Positions 1-64,000 of a stretch of 64,000 nt of DNA are shown here, piece after piece. Both the position numbers and the translations under genes were made by a program. Position 1 is the stretch's first letter; each line of letters begins with the position of its first letter. The DNA is from Pseudomonadota bacterium (GTDB taxonomy: Bacteria; Pseudomonadota; Gammaproteobacteria; Burkholderiales; Eutrophovitaceae): assembly GCA_027624715.1 (NCBI GenBank), contig JAQBTV010000002.1, forward strand, positions 186,636 to 250,635, written 5' to 3'. Below the pieces are notes generated by a model, which was not told the origin of the DNA, did not search any database, and saw nothing but the letters and a program-made list of their open reading frames with translations.

Positions 1-18
1 GGTGTCGTCGTATTCTAG
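1..18 (+). CDS. Possible 3' end of upstream pntA part 1 gene (partial)
   Basis: Read in frame from base 1, the window opens with five codons (Gly-Val-Val-Val-Phe) and a TAG stop, 30 bases before the ATG of the transhydrogenase alpha-2 gene. In split transhydrogenase operons the soluble NAD-binding alpha-1 gene lies directly upstream, so this could be its last codons. A second frame also closes nearby (TAA at 20-22), so the assignment rests on position only. Confidence 0.25.
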   Translation, partial: GVVVF

Positions 19-48
19 TTAAAGTATTTTTTGATAGGGAGTCACCAG

Positions 49-366
49 ATGGAATTAATTAATCCGACCATTATCAATCTCATTATTTTTGTGCTTGCTA
101 TATATGTCGGATATCACGTGGTCTGGAATGTTACCTCAGCGCTCCATACTCCTTTGATGTCTGTTACTAATGCAATATCAGCCATCGTGATTGTCGGCGC
201 TATGTTGGCTGCAGCGATGACTGAAACATTGTTGGGGCAGGTAATGGGTGTGGCCGCAGTTGCTTTGGCTTCTGTTAACGTTGTTGGTGGATTTTTGGTC
301 ACGAAACGTATGCTCGAAATGTTCAAAAAGAAACCCAAGAAATCTGGTGGGGGGGCTGCAAAATGA
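49..366 (+). CDS. pntAB: NAD(P) transhydrogenase subunit alpha, part 2 (membrane part)
   Basis: This small membrane subunit of proton-translocating transhydrogenase forms part of the proton channel in the inner membrane, coupling proton flow to hydride transfer between NADH and NADP+. The 105-residue protein has three hydrophobic segments (about residues 8-27, 40-60 and 66-85) and a Lys/Gly-rich tail, as expected when the alpha subunit is split into two genes. An upstream in-frame TTG at 31 would add six residues, but the ATG at 49 has an AGGGA ribosome site (36-40) at good distance and matches the family N-terminus. It overlaps pntB by four bases (ATGA), indicating translational coupling. 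Confidence 0.9.
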
Positions 367-1784
367 GTATGAATATTGTCGTGCTTTTGTATTTACTTGC
401 ATCAGTTTGTTTTATTCAGGCGCTAAAAGGTTTATCTCACCCCAACACATCTCGACTGGGTAACGCATTCGGTATGGTTGGGATGGCGGTCGCAGTGGTG
501 ACCACGGTTGCGCTTATTGTTAAGTTGTCAGGTGAATTTGGGCCGGGTTTGGTTAATGTCTTTGGAGGTATGGTTGTTGGCGGTGGATTAGGTGCGTTTA
601 TGGCTAAACGTGTCGAAATGACTAAGATGCCAGAACTGGTGGCGTTCATGCACTCTATGATTGGTATGTCTGCTGTGCTCATTGCGGTCGCAGCAGTGGC
701 AGAACCTACGGCATTAGGTATTGAGCTAGTGAATGGGCTCATCCCAGTTGGCAATCGGTTCGAGCTCTTTGTCGGTACATTTATTGGTGCGATTACCTTT
801 TCTGGTTCGGTCATCGCGTTCGGAAAATTGTCTGGGATCTACAAGCTGCGAATTTTCCAAGGTGCGCCTATTGTCTTTAAAGGGCAGCACCTAATAAATC
901 TAGTGCTCGCGCTTTTGATGGTGATGTGCGGTGTATGGTTTTTCCTCACACAGGCTTGGGTACCTTTTATCATCATGATGGCGATTGCGTTCGTTCTTGG
1001 GGTGCTAATTATTATCCCCATCGGTGGGGCTGATATGCCGGTTGTCGTCTCAATGCTGAACAGTTATTCTGGTTGGGCTGCTGCGGGTATTGGCTTCTCA
1101 TTAAACAATTCAATGTTGATAATTGCTGGTTCATTGGTTGGATCTTCTGGTGCAATTCTCTCGTACATCATGTGTCGAGCCATGAATCGTTCATTTCTCA
1201 GTGTAATTCTTGGTGGCTTTGGTGCCGAAGAGGGTGTGCAAGCTGGGGCGGCAGAGGCACGGCCCGTTAAATCGGGTAGTGCGGATGATGTTGCATTTTT
1301 ATTGGGAAATTCAGATACCGTCGTCATCGTGCCTGGTTATGGGCTAGCGGTAGCTCGTGCGCAGCACACAGTAAAAGAGATGGCCGAAAAGTTGAGTGCT
1401 AAAGGTATTGAAGTTCGTTATGCGATACATCCAGTAGCAGGTCGAATGCCAGGGCATATGAACGTGTTGCTGGCCGAGGCGGAAGTGGATTATGACCAAG
1501 TATTTGAAATGGATGATATTAACAGTGACTTTGGTCAGACTGATGTAGTTTTCATTTTAGGAGCTAATGATGTGGTGAATCCTGCAGCTCGAACACCGGG
1601 TAGCGCGATTTATGGGATGCCAATTTTAGAAGTTTACAAAGCCCGCAATGTCATTGTGAATAAAAGATCAATGGCGGCCGGTTACGCAGGTCTGGATAAT
1701 GAATTGTTTTACATGGACAAGACTATGATGGTGTTTGGTGATGCTAAAAAGGTGGTGGAGGATATCGTCAAGGCATTAGATTAG
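363..1784 (+). CDS. pntB: NAD(P) transhydrogenase subunit beta
   Basis: PntB supplies the remaining membrane helices and the cytoplasmic NADP(H)-binding domain of transhydrogenase, which makes NADPH from NADH using the proton motive force. The first ~290 residues are hydrophobic with many predicted helices; the C-terminal ~180 residues hold the NADP-binding fold with the glycine-rich [10 protein letters not shown] motif near residue 325 and a later [10 protein letters not shown] segment. Length (473) is usual for the family. The start overlaps the end of the alpha-2 gene. No terminator is visible before the next gene 27 bases downstream, so co-transcription with the flavin reductase gene is possible. 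Confidence 0.96.
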
Positions 1785-1811
1785 ATTTTTTTTGCCCCAG
1801 GAAAATCGCAC

Positions 1812-2483
1812 ATGTTCTACGAAACTAATGTAAATAATCACGGCCTCGAGCATGACCCGTTCAAGGCCTTAGTGGCGCCTCGACCGATTGGCTGGGTATC
1901 TACCCTATCCAAAAGCAACGTAATCAATCTTGCGCCTTACAGTTTTTTCAATGCGGTAAGTGATGCGCCCCCGATGGTGATGATTTCCTCTAATCAACGT
2001 AAAGATACGTTGACTAATATCGAAGAAACCGGAGAGTTTGTGTGTTCGCTGGCGACTTATCGTTTACGTGACGCTATGAACATGAGCTCTGCCATGGTTG
2101 ATAACAGTGTCAGTGAGTTTGACTTGGCGACACTTGCCTGGGCAGACTCACGGTTGGTGGCTCCACCAAGGGTAGCTGATAGTCCAGCGGCGTTTGAGTG
2201 TAAGCTTTGGAAAGTGATTCCAATTCCAAAAGGGCCTGGTGATGATGGGGCATCTAAACATAATCTAATCCTAGGTTTTGTCGCCGGGGTATACATCAAT
2301 GATGAGTATCTATCTGGTGGATTATTTGATACCGCGAGGGCGGGATTGATTGCGCGAATGGGCTACATGGACTACTGCCACGTTACCCCAGAAAACACCT
2401 TTTCACTTAATAGACCCAAAGTGAGTGAAGATGGCCGAAGTGCCTACCTAAAACCAGGGGCGTGGGATGGTAAGTACTCTTAG
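1812..2483 (+). CDS. Flavin reductase-like (FMN-binding split barrel) protein
   Basis: A 223-residue protein of the DIM6/NTAB flavin reductase-like family, which bind FMN in a split barrel and serve as reductase partners or as small oxidoreductases. The N-terminal PRPIGWVSTLS and the following NLAPYSFFNAVSDAPP are the family's flavin-contacting segments (residues ~24-55). The substrate cannot be read from sequence. It follows pntB by 27 bases. Its stop (TAG 2481-2483) overlaps the stop of the convergent nucleotidyltransferase gene by four bases, and no terminator separates them. Confidence 0.85.
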   Translation: MFYETNVNNHGLEHDPFKALVAPRPIGWVSTLSKSNVINLAPYSFFNAVSDAPPMVMISSNQRKDTLTNIEETGEFVCSLATYRLRDAMNMSSAMVDNSVSEFDLATLAWADSRLVAPPRVADSPAAFECKLWKVIPIPKGPGDDGASKHNLILGFVAGVYINDEYLSGGLFDTARAGLIARMGYMDYCHVTPENTFSLNRPKVSEDGRSAYLKPGAWDGKYS

Positions 2484-3073
2484 TTGTTTTGGGAGCTAAT
2501 TGCTTTTAAGTCCTCTTGCGTGTCGATATCTTTAATAATACCTTCGTCCTTAACAGGAATGAAATGGGTATCGCTGATGTGGCGTTTGATGATTTCGCGC
2601 GCTCCTTCGTCTCCTTGTAGTGCTATCAATTCATCCCGTAGCTCAAAGCGTAAGCCTACTGGGTTTCCTGGTTTTCCATGAAATGTTGGGCGAAACACTA
2701 ATTTGCGGATTCCTGGGTCTGACGTGGCTTTAGTGATTTTTTTTATTGTTTCAGGATCTATTGATGGCATGTCGCCTAAGGCGATAATCCAGCCGTCTGA
2801 GTCAAGACTATTTTGAATGCCAGTTAATAGACTCCGAGCCATACCCAAATGTGCATCCTGGCAGATGAGGAATGGAATTTTCTCTTGCTCAAAGATGGTT
2901 TTTAACATCTTGTCATCATGTCGAATGACTGCAATAGAGTTGTCGTGAGCTGCCTTAAGTGCTCTCCATGAGGCTACGGCTATAGGTAATCCTGATGGCA
3001 GTGTTGCAATTAATTTTTGAGAGCCAAATCTTCTACTTAAGCCTGCTGCGAGAAGTATTCCAGTAATCATCAT
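2480..3073 (-). CDS. MobA/MocA-like nucleotidyltransferase
   Basis: This 197-residue protein belongs to the MobA-like NTP-transferase family, which includes molybdenum cofactor cytidylyl- and guanylyltransferases. Visible signatures are the N-terminal nucleotide-binding LLAAGLSRRFGSQK (residues 7-20), the metal-binding GDMP (100-103) and HGKPGNPVG (132-140), which is closest to MocA-type cytidylyltransferases. A role in maturing a molybdenum hydroxylase is inferred; no such enzyme lies in the window. It is the last gene of a minus-strand run with amidase and tsaE (5-base gap to the amidase gene) and overlaps the convergent flavin reductase gene by four bases. Confidence 0.82.
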   Translation of the reverse strand: MMITGILLAAGLSRRFGSQKLIATLPSGLPIAVASWRALKAAHDNSIAVIRHDDKMLKTIFEQEKIPFLICQDAHLGMARSLLTGIQNSLDSDGWIIALGDMPSIDPETIKKITKATSDPGIRKLVFRPTFHGKPGNPVGLRFELRDELIALQGDEGAREIIKRHISDTHFIPVKDEGIIKDIDTQEDLKAISSQNN

Positions 3074-3078
3074 TTTTT

Positions 3079-4332
3079 TTATGGATTTTTAGTGTTTGAT
3101 ATTTTGAAGCCTAGTTCGCCCGGCTTTGTATTTTCTAAAAAATCTTTAATACCTAGTAGGATAGCTAAGGCCAAACGGTCTTGATACTCATCCGTATTGA
3201 GTTGCTTCTCTTCTTCGCTGTTGCTTAAAAATGCAGTTTCGACAAGGATTGAACACACATCGATCGATTTCAGCACAGCAAAATTAGCTTTTTCAACCTT
3301 CTTTTTATGTAGATTGTTCACTTTTCCGATACGTTGAAGTACGCTCGTACCAAGTCGCTCACTCATTGAAAAATTTTCTCTTTGTCCCAGATTTAATATC
3401 AAATCTTTGATATTTTTGTCCCGACTGTTGATATGTGGATCATACAAAAGATCCATCTCATTCTCTCTCTCTGCGATAAGCTCAGCGTAACGCGAGCTTG
3501 CGACTTCATCTTTGCGAGGAAGTATAAACACTGAGGACCCATTGGCCTTTCTGTTTAATGCGGCATCGGCATGAATGGAGATAAAGATAGTTGGTGGTTG
3601 ATGTTTTCTTATTTTTTTGATTCGCTGAGAAAGATTGACGTAGACGTCCTTATCTCGAGTTAATACCGCTTTCATGATTTCTTCTTTATCAATAAGTTTT
3701 TTCAATTTATTGGCGATGGATAGATTTACACTCTTTTCTGTTGTTCCTGCACGGCCGACTGCGCCTGGATCTTTACCACCATGACCTGGGTCAATGGCAA
3801 TTAAATACTTCTCCACTTCAATTATTTTATTTTTATTTTTATTTGGTAGGGCTCCGGCTTGATAGGAGTTATCAATAGATTCGGAGATTTCACTTTGTGA
3901 TTCAAATTGTGGTTCGCTTTGTAATTCATTTTTTGAGGCGATTAATGTAATACTTTCATTAGTTCCGATAACGCGGGTATGCGTACCTTGCGTGAATTCG
4001 AAAACGATACGCACAACATTAGGGTTATTTTTTGCAATAACAGCTTTTATTACAAGTCCTGACTGTTTGTTGATACTCTCAATGAGAGCAATTAGTTTTT
4101 TGTCAATGCTCTTGACCGCTATGTCGTAATAGATGCGATACGGATTTTGAATTTGATTATGCTTATAATTAATTCTCTGGGAGAATTTGATCTCAATGGA
4201 AGTTTGATTTTTTATAATTTGATAGTTCGTAGACTCAACGTAATTTCCTGATTCGTCTGCTGACAGTGCGGAGCTAATCAGGGTGTTGCATATTAAGACT
4301 GATGTCAGTAGTTGAATTAACGTATGACGCAT
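3079..4332 (-). CDS. amiC: N-acetylmuramoyl-L-alanine amidase (AmiC type)
   Basis: A periplasmic zinc amidase that cleaves the MurNAc-L-Ala bond of peptidoglycan, mainly in daughter-cell separation. It has a signal peptide (residues ~1-25, ending near SALSA), an N-terminal AMIN domain (~30-135), a Ser/Glu/Lys-rich linker (~137-175) and an amidase_3 domain with zinc ligands H184 in DPGHGGKDPG, E199, H254 in SIHADAA, and catalytic E365 in VETAFLSN. An upstream in-frame start at 4353 is possible, but ATG 4332 makes a one-base TAATG junction with the tsaE stop and begins directly with the signal peptide. The tsaE-amiC order is common in proteobacteria. Confidence 0.92.
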   Translation of the reverse strand: MRHTLIQLLTSVLICNTLISSALSADESGNYVESTNYQIIKNQTSIEIKFSQRINYKHNQIQNPYRIYYDIAVKSIDKKLIALIESINKQSGLVIKAVIAKNNPNVVRIVFEFTQGTHTRVIGTNESITLIASKNELQSEPQFESQSEISESIDNSYQAGALPNKNKNKIIEVEKYLIAIDPGHGGKDPGAVGRAGTTEKSVNLSIANKLKKLIDKEEIMKAVLTRDKDVYVNLSQRIKKIRKHQPPTIFISIHADAALNRKANGSSVFILPRKDEVASSRYAELIAERENEMDLLYDPHINSRDKNIKDLILNLGQRENFSMSERLGTSVLQRIGKVNNLHKKKVEKANFAVLKSIDVCSILVETAFLSNSEEEKQLNTDEYQDRLALAILLGIKDFLENTKPGELGFKISNTKNP

Positions 4333-4784
4333 TACAGTAGGCCCTTTAAGCACTGTTTCCCAAGCTCGCTTGCTGTGGTTACAGAAATATTTCTGGAGTC
4401 TGAGTTAAAGATAATTGATATCATAATATCTGGGACACGCAGAACGCTTCCGGCATTTTCCAACCACTCGACAAGACATATGTTTGAATCTGTAAATACC
4501 TCTCTAAAACCCGCCTCAATGATTTCCATTGGATTTGTGATTCGATAAAAGTCAAAGTGATAGATTGTTGAGGACTCTAAGTTGTAAATTTCCACGAGCG
4601 GGTACGTTGGGCTTTTAACCCGACCCGTATGCCCGAATCCCCTAAGAATTCCTCGACAAAGGCAGGTTTTTCCAGCTCCCAAGGTTCCTCTAAGGGCAAT
4701 AAATACACCTGGCCTTAGACTTTTGGCGATTTCCTCACCAAATGATACGGTCTCCTTTTCGCCATTTAGTGTTTGAGTGAGCAT
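4332..4784 (-). CDS. tsaE: tRNA threonylcarbamoyladenosine biosynthesis ATPase TsaE
   Basis: TsaE is the small ATPase that works with TsaB and TsaD to make the t6A modification at position 37 of ANN-decoding tRNAs. The Walker A motif GTLGAGKT is at residues 33-40, followed by the family segments VKSPTYPLVEIY (~56-67), HFDFYRI (~75-81) and the EW (W)-type LVEWLENAG (~104-112). Length (150) is typical. Its stop overlaps the amidase start by one base, so the two are probably coupled. The next gene upstream, a LysR regulator on the same strand, is only three bases away. Confidence 0.95.
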   Translation of the reverse strand: MLTQTLNGEKETVSFGEEIAKSLRPGVFIALRGTLGAGKTCLCRGILRGFGHTGRVKSPTYPLVEIYNLESSTIYHFDFYRITNPMEIIEAGFREVFTDSNICLVEWLENAGSVLRVPDIMISIIFNSDSRNISVTTASELGKQCLKGLL

Positions 4785-4787
4785 GTT

Positions 4788-5687
4788 TCAGCCTTTTACG
4801 TATGTTTTCATGGAATTTCTGGTGACCTCTAAAAATCTATTAAGACTTGGTAGTTGGTTCGATTCCTTCCAGGCTAGATGAATCTCAATTATGGGAGTAA
4901 CTTCTTTAATAGCTTTATAGACAACACCCTTTCGCCGGAGATTCTGTATCGATTCAGGTATTAGAGAAACCCCCATCTCCGCCGATACTAAACTGACAAT
5001 TGTTTGCATCTGGATCGCCTCTTGAGCGATGCGAGGTCGAACCTCGAATTTTTCACAGAATCTTATGATGCCGTCATACAGTCCTGGGGCGTGTTGTCTT
5101 GGAGTCATGATGAAAGGGGAGGATGCTAATGATTTAATAGAGATGGCGCTTCTCGTTTTTGCCTGAGGATGATTGGATGGTAATACAGCAATTAGTCTCT
5201 CCTTAGCGATTAGGAATGATGTGATGCCTTCAATGTTTACTGGGGATAAAATAAATCCAATATCGATTACCCCGCTAGCCAGATCTGTAAGTTGAGTATC
5301 AGTGGTCGCTTCTCGTAAGCCTAAAGATACAGATGGGTATTTTTTTTGGAATTCACGAAGAACATGGGGCAGTACATTGTAGTCGGCGACACTTATGAAG
5401 CCTATTGTGAGATTGCCGGTTTCGCCTCGACCAGCTTGCTGTGCTGAGGTTTTAGCTCGATTGACGCGAGAGATTATATCTTTGGCTTCTTCAAGGAAGG
5501 CGCTCCCTGCTTGCGTGAGTGATACGCTTCTTTTAGTGCGATAGAGAAGCTCCACTCCAACCTCTCGTTCCAGGTCGCGGATTTGCATCGACAGCGGAGG
5601 TTGGGAAATGTTTAACTTGGATGCCGCACGACCAAAGTGTAGTTCGCTAGCTACCATAACAAAGTATCTAAGATGTCTAAGCTCCAT
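4788..5687 (-). CDS. LysR-family transcriptional regulator
   Basis: A 299-residue LysR-type regulator. Residues 1-60 form the winged helix-turn-helix (RYFVMVASELHFGRAASKLN, then SQPPLSMQIRDLE), followed by a linker helix and a periplasmic-binding-like effector domain (from NLTIGFISVADYNVL, about residue 93). The SQPPLS pattern resembles the CatR/BenM/CynR group, which sense aromatic or other small carbon compounds; the effector here is unknown. It diverges from ilvD across 223 bases holding an AT-rich stretch and a 14-base perfect palindrome, so control of ilvD, itself or both is plausible. It is three bases upstream of tsaE, which is probably fortuitous. Confidence 0.88.
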   Translation of the reverse strand: MELRHLRYFVMVASELHFGRAASKLNISQPPLSMQIRDLEREVGVELLYRTKRSVSLTQAGSAFLEEAKDIISRVNRAKTSAQQAGRGETGNLTIGFISVADYNVLPHVLREFQKKYPSVSLGLREATTDTQLTDLASGVIDIGFILSPVNIEGITSFLIAKERLIAVLPSNHPQAKTRSAISIKSLASSPFIMTPRQHAPGLYDGIIRFCEKFEVRPRIAQEAIQMQTIVSLVSAEMGVSLIPESIQNLRRKGVVYKAIKEVTPIIEIHLAWKESNQLPSLNRFLEVTRNSMKTYVKG

Positions 5688-5794
5688 TAATATATATTAT
5701 ATATTAAAACTATATAAATAATATATTGGACCATTATTTTTGGAGGATGGATAATTTGTTCATTAGCTACAACTTCGAGAGATTTTAAAAATAG

Positions 5795-5818
5795 TAAGAT
5801 TAATCTTAGTGTGCTAAG
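5795..5818. promoter_or_regulatory. Candidate operator between LysR gene and ilvD
   Basis: A perfect 14-base palindrome, TAAGATTAATCTTA (5795-5808), overlaps a second inverted repeat, CTTAG-TGTG-CTAAG (5805-5818), in the divergent lysR/ilvD spacer. LysR proteins usually bind inverted repeats of the T-N11-A type beside the gene they control, so this is a reasonable but unproven binding site. Confidence 0.4.
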
Positions 5819-5910
5819 TGTGTGGCCAATGAAAGTCTATTAGTGCTTTAAGTTCATTACACTAAGGTTCTGGATGTTTATTAATTTTAAATATGTAGGG
5901 GAGCATAAAA

Positions 5911-7593
5911 ATGGCTGATAACTGGCGCAGTAAATTGATCACAGGTGGCGATGTTCGAGCCCCAAATCGCGCAATGTTAAGAGCGGTGGATTTCGGAGAT
6001 GATGATTTCCAAAAGCCAATTATTGGCGTTGCGAATGGACACTCAAACATGAATCCGTGTAATGCGGGTATTCAACCTTTGGTTGATCGTGCGATGGATG
6101 CTATTCGGGAAGCCGGTGGTATGCCTCAAGTCTTCGGGGTCCCGACCGTTACTGACGGTATTGGTATGGGAACCGACGGAATGAAATATTCGTTAGTATC
6201 TCGAGAGGTTATCGCAGATGCCATTGAGACTTCAGTCAATGGGCAAATGATGGATGGCGTTTTGGTCGTAGGCGCCTGTGATAAAAATATGCCTGCTGGT
6301 ATGATGGCAATCGCAAGAATGAATGTTCCCGCTATTTATGTGTATGGAGGGACCATCAAGCCGGGTAATTGGAAAGGCGAGGACTTAACTATCGCGAGTG
6401 CCTATGAGGCTGTCGGTGCTTATAGCGCAGGGAAAATATCTAAAGAAGATTTCGTTGGCATAGAAAAAAATGCATGTCCGACGTTTGGAGCATGTGGTGG
6501 TATGTTTACTGCTAACACCATGTCGTCTTCTTTCGAGGCTCTGGGTATGAGCTTGATGGGTTCCTCGGTTATGGCTGCAGTTGATCCTGAAAAGGCAGAT
6601 TCAGCAGGAGAGTCTGGTCGAGTATTGGCTAACGCTATTAAAAATAATATTCGTCCAAGGGATATCATTACGAAAAAGTCGATTGAGAACGTTGTGTCCT
6701 TGATTATGGCAACGGGTGGCTCCACAAACGCTGTTCTACATTATTTAGCGATTGCTTCAGCGGCCGATGTTGAGTGGACGATCGACGATTTTGAGCGTAT
6801 TCGTCAAAAAACTCCTGTTTTTTGTGACCTCAAACCATCGGGAAAATATGTTGGTGTTGATCTGCATAGAGCAGGTGGTGTGCCTCAGGTGCTGAAAATG
6901 CTTCTGGTCAATGGACTGCTCCATGGAGATTGCATGACGATCACGGGTCGAACCATCGCAGAGGAATTGGAGCATATTCCAAGTAAACCGTCTCCTGACC
7001 AGGATGTAATAAGACCATTTGATAAGCCTCTATACAAGCAGGGCCATTTGGCTATTCTCAAGGGGAATTTAGCCACTGAGGGGTGTGTTGCGAAAATCAC
7101 AGGCCTTAAGAACCCTGTGATTACAGGGCCTGCTCGAGTCTTTGATTCCGAGAAGCAGACCATGGGAGCTATCATGGGTGGTAAGATTAAAGCTGGAGAT
7201 GTGGTTGTTATTCGCTATGAAGGGCCAAAAGGGGGTCCAGGGATGCAAGAGATGCTCGCACCTACTTCCGCATTGATCGGTGCGGGACTAGGTGAGTCCG
7301 TCGGACTTTTGACGGATGGGCGATTCTCAGGAGCCACTTGGGGGATGGTAGTAGGACATGTTGCGCCTGAGGCGTTTGTGGGCGGTACGATCGCTTTAGT
7401 CGAAGAAGGTGATGAGATAACGATCGATGCGCGTAAATTATTGATTGAGGTGAATGTGTCTGATGAAGAATTGGCGAAACGTCGAGCTAATTGGAAGCAG
7501 CCTGAGCCTAGATTTAAGCGTGGATTACTTGCGAAGTATGCCTACCTGGTATCGACCGCTTCAAAAGGTGCTGTCACCGATAATTTTGACTAA
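5911..7593 (+). CDS. ilvD: Dihydroxy-acid dehydratase
   Basis: IlvD dehydrates 2,3-dihydroxy-isovalerate and 2,3-dihydroxy-3-methylvalerate to the keto acids used for valine, leucine, isoleucine and pantothenate. The 560-residue protein has the iron-sulfur cysteines C50 (NPCNAG), C123 (GACDKN) and C195 (TFGACGG), the three-cysteine set associated with the [2Fe-2S] form of the enzyme. The ATG at 5911 is preceded by GGGGAG (5898-5903). It sits alone between a divergent regulator and a strong terminator at 7611-7642, so it is probably monocistronic. ilvE lies far away at 49-50 kb. Confidence 0.96.
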
Positions 7594-7610
7594 TAACAAT
7601 TAACTAGTGT

Positions 7611-7642
7611 AAAAAAACCGCCTCTTTGTGGGTGGTTTTTTT
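7611..7642. terminator. Bidirectional intrinsic terminator after ilvD
   Basis: The left arm AAAAAAACCGCC (7611-7622) pairs with GGTGGTTTTTTT (7631-7642) across an 8-base loop, with one G-T wobble. A and T tracts on both sides let it act in both directions: it ends ilvD on the plus strand and the DUF465 gene on the minus strand. The stop codon of the DUF465 gene (7641-7643) lies in the T tract. Confidence 0.85.
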
Positions 7643-7853
7643 ACGCCAGTATGTCTGGGATCTGCGCTTTTTGAAGTTGGGTGATCTGATCTCTTAGTAA
7701 CAGTTTGCGTTTCTTTAGTCTATGTATTTGTAATTCGTTGAGTGCGTAGGATGCGCTAAGTGCCGTAACTGCCTCGTCAAGATCGCGATGTTCTTCTGTT
7801 AGGGCGGCAATGCGATTTTTTATTATTGAGGTTGAGTTAAATATTTCTGCCAT
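7641..7853 (-). CDS. DUF465 (YdcH-like) small helical protein
   Basis: A 70-residue, highly charged, alpha-helical protein. The segment EHRDLDEAVTAL (~20-31) and the basic C-terminal LKKRKLLLRDQITQL (~46-60) match the DUF465/YdcH family of small coiled-coil-like proteins whose function is unknown. The start is ATG at 7853. It follows the RraA-like gene by 14 bases on the same strand and is likely co-transcribed with it; the bidirectional terminator shared with ilvD overlaps its stop codon. Confidence 0.75.
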   Translation of the reverse strand: MAEIFNSTSIIKNRIAALTEEHRDLDEAVTALSASYALNELQIHRLKKRKLLLRDQITQLQKAQIPDILA

Positions 7854-7867
7854 ATCGAGTTTAGTAA

Positions 7868-8602
7868 TCAGTAGCGGTTATAGATCTCAATTGCTTTTAA
7901 AATGGATTTTTCGCGCTTAATAATAGGCATCATTTTAGATTCTTTTTGATTGTACTCAGTGAGTAGTTTGAGGACGTCTTCGGCTACCTCGTGGGGAATG
8001 ACAATTACGCCATCAGGGTCGCCCACTATAAAATCTCCTGGGTTTACCAAAACTCCTCCGCACATCACTGCAATTTGTTTAGCAACAGGGACCATGCGTC
8101 CAACAGAGGTGGCGGGACTTATCCTCCTAGTAAAGACTGGGAATTGGATTTCTTTAATGGCTGTAATGTCTCTCGTAGCGCCATCAATGACGATACCTTC
8201 TAGCCCTCTAATTTGTGCAGTTGTTGCCATCAAATTCCCAATTGCAGCAATATCAAGCCCTTCTTCCATGACGTAGACTAATATGCTCCCGGGCTCCGCA
8301 GAATCTAGAATTTGCAAATGATAGGGCGGAACTTCGCTGTAAACATTATCACCGGGTTCTATTCGTGTCATAAGTACGGTGGCTGCCTTTCCCACGATCT
8401 TGACGTCGAATAGAGGTTTCATATCCGCACTCATCCAGCCGCGATGTCCTGTAACAGTTTCCACTGCATCCGCAATGTTACCGGTGCTGTTTTCTGAGGT
8501 TCTCAGTTGCGTAATGATCTCTGTATCCGTGAGCGCAAGCGCCGACGCGACGTGTATGAATAAACCGCCAAAAAAGATTGATATAACCCGACTTAGAGCC
8601 AT
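7868..8602 (-). CDS. Exported RraA-family (aldolase-like) protein
   Basis: Residues ~25-244 match the RraA / 4-hydroxy-4-methyl-2-oxoglutarate aldolase fold, with the conserved GIVIDGATRD segment including R144 and D145, the Arg-Asp pair used by HMG/CHA aldolases, and the later VNPGDFIVGDPDGVIVIP. Unlike ordinary cytoplasmic members, the protein starts with a hydrophobic stretch (SRVISIFFGGLFIHVASALA) ending in a plausible signal-peptidase site after A23. No alternative start exists between ATG 8602 and the core domain, and a GGAGGAA ribosome site precedes this ATG, so the leader seems real. Export to the periplasm is inferred; the substrate is unknown. Confidence 0.75.
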   Translation of the reverse strand: MALSRVISIFFGGLFIHVASALALTDTEIITQLRTSENSTGNIADAVETVTGHRGWMSADMKPLFDVKIVGKAATVLMTRIEPGDNVYSEVPPYHLQILDSAEPGSILVYVMEEGLDIAAIGNLMATTAQIRGLEGIVIDGATRDITAIKEIQFPVFTRRISPATSVGRMVPVAKQIAVMCGGVLVNPGDFIVGDPDGVIVIPHEVAEDVLKLLTEYNQKESKMMPIIKREKSILKAIEIYNRY

Positions 8603-8688
8603 GTCACTATTCCTCCAACGCGTTTAATTCAAAATCTGATGCAAGCCTGCTAAGAATACAGCAAAAATTGTTCATTAATGCCCGCTTG

Positions 8689-8723
8689 ATTAAAGAAAAA
8701 AAAGCCCCCAGGAGATGGGGGCT
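8689..8723 (-). terminator. Orphan intrinsic terminator (leftward)
   Basis: On the minus strand, AGCCCCC (8717-8723) pairs with GGGGGCT (8703-8709) over a 7-base loop and is followed by a run of T's (complement of 8691-8703). It is a strong factor-independent terminator, but no minus-strand gene lies just upstream: it sits about 85 bases before the start of the RraA-like gene. It may end a small RNA or attenuate the leader of that gene. Confidence 0.7.
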
Positions 8724-9076
8724 AAGGGAATTTCTCTTTAGAGGGAGGTAATTTGAAGAGAAACCAAACTTAGGAAGCGTAAAACATTGCTTGATAACTA
8801 TTATGAGGCATATGGTAGTTTCATTCTAAAAATTTAACAATACTGCTAAATTGAATATGATATATTCATAAATATACATAAATAATGTTTAATATCTTTT
8901 TCTAACCTTTGTCACTTGACTGAAACTATAATATTGCAGCACAAGAAAAAGCTATTAGTCATAGGCGCTTATATAAAAGTTCTTGCATTAGTAGGAGATT
9001 CAGAAGAAGAGATGAGACGATATTATATTTGTTGCAACGCATTAATAGCACTTCGTGCTTAATATATTCTATTAAA

Positions 9077-9105
9077 TTGACAAATACATATAATTAACGG
9101 ATATT
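9077..9105 (+). promoter_or_regulatory. Sigma70-type promoter of the LysR gene
   Basis: A consensus -35 box TTGACA (9077-9082) is followed after 17 bases by GATATT (9100-9105), four of six matches to the -10 consensus. Transcription would start near 9112, giving a leader of about 25 bases before the GTG start at 9137. Confidence 0.5.
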
Positions 9106-9136
9106 CATTCTAATTTATAAGTAAATAAGGTTAATT

Positions 9137-10099
9137 GTGGATAGATTCAGATTGATGAACCTCTTTGTTCGTATTGTGGAGACGGGCAGTTTTTCTGCTG
9201 TGGCGAGAGAGTTGGAAATGCTCCAGCCCTCTGTCAGTAAACATATGAATATGCTCGAACAGGGTCTTGGTGTCCGTTTGCTCAACCGAACAACGCGTAA
9301 AATTTCATTGACTGAGGCTGGAAAAGAGTATTTTGAGCGTTGTCAGCGGATCATAGATGATGTTAATGAGCTGGAAACTGAGGTGTTTGGCTTAGTAGAT
9401 AAACCGACTGGCACGTTGCGAATCAGTAGTCCGGTTGCGTTTGGGCAAATCTATATGCTCCCACTCTTGTTGGCATTCCGGAGCCAGGTTGCTGAATATG
9501 GTGTCGATCTTTCATACGATGATCGTTACTCCGACCTGGTGCAAGAGGGCTTTGACGTTGCGATACGGTTTGGAGAGCTTGAAGATTCTCAGTTAATTGC
9601 CCGTCATGTTGGCAGTAGTGCGCGGGTTTGTGTGGCGTCGCCGTCTTACTTATCAAAACATGGAACGCCACAGGTGCCTAATGATCTAAAAAATCACAAC
9701 TGCATAACTTATACACATCTTTTTTCTAGTGTTTGGCCATTGCGTGATGTTAATGGTTTGCTTTCAATAAAAGTAGGAGGTAATTTCAGGGCAAATAGTG
9801 GGTACGCTATTCGTGATGCAGTATTGAACGGAGTTGGTATCGCGTTAGTGCCGTCATTACTGGTTAAAGAACAGATTGAGGGCGGAACCGTGGTTCCAAT
9901 TTTGAATGAGTATGCTCCTGACCCTATTAAGATTTCTGCTGTTTATCCTTCCAACCGCCTGATTCCGAGGAAGGTGAAACTTTTTGTTGATTTTATGAAA
10001 AAGGAGTTTCTAAAGATTCCATTGTTGCATCCGCTGATACCACTGCGACCTGTGCCGAGGTTGAGGTCGAAGCCCGCTGTCGTTGTCGAGGCGGATTAA
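9137..10099 (+). CDS. LysR-family transcriptional regulator (DmlR/CrgA-like)
   Basis: A 320-residue LysR-type regulator of the subgroup with the N-terminal FRLMNLFVRIVETGSFSAVA and conserved LLNRTTRKISLTEAG (residues ~47-61), as in DmlR, AaeR and CrgA. The effector domain (from ~90) carries PTGTLRISSPVAFGQ. The GTG at 9137 is the only start that keeps the full helix-turn-helix, with AAGG at 9127-9130. A basic, proline-rich tail (~300-320) is longer than usual. Its target is unclear: the upstream side is the gene-free region before the RraA-like gene, and the downstream neighbour is parE. Confidence 0.88.
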   Translation: MDRFRLMNLFVRIVETGSFSAVARELEMLQPSVSKHMNMLEQGLGVRLLNRTTRKISLTEAGKEYFERCQRIIDDVNELETEVFGLVDKPTGTLRISSPVAFGQIYMLPLLLAFRSQVAEYGVDLSYDDRYSDLVQEGFDVAIRFGELEDSQLIARHVGSSARVCVASPSYLSKHGTPQVPNDLKNHNCITYTHLFSSVWPLRDVNGLLSIKVGGNFRANSGYAIRDAVLNGVGIALVPSLLVKEQIEGGTVVPILNEYAPDPIKISAVYPSNRLIPRKVKLFVDFMKKEFLKIPLLHPLIPLRPVPRLRSKPAVVVEAD

Positions 10100-10166
10100 T
10101 AGCTTGCTAATTGCGCAGTCTTGGAACTTAGTTAAACTGGCGGCGTTCAAAGTTTTGAGTTGTGAT

Positions 10167-10184
10167 CTGCAATGCATGTTGCAG
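10167..10184. repeat. Short inverted repeat upstream of parE
   Basis: CTGCAA-TGCATG-TTGCAG gives six-base perfect arms around a six-base centre, 56 bases before the parE start. It could be an operator or a small hairpin in the parE leader. It has no T run, so it is not an intrinsic terminator. Confidence 0.3.
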
Positions 10185-10239
10185 TCCCGTTAAATCAAAG
10201 AGTAGACGCTTAAAAAATCCGTGAACGGTAAAATTTTGT

Positions 10240-12228
10240 ATGAATAAAAGAGCCACTAAATATACTGCTGACGACATCGAAATTCTCGAGGATTTATCTC
10301 CTATTTTGCATCGACCTGGTATGTACACTGATCCGATCAACCCAAATCATGCATTAGTGGAGATCATTGATAATGCCTCAGATGAAGGTCTAGCGGGATA
10401 CGCAAAGAGTGCAGAGATTAAACTTTATGATGATGGTTCTGCTGAGGTTATAGATGATGGCCGAGGAATTCCTGTGGACATCCACAAGACCAAAAAAATT
10501 CCCGCAATTCAGGTTATTTTTACGACGCTGCATTCAGGTGGCAAATTTCGTAAAACCGATTCTGAGTCAGTTTATCGGATCGCAGGTGGTCTTCACGGGG
10601 TTGGTGTATGCGTCAGTAATGCACTTTCGACAAAATTAGAGGCAGAAGTAACGCGAGATGGCGTCGTGCATCAAATTACGTTTGGCCCTAACGGCAAAGT
10701 TCAGGTGCCTCTTAAAAAATTAAAAGAGGTGAAGAGTAATAAAACGGGGACACGTATTAGATTTTGGCCAGATGCAAAGTATTTTGATAGTGTGAAATTT
10801 GATGTTGTCGAGCTTACCGCATTGCTCAGAGCCAAAGCGATGCTATTGCCCGGCGTCCGTTTTTCTCTAGGCGTTGAGAAGAATGGTACATTCGATACGC
10901 AGAGCTGGCATTTCCCTAAAGGTATAGAAGGTTATTTTGCCGAGGCCATTTTCGGTCAGGATGCTGTGGCGAGTACTTTTTTTGGTGAGCGTTATGTTAC
11001 GACTCCATCTGAGTCTAATTTATTTGCGGAGGGTGAGGGCGCTCAGTGGGCAATATCCTGGACAACGGAGGGAGAGATTATTAATGAATCCTACGTGAAT
11101 ATGATTTTTACGCGCCAAGGAGGTACACATGTATCTGGGCTTAGGGATGGTGTGTATCAGGCGATTAGGAGTTTTATCGACCATCACGCAATGGGGCAAA
11201 GAGGGTTAAAGGTTGTACCTGATGATGTTTGGTCGAGAGCTAATTTTGTTTTAGCGTGCAAAATTCTCGACCCACAGTTTAAAGGTCAAGTGAAAAATGA
11301 ACTTATTTCGCGCGATGCGTTTAAGCTCGCGTCGCAAATGATAAGAGATCCTATTGAGTTGTGGTTGAATCAACATGTTGATGAGGGCAAGCGTATTGCT
11401 GAGTTAGTCTTGCGGCAAGCGGTGCAGCGAACCCGTGCAGCACAAAAAACAGAACGAAGGAAAACATCTGGAATAGCGGTGTTGCCTGGAAAGCTAACGG
11501 ATTGCGCCTCAGAAGATCCTACTCGCAATGAACTTTTCATCGTAGAGGGCGATTCCGCAGGTGGCTCAGCAAAAGGGGCGAGAGATAAAGAATTTCAAGC
11601 AATCCTGCCCTTGAAAGGGAAGCCTAAAAACACGTGGCAAGATGCGCCAAGCTCGCTTTATTCAAACAAAGAAATCGAGGCGATCGCGCTTGCCATAGGC
11701 GTGGATCACCACACTTTGGATGACCCAATAGATTTAACTAATTTGCGTTATAACAGAATCAATATTCTTGCAGATGCGGATGTTGACGGTGCGCACATTC
11801 AGGTTCTACTCCTCACGTTATTTTTCAGACATTTCCCAAAGTTAATCCAAAGAGGTCATATTCATATTGCTCAGCCACCACTCTTCCGAGTTGATGTCTC
11901 TTCTCAAGGAAAGAATAACCCGGCGCGCAAGTTATATGTTCTGGACGAGTATGAGCTCAAAATATTAGAAGAAAAATTGCTTGATGAAGGTGTCAAACGC
12001 GAAGGGTGGTCGGTGAGTCGATTTAAGGGGTTAGGTGAAATGAGCCCAGATCAACTATGGGATACAACGCTTAATCCAGATACCAGACGAACCCTACAAG
12101 TGACTTTTGAGGATGTTATGGAAGAGTCATTAGATATATTTGGAATGATGATGGCGCGCGAGAATGCGGGTCAACGCCGAAATTGGATGGAGGCTTTTGG
12201 TAACTTAGTGGAGGCTGATTTTTCATGA
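10240..12228 (+). CDS. parE: DNA topoisomerase IV subunit B
   Basis: ParE is the ATPase subunit of topoisomerase IV, which unlinks replicated chromosomes. The 662-residue protein has the GHKL ATPase N-terminus (DNASDEGLAG ~46; DDGRGIPV ~73; GGLHGVGV ~116), a transducer domain and a TOPRIM domain with EGDSAGGSAKG (~436) and DADVDGAHI (~512). The lack of the long insertion and C-terminal features of GyrB, together with parC downstream, supports ParE over GyrB. The start is ATG 10240. Its stop overlaps the start of the DUF3859-like gene by four bases (ATGA), so that gene is translated with it. Confidence 0.94.
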   Translation: MNKRATKYTADDIEILEDLSPILHRPGMYTDPINPNHALVEIIDNASDEGLAGYAKSAEIKLYDDGSAEVIDDGRGIPVDIHKTKKIPAIQVIFTTLHSGGKFRKTDSESVYRIAGGLHGVGVCVSNALSTKLEAEVTRDGVVHQITFGPNGKVQVPLKKLKEVKSNKTGTRIRFWPDAKYFDSVKFDVVELTALLRAKAMLLPGVRFSLGVEKNGTFDTQSWHFPKGIEGYFAEAIFGQDAVASTFFGERYVTTPSESNLFAEGEGAQWAISWTTEGEIINESYVNMIFTRQGGTHVSGLRDGVYQAIRSFIDHHAMGQRGLKVVPDDVWSRANFVLACKILDPQFKGQVKNELISRDAFKLASQMIRDPIELWLNQHVDEGKRIAELVLRQAVQRTRAAQKTERRKTSGIAVLPGKLTDCASEDPTRNELFIVEGDSAGGSAKGARDKEFQAILPLKGKPKNTWQDAPSSLYSNKEIEAIALAIGVDHHTLDDPIDLTNLRYNRINILADADVDGAHIQVLLLTLFFRHFPKLIQRGHIHIAQPPLFRVDVSSQGKNNPARKLYVLDEYELKILEEKLLDEGVKREGWSVSRFKGLGEMSPDQLWDTTLNPDTRRTLQVTFEDVMEESLDIFGMMMARENAGQRRNWMEAFGNLVEADFS

Positions 12229-12665
12229 GTAAATTTTTATTGTTTTTTCAGTCCGTAGCGGTGTTAATGTGTTTTCTTTTCGCTAATGGGGTTGCAGCAC
12301 AAGGAGTCAAGATCTCTGAGTATGGTATTTATGATGACAATCAGAAACTCATCAGAAAATCAAAAGTCGTTCCTGCGGGTCAGGTTGTTAGATTTGGTTT
12401 CTGTTTCGAGGCCTTCGTAAATTTTTTTGATGACGATAAGTATATGCTCACGCAATCATTGGTTCACCCTGAGATATTGAGTGACGAGGGGTGGCCTAAT
12501 ACGGGATATAACGTACCTCGTAAATTTAAAGTCGAGAATGGAACGGCATTTGGATGTGTTGGGTATAACGCTCGGTCAAAGAAAGAGGCTCCAGCGGGAG
12601 AGTGGGTATTCAGTTTGTCCGATGGTAGTGATGAATTGCTTAAATTTACTTTTAGTTTGAAATGA
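12225..12665 (+). CDS. DUF3859-like exported protein
   Basis: A 146-residue protein with a clear signal peptide (hydrophobic residues ~4-22, cleavage near GVAAQ). The mature part starts VKISEYGIYDD and ends with AGEWVFSLSDGSDELLKFTFSL, a pattern resembling the DUF3859 family of small beta-rich secreted proteins of unknown function. Two cysteines (about residues 64 and 105) could form a disulfide. The gene is embedded between parE (four-base overlap) and parC (34-base gap), which suggests co-transcription, but a functional link to topoisomerase IV is not evident. Confidence 0.65.
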   Translation: MSKFLLFFQSVAVLMCFLFANGVAAQGVKISEYGIYDDNQKLIRKSKVVPAGQVVRFGFCFEAFVNFFDDDKYMLTQSLVHPEILSDEGWPNTGYNVPRKFKVENGTAFGCVGYNARSKKEAPAGEWVFSLSDGSDELLKFTFSLK

Positions 12666-12699
12666 TAGATAAGACGCGTAGTTGTAATAAAAGAAAAAT

Positions 12700-15105
12700 A
12701 TGAGTCAACAGAAAGAGTTATTTGAAATGAGTAAAGTAGAAGAAAAACAGATGAAGAAATCTAATGCTGTTTCTTTGAGAAAAGCTACGGATGTGCTTCC
12801 TGATTATTTTGCCCCTTTAGGGCGCATTAATTTTTCCGATGTCATTCCATTAGGTAGATACGCGTCAACTCAATATTTGCAGTACGCCATAGCTACGGTC
12901 AAAGATCGAGCCCTGCCACGGCTTGCCGATGGGCAGAAACCGGTTCAGTCAAGAATTTTGTACGCAATGTGGGAGATGAATGCAATTGCCGGGAATCCTA
13001 GAAAAAAATCAGCCCGTGTAGTCGGTGATGTCTTAGGTAAGTTCCACCCTCACGGTGATTCATCGGTCTACGATGCTTTAGTTAGAATTGCCCAGAATTT
13101 TACACTTCGTTACCCTTTAGTTGATGGCGAGGGAAACTTCGGGTCTAGAGATGGTGATGATGCTGCGGCAATGAGATATACAGAGGCTAGACTCACGAAA
13201 TTTGCCGAGGTGTTACTCATTGAGTTAGATCAAGGAACAGTTGATTTTATTCCTAACTATGACGGCAGTGTCAATGAGCCTTGTTTACTGCCCGCTCGTT
13301 TGCCTGTTTTGTTGCTCAATGGCGCAAGTGGTATTGCCGTAGGTATGGCAACGGAAGTGCCAAGTCATAATCTCGTGGAAGTATCTTTGGCGGTTGTGTC
13401 CCTCATCAAGAAGCCTGACATGACAATTAAGCAGGTCATGCGTCATATAAAGGGTCCAGATTTTCCGGGAGGGGCTCAAATTATTACCAGCCCATCGGAT
13501 ATTGAGGAAGTTTACGCTACGGGTCGAGGTGCTGTTCGAGTCCGAGCGAGATGGGTTGTGGAGAAATTAGCAAGAGGTCAATGGCAGTTGGTAGTTACAG
13601 AGCTGCCTCCTGGTGTTTCATCTCGAAAAATTCAAGAGGAAATCGATGCGATAACGAATCCGCAGCCGCAGGCTGGGAAGAAGTCAATTACAGTAACGCA
13701 GCAAAAAGAAAAGCAAGCAATGTTGTCGGTTTTAGATCGAATGCGCGATGAGTCGGATCGTAATAATCCAGTTCGTATGGTCTTTGAGCCTAAGACATCG
13801 AAAATCGGTGAAGATGAGTTCATTAATACATTACTTGCACGAACGAGTTTAGAAACAAATGCTCCTATTAACCTTGTCAATGTTGGCTTGGATGGTCGTC
13901 CATCTGGAAAGAATCTTCTTGAGATATTAACGGATTGGATTGAGTTTCGGCGGGCAACTGTAACGAAACGTACACGGTACCGTTTAGAGAAAGTTGAAGA
14001 CCGTATACACATTCTAGAGGGAAGATTATTGATCCTTCTCAATGTTGATCAGGTTATAAAAATTATCAGGAATTCCGAACAGCCTAAACAGGATTTAATG
14101 TCAGAATTTAATTTATCGGACCGTCAAGCAGATGATACTTTGGATATGAGGTTAAGACAGTTAGCCAAACTCGAGCATATTAAAGTAGAGCAGGAGCTCA
14201 AAAACCTAACAAAGGAGCAAAAATCTTTCAAGGCTATTTTAAAGAATAAGAATCATCTTGAGCAGTTGATTATCGAGGAGATTGAATCTGATACCAAACA
14301 GTTTGGTGATAAACGGCGCACCGTCATAGAAGTATCCGAGAAATCTGTGCTTGAAGTTAAGGCCTCAGATGATCCGATCACCATAGTATTCTCCAAAAAA
14401 GGCTGGATTCGAGTGCGGCAGGGTTGGGATGTTGAGCCTAGCAGCTTAAGTTTTAAGGAAGGAGATGGACTCTCATCGATCATGCAATCCCGATCGGTTG
14501 ATCCCGTTGTATTTATAGATTCGAGAGGTAGGGCGTACAGCATTGATGCCAATATACTTCCGTCAGGTAGGGGGGACGGCGTGCCCGCTTCCTCCCTCTT
14601 GGATCTGCAGGATGGCGCTCAAGTGATGCATTGTCTTGCGGGTACTGCAGAATCAAACGTATTTGTTGCAACGACGGGTGGGTATGGGTTTTTTGCGAAG
14701 CTAGGTCTTATGGTTTCTAATCGGCGTGCGGGTCGAGATTTTATGTCAATGCCGAAAAATGAAACACCCATAACACCACAATTCTTTAACTCCGAAACGG
14801 ATCGCTTGGTGGTTGCGGTGTCTGAAAAGGGCAAGTTGTTAATATTCTCTTCTGAGGAAATTAAGTTTCTCTCCAAGGGGCGAGGCGTGATTGTGATGGG
14901 GTTAGATGATGACGATAAGCTGTCCGCAATCGGCCTACAAAATAAGAGACTAGTGAAGATCATAGGCCAGTCACCTAGGACGCAAAAGGAAGATACTATT
15001 TTGTTAACTGGTGAAAAGTTTGAACACCATTACCTTAGGCGTGCCCGTATGGGTCGAGTGCTACCGAGAAAATTAAAAGGTCCTCATAGGATTATAAACG
15101 GTTGA
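12700..15105 (+). CDS. parC: DNA topoisomerase IV subunit A
   Basis: ParC cuts and rejoins DNA in topoisomerase IV. The 801-residue protein has the breakage-reunion domain with catalytic Tyr160 in [10 protein letters not shown], the quinolone-region segment [15 protein letters not shown] (Ser121 and Asp125 at the positions of E. coli Ser80 and Glu84), a coiled-coil region (~400-490) and a C-terminal beta-pinwheel with ParC-like, irregular blades. The first ~35 residues are charged and less conserved; ATG at 12727 is an alternative start. It is in the same direction as parE and the DUF3859-like gene and is probably in one operon. Confidence 0.94.
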
Positions 15106-15157
15106 CTTAGCTTGGTATGAGGGCAGATCTAAGCTTTTGGCGTCTTGCTGGATGGCG

Positions 15158-15445
15158 CTACACGCCTGTCATTGCGACCATGTTGAAGACGGCTGTGTCT
15201 TTTCGTAATTTTTTTGCTGCTTGATACTCTTTAGATGCATACCATTGGTGAATAGTCTCCATATCAGGAAACTCAGTCATAATAAGTCTTTGTGGTATCC
15301 AGTCCCCTTCTATATTCTCTATCTTCCCGCCACGAACGAGAAATTTAGCACCATATTTTGCAAGAGAGGCGCCCACTGCCGCCCTATATTCTTCGTACCC
15401 TTCTGGGTCTAAAACGGTAATTTCCGCGATGAGGTATGCTGACAT
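15158..15445 (-). CDS. DUF1330 family protein (first copy)
   Basis: A 95-residue ferredoxin-like-fold protein of the DUF1330 family, which are small, dimeric alpha/beta-barrel proteins of unknown biochemical role. Diagnostic segments are YLIAEITVLDPEGYEEYRAAV (from residue 4), KFLVRGGKIENIEGDW (~34-49) and the P-x-M-E-T-I-H-Q-WYASKEYQ block (~60-77). It faces parC, 52 bases away, and is divergent from the nitronate monooxygenase gene, 103 bases away. A second DUF1330 gene occurs at 18563. Confidence 0.85.
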   Translation of the reverse strand: MSAYLIAEITVLDPEGYEEYRAAVGASLAKYGAKFLVRGGKIENIEGDWIPQRLIMTEFPDMETIHQWYASKEYQAAKKLRKDTAVFNMVAMTGV

Positions 15446-15548
15446 TCAGAATTAGCCTTGTTTGGATTCAATGTATAGACAAATATATACAAAGTTTTTA
15501 ATTTGAACAATATTTTTGATAATTTTCTGAGTTGAAGGGTAGCTAGAA

Positions 15549-16523
15549 ATGAGGACACGAATTACTGAGCTTTTAGGCATCGATTACCCCATTATCCAAG
15601 GTGGTATGCACTATGTTGGGTTTGCCGGATTAGCTGCTGCGGTTTCTAATGCTGGAGGGCTCGGTACGATTACTGGCTTGACTATGAAATCGGCTGAGGA
15701 TTTACGTAATGAAATCCGAAAGTGTAAATTACTCACGGATAAACCTTTTGCAGTCAATCTCACGTTCCTTCCTTCATTGACAGCTCCAGACTATCCCGCA
15801 TACGTAAAGGTCATCATAGAAGAGGGTGTTAAGGTCGTTGAGACTGCTGGGCGTAATCCTGAGCAGGTCATGCCTGCGTTAAAAAAAGCTGGGATTAAAG
15901 TGATCCATAAATGTACCTCCGTGAGACACTCGCTAAAGGCCCAATCTATTGGTTGTGATGCGGTTTCGGTCGATGGTTTTGAGTGTGGCGGCCATCCTGG
16001 AGAAGATGATGTGCCCAACTTTATACTTCTACCAAGAGCAGCTGATGAACTCGAGATTCCGATCGTTGCCTCCGGTGGTATGGCGGACGGGCGTTCGTTG
16101 GTTGCTGCTTTGGCATTAGGTGCGGACGCAATCAATATGGGTACCCGTTTCATGGCAACTCAGGAAGCACCTTGCCATTCAAATGTGAAGGAGGCTTTGC
16201 TTCGGGCGACCGAACTGGATACCAGGCTTGTTATGAGACCTTTACGTAATACTGAGCGTGTGCTGAATAATAATGCTGCGCAAAAACTTCTTGAGAAAGA
16301 ACGCACCCTAGGAGAGAACATTAAAATCGATGATGTTCTAGATGAGGTTGCTGGTGTCTATCCTAAGGTGATGCTTGGCGGGGACATGGAAGCGGGCGTT
16401 TGGTCTTGCGGAATGGTTGTTGGATTAATTAACGATATTCCTTCATGCAAAGAGCTGATCGAGCGAACGATGTCTGAGGCAATCGCTATCCTTAAGAAAA
16501 GAAGCCAACAAATGTCAGTATGA
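15549..16523 (+). CDS. Nitronate monooxygenase (2-nitropropane dioxygenase family)
   Basis: An FMN-dependent TIM-barrel oxygenase that oxidises nitronates such as propionate-3-nitronate. Family features in the 324-residue protein are the N-terminal YPIIQGGMHYVGFAGLAAAVSNAGGLG, the phosphate-binding VASGGMADGRSLVAALALGA (~175-195), AINMGTRFMAT, and the central ECGGHPGEDD (~145-154) with the His that is catalytic in nitronate monooxygenases. ATG 15549 follows GAAGGG. Homologues also include enoyl-reductase-like enzymes, so the exact substrate is uncertain. The gene appears monocistronic. Confidence 0.85.
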   Translation: MRTRITELLGIDYPIIQGGMHYVGFAGLAAAVSNAGGLGTITGLTMKSAEDLRNEIRKCKLLTDKPFAVNLTFLPSLTAPDYPAYVKVIIEEGVKVVETAGRNPEQVMPALKKAGIKVIHKCTSVRHSLKAQSIGCDAVSVDGFECGGHPGEDDVPNFILLPRAADELEIPIVASGGMADGRSLVAALALGADAINMGTRFMATQEAPCHSNVKEALLRATELDTRLVMRPLRNTERVLNNNAAQKLLEKERTLGENIKIDDVLDEVAGVYPKVMLGGDMEAGVWSCGMVVGLINDIPSCKELIERTMSEAIAILKKRSQQMSV

Positions 16524-16831
16524 CTACCTTTGGATTTATAGATATTTTTCCTTAAACCGATATTGGTAGGGTAGTTTCTTCAGTAACGATGCTTCCAGAT
16601 CGGGGAATTCTCGTTGTTCCAACTGGTGTCGTAAGCGCAGACTTTGTTTTTAAAAAAGAGCAGAATACGAGCCGGAGGTGAGGTCAGTGTCGCATGGATG
16701 GGCATCTTGAGGCTTCCAAATATTTTCGAGATTGTCTTGCTCTACTTTAAGTCATTTATAAGTAATCTATAGGTAATCTCTGAGTCTTGATAAAGTAGTA
16801 ACGTTTTGTTTTAAAAGAAGGAGGTTGGGAA
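16524..16831. other. Intergenic region, no gene seen
   Basis: These 308 bases between the nitronate monooxygenase and the small lipoprotein gene contain no convincing open frame on either strand; the longest start-to-stop stretch noticed is an 18-codon frame at about 16694. No clear terminator was found. Just before the lipoprotein gene there is a strong ribosome site. Confidence 0.5.
16818..16824 (+). promoter_or_regulatory. Strong ribosome binding site of lipoprotein gene
   Basis: A near-perfect Shine-Dalgarno sequence, AAGGAGG, lies seven bases before the ATG at 16832. It fixes this start and suggests that the small lipoprotein is well translated. Confidence 0.7.
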
Positions 16832-17149
16832 ATGATTAGAATTTGCAGATTGAGCCTATCTATACTTTCTATGTTTTTACTGGTAAGTTGTGGCGAAGCG
16901 ACTACGGAAGAGGCGGGCATATTCCTTCAGATAATGCTCAAGGATAAAAAAGGGCAGGAGATCAGTTACCTGTCGTTTAATCCAAATGTTAAGACGCTGG
17001 AGGCATGTAATGCCAAAGCAGAAGAAGATATGGATGATATTGTTAAGGGGCTACCACCCGAATATAGCGGGTCAACGGTTACGGGTTGGTTATGCTCTTT
17101 TACAAACCCGGAGGCTGGAAAAATAAAAATAGATCGAGTGGATTCCTAA
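16832..17149 (+). CDS. Small putative lipoprotein
   Basis: A 105-residue protein with a lipoprotein signal: positively charged start, hydrophobic core and the lipobox LLVSC, making C20 the lipidated residue. The mature part is acidic, with two further cysteines (~54 and 88) that may form a disulfide, and pieces such as TLEACNAKAEEDMDDIV and STVTGWLCSF. I do not recognise a family. It stands alone between gaps of 308 and 172 bases and has an excellent ribosome site. Membrane anchoring on the periplasmic side is inferred from the signal. Confidence 0.75.
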   Translation: MIRICRLSLSILSMFLLVSCGEATTEEAGIFLQIMLKDKKGQEISYLSFNPNVKTLEACNAKAEEDMDDIVKGLPPEYSGSTVTGWLCSFTNPEAGKIKIDRVDS

Positions 17150-17321
17150 CGGCGATCGGATTCGTATATAAATATGGGGCTTTTTTTGGTTTAAGATGAA
17201 TTGTGTAATGGCAGGGTAAATCACTGGCATTAATGTGAGCTATAATTTAAATAACGCGCCTGATTAGCGCAAACTCAAACTTAATCTGCCGATTATTGAT
17301 GTAATTTTGGATGGTAAATGC

Positions 17322-17603
17322 ATGAGTGAAAATATTCTTAAGTATTTAAGAATCCAAGGTGAACAGCTTGATGCTGACATTTCAAAAGCCTTGAAGATCC
17401 CTAAGGCGCAGCTCGAAAAGCAGTTATCTGAGCTATTAGCGGCAGGGGCAGTGATATGTTGCCATATGACTCGTTTTAGTGGTGATAAGAAAATAGAAGG
17501 CATGAGCTATCGGCTATCAGCCCACGTACCCCCAAGAGCGCCAGGCAGGAAGCCAGGAGCAAAATCTAAAGCAGCAACGAGTGATGATGCTGACGAAGAT
17601 TAA
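17322..17603 (+). CDS. Small winged-helix-like protein
   Basis: This 93-residue protein starts ENILKYLRIQGEQLDADISKAL and continues with IPKAQLEKQLSELLAAGAVICC, which looks like a short winged-helix DNA-binding fold (three helices then a beta wing). It ends with a basic, Pro/Arg/Lys-rich segment (~68-83) and an acidic tail. The ATG at 17322 is preferred to the in-frame TTG at 17307. An exact TATAAT at 17241-17246 could be its -10 box, although no good -35 box is present. A regulator role is inferred from the fold only; no named family is claimed. Confidence 0.65.
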   Translation: MSENILKYLRIQGEQLDADISKALKIPKAQLEKQLSELLAAGAVICCHMTRFSGDKKIEGMSYRLSAHVPPRAPGRKPGAKSKAATSDDADED

Positions 17604-17664
17604 TGTACGTTTATTTTTGTCGCAGAATCTCCCTAGCTAAATCTTAATTAAATTTCTCTAAATT

Positions 17665-18513
17665 GTGGCGCTCATAAACTGGTTCCCTGGCCATATGGCG
17701 CAGGCGAAGCGAGACTTAAGCAAAGCACTGGCTTCAGTTGATGTCGTCGTGGAGGTTCTTGACGCCCGTATGCCGGCGGCTAGTGCTAATCCACTTTTTG
17801 AGGAATTGCGTAAGGAAAGGCAGCGTCCCGCACTAAAGGTTCTAAATAAGGCAGATCTAGCCGATGAACAAATAACTGAGCAATGGGTCCGTTATTTCTT
17901 GGATCAAACATCTTTGGCAAGTGCGCTTCCTATATTCGGGAAGTCCAAACAAGAGGCACGTAAGATTATTCAGCAGTGTCAGAAGTTAGCGCCTCATCGC
18001 ACTGATGCGATTAAGCCCCTGAGGTTGATTGTCACGGGTGTGCCTAATGTTGGTAAATCAACGATCTTAAATGGTCTGCTAGGTCAGGCGAAAGCAAAGG
18101 CTGCCGATGAACCTGCAGTCACGAAAATGATCACTCGATATGAGGTGAGTGATCAATTAATTATTTATGATAGTCCAGGGGTTATGTGGCCAAAGGTTGA
18201 TACTGTTGAGACTGGCCTTCTTCTGGCGGTCAATAATGCAATTGGCGTTAATGCGTATAACATAGAAGATGCTGCCATTTTTTTAGTACAAAAAATGCTT
18301 GAACGATATCCTGAAGCAATATCAGATCGATATAAAATCCAACTCGAAGGGATTGATGCGGTCGCGTTTATTGAATTAATCGGAAGGCAGCGTGGTATGC
18401 GATCGAAAGGTGGTAATGTTGATTTTGAGCGTGCCGCTCAATTGGTTGTGACAGATTATCGACATGCTAGGTTTGGACGAGTTTCACTGCAGTCGGTTAA
18501 TGATTTAGTTTAA
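17665..18513 (+). CDS. Ribosome biogenesis GTPase, YlqF/RbgA family
   Basis: A circularly permuted GTPase of the YlqF/YawG group that assists large ribosomal subunit assembly. The guanine-specificity motif (VLNKADLAD, residues ~59-67) precedes the P-loop GVPNVGKST (~126-134) and the DSPG switch motif (~172), the order that defines the permuted family. The N-terminal INWFPGHMAQAKR is the hallmark of YlqF/RbgA. The start is GTG 17665. The C-terminal domain is shorter than in Bacillus RbgA, as usual in proteobacteria. It follows the winged-helix-like gene by 61 bases. Confidence 0.92.
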   Translation: MALINWFPGHMAQAKRDLSKALASVDVVVEVLDARMPAASANPLFEELRKERQRPALKVLNKADLADEQITEQWVRYFLDQTSLASALPIFGKSKQEARKIIQQCQKLAPHRTDAIKPLRLIVTGVPNVGKSTILNGLLGQAKAKAADEPAVTKMITRYEVSDQLIIYDSPGVMWPKVDTVETGLLLAVNNAIGVNAYNIEDAAIFLVQKMLERYPEAISDRYKIQLEGIDAVAFIELIGRQRGMRSKGGNVDFERAAQLVVTDYRHARFGRVSLQSVNDLV

Positions 18514-18562
18514 AATTAAAAAAAATATAGACCAAATCAAATTTTAAAAAAAGGATGAAGAG

Positions 18563-18853
18563 ATGGCAAAAGCTTATTGGATTGCGTTTTACCATTCAAT
18601 CAATGACCCAGAAGCAATGGCAAGGTACTCGAAGTTAGCAAGACCAGCTATTGAGATTGGAGGAGGACGTTTTATGGCTCGTGGTATGCCAGCTAAGGTG
18701 TACGAGGCTGGGAAAGAGGAACGTGTTGTGATGATTGAGTTTGATAGTGTTGAGCAAGCTGTCGCGACGCATGATAGTCAAGCGTATAAAGAGGCGCTTG
18801 ATGTTATGGGTGACGCGGCTGTGCGTGACATGCGGATTGTGGAGGCGACGTAA
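18563..18853 (+). CDS. DUF1330 family protein (second copy)
   Basis: A 96-residue member of DUF1330 with KAYWIAFYHSINDPEAMARYSKLA, GGRFMARGMPAKVYEAG and the FDSVEQAVATHDSQAYKEAL block. It is clearly related to the copy at 15158-15445 in fold but differs in the metal/ligand-facing segments, so it is a divergent paralogue rather than a recent duplicate. The start is ATG 18563 with AAGGATGAAGAG upstream. It is convergent with the MFS transporter gene, 55 bases away, and probably monocistronic. Function unknown. Confidence 0.85.
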   Translation: MAKAYWIAFYHSINDPEAMARYSKLARPAIEIGGGRFMARGMPAKVYEAGKEERVVMIEFDSVEQAVATHDSQAYKEALDVMGDAAVRDMRIVEAT

Positions 18854-18908
18854 TTGAATTAGACAGTTTTTTGAAAAGGTGCTCGGTAGATTAATTAATC
18901 TCCAGGTT

Positions 18909-20081
18909 CTAGATAGGTCGTAAATTAATTTTAAGTTTCTTGGCAAAGAGGAGACCTAATATCAGCATACAAACCCCGACGCTTATAAAGCTGATGGGAT
19001 AACCATATATTGTGGCTAAGATTCCGAAAACGATTGTGCCAAGTGCTTGTCCACCAAATAGACTCATAGCAAAGATTGAGATTGCAGTGCCCCTAGCTTG
19101 AGGATACATCTCCGTTGCTTTTGTTTGTAGCGTGTTGTGCAATATATAAAAACCAAACCCGCCGAAAATGCACCAGATTTCGATGAGGACTATAGAGTGC
19201 ATGAACGGTAAGCCGATAAAAAATAGGAATAATACTGAACCCCCAGTCATTACAAATCCAACTTCTCCTATAATGGTCTGTAACCTCCTTATGGAAATCG
19301 TGTACAACACTCCGCCAAGACCAAAACCAGAAAGTAGCAGCCCAATTGTCATATAGTCGAGGTTTAACTCCGTTTTTATCCATACCCCAACAAACGCAAA
19401 GCTACCATAAAATAATGCACCTTCGAGATGCACCATAACTAACACAGTTTGGCACCAAGGGTTTTTGAGTATATTTAAGTAATTTTTAAAATGGTGATTC
19501 TCCGGTACTGCAGGTTTCTTGGGTGCGCATGACGACTGATATTTTTGGTCAACTGCAAACAGTGTTAACGTCACGATGAAAAAGGCGATAGAAAAGAAAT
19601 AAAAAATGGTTCTCCAAGATGAAATTTCTGCTAGGGCACCACCAAGCGACGGTCCTAAGATTTGTCCTAACAATATGAAACTGATGAAATTTCCAAGGCT
19701 GGCTTGACGGTTTTCATAACTTGTTTGGTCTCCAATCCAAGCAAGTGAGACGGGTATGATTCCCGCGGCCCCAATGCCAGTTAAGAAGCGTAAGGCAGTT
19801 AACCACTCTAGATCTTGGGCGAAGGCAGACCCTAAAGAACCAATAGCGACGATTGCGGTCGCTACAGATACCGTTTTCAAGCGACCATGACGATCACCAA
19901 TGGGCCCATAAATGATTTGAAATAATCCGTAGGCGAGCGTAAAGGCGGCGACCACTGCGGCTGCCGTAGCGTGAGACGTATCGAATTCTGCAGCAATGTT
20001 CGGTAAAAGCGAGTCGAAGACTCTTAGGTTAGCCCCAGATAAAAAAGCAGCAGAAGCGAGTACGATGTAGCGAAGGTTCAT
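18909..20081 (-). CDS. MFS transporter
   Basis: A 390-residue major facilitator with twelve predicted membrane helices. The motif-A region between helices 2 and 3 reads GPIGDRHGRLKT (residues ~59-70), and FLTGIGAAGIIPVSLAWIGD (~98-117) follows the pattern of drug/arabinose-efflux type (AraJ/Bcr-like) members. The second half contains GFGLGGVLYTISIRRL, equivalent to the repeated motif A. Substrate is not predictable; efflux of small molecules is the usual role. No partner genes lie beside it. Confidence 0.87.
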   Translation of the reverse strand: MNLRYIVLASAAFLSGANLRVFDSLLPNIAAEFDTSHATAAAVVAAFTLAYGLFQIIYGPIGDRHGRLKTVSVATAIVAIGSLGSAFAQDLEWLTALRFLTGIGAAGIIPVSLAWIGDQTSYENRQASLGNFISFILLGQILGPSLGGALAEISSWRTIFYFFSIAFFIVTLTLFAVDQKYQSSCAPKKPAVPENHHFKNYLNILKNPWCQTVLVMVHLEGALFYGSFAFVGVWIKTELNLDYMTIGLLLSGFGLGGVLYTISIRRLQTIIGEVGFVMTGGSVLFLFFIGLPFMHSIVLIEIWCIFGGFGFYILHNTLQTKATEMYPQARGTAISIFAMSLFGGQALGTIVFGILATIYGYPISFISVGVCMLILGLLFAKKLKINLRPI

Positions 20082-20175
20082 AATTGAGGTTTAAAAATAC
20101 ATTATTTATATGCCGCTAGATAATGGATGTTTGTTGACTGCTTTTTGAAGTAATATCAATGGACCGTGTTTTATT

Positions 20176-20187
20176 GTAAATGTTTAC
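20176..20187. repeat. Small dyad GTAAA-TG-TTTAC
   Basis: A 12-base dyad with five-base perfect arms lies in the divergent spacer between the MFS and DUF1499 genes. It could be an operator for either gene. The support is only its symmetry and position. Confidence 0.25.
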
Positions 20188-20260
20188 GATCAATAAGTTG
20201 CTACGCTTGTTCGAATGACTGTAGTTTGTAGTGCATCTTTAATTTTCCTGAGAGGTGAAA

Positions 20261-21031
20261 ATGTTCAGCAATCATCTGCAGAGTAGACAAGTAAATCGAA
20301 GGAGAATCATGTACATTGGTTTTGTTTTGGCACTTTTGTGTGCTTTTGCTGCTTTGAGTTCGGGCCTAGGCTATCGTTTAGGACTATGGCACTTTAGGAC
20401 TGGATTTAAAATCCTAACATGGTCTGCTTTTTTATCGGGAGCAGTGCTGATAATTTTATTGGCTGGTATGTTCTTCATTCAAAGTAAGACACGCATGGAT
20501 TCTTTCGTTGGATTTTTAGGGCTCATCATTTGCCTTGTGATGGTCTATGTACCCTACAGCTGGAAGAGGATGCTTGATGCGCATCCATATATCCATGACA
20601 TTACAACAGATACGTTAAATCCGCCTGACTTTGTGGTCGTGCGTAGTTTGAGAAATGCAGAGCATCATTCCACTGACTACGACGGACTGGAGGTCGCAGA
20701 GCAGCAAAAAAAAGCTTATCCAGAGCTTAAAACGTTAGTTGTGGATGCTCAAGCCGAAAATGTTCGGTTAGAAGCGGTAGATGTTTTAATGAAAATGGGA
20801 CTAGAAATTGTGAGCTCGGAAGCTGATTCTGGTCGAATAGAAGCGACGGCGACAACCTTCTTATACGGCTTCAAAGATGATGTCGTGGTTCGGATCGTTG
20901 AAGATGAGAGAGGTAGTATGAGGATTGACGTGAGATCAAAGTCACGTGTTGGAAAAAATGATTTTGGTCAGAACGCTAAAAGAATTCGTCAGTTTACCAA
21001 TGGCCTAATGCTGCGTTTCGCGAAAGGTTGA
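20261..21031 (+). CDS. DUF1499 family membrane protein
   Basis: The protein (256 residues from ATG 20261) has three predicted membrane helices (about residues 15-36, 50-71, 80-98) followed by a DUF1499 domain (~115-256) with PPDFVVVRSLRN, YPELKTLVVDA, RIEATATTFLYGFKDDVVVRI and RIDVRSKSRVGKNDFGQNAKRI, the last being the family's most conserved block. DUF1499 proteins are widespread in proteobacteria and plastids and their function is unknown. An in-frame GTG lies six bases upstream (20255), but AGAGG at 20251-20255 fits the ATG better. It is convergent with the GMC oxidoreductase gene. Confidence 0.85.
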   Translation: MFSNHLQSRQVNRRRIMYIGFVLALLCAFAALSSGLGYRLGLWHFRTGFKILTWSAFLSGAVLIILLAGMFFIQSKTRMDSFVGFLGLIICLVMVYVPYSWKRMLDAHPYIHDITTDTLNPPDFVVVRSLRNAEHHSTDYDGLEVAEQQKKAYPELKTLVVDAQAENVRLEAVDVLMKMGLEIVSSEADSGRIEATATTFLYGFKDDVVVRIVEDERGSMRIDVRSKSRVGKNDFGQNAKRIRQFTNGLMLRFAKG

Positions 21032-21053
21032 GCCACATTTAATGCTATAGATT

Positions 21054-22676
21054 CTAGCGGTTATCGCTAATAATAAATTCTGCTGCACGTTCGGCGATCA
21101 TCATGGTCGGTGCATTGGTATTCCCTGATGTAATCGCGGGCATCACAGATGCATCCACGACCCGTAGGTTCCTTATCCCATGAACTTTGAGTTCAGAGTC
21201 AACAACACTAGACGAGTCGTTACCCATTTTACATGTTCCAACGGGGTGGAAGATTGTCGTTCCTAGGTCGCCGGCAGCCTTTAATATTTCCTGATCTGTC
21301 ACTATACGAAGGCCTGGCAACAACTCTTCAGGACTAAAATGTTTGAGCGCATTAGCAGACATAATATGTCGAGTGAATCTTACTGAATCAATCACTACTT
21401 TTTGATCTTCTGGCGTGGACAAATAGTTTGGGCTAATTTCCGGGTGTGTGTAAGGGTTGGAATCAGATATATGGACTGTCCCTCGGCTCGTAGGCCTCAA
21501 ATTGCACACAGAAGGTGTCACCGCGGAGTGGCGGTGGAGCGGTTCACCAAACTTATCTAAAGATAGGGGCTGGACATGCCATTCGATGTTGGCCGAAGAC
21601 TGGCTGGGATCACTCTTCGCAAATGCACCGAGCTGAGATGGCGGCATAGTCATCGGACCAGATTTAAAAAACATGTACTCTAGCCCCATCATTATTTTTC
21701 CAAATATTGTTTTATAACGGTCATTGAGAGTGATGGTATTGCTCACTTTATACTGAATCCTTACTTGGAGATGGTCTTGTAAGTTTTCACCAACGCCAGG
21801 TATGTCTTTAACGAGTTTGATGCCGAATTTCTCAATATGTGTTGATTTACCTACGCCTGATAATTCAAGAATTTGTGGGCTACCAATGGCGCCGGCGGAT
21901 AAGATTACTTCACGTTTAGCCTCAATTACGCCATACATATCGCCGAGCACTCGAATTTTTACACCGCTAGCTTTAGGGGTTTCTTGATCAGATTCGTTAA
22001 ATAATAATTTCTCTACATGCGCGTCAGTTAGAATCGTGAGGTTTTTACGATGTTTGATTGGATTAATAAAGCATCTTATTGCATTCCACCGGGTTCCATT
22101 TCTTTGGTTGACTTGGAAATAAGCGCTCCCAAAGTTGTCCCCAGTATTAAATTCTGTAATTTTTGGTATTCCTTTTTCTTCAGCAGCATCTCGCCAGGCA
22201 TCGAGAATTTCCCAACTAACGCGTCGTTCTTGAACCGGAAGTTCGCCCCCAGAGCCGTGAAATGCGTTCGCGCCATGCACGTAATCTTCCATACCCTTAA
22301 AGTAGGGAAGTACATTATCCCAACCCCAGTTAGGATTTCCAGCCTCAACCCATCGATCGTAGTCGGACCGTTGTCCTCTCATATAAATCATTGCATTAAT
22401 CGATGTGCAGCCACCCAGCACCTTGCCTCTAGCATATCCTATTGATCGATCGTTCAGTCCTTTCTCCTTGGTGGTTTTATACATCCAATCAGTGCGTGGA
22501 TTATTAATCGTGAATAAGTAACCAATAGGAATGGGAATCCAGAAATAGTTATCTCTAGAGCCAGCCTCAATCAGAAGAACTGATTTAGATGTGTCGGCGC
22601 TCAAGCGGTTGGCTAAAACACACCCGGCGGATCCTGCGCCAATAATGACATAATCGTAAGTGCCGAAAGTGTTCAT
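21054..22676 (-). CDS. GMC-family FAD oxidoreductase (choline dehydrogenase-like)
   Basis: A 540-residue flavoprotein of the glucose-methanol-choline family. It begins with the FAD-binding DYVIIGAGSAGCVLANRLS (GAGSAG at 13-18), has the first GMC signature GYARGKVLGGCTSINAMIYMRG (~80-101, shown by segments GKVLGG and INAMIYMRG), and the second, GSPQILELSGVG (~265-276). The C-terminal FHPVGTCKMG (~474-483) carries the active-site His. Such enzymes oxidise alcohols, including choline and long-chain or polyethoxylated alcohols; the substrate here is not determined. No betaine aldehyde dehydrogenase or BetI gene is nearby, so true BetA function is doubtful. Confidence 0.9.
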   Translation of the reverse strand: MNTFGTYDYVIIGAGSAGCVLANRLSADTSKSVLLIEAGSRDNYFWIPIPIGYLFTINNPRTDWMYKTTKEKGLNDRSIGYARGKVLGGCTSINAMIYMRGQRSDYDRWVEAGNPNWGWDNVLPYFKGMEDYVHGANAFHGSGGELPVQERRVSWEILDAWRDAAEEKGIPKITEFNTGDNFGSAYFQVNQRNGTRWNAIRCFINPIKHRKNLTILTDAHVEKLLFNESDQETPKASGVKIRVLGDMYGVIEAKREVILSAGAIGSPQILELSGVGKSTHIEKFGIKLVKDIPGVGENLQDHLQVRIQYKVSNTITLNDRYKTIFGKIMMGLEYMFFKSGPMTMPPSQLGAFAKSDPSQSSANIEWHVQPLSLDKFGEPLHRHSAVTPSVCNLRPTSRGTVHISDSNPYTHPEISPNYLSTPEDQKVVIDSVRFTRHIMSANALKHFSPEELLPGLRIVTDQEILKAAGDLGTTIFHPVGTCKMGNDSSSVVDSELKVHGIRNLRVVDASVMPAITSGNTNAPTMMIAERAAEFIISDNR

Positions 22677-23008
22677 GATGCGGGCTCGACCCTAATGTTC
22701 ATTTTATTTAAAAAAATGGAGAAAAGTTCAGTTTCGCTATATAAAAACTTCTTTCGTATCAGTAAAATTATAGCTAATTCTTATAGCAAAATTCCAGATT
22801 AACTTTCAAAAGATAATCTGAGTCATCATTTAAAGAGTATGGTTACGTTGAGTAAGCCTCTTAGCGTAATGTTTGGAACTCTAGACTAGCCTATGATGTG
22901 CTTTCAGCTTATTTGACGTCTCTAAGCTATGATTTAAATAGTTTTTAATCTGTTTTAACGCACTTTTCAACGATAAATTTTTGAGGGTGATTTACTTTAA
23001 GTTATTAG
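22677..23008. other. Divergent intergenic region
   Basis: These 332 AT-rich bases separate the GMC oxidoreductase and antiporter genes, which point away from each other, so it must hold two promoters. A TTGACG at 22913-22918 could be a -35 box for the antiporter, but no convincing -10 follows at the right spacing. No small gene, RNA or long repeat was recognised. Confidence 0.4.
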
Positions 23009-24730
23009 ATGGAATTTACCAATAATGCAATTTTTGCTGGCGCAATACTATTTCTAATTAGTATTTTGGCTACGGGCGTCGCGTCGCGGGCAGGAGCGCC
23101 TTTATTATTGGTATTCCTCGGGGTCGGCATGTTGGCCGGGCGAGAAGGGATCGGCGGTATTAGGTTTGAAAGTTTTGAGGCTGCTTATGCCGTTGGATCC
23201 GTAGCGCTCGCAATCATTCTTTTTGATGGTGGTATGCGAGCTCGGGCAGAGAGTTCAAAAGTTGGATTAAAACCAGCCTTGTCCCTAGCAACGCTGGGGG
23301 TGTTGCTTACTACGGCTATTGTCGCAGCAGGCTTGCATTGGCTGTTCAATTTTTCATGGGGTCAGTCCTTTCTCATCGGCGCGATTGTTGGTTCTACTGA
23401 TGCCGCTGCGGTGTTTTCTATGCTGCATGCAAAAGGGCTGCAACTAAAGAAGAGAGTTGGGACCACACTCGAAATTGAATCGGGCTGCAATGATCCAATG
23501 GCAGTGTTTTTGACCCTGATGTTCGTTGAGGGAGTGCGACAAGGTCAGGATATCGTTGTAGCGTCAATCATTCCGGAATTTTTCTATCATTTTGGGGTTG
23601 GGGCGATCTTGGGGTGGCTTGGCGGGCAGGTTTTATCGAGAACCATAAGTCGAGTAACTCTAACCGCGGGCCTCTATCCTTTGCTTGCTGCGGCTGGAGG
23701 ACTCACTTTGTTTGGTTTGGTCACTATGATGGGTGCGAGTGGATTTTTGGCGATTTATATCGCAGGCCTTATTGTGGGTAATACTGAAGCGCACGCTGCG
23801 AATAATATTAGAAAAGTGCATGATGGTCTCGCATGGCTTGCTCAGATATCGTTATTTTTGATGCTTGGTTTGTTGGTGACTCCAACCACGTTGACTAAGT
23901 ATTGGGATGTGGGTGTGGGTGTTGCGCTACTCTTAGTGTTCGTTGCCAGACCTATTGCTGTGTTGGTAAGTTTGTCTCCGTTTCGATTTGCGGCTAAAGA
24001 GAAATTGTTTATCAGCTGGGTGGGATTACGTGGAGCAGTTCCTATTGTGCTCGCAACGTTTCCGGTTCTGGGTGGATTGGCTGATGCTGAACTGTACTTT
24101 AACGTTGCGTTTGTGTCGGTACTTTTTTCGCTGATTCTTCAGGGCTGGACAGTGGCTCCCTTTGCTCAATGGCTTAAGTTGAAGTTGCCTATTGAGAATG
24201 CGCCGTATTATGCAGAAAGCATAGAAGTTCCGGGTAGCTCCGACTTAACAATTCTCGGCTATAAGATAGCCGAGAATAGTCCTGTTACTAAACGTCGTAT
24301 CGACAGTCTTCTTGTGCCAGATGGCATTCGATTTATTGCGGCGTTTCGTGTTGATGAATCAGTCCAAGGTATTGATGAACACGTAATCGAATCAGGTGAT
24401 CTATTATATGTGATTTCGTCACAGAACAAGGTGTCACTCGTGAATCAAATGTTATTGCCAACTGATGAGGTGGCCGAGTTGGAGCAAGCTCGTTATTTTG
24501 GGGACTTTACTTTGAACGGTGATGCGCTCATTGATGATGTCGCAGATATGTATGGTGGAGAGGTGCCTAGTTCAACTAAAAATATGACGCTGTCACAATT
24601 CATGCGAATACGTTTCAGAAATCAATGTGTTGTTGGTGATCGAGTTTTCTTTGGTCCTTTAGAACTAGTTGTTAAAGAAGTTGATAGTCTAGGTGTTGTA
24701 AAAAAGGTTGGATTAAGAATTAGGGAGTGA
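23009..24730 (+). CDS. K+/H+ antiporter, CvrA/NhaP2 type
   Basis: A 573-residue CPA1-type antiporter that exchanges cytoplasmic K+ (or Na+) for protons across the inner membrane. About 12 hydrophobic helices fill residues 1-395 and include GSTDAAAVFSML (~128-139) and ESGCNDPMAVFLTLMF (~154-169), with the acidic residue of the ion site in the NDP motif, followed by a cytoplasmic TrkA-C-like domain (~405-490) and a C-terminal CorC/HlyC-like domain (~495-573). This domain order and length match CvrA (NhaP2). The start is ATG 23009. The following thiolase gene, 80 bases on, is not obviously linked. Confidence 0.92.
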   Translation: MEFTNNAIFAGAILFLISILATGVASRAGAPLLLVFLGVGMLAGREGIGGIRFESFEAAYAVGSVALAIILFDGGMRARAESSKVGLKPALSLATLGVLLTTAIVAAGLHWLFNFSWGQSFLIGAIVGSTDAAAVFSMLHAKGLQLKKRVGTTLEIESGCNDPMAVFLTLMFVEGVRQGQDIVVASIIPEFFYHFGVGAILGWLGGQVLSRTISRVTLTAGLYPLLAAAGGLTLFGLVTMMGASGFLAIYIAGLIVGNTEAHAANNIRKVHDGLAWLAQISLFLMLGLLVTPTTLTKYWDVGVGVALLLVFVARPIAVLVSLSPFRFAAKEKLFISWVGLRGAVPIVLATFPVLGGLADAELYFNVAFVSVLFSLILQGWTVAPFAQWLKLKLPIENAPYYAESIEVPGSSDLTILGYKIAENSPVTKRRIDSLLVPDGIRFIAAFRVDESVQGIDEHVIESGDLLYVISSQNKVSLVNQMLLPTDEVAELEQARYFGDFTLNGDALIDDVADMYGGEVPSSTKNMTLSQFMRIRFRNQCVVGDRVFFGPLELVVKEVDSLGVVKKVGLRIRE

Positions 24731-24810
24731 TTCAATCAGTGACCAATACGATGATGTTTGTATACACTGAACTAAATTATCGAAATTAATAAGAAATCTG
24801 GATTTATCTT

Positions 24811-26013
24811 ATGGCTGAAGTGTTCATTTGTGCTGGTGTACGGACTCCAATTGGTCGATATGGTGGCGTACTCTCATCTGTGCGAACTGATGATCTCGCA
24901 GCGATCCCTCTCCGTCACCTTAAGGAGACACTGTCTGGGGTTGATTGGGATCGGCTTGATGATGTTGTGTTCGGTTGTGTAAACCAAGCAGGTGAAGACA
25001 ATAGAAATGTGGCCAGAATGGCTACACTCTTGTCCGGATTGCCTAGTCATGTTCCAGGCAGCACGATCAACCGGCTATGTGGTTCTGGACTTGATGCGGT
25101 GTCCATCGCTGCTCGATCAATCAAGGCGGGAGAACAAAATTTAATTGTATCGGGTGGGGTTGAGAGTATGTCTAGAGCTCCTTTTGTGATGCCGAAAGCA
25201 GAGGTCGCTTTTTCTAGAGCAAATCAAGTATTCGATACGACCATTGGTTGGCGTTTCGTCAATCCAATTATGCGCGAATTGTACGGGATCGACAGCATGC
25301 CTGAAACCGCAGAGAATGTGGCGAGCCAATTCAACGTTAACCGTGCAGATCAAGATAAATTTGCTTTGAGTTCTCAGGAAAAAGCTGCAAAAGCCCTGAT
25401 TTCCGGCAGATTGCAGGCGGAAATTGTACCGGTATCGTTGCCCCAAAGAAAGGGCGAACCCATTATTGTCTTTGAAGATGAACATCCTCGACAAACTACG
25501 CTTGAAAAGCTTTCCAAACTTTCGCCAATAGTCACCGCAAAAGGAACAGTTACCGCAGGGAATGCATCAGGAGTCAATGATGGAGCTTGCGCGTTGGTCC
25601 TCGCCAGCGAGCTTGCTATGAGAGAGAACAATCTATCTCCATTGGCGCGTGTTGTCGGTTTTGCGACAGCAGGTGTTGAGCCTCGGATTATGGGTATTGG
25701 CCCGTTACCCGCGACACAAAAGCTTTTAAAGAGAGAGAAAATCTCTATTGATGAAATTGGGATTATTGAATTAAATGAAGCATTTGCTGCTCAAGCGCTT
25801 GCTGTAACTCGCGGTTTAGATATTCAGGATGGAGATTCTAGGGTAAATCCCAATGGGGGGGCAATTGCGCTTGGACATCCGTTGGGGATGAGCGGTGCAA
25901 GACTAGCGCTTACAGCGGCTACCGAATTGTCTTTAACTAGTGCAAAGTACGCGCTTGTGACAATGTGTATTGGTGTGGGGCAGGGTATCTCTATGTTATT
26001 AAAACGCATTTAA
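24811..26013 (+). CDS. Thiolase (3-oxoadipyl-CoA thiolase-like acyltransferase)
   Basis: A 400-residue thiolase that cleaves 3-oxoacyl-CoA with CoA, or condenses acyl-CoAs. The nucleophilic cysteine is C90 in STINRLCGSGLDA, the second active-site block is NPNGGAIALGHPLGMSGARL (~347-366), and the C-terminal catalytic cysteine is in TMCIGVGQG (~386-394). The insert ELYGIDSMPETAENVA and the overall pattern are most like PcaF/PaaJ 3-oxoadipyl-CoA thiolases, although no other aromatic-degradation gene is nearby, so the substrate stays open. Its stop overlaps the convergent M61 peptidase stop by four bases. Confidence 0.9.
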   Translation: MAEVFICAGVRTPIGRYGGVLSSVRTDDLAAIPLRHLKETLSGVDWDRLDDVVFGCVNQAGEDNRNVARMATLLSGLPSHVPGSTINRLCGSGLDAVSIAARSIKAGEQNLIVSGGVESMSRAPFVMPKAEVAFSRANQVFDTTIGWRFVNPIMRELYGIDSMPETAENVASQFNVNRADQDKFALSSQEKAAKALISGRLQAEIVPVSLPQRKGEPIIVFEDEHPRQTTLEKLSKLSPIVTAKGTVTAGNASGVNDGACALVLASELAMRENNLSPLARVVGFATAGVEPRIMGIGPLPATQKLLKREKISIDEIGIIELNEAFAAQALAVTRGLDIQDGDSRVNPNGGAIALGHPLGMSGARLALTAATELSLTSAKYALVTMCIGVGQGISMLLKRI

Positions 26014-27830
26014 CGTGATTTTACTTTTCGATTCAACCAATTATGAAGTAGCTTATTTTTTAATGGGTCGAGATATAAGTAAGCAATGTTTTTTGGCGCT
26101 GACAGTAAGGGAAACTGTACGGTGTGAAGCACATCATCTCTAAACACATGAATTGGAATTACCGAATTTTTTTTCTCTAGATCGATAATTTGTTGCATAT
26201 TATTTATCGAGGGTCTTTGCCGGTTTATCGCCATAATGACATCTCCTGGAGCAATTCCAGCATGTTGTGCTGCTCCGTTGTCAAAAACTTGTTTTATGCG
26301 CAAGCCGTCAGCAGTGTTGCTATGGGTGAAGCCTAAGTCATGCTTTATCGCTTGTCGGTTTTTATCAACTGAAGTATTCACCGCGTCCCCGCTGTCTGAA
26401 GGCCCATTGGGCGTGGTGAATGTTAATTGGACGCCGACACTATTTAGTAATGGTTTAATCGGTAACTCCCTAGTTGATCGAATAATACGATGAAAAAAAT
26501 CGCGTAGATCTAGCCCTGAAACAAGCGCAGCTGTCGTTTCGATTCCATTTTCTGGAACTCCTTTATTTTTCTTGCCATAAGTATTCCAAAGCGCTCTCAT
26601 CACAGTATCTAATGAGGTCCGTCCGTCAGTTTTTTTACGCAGATGCAGATCAAGACATAGGGCGGCTAGACTCCCTTTGCTGTAGTAGCTGACAATAGAG
26701 TTAATTCCGTTTTCATCTTGTTTGTAGAATTTGGTCCAAGCATAAAAGCTTGATTCCGCTAAAGTCTGCTTTGATCTGCCATTAGTTTTTTTAACAGCGG
26801 TTATTGTCTTAGCGAGTAAGCTCAGATAACGCCTCTCATCTACCAGTCCTGCTCTGTAGAGCATGAGGTCGTCATAATAAGAGGTGATGCCTTCAAATGC
26901 CCATAAGAGCTCAGTGTAGTTTTCTTTAGTGAGATCGTAAGGTGAAAATACTGCAGGTTTTAGTCGCTTGATGTTCCATAAGTGGAAGTACTCATGTGAG
27001 CATAAACCTAGGAATTTCAGATAGCCATCAGCAATCGGTGAATCTGAGTCAGTTGGCAAGTCTGTCTTTGAGCATATTAGCGCTGTTGAGTGGGAGTGCT
27101 CAAGGCCTCCGTAGTCATCATTGACTGCATTGATTAGAAATGTATATCTATCTACGGGTATAGCACCCCAAAATTCAACTTGTGTCTCCACAATTAACTT
27201 TAGGTCTTGGCATATGCGTCGAATATTTGCACGAGGATTACCTGTAATTACGACGTTATGGGGAACGTTTTTAACGAAGAAAGACGACTTAATCGATTCT
27301 CCAATTTCAAGAGGATGATCTATTAAGGATTCATAGGATTCGTTTACATATCGTCCAAACCCAAGCCTATCGATTCGGTTGGGTATCATGGCGGTCGACA
27401 CGCTCCATTTTTTGTGTGTGGGCAACCAACTCGGTCTGGAGATGTCTACTTTGTGCTGCGTATGCTCTAAGCCATGTATTTGAAGGAATAAGCTTGTACC
27501 ATTAATAAAACCTCTAAATTGATCAAGATACGCTGTTCGAACCGAACGATCTCGCGCATAGACCTGATAAAAAATAGTAATCGGTTCGCCGTTAGTCGGG
27601 ATCGACCAAGAATCTTTATCGATTTTTTGTATAGGGATTTCTGCATCGGCGCAAAAAACCTTTATGCGGATAATATTTTTAGAAAAATCTCTGATGAGAT
27701 AGGAGCCAGGAATCCACGCCGGTAGCGATATGATCTGCTTCTCAGGACTAGGCGCGTTAATTTGACACGTGACGTTGAAGAGGTGGGCGTGAGCCTCTTC
27801 CATGGACACGTTGTATTGGACAAAAGGCAT
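26010..27830 (-). CDS. M61-family metallopeptidase with PDZ domain
   Basis: A 606-residue peptidase M61 (glycyl aminopeptidase) homologue. The zinc site is HEYFH (H279, E280, H283) in a SHEYFHLWNIKRLKP context, preceded by DDYGGLEHSHST (~238-249), the exopeptidase-like motif of the family. An N-terminal beta domain (~1-180) leads to the catalytic domain, and a PDZ domain (~500-570: GLRIKQVFDNGAAQHAGIAPGDVIMAIN region) closes the protein. No signal peptide is visible, so it is probably cytoplasmic. It ends three bases after... the hydrolase gene's stop side, i.e. the two minus-strand genes are separated by two bases and likely form an operon. Confidence 0.92.
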   Translation of the reverse strand: MPFVQYNVSMEEAHAHLFNVTCQINAPSPEKQIISLPAWIPGSYLIRDFSKNIIRIKVFCADAEIPIQKIDKDSWSIPTNGEPITIFYQVYARDRSVRTAYLDQFRGFINGTSLFLQIHGLEHTQHKVDISRPSWLPTHKKWSVSTAMIPNRIDRLGFGRYVNESYESLIDHPLEIGESIKSSFFVKNVPHNVVITGNPRANIRRICQDLKLIVETQVEFWGAIPVDRYTFLINAVNDDYGGLEHSHSTALICSKTDLPTDSDSPIADGYLKFLGLCSHEYFHLWNIKRLKPAVFSPYDLTKENYTELLWAFEGITSYYDDLMLYRAGLVDERRYLSLLAKTITAVKKTNGRSKQTLAESSFYAWTKFYKQDENGINSIVSYYSKGSLAALCLDLHLRKKTDGRTSLDTVMRALWNTYGKKNKGVPENGIETTAALVSGLDLRDFFHRIIRSTRELPIKPLLNSVGVQLTFTTPNGPSDSGDAVNTSVDKNRQAIKHDLGFTHSNTADGLRIKQVFDNGAAQHAGIAPGDVIMAINRQRPSINNMQQIIDLEKKNSVIPIHVFRDDVLHTVQFPLLSAPKNIAYLYLDPLKNKLLHNWLNRKVKSR

Positions 27831-27832
27831 GG

Positions 27833-28987
27833 TTAAAGACTCCGGAGGAAATGTGTAAGATTACCTATGACAGCCTGACTTTGTTCTTGTTGTACCCAAT
27901 GGCCAGCATTATCGACGAGGACAACATCTTTCATTGATGTGCACACCTGATGATGCATATGTTCTATGGCGCCAGGCGTTTGATAAATACCCCAGTCATT
28001 TTTTCCCGACAGAAATAAGGATGGGACTCGGATGCGTTGTCCGGAGAAAAGAGATAGCGCGGATTGATTGATCCCCTCAATCGCACACCGATACCACTGC
28101 AGCCCGCCTTGAAACGTAGTTCTTGTGTATTCTGAAACATACACAGCAAGTTCTTCGTCAGGTAGCCATTGACATGCACGAATCTGATTTTCGTCTGGCA
28201 TGTGAGAGGCTACTGTCTCGGGCATTGTTTGGTCTCTATGCATGATGTAGTAAGTCGGCATTTGTGCGATTATTTCGGCATCCCATGACGATAGTTTGAA
28301 TGGTTGGTTATAAATCCATGCAGCACTCTTGTGATGATAGTAAGCTCTTAGAAATTGATGTAGTCCTTGGGGTGCATTCATCAGATCGTCATTTGAGGAC
28401 GGTGCAGAAAAATAGACTTTATAGTGTTTTCTTGGTTCTTTAAGTGCGCGCAATTTGTCTTCTAAATCATGAATGGTGGGGTGTGCTAGAACTGAGTTTG
28501 TTTCCTCAATCATAGGAGGTGCGCCAGTGAACGGAGCACTCATCATCACACAAGCTTTGAATAAATCGGGGCGGATTAGCGCGCAGACTCCGGCGACATA
28601 AGAGCCCGCATCATGACCGATAATCGCTTTAACTTCGCTGTATCCAAGAGCCTTTACTAATCCAACGATATCTCGAGCTAAGTTAACTAGGTTAAAGGGC
28701 TCTATCGAATTATCATATTGATTGCTCCATCCTGTTGTTCGACCAAAACCTCGTTGGTCTGGTGCAACTACCACGTAGCCAAGTGACGCGATTTCTGGAA
28801 GGATATGCCTCCAGCTATAGGCTAATTCTGGAAAGCCATGAGCGAGTATGATTAGCGGTCTTCCCTTCTCGTCCGGCCGAGATTCCAATATATGCATCTC
28901 GAGGCCGTTATTGTTTTTAATCTTACGGGATACAATTCCTTTGGGCAGTGGCACCTCACCATATTGTGTTGAATAAATACGTTCCAT
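27833..28987 (-). CDS. Epoxide hydrolase-like alpha/beta hydrolase
   Basis: A 384-residue alpha/beta hydrolase. The oxyanion motif HGFPEL (50-55) and nucleophile elbow GHDAGSY (124-130, nucleophile D126 rather than Ser) point to epoxide hydrolase or haloalkane dehalogenase type chemistry through an alkyl-enzyme ester. The C-terminal NAGHWVQQE supplies the catalytic His and SGKNDWG a candidate acid. HGFPE and PDQRGFGRT favour an epoxide hydrolase. It is directly upstream of the M61 peptidase gene on the same strand (two-base gap). The physiological substrate is unknown. Confidence 0.85.
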   Translation of the reverse strand: MERIYSTQYGEVPLPKGIVSRKIKNNNGLEMHILESRPDEKGRPLIILAHGFPELAYSWRHILPEIASLGYVVVAPDQRGFGRTTGWSNQYDNSIEPFNLVNLARDIVGLVKALGYSEVKAIIGHDAGSYVAGVCALIRPDLFKACVMMSAPFTGAPPMIEETNSVLAHPTIHDLEDKLRALKEPRKHYKVYFSAPSSNDDLMNAPQGLHQFLRAYYHHKSAAWIYNQPFKLSSWDAEIIAQMPTYYIMHRDQTMPETVASHMPDENQIRACQWLPDEELAVYVSEYTRTTFQGGLQWYRCAIEGINQSALSLFSGQRIRVPSLFLSGKNDWGIYQTPGAIEHMHHQVCTSMKDVVLVDNAGHWVQQEQSQAVIGNLTHFLRSL

Positions 28988-29222
28988 AACGATTACCTTT
29001 ATTTTTTGAATACAGTTTTAATTGTAAACACGTACACGGAGCAATGTTTATCATGAGCAATTTGATCTTTAGATTTCATTGCTTGTTTGCTCTGAGTTTT
29101 TTTCGTTTATCCTAATGGATTATTTGGATATTCGAATTAAAAGTAAAGTCTAGATGAATTGTGGTTCTAAAGAATAATTAAATCTTTTGGCTTATTTGCT
29201 AGTCATTGAGTATAGGGGGTAG

Positions 29223-30056
29223 ATGGTGATACAAAAAAATATAGTTTTAAGCTTTGTACTGATTCAACTTTTAATGTTTGGGTTCTTGGCGTTCGCCCAA
29301 GATTCTTCTGAAGTTCTAGGCTCTGATGCGGAAAAGAGAATACTCAAAGAAAGGTCAGTCCAAGCGGTCGTGGGCGCACATGATCAGACCTTAATTTTGA
29401 GGGGTGGCGAGCTTATGGTTCGCCAGCAGGTTGTTAAGGCAGCTAAAACATACGTTTTAACCTGGGGTAGGGAGCGCGGTCTGGGGGAAGAATGGTGGGA
29501 GGATAAGATTGAATTCCAACAGGCCGTAGACTATCTAATCTTAATTGGTGACGAAGTACTTCTGAATAAATTCAGTTCTGGAGGTTGGCTTACTGATATT
29601 TGGACTGAGTACACGGCTAATAACTTCACCGGCGAGCAGGCATCATCAATCGCAGAACATTTTAAGACCGAAGGCGGGGTGATACAAAGGCAGCTAATGG
29701 AATGGTACCTCGGTGAGACAACACTCTTTTATTATACCTTTACTGACCGATGGGATTATCGTCTCGAAGAGACCCGCAATGAGCTGGAGGCTTTACAAAA
29801 AGAAGCACGTAAACGAATGCCTGACGAAATGGTTACGTGGAAAGCTGGGCAGAAGGAGGCATACACATTTATAGCTTGTAGCCCAGACAGTGAGTTTTGT
29901 GTTGGGCCCAAATATTGGAAAATGCTGGCCATACCGATGCAGGGTGCAATATTTCGATACATGGAGGACATTACGCGAGAAATAAAATTACAAATGGAAT
30001 CTAGAAGGGCTTCGATTGAACCTTTTCTTGTGGCTTTCGAGGAAAAAAAAGAATAG
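29223..30056 (+). CDS. Exported protein of unknown function
   Basis: A 277-residue protein with a signal peptide (hydrophobic ~8-25, cleavage near AFAQD). The mature part is rich in charged residues and tryptophan (for example the RGLGEEWWEDKIEFQQ and GGWLTDIWTEYTANNF regions), contains two long amphipathic helices near the C-terminus (~180-205 and ~245-277), and a pair of cysteines in ACSPDSEFC (~218-226) likely to make a disulfide. I recognise no family. The GGGGGTAG just before ATG 29223 is its ribosome site. The GNAT gene starts nine bases after its stop, so the two are probably co-transcribed. Confidence 0.72.
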   Translation: MVIQKNIVLSFVLIQLLMFGFLAFAQDSSEVLGSDAEKRILKERSVQAVVGAHDQTLILRGGELMVRQQVVKAAKTYVLTWGRERGLGEEWWEDKIEFQQAVDYLILIGDEVLLNKFSSGGWLTDIWTEYTANNFTGEQASSIAEHFKTEGGVIQRQLMEWYLGETTLFYYTFTDRWDYRLEETRNELEALQKEARKRMPDEMVTWKAGQKEAYTFIACSPDSEFCVGPKYWKMLAIPMQGAIFRYMEDITREIKLQMESRRASIEPFLVAFEEKKE

Positions 30057-30065
30057 ATCTAATGT

Positions 30066-30578
30066 ATGGTTAAAATCCGAGAGGCTTCGCTTGATGACTG
30101 CATTACAATTGCGGCACTCCATGCTAAAAGTTGGCAGCGTGCGTACAAAGGCATTTTGAGTGATCAGTACTTAGATCATGAGGTCGAGTCGGATCGGTTG
30201 CAGATATGGATGGGCCGTTTCGCTAATCCAAGTGTAAATCAACTTATCTTATGCCTAGAGAGCGCCCAAGATATAGTTGGATTCGTGTGTGCCTATTTTT
30301 CAGCGGATGAGGCGTTTGGAACTTTTATAGATAATTTGCATGTCAGTCACGCTTTGAAGCGACATGGTTATGGTGCTCAAATGGTGGAGCGTATAGCCGA
30401 TCTTAGTCGAGCACAATTTAATGAGTCACGTGTGTATCTGTGGGTACTGGCTGATAACAAGCCGGCTGTTACATTCTATGAACGTATTGGGGGGGAGCGC
30501 TACGAGGCGCGGATATGGGACTCTCCCGATGGCGGCAAATATTTAAAGTATCGATATGTCTGGGGTCGTCAGCGGTAA
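30066..30578 (+). CDS. GNAT-family N-acetyltransferase
   Basis: A 170-residue GNAT acetyltransferase that transfers acetyl from acetyl-CoA to an amine. The N-terminal IREASLDDCITIAALHAKSW (~3-22), central DNLHVSHALKRHGYGAQMVE (~92-111; acetyl-CoA-binding R/G segment RHGYGA) and VYLWVLADNKPAVTFYERIGG (~128-148) are family landmarks. The acceptor is unknown. It follows the exported unknown protein after nine bases and is convergent with the small ybdD-like gene. Confidence 0.88.
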   Translation: MVKIREASLDDCITIAALHAKSWQRAYKGILSDQYLDHEVESDRLQIWMGRFANPSVNQLILCLESAQDIVGFVCAYFSADEAFGTFIDNLHVSHALKRHGYGAQMVERIADLSRAQFNESRVYLWVLADNKPAVTFYERIGGERYEARIWDSPDGGKYLKYRYVWGRQR

Positions 30579-30649
30579 CTGTTTGTCGCCAGTCAAAGAG
30601 ACCTTAGTGTTCTTTACAATCAGTTGCTGAGCACCCGCGTCCTCAAAAT

Positions 30650-30826
30650 TTAGCAACATCGAGTCACGCCACTCCATTTATTATGTTGTCGATATTCAAA
30701 GTACTCGGCACGATTCATGAGTTCGGACTCGTGATGATTAAGTTGATGATGCGCACAATAACGTTCGTACGCGTCATCTCCAGAAGCTTGTCGAATATAT
30801 GCCCAAAACTTTTTAAGTATATTCAT
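30650..30826 (-). CDS. YbdD/YjiX-family small protein
   Basis: A 58-residue protein immediately downstream of cstA on the same strand, 17 bases after its stop. The translation reads MNILKKFWAYIRQASGDDAY, then an ERYCAHHQLNHHESELMNR segment, EYFEYRQHNKWSGVTRCC at the end. The AYERYCAHH block, MNRAEYFEYRQ and the terminal RCC match YbdD/YjiX (DUF466) proteins, which accompany CstA-type pyruvate/peptide transporters and are needed for transport in E. coli BtsT/YjiX-like pairs. It is short enough to be missed by length-filtered gene calling. Confidence 0.9.
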   Translation of the reverse strand: MNILKKFWAYIRQASGDDAYERYCAHHQLNHHESELMNRAEYFEYRQHNKWSGVTRCC

Positions 30827-30843
30827 TAGGTTGTCCTTAATTT

Positions 30844-32928
30844 TTAGTGTAATCCTGTGGTAACTGAGGATGTGTTTAAGTTCAAGCGTACGTAAGGAGC
30901 TTCTGAAAGAGGCAGTACTTTTCCTCCATTGAGAAACTTAAAGCTCATTCTGAGCATATCAATGATCACAATCCATAAAATGATTGCGAAGAGAATCGCT
31001 AATACCGCATCAATACGTTTTGCAAAGATTAACTGCGGAGCTACTGCGGCAACGTCTGGACTTAGGGCTCCAGCAGCAAGCTTATCAGCCATATCTGAAG
31101 CCCCGGATAGGAAACCTACGGCAGGGTTAGAGCTAAATACTTTTTCCCATCCGGCCCAAGTGCATATAAATGTTAGCCAAATCAGCGGTAGACCTGTAAC
31201 CCACGCATAACGCAGTTTGCCCATTTTTATTATGATGCTGGTGGCAACACATAGAGCGATGCCTGCTAAAAGCTGATTTGAAATTCCAAATAGAGGCCAG
31301 AGTATGTTGATGCCTCCATGAGGATCCTTCACGCCTTGCCACAGGAAGTAGCCCCACGCCGACACAAAGATGACACTGGCAAGAATGGTCATTGGGTAGG
31401 ATGATACGTTACCGATTGGTTTCCAAATGTGTTTTCCAAAATCTTGGAGCATAAATCGACCAACTCGCGTTCCTGCATCTAACGTTGTGAGGATGAAGAG
31501 TACCTCGAACATGATGGCGAAGTGATACCACACAGCGAGAGCTGATCCCCCAAAGGTCCCTGAGAAAATGGTCGCCATACCCACTGCAAGTGATGGAGCA
31601 CCGCCAGTCCGAGCAAATAAGGTCGATTCACCCATGCTTGTCGCTAGGGATTCCATTTCCTCAACACTAACTGGAAAACCCCAAGAGGAAATAGTAGCCA
31701 CGGCTTCGGCAGCTGTACTGCCTACAACGCCTGCAGGACTGTTGATTGCGAAGAAAACCCCAGGCTCTAAGACGGTAGCTGCGACGACTGCCATGATAGC
31801 TACGAATGACTCAAGCGCCATGGATCCGTATCCGATCATTCTAATTTCTCGCTCATTAGTAAGTAGTTTAGGCGTCGTGCCGGAAGCGACCAATGAGTGA
31901 AATCCAGAAATAGCCCCACACGCAATCGTGATGAACACAAATGGGAACAAATCACCTTTGAAAATAGGTCCCATGCCGTTTTCCGCAAACTGTGTGAGGT
32001 GAGGCATTTTGATTTCAGGAGCCAGGATAACAATTGAGAACGCAAGCAAAAACACAACGCCAAGCTTAAGAAATGTTGACAGGTAGTCTCGAGGTGCTAA
32101 TAAAAGCCATACAGGAAGAACAGCGGCGCTAAATCCGTAAATGATCACGAACCATGCGGTTTGCTCACTACTCCATTCAAATAAACCACGGATAGATTCA
32201 TTTGCATCTATCCATCCCCCTCCTAGAACGCACACAAAAAGTAGAGCAATTCCAATAAGTGTTCCCTCTAGTACGCGACCTGGACGAATGCCTTTCATAT
32301 AAATGCCGACCAGCATTGCAACTGGAATTGTACCAAGCACAGTTGCAGTTGCCCACGGGCTATGAGCCATAGCCTTCACGATCACCAGACCTAGAACGGC
32401 TATCAGAATGATCATAATCATCATGGTTCCTAGTAAGGCTGCCCAGCCTCCGATGGGTCCAAGTTCATCTTTAGCTATTTGACCTAACGAGCGACCATCG
32501 CGTCTTGTAGAGCAAAAAAGGATGATCATGTCTTGTACACAGCCTCCAAGGACTGCACCAACAAGAATCCAAATCGTTCCAGGGAGATAACCAAATTGCA
32601 TGGCGAGTGTTGGCCCAATGAGCGGCCCTGGTCCGGAAATAGCGGCAAAGTGATGTCCGAAAGTGACCCACTTATTGGTTGGAATAAAATCTCGACCGTT
32701 ATTCAATCTCTCAGCCGGTGTTGCGCGCGTTTCATCCAAGACTAGAACTTTTGCACAAATCCATGCGCTATAAAATCGAAATCCGACTAGATAAGTACAA
32801 ATAGCGGCGACGATGAACCAGATCGCATTGATCGACTCCCCGCGAGTAATTGCTATGCCGCCAACAGCACTCGCGCCAAGGACTACGATTCCTAACCAAA
32901 TAAATTTACTAAGTAGGCTTTTTGGCAT
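30844..32928 (-). CDS. cstA: Carbon starvation protein CstA (peptide/pyruvate transporter family)
   Basis: A 694-residue multi-pass membrane protein with about 16-18 hydrophobic helices. It matches the CstA family: FGHHFAAISGPGPLIGPTLA (~90-109), the Q-x-G-Y-L-P-G-T-I-W-I-L-V-G-A-V-L-G-G-C-V-Q-D region (~110-134), and a GFHSLVASGTTPK segment (~343-355). CstA-type proteins import peptides or pyruvate when carbon is scarce. The start is ATG 32928, next to GGGGAGAAAGGAC (complement of 32931-32943). The ybdD-like gene follows. A divergent promoter region of 163 bases separates it from glyA. Confidence 0.95.
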   Translation of the reverse strand: MPKSLLSKFIWLGIVVLGASAVGGIAITRGESINAIWFIVAAICTYLVGFRFYSAWICAKVLVLDETRATPAERLNNGRDFIPTNKWVTFGHHFAAISGPGPLIGPTLAMQFGYLPGTIWILVGAVLGGCVQDMIILFCSTRRDGRSLGQIAKDELGPIGGWAALLGTMMIMIILIAVLGLVIVKAMAHSPWATATVLGTIPVAMLVGIYMKGIRPGRVLEGTLIGIALLFVCVLGGGWIDANESIRGLFEWSSEQTAWFVIIYGFSAAVLPVWLLLAPRDYLSTFLKLGVVFLLAFSIVILAPEIKMPHLTQFAENGMGPIFKGDLFPFVFITIACGAISGFHSLVASGTTPKLLTNEREIRMIGYGSMALESFVAIMAVVAATVLEPGVFFAINSPAGVVGSTAAEAVATISSWGFPVSVEEMESLATSMGESTLFARTGGAPSLAVGMATIFSGTFGGSALAVWYHFAIMFEVLFILTTLDAGTRVGRFMLQDFGKHIWKPIGNVSSYPMTILASVIFVSAWGYFLWQGVKDPHGGINILWPLFGISNQLLAGIALCVATSIIIKMGKLRYAWVTGLPLIWLTFICTWAGWEKVFSSNPAVGFLSGASDMADKLAAGALSPDVAAVAPQLIFAKRIDAVLAILFAIILWIVIIDMLRMSFKFLNGGKVLPLSEAPYVRLNLNTSSVTTGLH

Positions 32929-33091
32929 GTCCTTTCTCCCCTTACATATTTTTAATTATGATCGTTCGGCGGATTACACTGCATCTTTAGGTCTGGACGC
33001 TATTCTGACAGATTCGACGAATTTATGAATGCCGCAGCGCGCAATGATAAAATTGTCGATCTTAATATATTTAAAAGGCAATTAAACCCGT

Positions 33092-34336
33092 ATGTTTCGC
33101 CATAAAGATAGTATTCAAAGTAGTGATCCGGAGCTTTGGAATGCTATGAGCTTAGAGTTTCAAAGGCAAGAAGATCACGTGGAACTGATTGCGTCAGAAA
33201 ATTACGCTAGCCCAGCAGTATTAGAAGCTCAGGGGTCCTTGCTGACTAATAAATATGCTGAGGGCTACCCTGGCAAACGTTATTACGGCGGGTGTGAGTT
33301 TGTTGATCAAGTTGAGATGTTGGCGATCAGTCGTGCTAAAGAATTGTTTGGCGCGGAAGCGGTAAACGTACAACCACACTCTGGTAGTCAGGCAAATGCT
33401 GCAGTTTATATGTCTGTCCTTAAGCCAGGTGATACTGTACTCGGCATGGCGCTAGCGGACGGAGGCCACCTTACCCATGGTTCCCCTGTAAATTTTAGCG
33501 GTAAGATTTATAACTTCGTGAGTTACGGCCTGGATAAAGATGAAATTATTAATTACTCCGCAATTGAGGAGTTAGCTCATAAACATAAGCCTAGAATGAT
33601 AGTTGCGGGGGCTTCTGCGTACTCGTTGATTATTGATTGGGCTCGAATTGCTGAAGTGGCAAAAGCCATTGATGCCTATTTCTTGGTTGATCTGGCACAT
33701 TATGCTGGTCTGGTCGCTGCAGGTGTTTATCCTTCACCGGTAGGTATTGCAGATTTTGTAACGACTACGACCCATAAAACATTAAGAGGTCCGAGAGGTG
33801 GTTTGATCCTATCAAGTCTTGAGTATGAAAAACGTGTGAATTCTTCAATTTTCCCTGGGAATCAGGGAGGACCTTTGATGCACGTCATTGCTGGAAAAGC
33901 TGTCGCACTTAAAGAAGCACTGACTCAGGAGTTTGTTGCTTATCAAGAGCAGGTAATCATTAATGCAAAGGCCATGGCGAAGGTTCTCACGGAGCGAGGT
34001 TTGAGGATTATTTCAGGCGGTACGGATAGCCATTTATTTTTAGTTGATTTACGTGGAAAAAAAATTACAGGGAAAGAGGTGGAGCGTGTACTTGGCGTTG
34101 CGCATATTACGGTCAATAAGAACGCAATACCGAATGACCCGGAGTCGCCGTTTGTGACGAGTGGTATCCGTATTGGTTCTCCTGCGGTGACTACTAGAGG
34201 TTTTGGTTATGAAGAGGCATGTCAAACGGCAAATTTGATTGCCGATGTTCTAGATCGGCCACATGATGCTTCGGTTGCGGCTAAAGTGAGAGATGCTATT
34301 AAGGACCTGTGTAAACGGCATCCTGTGTACGGATGA
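33092..34336 (+). CDS. glyA: Serine hydroxymethyltransferase
   Basis: GlyA interconverts serine and glycine while making 5,10-methylene-tetrahydrofolate. The 414-residue PLP enzyme has the internal aldimine Lys229 in [27 protein letters not shown] near the N-terminus, and [18 protein letters not shown] (~55-72). The start ATG 33092 follows AAAGGCAATTAAACCC. It begins a plus-strand series through nrdR and the riboflavin genes; the 31-base gap to nrdR suggests co-transcription. The methylene-THF it makes is the one-carbon donor for PanB, encoded 4 kb downstream. Confidence 0.97.
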
Positions 34337-34367
34337 CCAACGATTCATTTTGTGACGGAAACAAGAT

Positions 34368-34820
34368 ATGAAATGTCCGTTTTGCAGTTATGAAGACACA
34401 CAAGTAGTGGATTCAAGAGTTTCTGAAAGTGGTGATAGTATCCGTCGCCGTAGGCGTTGTGTGGCTTGCGATAAGCGCTTTACAACTTATGAGGTGGTTG
34501 AGTTACGCATGCCCCAATTGGTTAAGACGAATGGCACCCGAGAGGAATTTGATGAAAGGAAGATCAGAACTGGTTTTTCACGTGCGCTGCATAGGCGGCC
34601 TGTACCTACCAATTTAGTTGAAGATGCGATAAATCGTATTATCCAAAAAACTTTATCATTCGGAGTGCGTGAGATTGAGTCACGCCGCATAGGTGAATTG
34701 GTGATGGCAGAGTTACGTAAATTGGATAAGGTGGCTTATATCCGCTTCGCTTCGGTTTATCGAAACTTTCAAGATGAAGAGGATTTTCGAGATGTCCTCG
34801 AGGAAGTTCAAAAACCGTGA
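34368..34820 (+). CDS. nrdR: Transcriptional repressor NrdR
   Basis: NrdR senses ATP/dATP and represses ribonucleotide reductase genes. The 150-residue protein has the zinc ribbon ligands C3, C6, C31 and C34 (MKCPFC and [12 protein letters not shown]) and an ATP-cone domain (~49-139: [23 protein letters not shown] start). The start is ATG 34368 with GACGGAAAC upstream. Its stop overlaps the GTG start of ribD (GTGA), a strong sign of operon structure. The glyA-nrdR-rib order is typical of betaproteobacteria. Confidence 0.97.
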
Positions 34821-35914
34821 GCGTGGTTGAAACCGAGGCGCATGAAGATGAGTATTTCATGGCTAAGGCGCTTGAATTAGCGACTCTAGGCCTGTACTCG
34901 ACTGCACCGAACCCAAGAGTGGGTTGTGTGATTGTGAAAAATGGACGTATCGTTGGTCAAGGATGGCATGTTGCTTCTGGGGAGGCGCACGCAGAGGTCT
35001 TGGCAATGAAGCAAGCTGCTGCTGAGACCTTAGGCGCAACGCTTTATGTCAATCTAGAGCCATGTGCTCATCAGGGGCAAACACCTCCTTGTGTTGACGC
35101 CATCATTAAAGCAGGTATAAGTCGAGTCATTTTGAGCTCGCGGGATTCTAACCCATTGGTCAATGGGAAAGGGATCGAGCGACTTAAGGCGAATGGGATT
35201 ACAGTGTTAGAGGGATTACTCGCTCAGAAGTCGCGAGAGCTTAATATCGGTTTTTTTAGAAGGATGGAGTCCGGTAAGCCTTGGGTTCGTGTCAAAGTTG
35301 CTGCAGGACTTGATGGAAAAACCGCGTTAGAAAATGGAAAGAGTCAGTGGATCACGTCAGAGTTAGCAAGAGAGGATGTTCATCGGTGGCGAGCGCGTTC
35401 GTGTGCTGTGCTTACGGGAGTTGGTACCGTCGTAGAGGATGACCCCAGACTGACTGTACGATATATTGAAACGAGTCGACAGCCTGTAAAGGTAGTTGTG
35501 GATAGTCAATTACGTAGCCCCTTGAGTGCACGGCTTTTTAAAATGCCTGGAGCAACGATTGCGACTGCAGTCACAAATAAGGAGCGACTAGGCCCCTTTA
35601 TTGATAAAGGCGTTAATGTATTGGTGTTGCCCGACTCGAATGGCCGCGTTGATTTAGCGGCGCTCTTAATTGAATTAGCTAACCAGCATATGAATGAGGT
35701 TTTAGTGGAGGCGGGTATTAACTTGCATAGTGCGTTCCTGCGTAGAAATTTAATTGATGAGATGATCATCTACTATGCGCCGAAATTTTTGGGTGCCCAA
35801 GGCAGAGGAATGTTTTTTCTTAATGAGCTAGAAAAGATGGACGAAGTCGCCGAGAGAGATATCATTGACATTAAAAAATTTGGTAGGGATTTTAGAGTTA
35901 TGGTTAGATTTTGA
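34817..35914 (+). CDS. ribD: Riboflavin biosynthesis deaminase/reductase RibD
   Basis: RibD deaminates the pyrimidine product of GTP cyclohydrolase II and then reduces its ribose side chain with NADPH. The N-terminal deaminase domain has the zinc motif H58-A-E60 and C83/C92 (in [12 protein letters not shown]); the reductase domain starts near residue 150 ([15 protein letters not shown]) and includes DDPRLTVR (~204-211) and a [13 protein letters not shown] segment. Total length 365 is usual. The GTG start overlaps the nrdR stop; ribE begins two bases after the ribD stop. Confidence 0.96.
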
Positions 35915-35916
35915 TT

Positions 35917-36513
35917 ATGTTTACAGGAATTGTTGAGTGCACAGGTGGTGTAGAGCGTTGCGAAGCTGCTGGGGCAGGTGCAAGTTTGGTGGTGCGCAGT
36001 GATCTTTTCAAGATGGATGGCGTCGCAATTGGTGACAGTATCGCGGTTAACGGCGCGTGTTTGACGGTCGTTGGCTTAAGTGAAAACTCGCTTGATTTTG
36101 ATGTATCGCCAGAGACACTAAAACTGGTTACCGGTTTTTTAGTGGGTGATGTCGTTAATTTAGAACGTGCCATGACACTAAACTCATTAGTTGGTGGACA
36201 TTTAGTAAGTGGACACGTTGATGGGATTGGAAAGATTGAGGTTGTTGACGAAAGAGATGGGAATTGGGAGATAACTATTACAATTCCGTCGGCATTAAAT
36301 AGGTATCTTGTCAAAAAAGGATCTATAACAGTAAATGGTGTGAGTTTGACCGTGAATGAAGATAAAAAAGATAAAGTGCTGATTAATCTTGTGCCTCATA
36401 CGATCAACATGACTAATTTAAAATTTATTAGGCCTGGTAGTTGCGTTAATTTAGAAGTTGATATGCTGGCGCGTTATGTGGAAAAGCTCTTAACTAATTC
36501 TGACTCAATATGA
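35917..36513 (+). CDS. ribE: Riboflavin synthase (alpha subunit)
   Basis: This enzyme dismutates two 6,7-dimethyl-8-ribityllumazine molecules to riboflavin. The 198-residue protein has the two-fold internal repeat of the family: MFTGIVECTGGVERC at the start, GDSIAVNGACLTVVGL (~43-58) and GSITVNGVSLTVNE (~137-150), plus SLVGGHLVSGHVDGIG (~88-103). An in-frame TTG at 35911 would add two residues, but MFTGIVE is the conserved start. It lies between ribD (2-base gap) and ribBA (4-base overlap, ATGA), all translated as an operon. Confidence 0.96.
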   Translation: MFTGIVECTGGVERCEAAGAGASLVVRSDLFKMDGVAIGDSIAVNGACLTVVGLSENSLDFDVSPETLKLVTGFLVGDVVNLERAMTLNSLVGGHLVSGHVDGIGKIEVVDERDGNWEITITIPSALNRYLVKKGSITVNGVSLTVNEDKKDKVLINLVPHTINMTNLKFIRPGSCVNLEVDMLARYVEKLLTNSDSI

Positions 36514-37607
36514 CATCTGACATTAGCCCAATATCCGACATCATTGATGATTTTAAAAACGGAAAGATGGTTATTCTCGTCGATGAGGAAGATCGTGAAA
36601 ACGAGGGGGATCTTGTTATGGCCGCGGAGCATGTGACAGCGGAAGCTGTAAATTTTATGGCTACATTTGGTAGAGGACTTATCTGTTTGACGCTAACTGA
36701 GGAAAAGTGTCGAAAGTTAAATTTGATGCCTATGGTAGGCTTCAACGGTTCTCGTATGGGTACAAATTTTACTGCTTCGATTGAGGCTGCACAGGGTGTT
36801 ACGACTGGAATTTCTGCCGCGGATAGGGCGCTAACAATTAAGGTGGCCTCCTTTGCTGACGCTTCTCCGACGGATATCGTACAGCCAGGGCATGTTTTTC
36901 CTCTGAAGGCGGTAGAGGGTGGAGTTCTAGTGAGGGCCGGACATACTGAGGCTGGTTGCGATTTGGCCTTGATGGCAGGATTGCAACCGTCGGCTGTGAT
37001 TTGCGAGATCTTAAAAGAAAATGGTGAAATGGCTCGACTGCCTGATCTCGTAACTTTTAGTATCCAGCATAATATTAAAATCGGAACGATTGCCGATTTA
37101 ATTGCTTATCGAGGCCAGCATGAATCGCTGGTGGAGCGTGTTTTGGAGCGATCTATTGATACGGTTGCCGGATCTTTTAAGTTGGTTGCTTATCGTGATC
37201 GCATTTCAAAAGAAGTACATCTGGCACTTGTTAAAGGAACATTGGAAGCTTCCAAAGAGATCTTGGTTCGAGTTCATGAACCTTTGTCCATAGCTGATCT
37301 TCTCGATAAGAATAGTCGTATACATTCATGGCACTTTGATGATGCCTTGGCCACTATCAACCAAGCGGGTACAGGTGTTTTGATACTTATCCACCGCACT
37401 GAGGACGGGGATTCGCTGCTGCGACATTTGCAACCAGGCCAAGAGTTGCCGACAAAAATGGACCTTCGTAACTATGGGATTGGCGCTCAAATTTTGAAAG
37501 ATCTTGGTGTTGCTCGTATGAGGTTGATGGCTACACCAAGGCGAATGCCTAGCATGACTGGTTTTGATCTAGAGACTGTTGGCTATAGGGAAAAACCATC
37601 TGATTGA
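36510..37607 (+). CDS. ribBA: 3,4-dihydroxy-2-butanone-4-phosphate synthase with degenerate GTP cyclohydrolase II-like domain
   Basis: The first ~205 residues are a full RibB domain, making the four-carbon lumazine precursor from ribulose 5-phosphate; metal-binding DEEDRENEGDL (~25-35) and HTEAGCDLA (~149-157) are intact. The C-terminal ~155 residues align with GTP cyclohydrolase II, but the zinc-binding Cys-rich segment expected after the VRVH motif (~251-254) is replaced by a cysteine-free sequence (EPLSIADLL). The C-domain is therefore unlikely to hydrolyse GTP, as in many beta- and gammaproteobacterial RibBA-like proteins. A separate ribA should exist elsewhere in the genome. Confidence 0.94.
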   Translation: MTSDISPISDIIDDFKNGKMVILVDEEDRENEGDLVMAAEHVTAEAVNFMATFGRGLICLTLTEEKCRKLNLMPMVGFNGSRMGTNFTASIEAAQGVTTGISAADRALTIKVASFADASPTDIVQPGHVFPLKAVEGGVLVRAGHTEAGCDLALMAGLQPSAVICEILKENGEMARLPDLVTFSIQHNIKIGTIADLIAYRGQHESLVERVLERSIDTVAGSFKLVAYRDRISKEVHLALVKGTLEASKEILVRVHEPLSIADLLDKNSRIHSWHFDDALATINQAGTGVLILIHRTEDGDSLLRHLQPGQELPTKMDLRNYGIGAQILKDLGVARMRLMATPRRMPSMTGFDLETVGYREKPSD

Positions 37608-37650
37608 GGTATGTGATAAATGTTGACTCCTGGTGTTTTCGGGAAATGAT

Positions 37651-37656
37651 AAGGAG
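37651..37656 (+). promoter_or_regulatory. Ribosome binding site deciding the ribH TTG start
   Basis: AAGGAG lies eight bases before the TTG at 37665. The next in-frame ATG codes for a residue well inside the conserved fold, so this site marks the TTG as the real start. Confidence 0.65.
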
Positions 37657-37664
37657 CAAGATAG

Positions 37665-38135
37665 TTGCAAAAATTTGAGACTCAACCCTTTGAGGAAGTT
37701 ACCGGTGATGGGTTAAAGGTTGGCATAGTTATCGCGCAATTTAATAAGGATGTTACGGAAGCGATGCGCGTGGCTTGTGGCGAACAGCTAGTGCACTTAG
37801 GCGTTAGCCCCGATGATATTACATATGCTGAGGTTCCGGGCGCGCTGGAAATCCCGATCGTTTTGGATGCTATGGCAAAAACCGGTAGCTTCGATGCATT
37901 AATTGCGCTCGGGTCTGTAATTCGAGGAGAGACATACCATTTTGAAGTGGTTTCACACGAATCAGCGAAGGGAATTATGAGGGTTCAGTTGGATACGGGT
38001 ATTCCGATTGCTAACGGGATTCTTACTTGTGAAAACATGAATCAGACAACCGAGCGTATGGAGCAAAAATCAAAACAATGTGCTGATGTGGCCATTGGTA
38101 TGGTGCGGCTACTAGATCTAATTTATGAAAGGTAG
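37665..38135 (+). CDS. ribH: 6,7-dimethyl-8-ribityllumazine synthase
   Basis: RibH condenses the butanone phosphate from RibB with the ribitylamino-uracil from the RibD branch to give lumazine. The 156-residue protein has VGIVIAQFNKDVTEAM near the start, the phosphate-binding ALGSVIRGETYHFEVVS (~81-97) and NGILTCENMNQTTERM (~114-129), all at positions expected for lumazine synthase. It starts with TTG, supported by a strong ribosome site. NusB starts inside its last codons (11-base overlap), the common ribH-nusB pair. Confidence 0.95.
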   Translation: MQKFETQPFEEVTGDGLKVGIVIAQFNKDVTEAMRVACGEQLVHLGVSPDDITYAEVPGALEIPIVLDAMAKTGSFDALIALGSVIRGETYHFEVVSHESAKGIMRVQLDTGIPIANGILTCENMNQTTERMEQKSKQCADVAIGMVRLLDLIYER

Positions 38136-38541
38136 TCGGCGATACGCTCGGGTATTAGCTATGAAAGGCTTGTATCATTGGCAAGTAAACCAGGTTGAGG
38201 TCGAGAAGATCATAGAGGTTTTAATCACCGAGGAAGAATATCCGAAGGCGGATGTAAATTACACGCGTAGCCTCTTAGAATCTGCGATTAACAATTCGTT
38301 ACGATATTACAAAGATATTGAATCCTGCCTTGATCGCCCGATATCACAAATTTCACCGATAGAAAAAGCGATTTTGCTCATTGCTATGGTTGAGCTTGGT
38401 GAAACTTCTGAGGTGCCATTTAAGGTAGTCATCAACGAGTGTGTCGAGTTGGCAAAGCAGTTTGGCGGAACTGATGGACATAAATACATTAATGGCGTCC
38501 TGGATCGATATCTCAAGGGCTGCCGCGCAGCACAATCTTAA
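38125..38541 (+). CDS. nusB: Transcription antitermination factor NusB
   Basis: NusB binds boxA RNA with NusE (S10) and promotes antitermination in rRNA operons. The 138-residue helical protein shows ARVLAMKGLYHWQVN (~7-21) and the conserved C-terminal IEKAILLIAMVELGE (~79-93), PFKVVINECVELAKQFGG (~98-115) and YINGVLDR (~121-128). It overlaps ribH by 11 bases and the panB gene starts 33 bases after it, so it is read from the same transcript. Confidence 0.95.
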   Translation: MKGSRRYARVLAMKGLYHWQVNQVEVEKIIEVLITEEEYPKADVNYTRSLLESAINNSLRYYKDIESCLDRPISQISPIEKAILLIAMVELGETSEVPFKVVINECVELAKQFGGTDGHKYINGVLDRYLKGCRAAQS

Positions 38542-38574
38542 TTATGCTGAAAACACTTAGATGGGGGGTGCGGC

Positions 38575-39438
38575 ATGTCTGAAGATGTTGTTAAGAAATT
38601 GTCTATATATGATTTGCAAGATAAGGTGGATCGTGGAGAAAAAGTATTTCAGGTAACAGCTGTCGATTTTCCTACAGCGCAGCTTGTTGATCGCTCTGGA
38701 GTGGATTGTATTTTGATTGGGGATTCTTTGGGGATGACGGCACTGGGTTACACCGGTACAGTGCCCGTTACCATGGATGAAATGATTCATCACGCGAAGG
38801 CGATATCTCGGGCTACAAAGCGATGCATCTTGGTTGGTGATCTTCCTCTCGGGGCTTACCATGCAACCAAAGCAGATGCGATTAATAATGCGATGCGTAT
38901 GGTCAAAGAGGGGGGTGCAGATGTTGTCAAGATGGAAGGGGGCGAAGAGTTTGCAGATATAGCGAAGGCGGTTGTAGACGCAGGGATTCCTGTGATGGCT
39001 CATATCGGACTGACGCCACAATTGCTGTCAAAGATGGGGGGATTCAGAGTTCAGGGAAAGAGTGCTAAAGCGGGGGCGCAACTTTTGTGCGATGCGCTTG
39101 CGCTAGAGAGGGCTGGATGCTTCGCAATTGTTTTAGAAGCTATTCCTGATCGGGTCGCGGCACTGATTACTGATACGCTTCGGATACCCACAATTGGTAT
39201 TGGGGCCGGTGCCGGATGCGATGGTCAGAACTTGGTGTTACATGATATGGTCGGGTTGTTCGATCGATTTTCTCCAAAGTTCATGAAGAAATATGCAAAT
39301 TGTTGGGAGATTATTCTTAAGGCACTTGATGACTTTCAGAATGAGGTTAGAGGAGGGCAATTCCCAATGAAAGAACACAGCTTTTCAATGGATGATGAAG
39401 AGTACAAAGAGTTCTTGGCCGTAGTTTCCAGAAGTTGA
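38575..39438 (+). CDS. panB: 3-methyl-2-oxobutanoate hydroxymethyltransferase
   Basis: PanB adds a hydroxymethyl group from 5,10-methylene-THF to 2-ketoisovalerate, the first step to pantothenate. The 287-residue TIM-barrel protein has LIGDSLGMTALGY (~46-58, metal-binding Asp), VVKMEGGEEFADIA (~113-126), HIGLTPQLLSKMGGFRVQG (~142-160), IVLEAIPD (~184-191) and IGIGAGAGCDGQ (~205-216). A slightly extended C-terminus ends with EHSFSMDDEEYKEF. The start ATG has GGGGGG upstream. No panC or panD lies next to it. The substrate links it to ilvD elsewhere in the window. Confidence 0.94.
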   Translation: MSEDVVKKLSIYDLQDKVDRGEKVFQVTAVDFPTAQLVDRSGVDCILIGDSLGMTALGYTGTVPVTMDEMIHHAKAISRATKRCILVGDLPLGAYHATKADAINNAMRMVKEGGADVVKMEGGEEFADIAKAVVDAGIPVMAHIGLTPQLLSKMGGFRVQGKSAKAGAQLLCDALALERAGCFAIVLEAIPDRVAALITDTLRIPTIGIGAGAGCDGQNLVLHDMVGLFDRFSPKFMKKYANCWEIILKALDDFQNEVRGGQFPMKEHSFSMDDEEYKEFLAVVSRS

Positions 39439-39447
39439 TTTAGGACA

Positions 39448-39451
39448 GAGG
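39448..39451 (+). promoter_or_regulatory. Ribosome binding site for the thiL TTG start
   Basis: GAGG lies eight bases before the TTG at 39460. There is no ATG or GTG nearby that preserves the conserved ThiL N-terminus (SEFEIIRKYF), so this site supports a TTG start. Confidence 0.5.
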
Positions 39452-39459
39452 TCAAAAGT

Positions 39460-40428
39460 TTGGCTTCGGAATTTGAAATTATACGCAAGTACTTCCATCA
39501 TAATTCAGCTGGTGTGCGGCTCGGTGTCGGTGATGATGGTGCCTTAATAGACATGGGTGATGGTCGGGATTTAGTTCTTACTACCGATACACTGGTAAGC
39601 GGTACTCATTTTTTATCGACGGATGATCCATTTTCTATCGGCTATAAATCTGTCGCAGTAAATTTATCGGATCTTGCTGCGATGGGAGCGATTCCAAAAT
39701 ATGTGCTTTTGTCTATCACGTTGCCCTGTTCTGATGAAATCTGGATTGAGCGGTTTTCCAATGGCGTCAAGGAATTGCTCAGTCGTCACTCTGTGGCTCT
39801 TGTGGGCGGAGATACCAATCGAGGGGACACCTTGTCGATTACTCTAACGGCAATTGGATTTGTGAAATCAGATGCTGCTTTGCGGAGAGATCATGCTTGC
39901 CTGGAGGATGACGTATGGGTTTCCGGTTTAATTGGGCTTGGTTCCATTGGTCTTTTGATTAAACAGGGAGTACTTCAATTTACTATCGAAGAAGAACAAG
40001 ACTTCTTGCAGCATTTGCATCAGCCGCAACCTCGGATAGAGCTCGGTCAAAAGTTACTCGGGATTGCGAATTCGGCAATCGATATTTCTGATGGCTTAGT
40101 AGCTGATTCTGGGCATATTGCAGATCAATCTGGTGTGAAAATTATCATTGATTATGAAAAAATTCCATTACATGAGTCAATAAAAAATCTGCGGTATGAT
40201 CAAAACATTGAGAGCAGTATTCTCGGTGGTGGTGATGATTATGAGCTTTTGTTTACAGCTAATGTAGAACATGAAAATAGTATAAATAAGATTGCTGGCG
40301 AGCTAGGTTTGTCGCTTACTAAGATCGGTCGCGTGATCCAAGGCGCTGGTGTTATAGTTCGCTGCGGGAATGTCGATTTTAAAAAAGACTTCCAAAGAGG
40401 TTTCGATCATTTTGCAAGAAAAAAATAG
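39460..40428 (+). CDS. thiL: Thiamine-monophosphate kinase
   Basis: ThiL phosphorylates thiamine monophosphate to the active diphosphate cofactor. The 322-residue protein has the family order: N-terminal EFEIIRKYF, GVGDDGALID (~22-31), TTDTLVSGTHF (~41-51), the ATP-binding LSDLAAMGAIPKYVLLSI (~69-86), LVGGDTNRGD (~111-120), and SAIDISDGLVAD (~207-218) with GGGDDYELLFT (~246-256). It uses a TTG start. The pgpA gene begins within its last 20 codons; the thiL-pgpA-pncC order is standard in betaproteobacteria. Confidence 0.95.
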   Translation: MASEFEIIRKYFHHNSAGVRLGVGDDGALIDMGDGRDLVLTTDTLVSGTHFLSTDDPFSIGYKSVAVNLSDLAAMGAIPKYVLLSITLPCSDEIWIERFSNGVKELLSRHSVALVGGDTNRGDTLSITLTAIGFVKSDAALRRDHACLEDDVWVSGLIGLGSIGLLIKQGVLQFTIEEEQDFLQHLHQPQPRIELGQKLLGIANSAIDISDGLVADSGHIADQSGVKIIIDYEKIPLHESIKNLRYDQNIESSILGGGDDYELLFTANVEHENSINKIAGELGLSLTKIGRVIQGAGVIVRCGNVDFKKDFQRGFDHFARKK

Positions 40429-40921
40429 CGTTTCTATAGCTAATCAGGTTTTTAAGCATCCATATCTATTTGTGGCGTGTGGCTTTGGTGTTGGCTTGAT
40501 TCGTCCAGGCCCAGGAACTTGGGGGACGTTAGTCGCTTTGCCAATTCACTATTTGTTAGGCGCTAGTTTGTCGGTAGAACTGTTGTTGCTATTTTGGGTT
40601 GTGATGTTCTTAGTAGGCATTAAGATTTGTGCGGTTTCGGAAACTATCCTAGGTCATTCAGATCATTCTGCGATCGTGATTGACGAGATCGTCGCTTTCG
40701 GAATTATATTAGCGCTTATTCCGCAAAATATGATCTTTCATGTGCTCGGTTTTATTGTTTTTCGTATTTTTGATATCTTAAAGCCTTTTGGAATACGTCT
40801 TATAGACCAACGCGTAAAAGGAGGGCTGGGCGTGATGCTGGATGATTTAGTCGCTGCGGTATACACCCTTTGTGCGTTTACAGTTTTCGTGCCGGTCGTA
40901 GCCTTGCTGGGGACTAACTGA
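40370..40921 (+). CDS. pgpA: Phosphatidylglycerophosphatase A
   Basis: PgpA removes the phosphate from phosphatidylglycerophosphate in the inner membrane to give phosphatidylglycerol. The protein has family motifs GFGVGLIRPGPGTWGTLVALP (about residues 37-57), DHSAIVIDEIVAFGI (~102-116) with the acidic catalytic residues, and FDILKPFGIRLIDQRVKGGLGVMLDDLVAA (shown by VKGGLGVMLDDL, ~156-167), plus several membrane helices. The ATG at 40370 overlaps thiL by 59 bases and lacks a good ribosome site; a TTG at 40412, after AAGAGG, would give an N-terminus closer to family length. The start is therefore uncertain. Confidence 0.92.
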   Translation: MSILKKTSKEVSIILQEKNSVSIANQVFKHPYLFVACGFGVGLIRPGPGTWGTLVALPIHYLLGASLSVELLLLFWVVMFLVGIKICAVSETILGHSDHSAIVIDEIVAFGIILALIPQNMIFHVLGFIVFRIFDILKPFGIRLIDQRVKGGLGVMLDDLVAAVYTLCAFTVFVPVVALLGTN

Positions 40922-40928
40922 TTCAGTG

Positions 40929-41432
40929 ATGAGCTCTTACCTTAAATCAGATATTTATCAAATTAGTCAACGTTTAGGTTTGATACTCAAAGAAAATGCT
41001 TTGATTGTTGGGACTGCGGAGTCATGCACCGGCGGATGGGTCGCACAAGCCCTAACGATGGTGCCAGGTAGTTCATCTTGGTTCGATGTTGGCTTCGTCA
41101 CTTATTCTAATCAATCAAAAGTGCAGCAATTGGGGGTGGATCCTAAATTGATCGATCAATATGGAGCGGTGTCTGACGTTGTCGTTGAGAAGATGTTATT
41201 CGGCGTTTTGAATCGTACCGGAGCGAATTGTGCAATTGCGACAAGTGGTGTTGCGGGTCCTGAAGGGGGAACCGAAGACAAACCTGTGGGCACAGTCTGG
41301 ATTGGTGTAGGGAGTAAGCTTAAGGGTTTGATGACAAGAAGATTTTTGTTTGAAGGAGATCGCAACTCTGTGCGTCAGAAATCGGTGATAGAGAGCCTCA
41401 GTTTGATGGAGCAGTTTTTAGCTCAGGACTAG
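40929..41432 (+). CDS. pncC: Nicotinamide-nucleotide amidase PncC (CinA C-terminal domain)
   Basis: PncC deamidates nicotinamide mononucleotide to nicotinate mononucleotide in the pyridine nucleotide cycle. The 167-residue protein equals the CinA C-terminal domain alone, with TAESCTGGWVAQALTMVPGSS (~30-50, catalytic Ser), FVTYSNQSKVQQLGV (~58-72), ATSGVAGPEGGTEDKPVGTVWI (from ~100, catalytic Lys region) near its expected place. GTG 40926 is an alternative start three bases upstream. It follows pgpA by seven bases. The gap to recA, 129 bases, probably holds the recA promoter. Confidence 0.93.
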   Translation: MSSYLKSDIYQISQRLGLILKENALIVGTAESCTGGWVAQALTMVPGSSSWFDVGFVTYSNQSKVQQLGVDPKLIDQYGAVSDVVVEKMLFGVLNRTGANCAIATSGVAGPEGGTEDKPVGTVWIGVGSKLKGLMTRRFLFEGDRNSVRQKSVIESLSLMEQFLAQD

Positions 41433-41561
41433 TACTTCTCGAGGTATGGCACAGTCGGATAGGCGGGTTTTAATAAAGTGGCTTCGGACTTGTCGAGGCT
41501 GTGCGATAATCTAATACTAATAAACTACGATTAATCTTAGACATCCGGAGCTCATACACAA

Positions 41562-42629
41562 ATGAATGAAAATAGGCAAAAAGCGCTAGAGGCGGCACTA
41601 TCTCAGATTGAGAAGCAGTTTGGCAAAGGCTCCATTATGCGGCTTGGGGAGCAGGAAATTAATCCGGATTTGAAGGTGGTTTCGACGGGATCTCTCGGCC
41701 TTGATATTGCGCTTGGCATTGGTGGATTACCCAGAGGGCGGGTTGTTGAGGTTTATGGTCCAGAGTCATCTGGTAAGACCACATTGACGCTTTCTGTGAT
41801 TGCAGAAATGCAAAAAATTGGTGGATCCGCAGCCTTTATTGATGCGGAGCATGCGTTAGACCCTGAGTATGCGAAGAAATTAGGTGTCAACATTGATGAA
41901 TTGTTAATTTCCCAACCAGATAACGGTGAGCAGGCATTAGAGATAGCTGATATGTTGGTTCGATCAGGTTCTGTTGATGTGGTGGTTGTTGATTCGGTTG
42001 CAGCTTTAACGCCTCGGGCGGAGATTGAGGGTGAAATGGGTGAGCCACAAATGGGGCTACAGGCTAGATTGATGTCTCAGGCACTTCGGAAACTAACCGC
42101 AAATATTAAGAGATCTCACACGTTAGTTATTTTCATTAACCAGATACGTATGAAGATTGGTGTCATGTTTGGGAATCCTGAGACTACGACAGGGGGTAAT
42201 GCCCTTAAGTTTTACTCTTCGGTTCGAATTGATATTAGACGTATTGGTGCGATAAAAAAATCTGATGAAGTGATCGGCAATGAGACTCGCGCCAAGGTAG
42301 TAAAGAATAAAGTTGCCCCTCCTTTTAGGCAGGCGGAATTTGATATTCTTTATGACCAGGGAATTTCCCGGGAAGGCGAAGTCATTGATCTCGGAGTGAA
42401 GCATAATATCGTGGAAAAAGCGGGGGCCTGGTATAGCTACAATGGTGATCGCATCGGACAAGGTAAAGATAATGTCCGAGAATTTTTAAAGCAAAATCCG
42501 AAAATTTCTGTTGAAATTGAAAACAAAATACGTGAGATCGTTGGTGTTCGTCTTGCCAATGCTCCAAAAGCTCCCAAGGGTGCAAAAGCTCCAAAAGATG
42601 CTGAAGATTCTGAAGGTTCTGAAGATTAG
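41562..42629 (+). CDS. recA: Recombinase RecA
   Basis: RecA forms filaments on single-stranded DNA, pairs homologous strands and triggers LexA cleavage. The 355-residue protein has the Walker A GPESSGKT (66-73), the [24 protein letters not shown]-terminus (split here as [13 protein letters not shown] and [10 protein letters not shown]), [10 protein letters not shown] and the L2-loop [10 protein letters not shown]. The C-terminal tail is low-complexity: repeats of APK/GAK followed by an acidic ending. No LexA-like inverted repeat (CTG-N10-CAG) is visible in the 129-base upstream region. recX follows after 17 bases. Confidence 0.98.
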
Positions 42630-42646
42630 AATTTGGGATAATTCAT

Positions 42647-43111
42647 TTGGAAGAGTCACTCACACTAACGGCGATGCGTTTGTTAGGGCGACGTGAATAT
42701 ACGCGTTTTGAGCTGGGTAATAAGCTTCTTCTAAAGGGTGGAAGTCCGCAAGATATCAACCAGTTACTGGATGAATTTGAGCATAAAGGTTACCTAGATG
42801 ACCGTCGTTATGTCGAAGCTTTTATTCGCACTAAGCGTGAACGGTTTGGTATGAGAAAAATTTTTCAGGATCTGGAGGCGAGAGGCGTCGCTAAAAGTAC
42901 CATCCTGAAATATCGAGAAGAGGTTCTTACTGGCGATCTGGCTGCTGCTAGATTGGTTTGGTCAAAAAAATACAGTTTGAAACCCGAGTGTCCTGCTGAA
43001 TGGGCAAAGCAAGCCCGTTTTTTATTGAATCGAGGTTTTGATCAAAGTACGATAAAGAAAGTCTTATCGGATCCTGATTGTACCTTCGAAAGAGATGTTT
43101 TTCAGGATTGA
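42647..43111 (+). CDS. recX: Regulatory protein RecX
   Basis: RecX caps RecA filaments and inhibits recombinase activity. The 154-residue, helical, basic protein has MRLLGRREYTRFELGNKLL (~10-28), DEFEHKGYLDDRRYVEAFIRTK (from ~42) and a C-terminal FLLNRGFDQSTIKKVL, all typical of the three tandem RecX helical repeats. It starts most likely with TTG 42647; ATG 42674 would cut into the first conserved helix. It lies 17 bases after recA and 32 bases before alaS, the usual order. Confidence 0.93.
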   Translation: MEESLTLTAMRLLGRREYTRFELGNKLLLKGGSPQDINQLLDEFEHKGYLDDRRYVEAFIRTKRERFGMRKIFQDLEARGVAKSTILKYREEVLTGDLAAARLVWSKKYSLKPECPAEWAKQARFLLNRGFDQSTIKKVLSDPDCTFERDVFQD

Positions 43112-43143
43112 TAAAGCGTTATTTAATGTAGTGAGACACGCGA

Positions 43144-45771
43144 ATGAAAAGTGATGAAATTAGAGAAAGATTTCTTAAATACTTTGAGCGAAGTGGTCAT
43201 GCGATCGTTTCGAGTAGCCCGCTTGTTCCTGGAAACGACCCAACGTTATTGTTTACTAACGCAGGTATGGTTCAGTTTAAGGATGTATTCCTTGGGCATG
43301 ATAAACGTTCTTACTCTCGGGCTACGACCTCGCAGCGATGTGTGCGAGCGGGAGGCAAACATAATGACTTGGAAAACGTAGGTTATACCGCACGCCATCA
43401 CACGTTTTTTGAAATGCTCGGAAACTTTAGTTTTGGGGAGTATTTTAAATTAGATGCGATACGACTGGCTTGGGGTTTATTGACCGATGAGTTTGGTTTG
43501 GATCCCAGCCGTATATGGGTCACGGTGTACGAGACGGATGAGGAGGCCTACGATATTTGGGCTAAAGAGATCAAGATCCCTGCTGAACGTATTGTGCGTA
43601 TCGGTGATAAACCGGGTGGTCAAAAATATCAAAGTGATAATTTTTGGCAAATGGGAGATACCGGTCCTTGTGGACCTTGTTCAGAGATATTTTGGGATCA
43701 TGGGGCGCAGGTAGAAGGTGGCCCGCCGGGTTCCGCAGATCAGGATGGGGATCGTTTCATTGAGATTTGGAATTTGGTGTTCATGCAGTTCAACCGTGAT
43801 GAGTCCGGGGCGATGAATTTTTTACCTAAACCTTCGGTAGATACAGGTATGGGGTTGGAGCGAATGGCCGCTGTTCTACAAAAGGTTTATTCCAATTATG
43901 AGATTGATCTATTTAAAGTGTTAATCAATGCTGTTGTTCGTGAGACCGGTTGTCAAGATTCTGGTAACGCGTCTTTAAGGGTGATAGTCGATCATATTCG
44001 CTCTTGTGCTTTTCTCATCGTTGACGGGGTAATGCCAAGTAACGAGGGTCGTGGCTATGTTTTGAGGCGGATAATTCGAAGAGCGATTCGACATGGATAT
44101 AAATTAGATTGTTTAACTCCGTTTTTTTATAAGCTGGTTGCTGACCTGGTTAAGGTTATGGGCAAAGCGTATCCCGAGCTTGTGACTGCCCAAGAACGGG
44201 TCTCTGAGGTTCTTTTTGAAGAGGAACGTCGTTTCGCCGAAACACTTGAAAAGGGTATGACGGTTTTAGAGGCCGCCTTACTAAGGGAAGATAAGGTCTT
44301 GGACGGAGAAACTGTATTTCGTTTATACGATACGTTCGGTTTCCCGGTGGATTTAACTGCCGATATTGCGCGTGAGCGTAGTATCCAGATTGATCTGTCA
44401 GGATTTGAAGCGGCAATGGAGCAGCAGCGACAAAGGGCGAGGGCTGCTTCCAAATTTCAAACTGTTCAGGGAATCGAATACAAAGGCCTAAACACACAAT
44501 TTAATGGGTATGAATCGTTGGCGACAAATTCAGAGGTACTTGCAATCTACAAAGATGGTGTTTTTGTCGATCGTTTAGTCAAAGGGGACAACGGCATTGT
44601 GGTTCTTGAAAAGACTACCTTCTATGCCGAATCTGGGGGACAGGTAGGTGATCGTGGGACTATTGCGACCGAAGTTCCTCCCTATTCGATATTTCGCGTT
44701 GGCGATACTCGGAAGATCCAAGCGGAGGTCTTCGGACACCACGGTGAGGTGGCAAATGGCGAGTTGAAAGTAGGTGATTCGGTTGCTGCTGAGGTTGATG
44801 GTGCTGTTCGTGCTGCTACGATGTTTAATCACTCGGCCACTCACCTTCTTCATGCGGCGTTACGTCAAGTTCTGGGTAATCATGTGCAACAAAAGGGTTC
44901 TTTAGTTGATGAAACAAGAACGCGATTTGATTTTTCTCACCCTAAACCACTTACATCGGTGGAGCTAGAGCAAGTCGAAAATGCAGTCAACAATAGCATT
45001 CGAAGTAATGCTAACGTTCAGGCTCGAGTGATGGTTTATGACCAGGCGATTGAAACAGGCGCTATCGCTTTATTTGGGGAGAAGTATGGTGATGAGGTCC
45101 GTGTGATAGAGATGGCCAACTTTTCAACAGAATTATGCGGTGGTACGCATGTCAAGCGGACGGGCGATATCGGATTATTCAAGATAACTGCTGAGACAGG
45201 TATTGCCTCTGGTGTTCGGCGTATAGAGGCGACTACTGGACAGAGCGCACTTGATTATATTCATCGAAGAGGCAGTCAGTTAGATGAGATTTCATCTTTA
45301 TTGAAGGTTGCGCCAGACGAAGCCAATGATCGATTATTGCAAATTTTAGATAATGTTCGAAAACTTGAAAAAGAGCTTGTTCGCGTCAAATCAAAAGTAG
45401 CTTCAGTTAAAGGGGAGGACCTGGTTGCTAAGGCTCAGTCGGTTAACGGGGTTACTGTATTGGCGACAGTGCTACAGGACTCGGATGCTGTCTTGTTGCG
45501 CCAGACCATCGACCAGTTAAAGGAAAAGTTGAAGTCTGGCGTAATCTTGTTAGCGTCTATTAGTGGTGAGAAGATCACTTTAATAGCTGGCGTGACTGAT
45601 GATTTAACGGATAAGTTTAAAGCGGGAGAGTTAGTTAATTACGTTGCCAATCAAGTTGGCGGTAAGGGCGGTGGGCGACCTGATCTTGCCCAGGCTGGCG
45701 GTACAAATCCAGAAGGTTTGAATGCAGCAATAGCCTCTGTGTCAAAGTGGGTAGCTGAGCGCTCAGTATAA
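43144..45771 (+). CDS. alaS: Alanine-tRNA ligase
   Basis: AlaRS charges tRNA-Ala and edits mischarged Ser/Gly. The 875-residue protein has the class II catalytic domain ([21 protein letters not shown] near the start; [16 protein letters not shown] ~36-51), a tRNA-binding region, the editing domain with HSATHLLH (~561-568) and [13 protein letters not shown] (~666-678), and a C-terminal oligomerisation domain with coiled coil (~710-760) and a Gly-rich [15 protein letters not shown] (~836-850). The start is ATG 43144. It is convergent with the phosphohexomutase gene across 12 bases without visible terminator. Confidence 0.98.
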
Positions 45772-45783
45772 GCCTGTTGATGA

Positions 45784-47163
45784 CTACTCGTCAGGGCGTA
45801 GAGGGAATTTAAGATGCGGGGCTATGTTAGCCAAGGCGTTCTTGAATTCACCCATAATTCTTTTGAGTGCAGATTGGGTATCTGCCTCGAAGCGTAACAC
45901 GATTGTGGGCGTTGTATTGGATGCTCTGGCTAGTCCGAATCCGTCTTGGTATTCTACGCGTATCCCATCGATGGTTAATTTATCTTCAGCGTTAGAGAAG
46001 AAATCTGAGGTCTTCAATCGCTCAGTGACTGAAAAATTTTCTCCCTCTTTACAATGAATTTGGAGTTCTGGTGTTGAAACAGAATTAGGTAAATCATTAA
46101 ATGTTTGTGATAACGAAGATTGTTTACTGAGATACTCTAATAATCGTGCGCCCGCATAAATGCCATCATCGAAGCCATACCATCTCTCTCTAAAAAAGAA
46201 GTGACCACTCATCTCACCTCCCAAGAGTATACCGGTCGATTTCATCTCAGCTTTGATAAGCGAGTGACCTGTTTTCCACATTTTAGGACGTCCGCCGCGA
46301 CCTCTAATCCAGTGGCCTAAGTCTCTCGAGCACTTGACATCGTAGATGATCTCTGCGTTCTTATGTCTAGTAAGCAAATCATCAGCAAACATCATCATCA
46401 GTCGATCTGGATAAATGATTTCTCCTTGTTTTGTAACAACGCCTAGTCGATCTGCATCGCCGTCAAAGGCTAAACCTAGCTCCGATTCTCCTTCGGTGAC
46501 GTCTTTGATTAAATCCTGTAAGTTTTCAGGTTTAGAAGGATCTGGATGGTGATTCGGAAAGGTGCCATCCACGTCGCAGAAAAGCTCGCGTACATCACAG
46601 CCAATCGATTTGAATATTTCACCTGCATACATTCCAGCAACACCATTGCCGCAGTCGATGGATATTTTCATCGGTCGTGATAACCTAATGTCATTTTGGA
46701 TGCGGGTTGTGTATCTCTTGCTAATGTTAGTGCTTGATAAGTGACCATTGCCAAAAACGAAGTCCTTCTCTTGTATTCGTTTGAGTAGGTTGAGAATTTG
46801 ATCACCATAAATTGCATGACCATCTAAGATGATCTTAAGCCCGTTATACTCTGGAGGATTGTGACTCCCAGTCACCATAACGCCATTCCCAGTCTCAAGT
46901 TCATAGGTGGCAAAGTATAAGGCTGGTGAGGTGACTTGGCCGATATCTATCACATTGACGCCCGCAGAGATTAATCCCTCGATGAGGGCGGAAGCAATAC
47001 AAGGCCCACTTAGTCGGCCATCTCGACCGACACATATTGCTTGTCCATTCCGAACCTGACTTCCAATCGCTTTGCCAATTAATGTCACAATCTCGATTGT
47101 TAAGGAGCTTCCGACGACACCTCGTATGTCGTAAGCCTTGAAAATTGATGACTCTAAATTCAT
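45784..47163 (-). CDS. Phosphomannomutase/phosphoglucomutase (AlgC-like)
   Basis: An alpha-D-phosphohexomutase that interconverts 1- and 6-phosphates of mannose or glucose for LPS, exopolysaccharide and nucleotide sugars. From ATG 47163 (459 residues) the order of motifs is SIFKAYDIRG at the start, the phosphoserine loop MVTGSHNPPEYNG (~95-107), the metal-binding DGDADRLGV (~226-234), and the sugar-binding GGEMSGHFFFRER (~308-320). An extended frame to 47205 adds 14 poorly conserved residues; ATG 47163 forms an ATGA overlap with the stop of the YheT hydrolase gene and is the better start. Confidence 0.92.
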   Translation of the reverse strand: MNLESSIFKAYDIRGVVGSSLTIEIVTLIGKAIGSQVRNGQAICVGRDGRLSGPCIASALIEGLISAGVNVIDIGQVTSPALYFATYELETGNGVMVTGSHNPPEYNGLKIILDGHAIYGDQILNLLKRIQEKDFVFGNGHLSSTNISKRYTTRIQNDIRLSRPMKISIDCGNGVAGMYAGEIFKSIGCDVRELFCDVDGTFPNHHPDPSKPENLQDLIKDVTEGESELGLAFDGDADRLGVVTKQGEIIYPDRLMMMFADDLLTRHKNAEIIYDVKCSRDLGHWIRGRGGRPKMWKTGHSLIKAEMKSTGILLGGEMSGHFFFRERWYGFDDGIYAGARLLEYLSKQSSLSQTFNDLPNSVSTPELQIHCKEGENFSVTERLKTSDFFSNAEDKLTIDGIRVEYQDGFGLARASNTTPTIVLRFEADTQSALKRIMGEFKNALANIAPHLKFPLRPDE

Positions 47164-48134
47164 AAAAAATCCATAAAATATTTTATGATGCGTTCTGGCA
47201 ACCATTCTATATGTCCTGGAAATGTGCCGCTAATATACCCAACGTGACCACCGCATTTTGTTAAGTTCAACGTAATATGATCATTACTTCTAGTAAGTGT
47301 TTTTAGTTCAAGTCCAGGTAAGAATGGGTCATTTTCTGAGTGGATAATTAGAGTTGGCTTGTTGATGGATGACAAAAAAGGTTTGCTGCTTGCGCGAGAC
47401 CAGTAGTCCTCAACACCATTAAATCCATGGATGGGTGCGGTGAAGCGATTATCAAATTCTTTGAGTGTTCTGCATGCTTTGATTGATTCTGGTTCAATAT
47501 CTAGCTTATGAGTTTCAATTTTTTGTAATGTTTTTCGTTTCAATGTTTGTAAGAAATGTGCGCCATAAATTCGATTAACGCCTTCGCTCAGCCGGTTTCC
47601 TGCAACAACTAAGTCGTAAGGCACGGATATGGCAACTGCCGCATTGATCGCCGCAATATTTTGATAACCAGGCTTTCCTAACCAATTTAAAAGTACATTA
47701 CCTCCTAAAGAATAACCCGTAATGAACATAGGCCCGAAGCACATTTTTTTTAGCTCAGGGATGATCCATTCAAGCTCATTACTATCCCCCGAATGATAAG
47801 CTCGCGGCAATCGGTTTGGGCTGCCACTACAGCCTCTAAAATGCACGATGCACCCGGCCCAACCTAGCTGTTTAATTTTTGCCATTAGCGCTTTTGAGTA
47901 ATGGCTGTTTGAACTTCCTTCAAGCCCGTGTAGTAACACGACCAGAGGGTTTCTGGCGGTTTTATTAACCCAATCTATATGCAGAAAATCTCCATCTGGT
48001 GTTTCAATTGTTTGCCTTTGGTAAATCATTGATTCTGGCGATCTAAAAAAAAATGGATATATAGTTTGTGGATGACTGCCCGGTAGCCAAGAAGGCGGGT
48101 GGTAACTATGTAATTCGTTGACGTCTGTAGTCAT
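47160..48134 (-). CDS. YheT-family alpha/beta hydrolase
   Basis: A 324-residue hydrolase of the YheT/EMB8 (UPF0017) family. It starts with SYHPPSWLPGSHPQTIYPF (~9-27), has VVLLHGLEGSSNSHY (~65-79), FRGCSGSPNRLPRAYHSGD (~99-117) and the nucleophile elbow GYSLGGN (~143-149). A C-terminal His in GGHVGY (~293-298) completes the Ser-His-Asp triad. Members are esterase-like and of uncertain physiological role. The stop overlaps the start of the phosphohexomutase gene by four bases, and waaF ends seven bases before... its upstream side is six bases from the waaF stop, giving a compact waaF-yheT-mutase operon. Confidence 0.9.
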   Translation of the reverse strand: MTTDVNELHSYHPPSWLPGSHPQTIYPFFFRSPESMIYQRQTIETPDGDFLHIDWVNKTARNPLVVLLHGLEGSSNSHYSKALMAKIKQLGWAGCIVHFRGCSGSPNRLPRAYHSGDSNELEWIIPELKKMCFGPMFITGYSLGGNVLLNWLGKPGYQNIAAINAAVAISVPYDLVVAGNRLSEGVNRIYGAHFLQTLKRKTLQKIETHKLDIEPESIKACRTLKEFDNRFTAPIHGFNGVEDYWSRASSKPFLSSINKPTLIIHSENDPFLPGLELKTLTRSNDHITLNLTKCGGHVGYISGTFPGHIEWLPERIIKYFMDFL

Positions 48135-48140
48135 TGATTT

Positions 48141-49196
48141 TTAGTTTTTTTTGACTAGGGCTAATACTTCCGTCAGTACGCTATTTGTCTTTATGTCAGT
48201 GAGACATTTGGTATGCCCAAGTGGACAGATTCTTTGAAAGCAAGGAGAGCATGCTAGGGAATGTATGAGAATTTTAGCGTTATCTGAAAGTGGTGGTGTG
48301 TAGGTTGGAGAGCTTGATCCAAATAATGCAATTAAGGGTGTATTAAGCGCTGCAGCGACGTGCATCAACCCAGAATCATTAGTGATGACGCATTTAGCAC
48401 CAGAAATTATATGTACCGCTTCTTCCAGGCTGGTCATTCCAGTTAAATTTTGAGTTGATTCGTGACTCAATTGATGGATGGCTGCTCCAATATCGATATC
48501 GTGATTACTGCCTAAGATGATCGAAGGTAAATGGTGGGCACGAAGCTCTTGAGCTAATTCGGCATAGTGCTGTTGAGGCCAGCGTTTAGCTGGACCATAT
48601 TCCGCTCCTGGGCATAAACAAACGTAAGGAATCCTATTGTTTATATTAAATTTCATGAGTGTCTGTTCAAAATCTTCGCTAGTAACACTCAGTTTGGGGT
48701 TTTCGCGTAACGCTAAGGCATTTGATTGTGTATCCCTTGCCAGTTGTAAATATTGGTCCACGAGAAGTGGGTATTGAGTCTTATTGAGCACTTGTCGATG
48801 GTTGAGTAACCCAAACCTTAATTCACCTGTATAACCGACACGATGAGGTATGCGTGCTAGAAAAGGAACTAGGGCGCTTTTGATGCTATTTGGTAAGACG
48901 TAAACCACATCATAACGATTTGATTTTATGGTTTTGGCGGTGCGCCAACGGTCGTACAATCTTAGTTGTCCATGTCCAAATTGGTTATCAATAATCTCGT
49001 TAACTTCCGGCATCTGTTTGTAGATAGGCTGAAGGGATCTAGATACGAAGACATCGATAGAGGCGGTTTTATATTCTCGAGACAGGTGGCGGATGAGGGA
49101 GTGTGATATAACCGCGTCGCCAAGCCACGCAGGCGCAACAATTAAGATACGATCAATGTTTTTGAAGTGAGTCAGTGGTTTGTCGTGACGGAGCAA
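48141..49196 (-). CDS. waaF: LPS heptosyltransferase II
   Basis: A GT9-family glycosyltransferase that adds the second heptose to the LPS inner core. The 351-residue protein has RILIVAPAWLGDAVISHSLIR (~16-36 by segments), CLCPGAEYGPAKRWPQQHYAELA (~191-213 in two parts) and TNDSGLMHVAAALNTPLIALFG, the ADP-heptose-binding block (~272-293). The only start in range is TTG 49196, preceded by a GAGAG ribosome-like site; no ATG or GTG is available before the first beta strand. A cysteine-rich C-terminus (CSPCFQRICPLGHTKC) is usual in WaaF. The broken zinc-finger gene lies immediately upstream. Confidence 0.93.
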   Translation of the reverse strand: MLRHDKPLTHFKNIDRILIVAPAWLGDAVISHSLIRHLSREYKTASIDVFVSRSLQPIYKQMPEVNEIIDNQFGHGQLRLYDRWRTAKTIKSNRYDVVYVLPNSIKSALVPFLARIPHRVGYTGELRFGLLNHRQVLNKTQYPLLVDQYLQLARDTQSNALALRENPKLSVTSEDFEQTLMKFNINNRIPYVCLCPGAEYGPAKRWPQQHYAELAQELRAHHLPSIILGSNHDIDIGAAIHQLSHESTQNLTGMTSLEEAVHIISGAKCVITNDSGLMHVAAALNTPLIALFGSSSPTYTPPLSDNAKILIHSLACSPCFQRICPLGHTKCLTDIKTNSVLTEVLALVKKN

Positions 49197-49262
49197 TATT
49201 TGTGCTCTCTTAAAGTAATGCCTGGCGCTGTGGCTCGACAGACGGGCTGGTTTTTTGAAAAA

Positions 49263-49457
49263 TCAGATGATTTGGTATCGCGTACCACATTAGGAACATT
49301 GAGATTTTTTGCCAACGTAAAAGTCTAAAAATACTCTTGGATGAAGGTTCCAAGTTTAGTTCGGTTGAGAGGAGCAGGCTATAGGAAGATCAGATTCCGC
49401 TATGTCTATAATTTCTGCTTGTTTTGATGAGACGCCTCTAGCTCTATTATCAGACAT
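49263..49457 (-). pseudogene. Broken CHCC zinc-finger gene (two in-frame stops)
   Basis: Translation of the minus strand from ATG 49457 (overlapping the ilvE stop by eight bases) gives a 64-codon frame with the CHCC zinc-finger (NDUFS6-like) pattern: DIAESDLPIACSSQPN, then TAA, TWNLHPRVFLDFYVGKKSQCS, TAA again (shown in parts TWNLHPRVFLD and KKSQCS), then CGTRYQII and a TGA. Family members read like DLPxxCP....LWNxHPRVFLD...CPYCGTxY. All four ligands remain (C28, H39, C54, C57), and no frameshift is present, yet codons 34 and 56 are TAA. Small genes of this kind normally sit between ilvE and waaF in betaproteobacteria. Confidence in the homology is high; loss of function is inferred. Confidence 0.85.
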
Positions 49458-50370
49458 AAGTCAACCACTTGTCGTATGTGGGTGCTTTGCCATTCACAAT
49501 ATCAAAGAATTGTTTTTGAATGAGTCCCGTAACGGGTCCACGCGTTCCTTGTCCGATGGCTCTTCTATCCAATTCTCGTATTGGTGTGACCTCAGCTGCT
49601 GTTCCTGTAAAAAATGCTTCGTCAGCAGTGTACACATCGTCTCGTGTTAGTCGTCTTGATTTAACGCTGATGCCGGCCGCGTTCGCTAGAGTGATCACTG
49701 TATCTCGGGTTATACCCATTAGCGCTGACGTTAGCTCAGGCTCATAAATCGTATTATTTTTTACGATAAACAGGTTTTCTCCTGCGCCCTCCGCGACAAA
49801 GCCATCAACGTCTAGGAGTAGTGCCTCGTCATAGCCGTCATCAATAGCTTCTTGATTCGCTAGTATTGAGTTAGCATAAGTTCCTGAGTACTTTGCGCGG
49901 CACATCGTGACGTTAACATGGTGCCTTGAGTAGCTGGATGTTTTAACGCGAATGCCCTTATCAATGCCTTCGCTGCCGAGATAGGCTCCCCATGGCCACG
50001 CAGCAATCGAGATGTGTACGCTTGCTCCTCTTGGCGAAACTCCCATTTTCTCTGAGCCATAAAACCCAATGGGGCGGATATAACACGACTCAAGTTTATT
50101 TTCACGAACAACATCAAGACAAGCCTTTTCTATGATAACTTTTGAAAATGGCATAGGCATCATGTAGATGTGTGCAGAGGCGAACAGACGGTCAATATGT
50201 TCTTTCAGACGAAAAATTGCTGGACCTTTAGGCGTGTTGTAAGCTCTTAACCCCTCGAAAACGGCTAATCCGTAATGCAGTGAATGCGTCAACACATGGG
50301 TTGTCGCTTCGCGCCATGGGACCATCTTTCCATCGTACCAAATTACCCCATCCTTATCTGCCATGGACAT
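49450..50370 (-). CDS. ilvE: Branched-chain amino acid aminotransferase
   Basis: IlvE transaminates the keto acids of valine, leucine and isoleucine with glutamate. The 306-residue fold-type IV PLP enzyme has MADKDGVIWYDGKMVPWREA at the N-terminus, GLAVFEGLRAYNT (~34-46), the PLP lysine in CRAKYSGTYANS (~158-169), EGAGENLFIV (~194-203) and EAFFTGTAAEVTPIRELD (~251-268). AAGGGG sits eight bases before ATG 50370; ATG 50364 is an alternative. The broken zinc-finger frame begins within its last codons. Confidence 0.96.
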   Translation of the reverse strand: MSMADKDGVIWYDGKMVPWREATTHVLTHSLHYGLAVFEGLRAYNTPKGPAIFRLKEHIDRLFASAHIYMMPMPFSKVIIEKACLDVVRENKLESCYIRPIGFYGSEKMGVSPRGASVHISIAAWPWGAYLGSEGIDKGIRVKTSSYSRHHVNVTMCRAKYSGTYANSILANQEAIDDGYDEALLLDVDGFVAEGAGENLFIVKNNTIYEPELTSALMGITRDTVITLANAAGISVKSRRLTRDDVYTADEAFFTGTAAEVTPIRELDRRAIGQGTRGPVTGLIQKQFFDIVNGKAPTYDKWLTYV

Positions 50371-50586
50371 GTTTTAAATCCCCTTGTGAAAACCAATTTA
50401 GACCGCGTTAAAAACCCGCAAGTTTAGTGCATATTTCAATTAAAGTTGTAAATGGTATGGCTGAGCGCAAAATATAATCATAATCCAATTGGAATTCAGG
50501 GCATAATTTGTTTACCCTTAAGTAATATTTCCATATTTCTTCAGCACTTTTTTACTTTTACGTTGTGATCCGCCTAGGGCCAAACA
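50371..50586. other. Divergent promoter region ilvE / YhdP
   Basis: This 216-base AT-rich spacer lies between two genes reading outward. It includes a 10-base palindrome, TCCAATTGGA (50484-50493), that could be an operator. No gene or RNA was recognised. Confidence 0.35.
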
Positions 50587-53500
50587 TTGAATTTTACGGG
50601 AAATTTTAAACCTTATAGTAGATGGCTATCCCGTAGACTTTTGAAAGTCGTTTGGTTAGCGTGCTTCGTTTTGGCTTTGCTATTTGCATGCGGCCTCGCT
50701 GTAATCAAATTCTATCTTATTCCTAATATCAATCAACACCGAGATTGGATGGCGAAGAGGCTTACGGATTCAATTCAGCAATCTGTACAAGTCGGTGAAA
50801 TAGAGGCTCGCTGGGATGGGCTGCACCCAGACTTTACTTTTTCTGCGCTTACGGTCTCAGATGATCGCGATGCAACAGTTTTTAGCTTGGATAAGCTCGA
50901 GGCCCGAGTATCCACTTTTGCCTTGTTTTTCGGTGAGATTGACCTATTAAGAATTAAAATTTATAGCCCAAAAATTTTCGTGAAAAGGGATAAGAATAAT
51001 GCGATATGGGTAGGTGGTAAGCGGGTCTATCCCTTTAGCCCAGAAGAGGGACCATTATTGAAATGGTTAGTACGACAGAAGCAAGTCGAAATTACAGGGG
51101 GTTCACTTAGCTTTGTCGATGAGATTCTGGATAACTATTCAATTACATTAAACGGCGTATTGCTGACTACGTCGTTTTCGGCAGGTGAAATCAGCATCGT
51201 GCTTTCAAGTGAAATGAAGAATGACTGGTTTGACGCGATTAATATAAGCCTTGTTAGCCCTAACTTGTTTAATCTAAATAGTAGATCTGATTTTATAGGT
51301 AATATTAGCTGGGACGTGAGTGCGCTTCGACTGTCCTCCTTTAAAGGTTGGGTGCCTCCGGTGGTGCAGGTAGACAATACGGTTGTGAATTCGCAGGGTG
51401 TGGCTAACTTCGACGGCGGAGATTCGCAGCAAGTTGTCGCTGATCTGAAGCTTAATGATTTTTCATTAGCTACAAAAAAGGGCGCAGAACCTGTGGGTGT
51501 TTCCCAGGCTTCTTTTCAGGCATCTTGGAAAGCCTCTTCTGATCGGCAGGAGATGACGTTTTCAAATATAGTTGCTGAAATCGATAGTGGATTAGCCGTC
51601 CATTTGGATGTTGTGCACATGAATAAAGACGTTTCAACAGGAAGAAATCAAATTGTGATGCGTGATTTATCTGTTGATCTGTTTAAGTTTATCAGTCGAC
51701 GGGTTATTGACAGCAAGAAAAATTTAGCGCTTGTCGATCGGCTGCTGCCTGGGGGTATTTTGAACTTGGTAGATGTTTCATGGCAGGCGGATGGTGGATC
51801 CCTTTCTGCTATGGATCTTGCATTACAAACACGATTTGAAGGTATTGGATTCTACGCGTCGGAGAAAAATCCTGGGGTGCAGGGTTTAACTGGAGCTCTG
51901 AAATTTGAAAATGATCAGTTTCTTGTTCAGATTGATTCTAAGGATGTGTCGTTTAACCTACCAAAAATTTTTCCGCAGCCACTCTATTTTGCTCAATTTC
52001 AGTCAAGTATAGCCGGGCGCAAAACCGAGAGTGAGTGGGTCGTTGATGTCGGTGATACAAGGTTTTCGAACACTGATTTGGTTGGGAGGGCTTCTGCTCG
52101 ATTAGGTGTTTCTCATGAGGCTAAGAGTAAGACTGTTGATTTACGGGTGGAAGTCGAGAGTATTGATGCCACTCGATTGCCTTTTTATTTGCCGAGTACG
52201 TTATTAAAAACCAAGGCTTGGGTAGAGAATCGCGTGTTGTCTGGACGCGCAAAGAATCTGGTAATGACCGCGAGTGGAGACTTGTCGACTTCTTTTTTCA
52301 CTCGCGGCTGGCAATTTGAGTTGAGCGCCGACATCACGGGTGGAAGCGTTGAAGTCGGCGGTGGGTGGCCGCGGGTTGACGAGATTTATGGCGTATTCAA
52401 GTATGCAGACAAAACAGTCTCTTTTGCTCCTAGTAGGGCGACAATTTTTGGAGTCGATGTGTCTCAGAGTACTTTATCCATTGAGAAAACGGGCACTCCT
52501 GAATCCACGCTTAATGTGGGTGGGATAACTACAGCTACTGTAGCGGAACTCATTCGGTACGTTAAAAAAAGTCCACTGGATAAAATCACTAAAGGTACGG
52601 TAGGTAACATGGTCGCTGAGGGCGTTGGTACGCTCAACTTAGTGTTGAGCATCCCTCTTTTTGATCGCCAAAAGGCGAAAGTGAGCGGATCTGTTCATAT
52701 CAAGGGTCCATCCATCCGAGTTAGTGAGAAAGCTCCGCAATTTAATGACTTTGAAGCTGTTATAGATTTTGACAAGGCTCAGGTTGCGATTCGGAGTGGT
52801 CATGCGCGAATATTCGATGCGCAGACAACGTTTTCATCCAGGCGCGTTGATCGAGGCTTCGGAGCGGTTGAGTTTAAGTCTGATGTTTCTGTGAACGAGT
52901 TTATGGACTATCTTCAATTGCCAATAGACCCGCGATACCTTTCTGGTCGGATCTCATCATCAGGTGTTCTCGGATTTGTGGCAGATGGATTGCATATAGA
53001 TCTTAACGCTGATCTCAAGGGGTTGGCATCAGGATTACCAGAGCCCCTTTCTACATTTGGGGGAGGCAAACAGAGATTGCGTATGCAATATATTGCGTCG
53101 AGGTCCGGGGCACGTGACATCACTCTCTCTAATCAAAGCGGCGAGCTGGCGAAATTTGTATTTTTGAATGGAAAGTTAGTTCGTGGCTCCTTGAATACAA
53201 GCCGAAGCGGCGGGGATAACGTGTTATTGGTCGGTGGAAATATTTCGCATGTGGACATTGATGGGTGGCGTACTTTGCTCAGTAAAAAGAATAAAGAGCG
53301 GCCGATTATTGATGTCCCGTTAATAGTGGAAGTTGATGCTCAAATCGATCGCTTGGATGCTTTTGGTAACACTTTCGACAAAGTTTCTATAGATGGGCAG
53401 TTTTTTAAGCGTGATGGCTCATTTACCATTAACAGTCAAGCCATCTCTGGAAAAGTTTTGTTTAGTGGTTACGGTAGCAAAGAAGCTAAAGTATCCGCGA

Positions 53501-54384
53501 ACCTTAAACGATTGATCATGCGTCGGCCGACGTCGGAACAGGCAGTAACTGATGGAGTAGCGAACATATACCGTGTGCCGATAGCAGTGAATGCCGTGAT
53601 TGACGATTTTCATCTTGATGGCGTTAAGCGGGGGGCTATTACCTTGCGCGCGAGACCTAATCGTGGGCTTTGGGAGATAAGCGAACTTTCGAACATCACT
53701 GATATGGGAACCTTGACCATGCGCGGCCAATGGGAACTTGGAACAAAATCAAGCGTTGCATATGACGTAGAGTTTAATATCCGAGATGTAGGTCAGTACC
53801 TCTCTAGTTTAGAGGGGAGAGAGGATATGGTTGGGGGTGTGGGACGGCTTCGTGGTTCTGTCAATTGGGAGGGCAGCCCCATTTCTATTGACCTCGCCAC
53901 GTTAGATGGCAAATTAAATCTCGAAGTTAAGGGTGGTCGGTTTTCAAAAATTCGTTCTGGAACTGGTCACCTAATTAGTTTGCTCAGCTTGCAGGCATTG
54001 CCAAGGCGAATCACACTTGATTTTCGTGATGTGTTTTCGTCCGGATTCAGTTTTGATCATATGGAGTCAGAGGTGCTTATTATAAATGGCATCGCGCGTA
54101 CCGGTAAACTGCTCATGGAAGGCACTTCGGCTTCGGTGGTCATTTCTGGTAGTGTGGACATGGTTAGAAAGAATCAGGATCTAGAGGTGTTCGTCACGCC
54201 CAAACTAGGCAGTGCAGCCTCGGTGGTGGGGGCTGTTATTGTGGATCCTGCAACCGGATTGGCGGCATTCTTGGCTCAAAAGTTATTTGGCGATCCACTC
54301 GATAAAATGGCGACGAGATATTATAGAGTTTTAGGTGATTGGAGCGAGCCCAAGGTGACTCGTGTTCGTCGGAGTGATGAGTAA
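50587..54384 (+). CDS. YhdP-family (AsmA-like) envelope protein
   Basis: A 1265-residue protein of the YhdP/TIGR02099 family. A single N-terminal membrane helix (~19-41) anchors a very long periplasmic beta-rich part, now known in E. coli as an AsmA-like bridge that moves phospholipids between inner and outer membrane. The C-terminus holds the conserved AsmA-like region with GRLRGSVNWEGSP, SLLSLQALPRRITLDFRDVF (~1137-1156) and GLAAFLAQKLFGDPLDKM (~1232-1249). The start is TTG 50587, with AGGG upstream; no better start exists before the membrane helix. In related genomes a nitrilase-type gene commonly sits between this gene and tldD; here it is absent. Confidence 0.93.
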   Translation: MNFTGNFKPYSRWLSRRLLKVVWLACFVLALLFACGLAVIKFYLIPNINQHRDWMAKRLTDSIQQSVQVGEIEARWDGLHPDFTFSALTVSDDRDATVFSLDKLEARVSTFALFFGEIDLLRIKIYSPKIFVKRDKNNAIWVGGKRVYPFSPEEGPLLKWLVRQKQVEITGGSLSFVDEILDNYSITLNGVLLTTSFSAGEISIVLSSEMKNDWFDAINISLVSPNLFNLNSRSDFIGNISWDVSALRLSSFKGWVPPVVQVDNTVVNSQGVANFDGGDSQQVVADLKLNDFSLATKKGAEPVGVSQASFQASWKASSDRQEMTFSNIVAEIDSGLAVHLDVVHMNKDVSTGRNQIVMRDLSVDLFKFISRRVIDSKKNLALVDRLLPGGILNLVDVSWQADGGSLSAMDLALQTRFEGIGFYASEKNPGVQGLTGALKFENDQFLVQIDSKDVSFNLPKIFPQPLYFAQFQSSIAGRKTESEWVVDVGDTRFSNTDLVGRASARLGVSHEAKSKTVDLRVEVESIDATRLPFYLPSTLLKTKAWVENRVLSGRAKNLVMTASGDLSTSFFTRGWQFELSADITGGSVEVGGGWPRVDEIYGVFKYADKTVSFAPSRATIFGVDVSQSTLSIEKTGTPESTLNVGGITTATVAELIRYVKKSPLDKITKGTVGNMVAEGVGTLNLVLSIPLFDRQKAKVSGSVHIKGPSIRVSEKAPQFNDFEAVIDFDKAQVAIRSGHARIFDAQTTFSSRRVDRGFGAVEFKSDVSVNEFMDYLQLPIDPRYLSGRISSSGVLGFVADGLHIDLNADLKGLASGLPEPLSTFGGGKQRLRMQYIASRSGARDITLSNQSGELAKFVFLNGKLVRGSLNTSRSGGDNVLLVGGNISHVDIDGWRTLLSKKNKERPIIDVPLIVEVDAQIDRLDAFGNTFDKVSIDGQFFKRDGSFTINSQAISGKVLFSGYGSKEAKVSANLKRLIMRRPTSEQAVTDGVANIYRVPIAVNAVIDDFHLDGVKRGAITLRARPNRGLWEISELSNITDMGTLTMRGQWELGTKSSVAYDVEFNIRDVGQYLSSLEGREDMVGGVGRLRGSVNWEGSPISIDLATLDGKLNLEVKGGRFSKIRSGTGHLISLLSLQALPRRITLDFRDVFSSGFSFDHMESEVLIINGIARTGKLLMEGTSASVVISGSVDMVRKNQDLEVFVTPKLGSAASVVGAVIVDPATGLAAFLAQKLFGDPLDKMATRYYRVLGDWSEPKVTRVRRSDE

Positions 54385-54452
54385 TAATATGTGGCAAGAG
54401 ACACCAGATTGATGTAGTACGAAATTAAATTAAAACATTTGGTAATAGAGTT

Positions 54453-55901
54453 ATGAGCTTGAGTGATAAAAATATGGAGCGCGTGCATGAGGTAATTCTA
54501 AATCCTAGTGAATTATCTCTGGATACACTACCTAGTTTATTTTCCCGTATTGGTTCTAAAAAGATTGATTATGCCGATTTGTACTTCCAATATAGTCGAT
54601 CAGAATCTTGGTCCATTGAGGATGGGATTGTAAAGGTCGGTAGTTTTAACATTGATCAAGGCGTTGGTGCGCGAGCTATTGTTGATGAAAAAACTGCTTT
54701 CGCTTATTCGGATGAAATCTCTAAGGCGGCAATTCACTCGGCACTTGATGCGACAAAGGCGATTGCTAGGCACGGATCTACCGTATCAATACCAACGAGG
54801 GTGGCTACGACAACATCGCTTTACACGAACCTAGATCCGCTGTTAGCCAATTCAAATTCTGACAAGATTAGTCTTCTTGAGAGGGTTGAGTCGTTCGCTC
54901 GTCAGATTGACTCGAGAGTGACTCAGGTGGTTGCTAACTTGGCTGCTGTTCAAGATACTATTTTGGTGTCTCGTTTAGACGGACACGTGGCTTGTGATGT
55001 GAGGCCGCTTGTTCGTTTGTCGATTCAAGTAATAGTTGAGCAGAACGGTCGTAAAGAGCAAGGCTCCGCTGGAGGAGGAGGTCGATTTTCATACGATTAT
55101 TTCAATGATGAGCGGTTGATGGATTATGCGCAAAAAGCGGTTGATCAGGCCGTGATTAACATGGGGGCAGGGCCAGCTCCGGCGGGAGAAGTGACGGTAG
55201 TGTTGGGCGCTGGTTGGCCGGGAATTTTATTGCATGAGGCAATCGGCCACGGACTGGAAGGGGATTTCAATCGCAAGGGGAGTTCCGCATTTACCGGCCG
55301 CATTGGTGAGCGTGTAGCAGCAAAGGGTGTGACGGTGGTTGATGATGGAACCATACCGGACCGGAGAGGTTCGCTCAGTGTTGATGATGAGGGCACGCCT
55401 ACTTCTAGAACTGTTCTAATTGATGATGGAATTTTGTGCGGCTATATGCAAGACACCTTAAACGCACGATTGATGGGTGTGCCCCCTACGGGTAATGGAC
55501 GACGCGAGTCTTATGCTCATGTACCGATGCCAAGAATGACGAATACATACATGCTTAACGGATTAATGGAGCGGGAGGAGATTTTGTCCTCGGTAAAAAG
55601 TGGAATTTACGCTGCGAATTTTGGTGGTGGTCAAGTTGATATCGTTAGTGGAAAATTTGTATTTTCTGCATCTGAGGCCTACCTCATTGAAAATGGAAAG
55701 ATAACTAAACCTGTAAAAGGTGCGACCCTGATTGGAAATGGGCCGGATGTCTTGACGAGAGTGTCTATGATCGGTAACGATATGTCACTTGACTCTGGCG
55801 TTGGTACCTGTGGTAAAGATGGACAAAGTGTTCCGGTGGGGGTTGGTCAGCCTACGCTGCGTATTGATGGCCTCACGGTTGGTGGCACAGACCTCTCCTG
55901 A
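54453..55901 (+). CDS. tldD: Metalloprotease TldD
   Basis: TldD pairs with TldE/PmbA to make a zinc metalloprotease that degrades unfolded peptides and matures some RiPPs such as microcin B17. The 482-residue protein has DYADLYFQYSRSESWSIEDG (~39-58), GVGARAI (~68-74), the zinc motif HEAIGHGLEGD (261-271) and a C-terminal CGKDGQSVPVGVGQPTL block (~456-472). The start is ATG 54453. No pmbA/tldE homologue is in the window. Confidence 0.96.
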   Translation: MSLSDKNMERVHEVILNPSELSLDTLPSLFSRIGSKKIDYADLYFQYSRSESWSIEDGIVKVGSFNIDQGVGARAIVDEKTAFAYSDEISKAAIHSALDATKAIARHGSTVSIPTRVATTTSLYTNLDPLLANSNSDKISLLERVESFARQIDSRVTQVVANLAAVQDTILVSRLDGHVACDVRPLVRLSIQVIVEQNGRKEQGSAGGGGRFSYDYFNDERLMDYAQKAVDQAVINMGAGPAPAGEVTVVLGAGWPGILLHEAIGHGLEGDFNRKGSSAFTGRIGERVAAKGVTVVDDGTIPDRRGSLSVDDEGTPTSRTVLIDDGILCGYMQDTLNARLMGVPPTGNGRRESYAHVPMPRMTNTYMLNGLMEREEILSSVKSGIYAANFGGGQVDIVSGKFVFSASEAYLIENGKITKPVKGATLIGNGPDVLTRVSMIGNDMSLDSGVGTCGKDGQSVPVGVGQPTLRIDGLTVGGTDLS

Positions 55902-55939
55902 GACTTGATTCTTTCCTTATATCAATAACAATATTAAAT

Positions 55940-56800
55940 ATGATTAAGGATCAGCCGTACCATATCTGGTTAGTCTTTGGGATGTTGGTCATTTTACTTG
56001 GGCTGTCTAGTCATACTTGGGCACCATCGGCTAATGACGGGCTAGATAAGAGACATCGCGTCGTAACTCTAGCTCCACATCTTGCAGAGGTGGTGTTTGC
56101 TGCTGGAGCAGGTGAGCATCTAATCGGAGTGATCTCTGGAACTGATTACCCTGTAGCTGCAACAAAGATCCCAGTTGTTGGTGGGGTCAATGGGATAGAT
56201 TTCGAGAAACTGGTCATGCTACAACCTACGATGGTGCTGGGTTGGGAGGAAGGAAACAAGTCCGCAGATATTGTAAAGTTACAAAGTCTTGGTATTCCTA
56301 TCCGTATCCTGCGTTCGAATAGACTCGTTGATATACATAAGCAAATTGTTGAAGTTGGCGATATGTTTGGTTCAGAGTTGACTGCTGTTGCTAATGCGGA
56401 TGTCATCCTTGCGAGAATCTTAAAATTTTCTCTTCATTCATCTAACTACCATCAAAAGAAGATCTTCGTCCAAGTTTGGGATAAGCCCATTTTTACGATA
56501 GGGCGTGCACACCTCATTAATGAAGGTCTTCAGCTATGCGGAGCTACAAACGTAGGAGAGAGATACCCTTTTCTGGCAAGTGCTGTTTCGATGGAGACTG
56601 TGCTTTTGTCGGGGGCTGATTACATTTTGGACTTGACTGGCAATCTGATTTCTGAGAGGTCAGAATTGGATCCAAATCGGGGGCGCTCTCTCCAAGCATA
56701 TATACCTATTCTTGAGGGGAGCGGTGATCTTCTGATGCGTCCAGGCCCACGTTTTCTAGATGGACTGGAAACACTATGTATACAACTGAGCACAGAATAG
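55940..56800 (+). CDS. BtuF-like periplasmic cobalamin/siderophore-type binding protein
   Basis: A 286-residue class III periplasmic binding protein. After an N-terminal hydrophobic segment (~9-28, signal peptide or anchor) come RVVTLAPHLAEVVFAAGAGEHLIGV (~40-64 in parts), DYPVAATKIPVVGG (~69-82) and IDFEKLVMLQPTMVLGWEEG, as in BtuF. The C-lobe has LINEGLQLCGATNVGE and ADYILDLTG. Ligand contacts cannot be verified, but the convergent neighbour, a corrinoid adenosyltransferase, supports vitamin B12. BtuC and BtuD permease genes are not adjacent. A haem or siderophore ligand remains possible. Confidence 0.82.
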   Translation: MIKDQPYHIWLVFGMLVILLGLSSHTWAPSANDGLDKRHRVVTLAPHLAEVVFAAGAGEHLIGVISGTDYPVAATKIPVVGGVNGIDFEKLVMLQPTMVLGWEEGNKSADIVKLQSLGIPIRILRSNRLVDIHKQIVEVGDMFGSELTAVANADVILARILKFSLHSSNYHQKKIFVQVWDKPIFTIGRAHLINEGLQLCGATNVGERYPFLASAVSMETVLLSGADYILDLTGNLISERSELDPNRGRSLQAYIPILEGSGDLLMRPGPRFLDGLETLCIQLSTE

Positions 56801-56828
56801 ATCGGAAAATGTTCCGTCGAAAGGTTGT

Positions 56829-57386
56829 TTAGTCTTCTTGTGTTCTGCGGCTTGACCAGTAAACATCTTCCACGTTTAGCGACTTGTTGATTGCTCGGCA
56901 TGCGACAAATAAGTAGTCGGAAAGGCGATTAAGATATTTTTTTGAAAGCTCTGAGATAGTCTCGTGTTGTTCTAGTCGAATGACGCACCGTTCCGCACGA
57001 CGACAAACTGCTCTCGCTTGGTGACATAAAGCAGCAGCTCGCGAACCCCCTGGTAATATAAATTCCTTTAATGGATGGAGGTTTTTGTTAATTGCGTCGA
57101 GTTTATTTTCAATTGTTATGACGTCCTCTTCTGATATAACGCTATATCCAGGAACGCTGAGCTCGCTTCCAAGGTTAAACAGTTCATGTTGGATGTTTAT
57201 AAAAAAGTCAGAAAGTTCTTTAGAAAGAGGCTCACAGAGCAGCAATCCGATGACACAGTTTAATTCATCGACCGTACCGATCGCCTCGATACGATCACTA
57301 CATTTCAGTGTCCGTGTGCCATCACCTAGGCCAGTGGATCCGGAATCCCCAGTTTTTGTATAAATTTTTGTCAGTCGATTACCCAT
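56829..57386 (-). CDS. Corrinoid adenosyltransferase, PduO/MMAB type
   Basis: This enzyme transfers the adenosyl group of ATP to cob(I)alamin, giving adenosylcobalamin. The 185-residue protein has the PduO-type ATP-binding N-terminus TKIYTKTGDSGSTGLGDG (~5-22), RIEAIGTVDELNCVIGL (~32-48), and the helix ARAVCRRAERCVIRL (~126-140) with the catalytic Arg pair; NRLSDYLFVACRAIN (~153-167) ends the fold. It is convergent with the BtuF-like gene (28-base gap), forming a cobalamin uptake/activation pair without a shared promoter. Some family members act on cobinamide as well. Confidence 0.93.
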   Translation of the reverse strand: MGNRLTKIYTKTGDSGSTGLGDGTRTLKCSDRIEAIGTVDELNCVIGLLLCEPLSKELSDFFINIQHELFNLGSELSVPGYSVISEEDVITIENKLDAINKNLHPLKEFILPGGSRAAALCHQARAVCRRAERCVIRLEQHETISELSKKYLNRLSDYLFVACRAINKSLNVEDVYWSSRRTQED

Positions 57387-57685
57387 AATTACTTAGTGTT
57401 TGATGACAGCTTATTGAAATTCGTTTAGACAATAATACCCATTAAGCGTTTTTATCGTTTTTTCGTATCCTTGTATTAATCTTCAGGTACGAGGTAGTTT
57501 GTCTCAATTTTTGGTTCGGATACATAGTCTTATATAAGTGATTATGATATTACAGAATCCAATCTAAAAGCTGAGGTCCTATGAAAATCGAGATTACATA
57601 AGTTATGACCCATTGCGAAGCAGCCATTGACTCCCAGAGGGGTATCCGATAAAGTTTTGCTGGGAATTTTATAGGGGGTAAAAGC
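57387..57685. other. Intergenic region before cytochrome c pair
   Basis: The 299 bases separate divergent genes (adenosyltransferase and cytochrome c). The most structured part has TCCCAG (about 57633) and CTGGGA (about 57659) arms, giving a possible six-base stem in the leader of the cytochrome genes. No full B12-box consensus of a cobalamin riboswitch was recognised. No protein gene is visible. Confidence 0.4.
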
Positions 57686-58012
57686 GTGCAAAATATTATT
57701 AATTTTTTGAGGACGTCATTGCTCATGATATTGCTTGCAACGCCGTCCGCGTTCGCTGCTGGCGATCCAGAGGCAGGCGCGCAAATAAATGCTCAATGTC
57801 AAGGTTGTCACGGCATTGCAGATTTTAGAGTAGCCTACCCAAAAGTTTATTCGGTTCCTAAAATTGGCGGCCAGAACTACGATTACATCGTGGTAGCGTT
57901 GAAGGCTTATCGAGATGGTGATCGTACCAACGGGACGATGCACGCAATTACATCCAACTTGACTGACCAAGATATCAATGATCTGGCGGCTTATTATTCT
58001 GCTGCCGAGTGA
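57686..58012 (+). CDS. Cytochrome c, class I, single haem (first of pair)
   Basis: A 108-residue periplasmic cytochrome c. A signal peptide (~1-24, cleaved after SAFA) is followed by the haem motif CQGCH (C38, C41, H42), then AYPKVYSVPKIGGQNYDYIV (~49-68) and the axial methionine in GTMHAI (~83-88). The sequence resembles one half of a cytochrome c4. The start is GTG 57686 with GGGGGT upstream. The second cytochrome gene follows after 67 bases; both have CxxCH at residues 38-42. A role as electron carrier to a terminal oxidase or other reductase is inferred. Confidence 0.92.
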   Translation: MQNIINFLRTSLLMILLATPSAFAAGDPEAGAQINAQCQGCHGIADFRVAYPKVYSVPKIGGQNYDYIVVALKAYRDGDRTNGTMHAITSNLTDQDINDLAAYYSAAE

Positions 58013-58079
58013 GTATAGAGCTTTTAAATTTGATGGAGATAGGTCTAATCTAGGTTCAAGAAAAAGGGAGTTGAAAAAA

Positions 58080-58415
58080 ATGTTCAACCGATTTGGAAAG
58101 ACATGTGTTGTTATAGCGATGTGTATGGGTTGGTCCGCTCATGCTGAGGACGAGTCTCCCAGAGAGGTGATAAAAATCGTTGGTGAGGTATGTGTGAGTT
58201 GTCATGGTCAGGATGGCAACGCTATGTTGATGGGCGCGCCAAAGCTGGGTGGCCAAAAGGCCGATTATTTGGTGAAGGCCTTAATGGATTATCAAAGTGG
58301 TGCGCGTAACAACGCTATTATGTCGGCTTTCTCAGGTGGTTTATCTACAGCTGAAATGAAGGCCCTTGGTAAGTATTTTGAAGGTCAAAGTAGCACGCTA
58401 TCGGTACCAAGGTAG
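58080..58415 (+). CDS. Cytochrome c, class I, single haem (second of pair)
   Basis: A 111-residue periplasmic cytochrome c with a signal peptide (~1-22, cleaved near SAHAE), haem motif CVSCH (C38, C41, H42), then APKLGGQKADYLVKAL (~53-68) and axial Met in NAIMSAF (~77-83). The correct start is ATG 58080, after AAAGGGAG; the frame can be extended upstream to 57978 but that part overlaps the first cytochrome gene and has no signal peptide. Together with its neighbour it looks like a split c4-type cytochrome. It ends at a terminator shared with nth. Confidence 0.92.
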   Translation: MFNRFGKTCVVIAMCMGWSAHAEDESPREVIKIVGEVCVSCHGQDGNAMLMGAPKLGGQKADYLVKALMDYQSGARNNAIMSAFSGGLSTAEMKALGKYFEGQSSTLSVPR

Positions 58416-58437
58416 CGGTCCAGAGCTAAGGCGTTGC

Positions 58438-58468
58438 AAAAAAAGACCCAAGTGGTGGGGCTTTTTTT
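58438..58468. terminator. Bidirectional intrinsic terminator, cytochrome c / nth
   Basis: AAAAAAAG (58438-58445) pairs with CTTTTTTT (58461-58468) and CCC (58447-58449) with GGG (58457-58459), with one A-G mismatch and a seven-base loop. It ends the cytochrome pair and, on the minus strand, nth, whose stop codon (58467-58469) lies in the T tract. Confidence 0.78.
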
Positions 58469-59102
58469 ATCGGTTTGATTTGTACTTAAATTCGCATAAG
58501 TCGACTAAGATGCAATGGCTGCAATCGGGCGCCCTTGCTTTACAGACGTATCGACCATGTAACAATATCCAGTGATGAGCATTTCTTAAAAATTCCTTAG
58601 GGGTATTTTTCATTAACCTTTGTTCCACTTCGTTAACGTTTTTCCCCTTCGCAATTTCTGTTCTGTTAGAAACTCTGAAAATATGTGTGTCCACGGCAAT
58701 CGTAGGCTCTCCAAATGCGGTATTTAGTACTACGTTAGCGGTTTTACGGCCTACTCCTGGGAGGGATTCGAGTGCGTCTCGATCTCTTGGTACTTGACTA
58801 TTATGTTTTTGGATTAATAGTTGACACGTCACGAAGATGTTTTTTGCTTTAGTTCGGTATAGTCCGATACTTTTAATTTCTTCAGTAATCCTCAAAACCC
58901 CAAGGTTAGATATTAATTCTGGATTATTTGCTATTTTGAAAAGTCGTTTTGTGACTTTGTTGACACTCGTGTCTGTTGCTTGCGCCGACAACATTACAGC
59001 AATCAAGAGTTCAAAGTTAGTTTTGTATATCAACTCCGTAGTGGGATGTGGGTTTTGTTCAGCTAATCGAGTGAAAATCTCCTCTCGTTTTTTTTTATTC
59101 AT
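58467..59102 (-). CDS. nth: Endonuclease III
   Basis: Nth is a DNA glycosylase/AP lyase that removes oxidised pyrimidines. The 211-residue protein has the helix-hairpin-helix LPGVGRKTANVV with catalytic Lys120, the catalytic Asp138 in AVDTHIFRVSNR, and the [4Fe-4S] ligands C187, C194, C197, C203 in the C-x6-C-x2-C-x5-C spacing. The start is ATG 59102. It follows the RnfB-like gene by 28 bases on the same strand; the rnfB-nth pair is a common betaproteobacterial arrangement. Confidence 0.97.
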   Translation of the reverse strand: MNKKKREEIFTRLAEQNPHPTTELIYKTNFELLIAVMLSAQATDTSVNKVTKRLFKIANNPELISNLGVLRITEEIKSIGLYRTKAKNIFVTCQLLIQKHNSQVPRDRDALESLPGVGRKTANVVLNTAFGEPTIAVDTHIFRVSNRTEIAKGKNVNEVEQRLMKNTPKEFLRNAHHWILLHGRYVCKARAPDCSHCILVDLCEFKYKSNR

Positions 59103-59130
59103 ATGCGATTGACTCTTGACTCCGGGGCGT

Positions 59131-59787
59131 TCAAGTATGGAGGATTTTAATCAGTCGTTTATGGGCTATTTCCATAGCCGTTGTAATTCGTTTTGCCTTA
59201 TTTTCATTCGCCCTTGAATTGCCTGATTTGTCCCTCAATTTTTGATTATGTTCTTTAGACGTCTTTTCTTTTCTCAGTTGTTTGGTTTCGTATCTTTCTC
59301 GCCATAACTTTGAGCGCTCAGCCTGGCTCAAGTTCAAAAGTTTGAGACTTGATGGTTTGCTTTTTTCAATCGCTTTATTAAGTGGCATGATCTCGATACA
59401 GTTAGTTGGGCATGGGGGTAAGCAAAGCCCACAACCAGAACATAGCGAGTGCAGAATTGAGTGAATTCGTTTGGTTGCGCCCACAATGGAGTCTATTGGG
59501 CATGCGTCGATACATAGCGTACATCCAATGCAGCATTGTTCGTCAATTACTGCGGTCGACTGTAAATCAGTTGGTTGAATGCTGGCGTCAAGGGCAACTA
59601 CTGCATATTTCGTTATTTGGGCAAGTTGTTGGATGACGTGTTCTCCACCTGGAGCGCAGCGATTAATATTTTCCTTCGACCCAGAAATTGCCTCCGCGTA
59701 GGTGCGGCAGTCTTTATATCCACAACTTTGGCATTGTGTTTGCGGTAAGATTTGGTCGATATCGTCTACGAGTTTTATAGAAAACAT
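59131..59787 (-). CDS. rnfB: RnfB-like iron-sulfur electron transport protein
   Basis: A 218-residue ferredoxin-type protein related to RnfB/RsxB. The N-terminal Fe-S domain has C19, C22, C27 and C44 (TQCQSCGYKDC); two 4Fe-4S centres follow with C86, C89, C92, C96 and C116, C119, C122, C126. The Lys/Arg-rich C-terminus (~140-218) is a stand-alone extension. The membrane anchor of true RnfB is absent and no rnfA, C, D, G or E genes are near, so it probably acts as a soluble electron donor, perhaps to neighbouring Fe-S enzymes. It lies between pyrD (24 bases) and nth. Confidence 0.9.
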   Translation of the reverse strand: MFSIKLVDDIDQILPQTQCQSCGYKDCRTYAEAISGSKENINRCAPGGEHVIQQLAQITKYAVVALDASIQPTDLQSTAVIDEQCCIGCTLCIDACPIDSIVGATKRIHSILHSLCSGCGLCLPPCPTNCIEIMPLNKAIEKSKPSSLKLLNLSQAERSKLWRERYETKQLRKEKTSKEHNQKLRDKSGNSRANENKAKRITTAMEIAHKRLIKILHT

Positions 59788-59811
59788 AAGCTTAGTTGGA
59801 GGGCTTGTATA

Positions 59812-60849
59812 TTATGCGCTGTGACGTTCTGCACAAGAGATGACTTGTGCGCAGTCCTTAATGAGTTTAGGTCCGCTGTAAATTAAACCAGAGTATATTT
59901 GGACAAGTGAGGCTCCCGCATTGATTTTGTCCAAAGCATCTTGAGGTGTAACAATGCCACCGATCCCTATTATGGGAATGGAGCCTTGTGTTAAGTTTGC
60001 TATCTTTTCGATAATGCGTGTCGATATCTGAGTTAATAAACCACCACTTAAACCTCCAGTTTCGAATAAGTTTGCCAATTGCATATCCGGTCTTTGAACC
60101 GTTGTATTTGTTGCTATGATGCCGTCTAGTTCATAGGTCTTTACTACGTCAACAATACTTTCTAATTGATAATCATCGAGATCTGGGCCAATTTTCACGG
60201 CGATAGGTTTAAATGCGCCATGGATGTTTTGAAGTATCGAGCGGGTCATACTGATATGGCTGAGCAGCCTGTGCAAATTGTCGCTTTGTTGAAGGTTTCG
60301 TAGATTTCTGGTATTTGGCGAAGAGATGTTGATTGCTATGTAGTCAGCTAGTGGGTAGACCTTCCGCAAGCAATGCTCATAATCATGATGAGCATCCTCT
60401 ATTGGTGTGTCTTTATTTTTCCCAATATTTATTCCTATCACTGCATTTCTTTTTGAGCTTTTCACTTTGCTGATGAGGTGATCAACACCTTTGTTGTTGA
60501 AGCCTAGTCGGTTTACCAAAGCCTTAGATTCTGGAACTCTAAAAAGTCGTGGTTTTTGATTGCCTGCTTGTGGCTTTGGTGTGACGGTGCCTAGTTCAAT
60601 AAACCCAAATCCTAGATTTTGTAAGCAGTTTATAAAATCTCCGTTTTTATCTAAACCTGCCGCAAGGCCAATTTTATTTCTAAAATTTAAGCCCATCACG
60701 CGTGTCGGGTCCGTTATGAAGTTTTTTTTATTAGGAGATAAACCCAAACTATCTGCGGTTTTCAGGCTCAAAAGAGCAAGTTTGTGTGCATTTTCAGGGT
60801 CTAATTGAAAGAGAGCTTTTTTAGCGATTTCATAAAAGATCGAGGACAT
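59812..60849 (-). CDS. pyrD: Dihydroorotate dehydrogenase, class 2 (quinone)
   Basis: PyrD oxidises dihydroorotate to orotate, passing electrons to the quinone pool at the inner membrane. The 345-residue protein has the class 2 N-terminal amphipathic helices (FYEIAKKALFQLDPENAHKLAL), GLAAGLDKNGDFINCLQNLGFGFIELGTVTP (~62-92 by segments), the catalytic-Ser segment NISSPNTRNLR (~174-184) and ATNTTVQRP (~246-254). ATG 60849 is the start. It is the fourth member of a minus-strand run aat-bpt-pyrD-rnfB-nth; gap to bpt is 14 bases. Confidence 0.97.
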   Translation of the reverse strand: MSSIFYEIAKKALFQLDPENAHKLALLSLKTADSLGLSPNKKNFITDPTRVMGLNFRNKIGLAAGLDKNGDFINCLQNLGFGFIELGTVTPKPQAGNQKPRLFRVPESKALVNRLGFNNKGVDHLISKVKSSKRNAVIGINIGKNKDTPIEDAHHDYEHCLRKVYPLADYIAINISSPNTRNLRNLQQSDNLHRLLSHISMTRSILQNIHGAFKPIAVKIGPDLDDYQLESIVDVVKTYELDGIIATNTTVQRPDMQLANLFETGGLSGGLLTQISTRIIEKIANLTQGSIPIIGIGGIVTPQDALDKINAGASLVQIYSGLIYSGPKLIKDCAQVISCAERHSA

Positions 60850-60863
60850 TTATTTTCAGAGCG

Positions 60864-61592
60864 TTATAAGGATTCGAGTGGTATCCAGCGATCTTGAACC
60901 AATGCCTCAAGAGGGCGAAATCGTTTTTTATAGGACATCTTTTTACTATCCTCGATCCAATACCCGATGTATAGGTATCTCAGGCCTAGCGATTTACACA
61001 GGTCTAGTTGCCAACAAATACTGTAGGTGCCATAACTGGCTGATTTGTTCTCTATATCGAAGAATGTATAGACAGCGGATAGCCCATCTTCAAGTTGATC
61101 AATAATACTGACAGCAACTACTTTATTAGCATCGCGAAACTCAATCAGTTTCGTATCTACATTGCTTTGGAGTAAGAAGTGTCGGTACTGTTCCTTACTG
61201 TCTTGATCCATGCCCCCGCCATTATGTCGAGCACTTTGATATTTCAGATAAAGGTCATAATGTTCAGTAGAGTTTCTTAGGCCTGTCATTTTGGTTGTGA
61301 GATGGGTATGCTGACTGACCGCTCTTTTTTGAGATCTCGATGGTGCAAACCTTTCAGCGTCAATTCTGACAGGGATGCAGGCGGAGCATGAGTCGCAAAT
61401 TGGACGATAGGTAAAGGCCCCACTTCGTCTAAAGCCAATACCTACTAGATCCGAGTAGATAGTTGCGTCTATCTTGTGGCTCGGTGTTGCGACTTGAGAC
61501 CTTGCAAGCTGATCAGAAAGATAGCTGCATGCATAGGGTGCAGTTGTATAAAACTGTAATTGATTGATGGGGAGATCTCGAAAGTTACTCAT
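60864..61592 (-). CDS. bpt: Aspartate/glutamate leucyltransferase
   Basis: Bpt transfers leucine from Leu-tRNA to proteins with N-terminal Asp or Glu, marking them for ClpAP degradation. The 242-residue protein has PCAYLxxxxA-like TTAPYACSYL (~17-26), the conserved cysteine-rich YRPICDSCSACIPVRID (~62-78), and YTFFDIENKSASYGTYSICWQL with YLYIGYWIEDSKKMSYKKRF near the C-terminus. This length and the C-x2-C-x2-C pattern match bacterial ATE homologues. It is 11 bases downstream of aat, the other N-end-rule transferase, so the two act in one degradation pathway. Confidence 0.96.
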   Translation of the reverse strand: MSNFRDLPINQLQFYTTAPYACSYLSDQLARSQVATPSHKIDATIYSDLVGIGFRRSGAFTYRPICDSCSACIPVRIDAERFAPSRSQKRAVSQHTHLTTKMTGLRNSTEHYDLYLKYQSARHNGGGMDQDSKEQYRHFLLQSNVDTKLIEFRDANKVVAVSIIDQLEDGLSAVYTFFDIENKSASYGTYSICWQLDLCKSLGLRYLYIGYWIEDSKKMSYKKRFRPLEALVQDRWIPLESL

Positions 61593-61603
61593 GGTTAATT
61601 GTC

Positions 61604-62290
61604 CTAAATATGAGGCGATAGAGCAATGCTCGTATCAGTTGGCTGTATGAGTTCGGATAGCAACGCCTCAAACTGTTCTCGCCCTACGGTTTCGGCTCCT
61701 AGTGATTCTAGGTGACTCGAGTGGACTTGGCAGTCAATCATTTCGACGTTTGCGGCGATTAACGTGTCCGCAAAGGTTGTTAAGGCAACTTTGGAGGCAT
61801 CAGATACAAAAGAAAACATAGACTCCCCAAAAAATACGCGACCGATAGACACACCATAGAGTCCTCCAACGAGTTTCCCATTCAACCACGTTTCTACTGA
61901 TTTTGCGATACCAAGATCGAATAGCTTAGTGTAAGCAAACAACATTTCTTCAGTTATCCAGCTGTTTGGATCGTCGCGTCGTTTCGGGCCGCAGTTTTTC
62001 ATTACCTCTTCAAACGATTGATTGATCGTTACCTCAAATTTTTTTTTTCGTAACGTTTTTTGTAAAGATCGAGATTTTTTTAAGAGTTTAGGACGCAGTA
62101 TGAGTCTCGGGTTTGGTGACCACCAGAGTATGGGCTGGTCACTGGTGAACCACGGAAATATCCCCGAGCGATAGGCGCGGATTAAAGTTTGGGGAGATAA
62201 GTCTCCTCCAATTGCAAGAAGCCCATCTGGGTCTTGTAGTGCGGTGTTAGTCGGGGGGAAGGGGTCACCGGGGTTCAAAACTGGAACCAT
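61604..62290 (-). CDS. aat: Leucyl/phenylalanyl-tRNA-protein transferase
   Basis: Aat adds Leu or Phe to proteins with N-terminal Arg or Lys, creating an N-degron for ClpS/ClpAP. The 228-residue protein has GLLAIGGDLSPQTLIRAYRSGIFPWF (from ~24, in segments), WWSPNPRLIL (~57-66), VETWLNGKLVGGLYGVSIGRVFFGESMFS (~131-159 by segments) and MIDCQVHSSHLESLGAE (~182-198). All match Aat. ATG 62290 follows the SOD-like gene, whose stop is eight bases upstream, so that gene may share the transcript. Confidence 0.96.
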   Translation of the reverse strand: MVPVLNPGDPFPPTNTALQDPDGLLAIGGDLSPQTLIRAYRSGIFPWFTSDQPILWWSPNPRLILRPKLLKKSRSLQKTLRKKKFEVTINQSFEEVMKNCGPKRRDDPNSWITEEMLFAYTKLFDLGIAKSVETWLNGKLVGGLYGVSIGRVFFGESMFSFVSDASKVALTTFADTLIAANVEMIDCQVHSSHLESLGAETVGREQFEALLSELIQPTDTSIALSPHI

Positions 62291-62298
62291 TTCTAGGT

Positions 62299-62814
62299 CT
62301 AGAGTGTTGAATTTTTACTAATCAAGCCACATGCAATGACTCGGTTAGAGCTGCTGCCCTCCACCTTGAATGTCAAAAGTAATGATCTTCCTAGGATGCT
62401 GTCATTTCGCGGGCCCGTTAACTTTGCTCCCAAAAGAGTGAAGTGAGATTCAGCTGTGCCATTCTCGTCAGCAACGACATCACCCAGATCTCCAAAGTGT
62501 GGTTTGTTAGTGTCTATTAGTCCTAAGTTATAGTTACTAGGCTTAAACAGTTTTCCAGTGCTTCCTGCTAAGGGATCTCGACAATCTCCAACTTCATAGA
62601 TGCGAAGATTGTGCACGCTATGCGGCACTAAGTTTGATAAGTAGACTTGAACTTTTAGAAAACCCCCGCTGTCATAAAACCGAACCGTTCCATTGCCTTT
62701 TTGGCCACTAATCGGAGCTAAAACAGATACAGCACTACATCCCCATACCAACGAAGTTGCGATGGCGATAATGGTGATTTGAATAAGAGACTTTGAAAAG
62801 TAGTTAACTTGCAT
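62299..62814 (-). CDS. Inactive-looking Cu/Zn-SOD-like lipoprotein
   Basis: A 171-residue protein with an N-terminal lipoprotein signal (hydrophobic ~9-25, cysteine C26 after LVWG). The mature part follows the Cu/Zn superoxide dismutase fold: VYLSNLVPHSVHNLRIYEVGDC, GSTGKLFKP, PHFGDLGDVVADENGTAE, SILGRSLLL and RVIACGLI align with the SOD landmarks. But the copper His-x-His (normally FHIHE) is Arg-x-Tyr, the His of GGHFNP is lost, the second zinc His is absent and the late His (VVHA) is Thr. Only the HFGDLG His and Asp and the two disulfide cysteines remain. Dismutase activity is therefore very unlikely. Its gene precedes aat by eight bases. Confidence 0.78.
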   Translation of the reverse strand: MQVNYFSKSLIQITIIAIATSLVWGCSAVSVLAPISGQKGNGTVRFYDSGGFLKVQVYLSNLVPHSVHNLRIYEVGDCRDPLAGSTGKLFKPSNYNLGLIDTNKPHFGDLGDVVADENGTAESHFTLLGAKLTGPRNDSILGRSLLLTFKVEGSSSNRVIACGLISKNSTL

Positions 62815-62830
62815 TTTATTAGGCGAATAA

Positions 62831-62842
62831 TGAAGTACTTCA
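62831..62842. promoter_or_regulatory. Palindrome upstream of SOD-like gene
   Basis: A perfect 12-base palindrome, TGAAGTACTTCA, lies 17 bases before the ATG of the SOD-like lipoprotein gene in the divergent spacer. It could be an operator; nothing else supports this. Confidence 0.3.
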
Positions 62843-62978
62843 AGTATTAAATCAGCTAAACTTACATAATATTTTTCTGCTTAACTTAAGTTGTGGGCTC
62901 ACGATGGCTCTCGGAGATTATAATACCCCAAAATAATTACTTTTTAGCGTATTACTATTAAATTTCTCAATACTCTGA

Positions 62979-63542
62979 ATGAAAACTGAGATGCATATCA
63001 GCTCGGATCCTTCTTTATGGGTCACTAAGTGTTCAAAGTTGCTAAGGCCTGGATCAAAAGTGTTAGATTTGGCGTGTGGGTCAGGTCGGCACGCCCGTTA
63101 CCTAGCCGATAGAGGACATTCTGTTACGGCCGTGGATAAAGATGCCGAATCGTTGGCGCAATGCGCAACGTTTAGTGGTATCCATGTGATCGAATTTGAT
63201 TTGGAAATCGGGGTTTGGCCGTTTCTAGAGGATAAGTTTGATGGAATTATCGTGACAAATTATTTACATCGACCAATCATGCCTCATATTGTCAATGGGC
63301 TATCTGATTTGGGAGTCTTGATTTACGAGACTTTCATGGTTGGGAATGAACGTTTTGGTCGACCTAGCAATTCAGAATTTTTGTTGCGAGCCAATGAGTT
63401 GATTGATGTGGTTCGAGAAAAGCTGCAGGTAGTTATGTATGAGGCAGGTCCGGTTAGTCTACCTAAGCCTGCTTATATCCAAAGAATTTGTGCGGTTTCT
63501 CGCGATTATGAATTTGCTGAAAAACGTCTGCCTGACGATTGA
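62979..63542 (+). CDS. Class I SAM-dependent methyltransferase
   Basis: A 187-residue protein with the SAM-binding glycine motif VLDLACGSGRHARYLADRG (residues ~28-46) and the acidic AVDKDAES loop that follows. The post-motif DGIIVTNYLHRP (~83-94) and VLIYETFMVGNERFGRP resemble the small TehB-like methyltransferases found directly upstream of dapA in betaproteobacteria. The substrate is unknown. ATG 62979 begins MKTEMHISSDPSLWV; ATG 62991 is an alternative. dapA starts 59 bases downstream. Confidence 0.85.
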   Translation: MKTEMHISSDPSLWVTKCSKLLRPGSKVLDLACGSGRHARYLADRGHSVTAVDKDAESLAQCATFSGIHVIEFDLEIGVWPFLEDKFDGIIVTNYLHRPIMPHIVNGLSDLGVLIYETFMVGNERFGRPSNSEFLLRANELIDVVREKLQVVMYEAGPVSLPKPAYIQRICAVSRDYEFAEKRLPDD

Positions 63543-63601
63543 TTCAGGTAGAATTGTCCACCTAACTTAGGTACTAATTTTCTTTCAATTTGGAGGTGGC
63601 G

Positions 63602-64000
63602 ATGTTGGTCGGAAGCCTTGTTGCTATTGTGACCCCAATGTATGAGGACGGCAGCCTGGACTACGTGTCTTTTGGGCGTTTGATTGATTGGCATATCGAT
63701 TGCGGAACCCGTGGGATCGTAGTGGTTGGCACGACGGGAGAGTCGCCAACAGTGGCCATCGATGAGCATACAGCATTAATCGAGTATGCAGTGAAGCACG
63801 TAGCTGGTCGGGTTCCCGTGGTCGCTGGCACAGGTGCTAATTCGACGGCTGAGGCTATTGAGCTATCAGTCCACGCTCAAAAGGTTGGAGCCGATATGAG
63901 TTTATCGGTCGTTCCTTACTACAACAAACCTACTCAAGAGGGCTTATATAGGCATTTCCGTAAAATTGCTGAATCGGTTGATATACCTCTAATCTTATAC
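63602..64000 (+). CDS. dapA: 4-hydroxy-tetrahydrodipicolinate synthase (5' part)
   Basis: DapA condenses pyruvate with aspartate semialdehyde, the first committed step to lysine and diaminopimelate. The window ends after 133 codons, with the frame open. Visible are [10 protein letters not shown] (4-13), the GTTGES motif (43-48, catalytic Thr44), [12 protein letters not shown] (103-114, with Tyr107) and the last residue, Tyr133, which matches the catalytic tyrosine of the family; the Schiff-base lysine lies beyond the window. GGAGGTG precedes ATG 63602. Confidence 0.95.

Follow-up and report, generated by a model that had tools for sequence, protein, structure and literature searches.

Superoxide dismutase (SOD) folds that lack their metals are known mainly from eukaryotes, the described cases being CCS, dominin and some CSRPs, and one review assigns the loss of the copper and/or zinc site to eukaryotic evolution, with CCS, the Cu-only SODs, CSRP and dominin as its examples (PMC13017621). 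According to the same review, domain II of CCS and oyster dominin act by protein contact or recognition. The bacterial precedent is YojM of Bacillus subtilis (Banci et al. 2005), described as a SOD-like protein made catalytically inactive by the lack of two copper ligands (PMC10432803, PMC8382915, PMC6322740). The genus considered here consists of a few uncultured bacteria from aquatic habitats, and a survey of the mostly open-access literature on bacterial metal-less SODs and pseudoenzymes found no mention of it; the candidate family UBA3031 (Burkholderiales), whose name is carried by the record of a relative (L032), is placed in Baltic surface water (PMC11190084).

The stretch of DNA analysed here, referred to as the window, comprises 64,000 nucleotides and carries on its minus strand, at 62299..62814, a gene through which this genus appears to have converted its own periplasmic sodC, in place, into a metal-free, lipid-anchored SOD-fold pseudoenzyme that acts by binding and not by catalysis, a reading to which we assign a probability of about 0.77. 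The reading frame is intact, with coordinates and strand verified, and encodes a putative lipoprotein of 171 residues with a Sod_Cu (PF00080) domain (61.1 bits, E = 1.9e-16, against a cut-off of 28.9), which is the sole PF00080 match in its genome (G000; 1.77 Mb, 97.2% complete). The same model gives 164.2 bits for an intact SodC of a sister genus and 64.9 and 48.5 bits for two other members of the genus, and a phmmer search of the PDB returned 7b4o as the top match (E = 9.6e-13). The framework motifs named in the original prediction (GDC, HFGDLG, SILGRSLLL and IACG) are all found in the protein, and the PF00080 match together with a predicted SOD β-barrel place it among the SodC proteins by both sequence and fold. 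The putative lipoprotein signal peptide (62737..62814, minus strand), read by eye, ends at Cys26 in the lipobox L-V-W-G-C, with an N-terminal helix at residues 6–22 in the AlphaFold model. All six genus members that have the gene keep Cys26; of the 35 other homologues, 34 keep it and one is masked at that position. The first barrel strand begins at residue 27: the linker that would join the lipobox cysteine to the barrel has largely been lost, a feature absent from the original prediction.

Ligand positions are given in human SOD1 numbering and were assigned from the aligned motifs of 35 ligand-complete homologues. In this alignment the window protein has none of the four copper ligands (His46, His48, His63 and His120). 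On the minus strand, Arg71 (62602..62604) and Tyr73 (62596..62598) stand at His46 and His48, Leu89 (62548..62550) at the bridging His63, Leu97 (62524..62526) at the zinc ligand His71, and Thr148 (62371..62373) at His120, so that the alignment bears out an initial reading in which Arg and Tyr replaced the copper His-x-His, the bridging and second zinc positions lacked histidine, and Thr replaced the last copper histidine. Two of the four zinc ligands (His63, His71, His80 and Asp83) persist as remnants, His106 at His80 and Asp109 at Asp83 (62488..62499, minus strand), and no member of the genus has more than two. Both disulfide cysteines are kept, again as first proposed: Cys78 (Cys57; 62581..62583, minus strand) is found in 6/6 genus members and 35/35 other proteins, and Cys162 (Cys146; 62329..62331, minus strand) in 6/6 genus members. 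The original prediction had not included the shortening of the electrostatic loop (loop VII, between positions 120 and 146; 62332..62370, minus strand), where a deletion of six residues leaves 13 in all six genus members versus 19 in all 35 others, with Val in place of Arg143 in the window protein. A Cu-only SOD has an intact copper site and no zinc site; in the window protein the copper site is gone. Because the copper ligands have been lost, loss of SOD activity is the prediction that follows.

Homologues were detected in 44 of 150 genomes searched (the window's own being one of the 150), and five of the eight other genus members have one (54–72% identity). The ligand table contains 41 distinct proteins from 72 loci, six belonging to the genus (window protein included) and 35 lying outside it. 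All seven ligands are kept in every one of the 35, and ligands 46, 63, 71 and 120 as well as Arg143 are lost in all six genus members, the substitutions thus being fixed across the clade. Position 46 is Arg throughout the genus and His in 35/35 others, position 63 is Leu or Pro, 71 is Leu or Phe, 120 is Thr (five members) or Ile (one), and 143 is Val, Pro or Ala; His48 and His80 each survive in four of the six, and Asp83 in the window protein only. The gene was not found in the remaining three of the nine genus genomes (64, 80 and 85% complete), even with a genus profile, and since aat is missing from them too, the locus may simply be absent from the assemblies. One relative in the same family (L008, genome G016) has a SodC with all seven metal ligands, yet with Trp at the position of the catalytic Arg143.

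The surviving residues could mean that the protein is still a metalloprotein, in which a single metal is bound by a different set of side chains (such as His106/Asp109 in the window protein, or His48/His80 in four members), or that it performs other redox chemistry. The window protein does retain His80 and Asp83, and the Cu-only SODs are functional although they lack zinc and have a short loop VII (PMC13017621). No histidine is invariant among the six members, however, the invariant cysteines are limited to the putative lipid-bearing residue and the disulfide pair, and each copper ligand is missing in at least two members, with 46, 63, 71 and 120 missing in all, which makes this alternative improbable.

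Similar pseudoenzymes were sought more widely. In a sample of the order (399 genomes, 101 with a match) the six genus members scored 305–325 bits with the next best at 108, and in a sample of the class (369 genomes, 12 with a match) the window's own genome scored 314.8 bits and the next 53.5; both surveys are samples in which a metal-less SOD dissimilar to the window protein would not stand out. Fourteen class loci were given a crude pattern reading, with a frame found in 12 and with L097 yielding the same neighbour protein as L090. Two of these class members (L092 and L093, genomes G679 and G572) keep the copper histidines and have no His at zinc positions 71 and 80, and are possible zinc-less bacterial SODs.

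Within the window, the gene is followed after 8 bp by aat (leucyl/phenylalanyl-tRNA-protein transferase; 61604..62290), then by ate/bpt (arginyl-tRNA-protein transferase; 60864..61592) and pyrD (59812..60849), all on the minus strand, and is flanked on the opposite side by a divergent methyltransferase (62979..63542, plus strand) with a dapA-like gene next to it. These syntenic anchors define the locus of the genus, in which the SOD-like gene lies between the methyltransferase/dapA pair and aat-ate-pyrD; it adjoins aat in five of six loci, the sixth (L004/L033) stopping at a contig edge. An intact sodC directly upstream of aat is present in 5/5 same-family genomes from two other genera, and is also found there in other families (L012, L014, L016, L017, L018, L019, L022 and L025). 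Because the intact sodC of the sister genera occupies the same place upstream of aat-ate-pyrD, the window gene is, as judged from gene order, the converted ortholog of that sodC. In two genomes of a third genus of the family (G010 and G014), aat adjoins the methyltransferase with no SOD gene between them and no convincing SodC remnant. The genus proteins are monophyletic with 100/100 support in the 41-protein tree, the drawn root of which is a midpoint. L013/L039, with a masked N terminus, was excluded from the structure alignments; in building the trees, its undetermined residues were removed locally. Acquisition by mobile-element transfer was considered and found unsupported: one plasmid record gave a match of 28.5%, no phage record did, and synteny is conserved.

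COX1 was found in seven of the nine genus genomes, so members of the genus probably respire oxygen. Fe/Mn-SOD was found in 0/9 genus genomes and in 2/17 genomes of the family, and superoxide reductase in none of the 17, while Ni-SOD is present in three of the nine genus genomes (the window's not among them) and in 3/3 of the third genus. In G000 itself, which has COX1, no intact-site Cu/Zn-SOD, Fe/Mn-SOD, Ni-SOD or superoxide reductase was recognised. The three Ni-SOD genes of the genus (L082:4720-5202, L083:4731-5213 and L084:4931-5413, in genomes G001, G002 and G006) encode proteins with 93–95% mutual identity, lie in differing gene neighbourhoods, and have an N-terminal signal-like stretch preceding HCQIPCGIYDD. 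These Ni-SODs are possibly mobile and exported, misbinning of the assemblies being an alternative.

The fold of the protein was predicted with AlphaFold in two ways. The model from ten sequences (pLDDT 75.0, pTM 0.70) has eight strands, finds Cu/Zn-SODs as its top Foldseek matches (best E = 6.3e-10), and superposes on human SOD1 H80R with a VIA Z of 17.8 and an r.m.s. deviation of 1.7 over 119 aligned residues. With five genus sequences alone, the best of the five models (pLDDT 71.4 and pTM 0.68, versus a pLDDT of 56–61 for the remaining four) gives a VIA Z of 15.4 and an r.m.s. deviation of 2.5 over 118 residues. The former zinc-loop region is of low confidence in both. The SOD β-barrel proposed at the outset is therefore obtained in two models, one of them from genus sequences only. 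Outside the signal peptide, four segments (residues 27–34, 76–87, 128–147 and 160–171) contain 42 invariant columns out of 52 within the genus, compared with 27/93 elsewhere; in a set of six active-looking homologues with comparable identity the same segments have 28/50 and the rest 35/93. Conversely, former loop VII (residues 148–159) has 0/12 invariant columns in the genus versus 6/12 in the six active-looking homologues. Constraint has moved in the genus, away from the former loop VII, and the barrel-face segments hold most of the invariant columns. The four segments, which correspond to the parts that form the eukaryotic SOD1 dimer interface, were picked after viewing the genus alignment, and their enrichment is descriptive and serves as a lead.

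Codon models for the six genus members gave an omega of 0.213 for the whole gene and 0.180 for the mature part, and fixing omega at 1 worsened the fit by 93 and 97 log-likelihood units, respectively. Purifying selection still acts on the SOD-like protein of the genus. The closest pair (L003/L004) has a dN of 0.027 and a dS of 0.28, which is not saturated, and hence a dN/dS of about 0.1. For reference, aat gave 0.113 and ate 0.063 (five members each), and seven active-looking SodCs gave 0.092, so that constraint is roughly twofold looser in this gene than in an active SodC or Aat (0.21 versus 0.09 and 0.11). With matched taxa, the stem branch of the genus measures 1.36 for the SOD-like protein, 1.17 for Aat and 0.65 for Ate; because the SOD and Aat stems are similar, no special burst is seen of the kind that neofunctionalisation might leave. 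A burst of change suggested by the 41-protein tree (stem of 2.29) was dropped, as the matched-taxon stem hardly exceeds that of Aat.

The looser constraint is what would be expected of slow decay, in which SOD activity had become dispensable and the gene were a dying remnant with a frame intact by chance, and the third genus, with no SodC at the locus and with a Ni-SOD, and the three genus genomes with Ni-SOD point the same way. Against this stand the rejection of omega = 1 and the low dN/dS of the closest pair, the open frame in 6/6 members that have diverged to 54% identity, and the disulfide cysteines and barrel residues fixed in the genus; moreover, the third genus shows clean loss with no detectable remnant. 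Slow decay is accordingly quite unlikely. Scanning the region for promoters and terminators returned nothing above chance. That the frame is kept only in cis, to couple and drive aat-ate-pyrD translationally while the protein is inert, would fit a stop codon 8 bp ahead of the aat start with no terminator-like site between, but is very improbable given the purifying selection on amino acids and the third genus, which keeps aat-ate-pyrD without the SOD-like gene.

In-place conversion to a metal-free binding protein would have proceeded as follows. The family ancestor, as the ligand-complete syntenic copies of the sister genera suggest, would have encoded an active lipoprotein SodC just upstream of aat-ate-pyrD. 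On the branch to the genus, the alignment shows the loss of His46, His63, His71, His120 and Arg143, together with six electrostatic-loop residues and the greater part of the spacer that follows the lipid-bearing cysteine. The disulfide cysteines were retained, as presumably was the eight-stranded barrel that is predicted, and selection has continued to purify the converted protein. The product would most likely work through binding, as a rigid barrel that its lipid keeps near the membrane, with a contact face that, from the post hoc conservation pattern, may comprise the first strand, the disulfide subloop, the Greek-key loop and the last strand; its partner could be the barrel itself or another envelope protein. 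As the metal site is lost and the protein is still selected, it probably has been reused in a non-enzymatic job. The original prediction of a repurposed scaffold rather than decay has held up well: a SOD barrel is predicted, the losses are fixed in 6/6 members, and omega is 0.18–0.21 with omega = 1 rejected. This reading of the protein is well supported, and the new role itself is what we infer from it. Counting against our explanation are the post hoc choice of the face segments, an omega about twice that of active SodC or Aat, the lack of a stem burst, the presence of His48 and His80 in 4/6 members, and the absence of both the gene and aat from three genus genomes. A fuller scenario is tentative and rather doubtful as a whole: the only SodC of an aerobic genus might have become a fully metal-free envelope lipoprotein, using the side of its barrel that is homologous to the dimer interface of eukaryotic SODs to assist a different protein of the envelope as an adaptor or chaperone, with the periplasmic SOD role dropped or, in some species, passed to an exported Ni-SOD.

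Of the known systems, those closest to the window protein include the periplasmic lipoprotein SodCs of the sister genera (for example L009, L010, L011 and L036), which share its locus upstream of aat, 38–41% identity, the barrel, the disulfide and lipobox cysteines and a C-terminal GLISKN motif, but which, unlike the genus, keep all seven ligands and a 19-residue loop, with Arg143 in 4/5. One bacterial family displays a single locus in three states, active-looking, converted and absent, and offers a clean comparative system for the use of a SOD barrel without metals. The Arg that replaces His46, fixed in the genus, is a substitution also studied in human SOD1, according to PDB titles. Among the systems described elsewhere, YojM and the genus protein are both bacterial SOD folds with missing copper ligands, a likeness of class drawn without direct alignment and implying no claim of common descent; unlike YojM, in which two copper ligands are missing, the genus has lost three of four copper positions in all six members and has in addition a disrupted zinc site and a shortened loop VII. 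The Cu-only SODs likewise have an exported SOD barrel without a zinc site and without an extended loop VII, but they keep the copper site and activity, some arthropod CSRPs excepted. Domain II of CCS and oyster dominin resemble the genus protein in being SOD folds without an intact copper site, and differ in being eukaryotic where it is bacterial (PMC13017621). Relative to these precedents, what is new here is a loss that spans both metal sites and a conversion in place that is visible from synteny.
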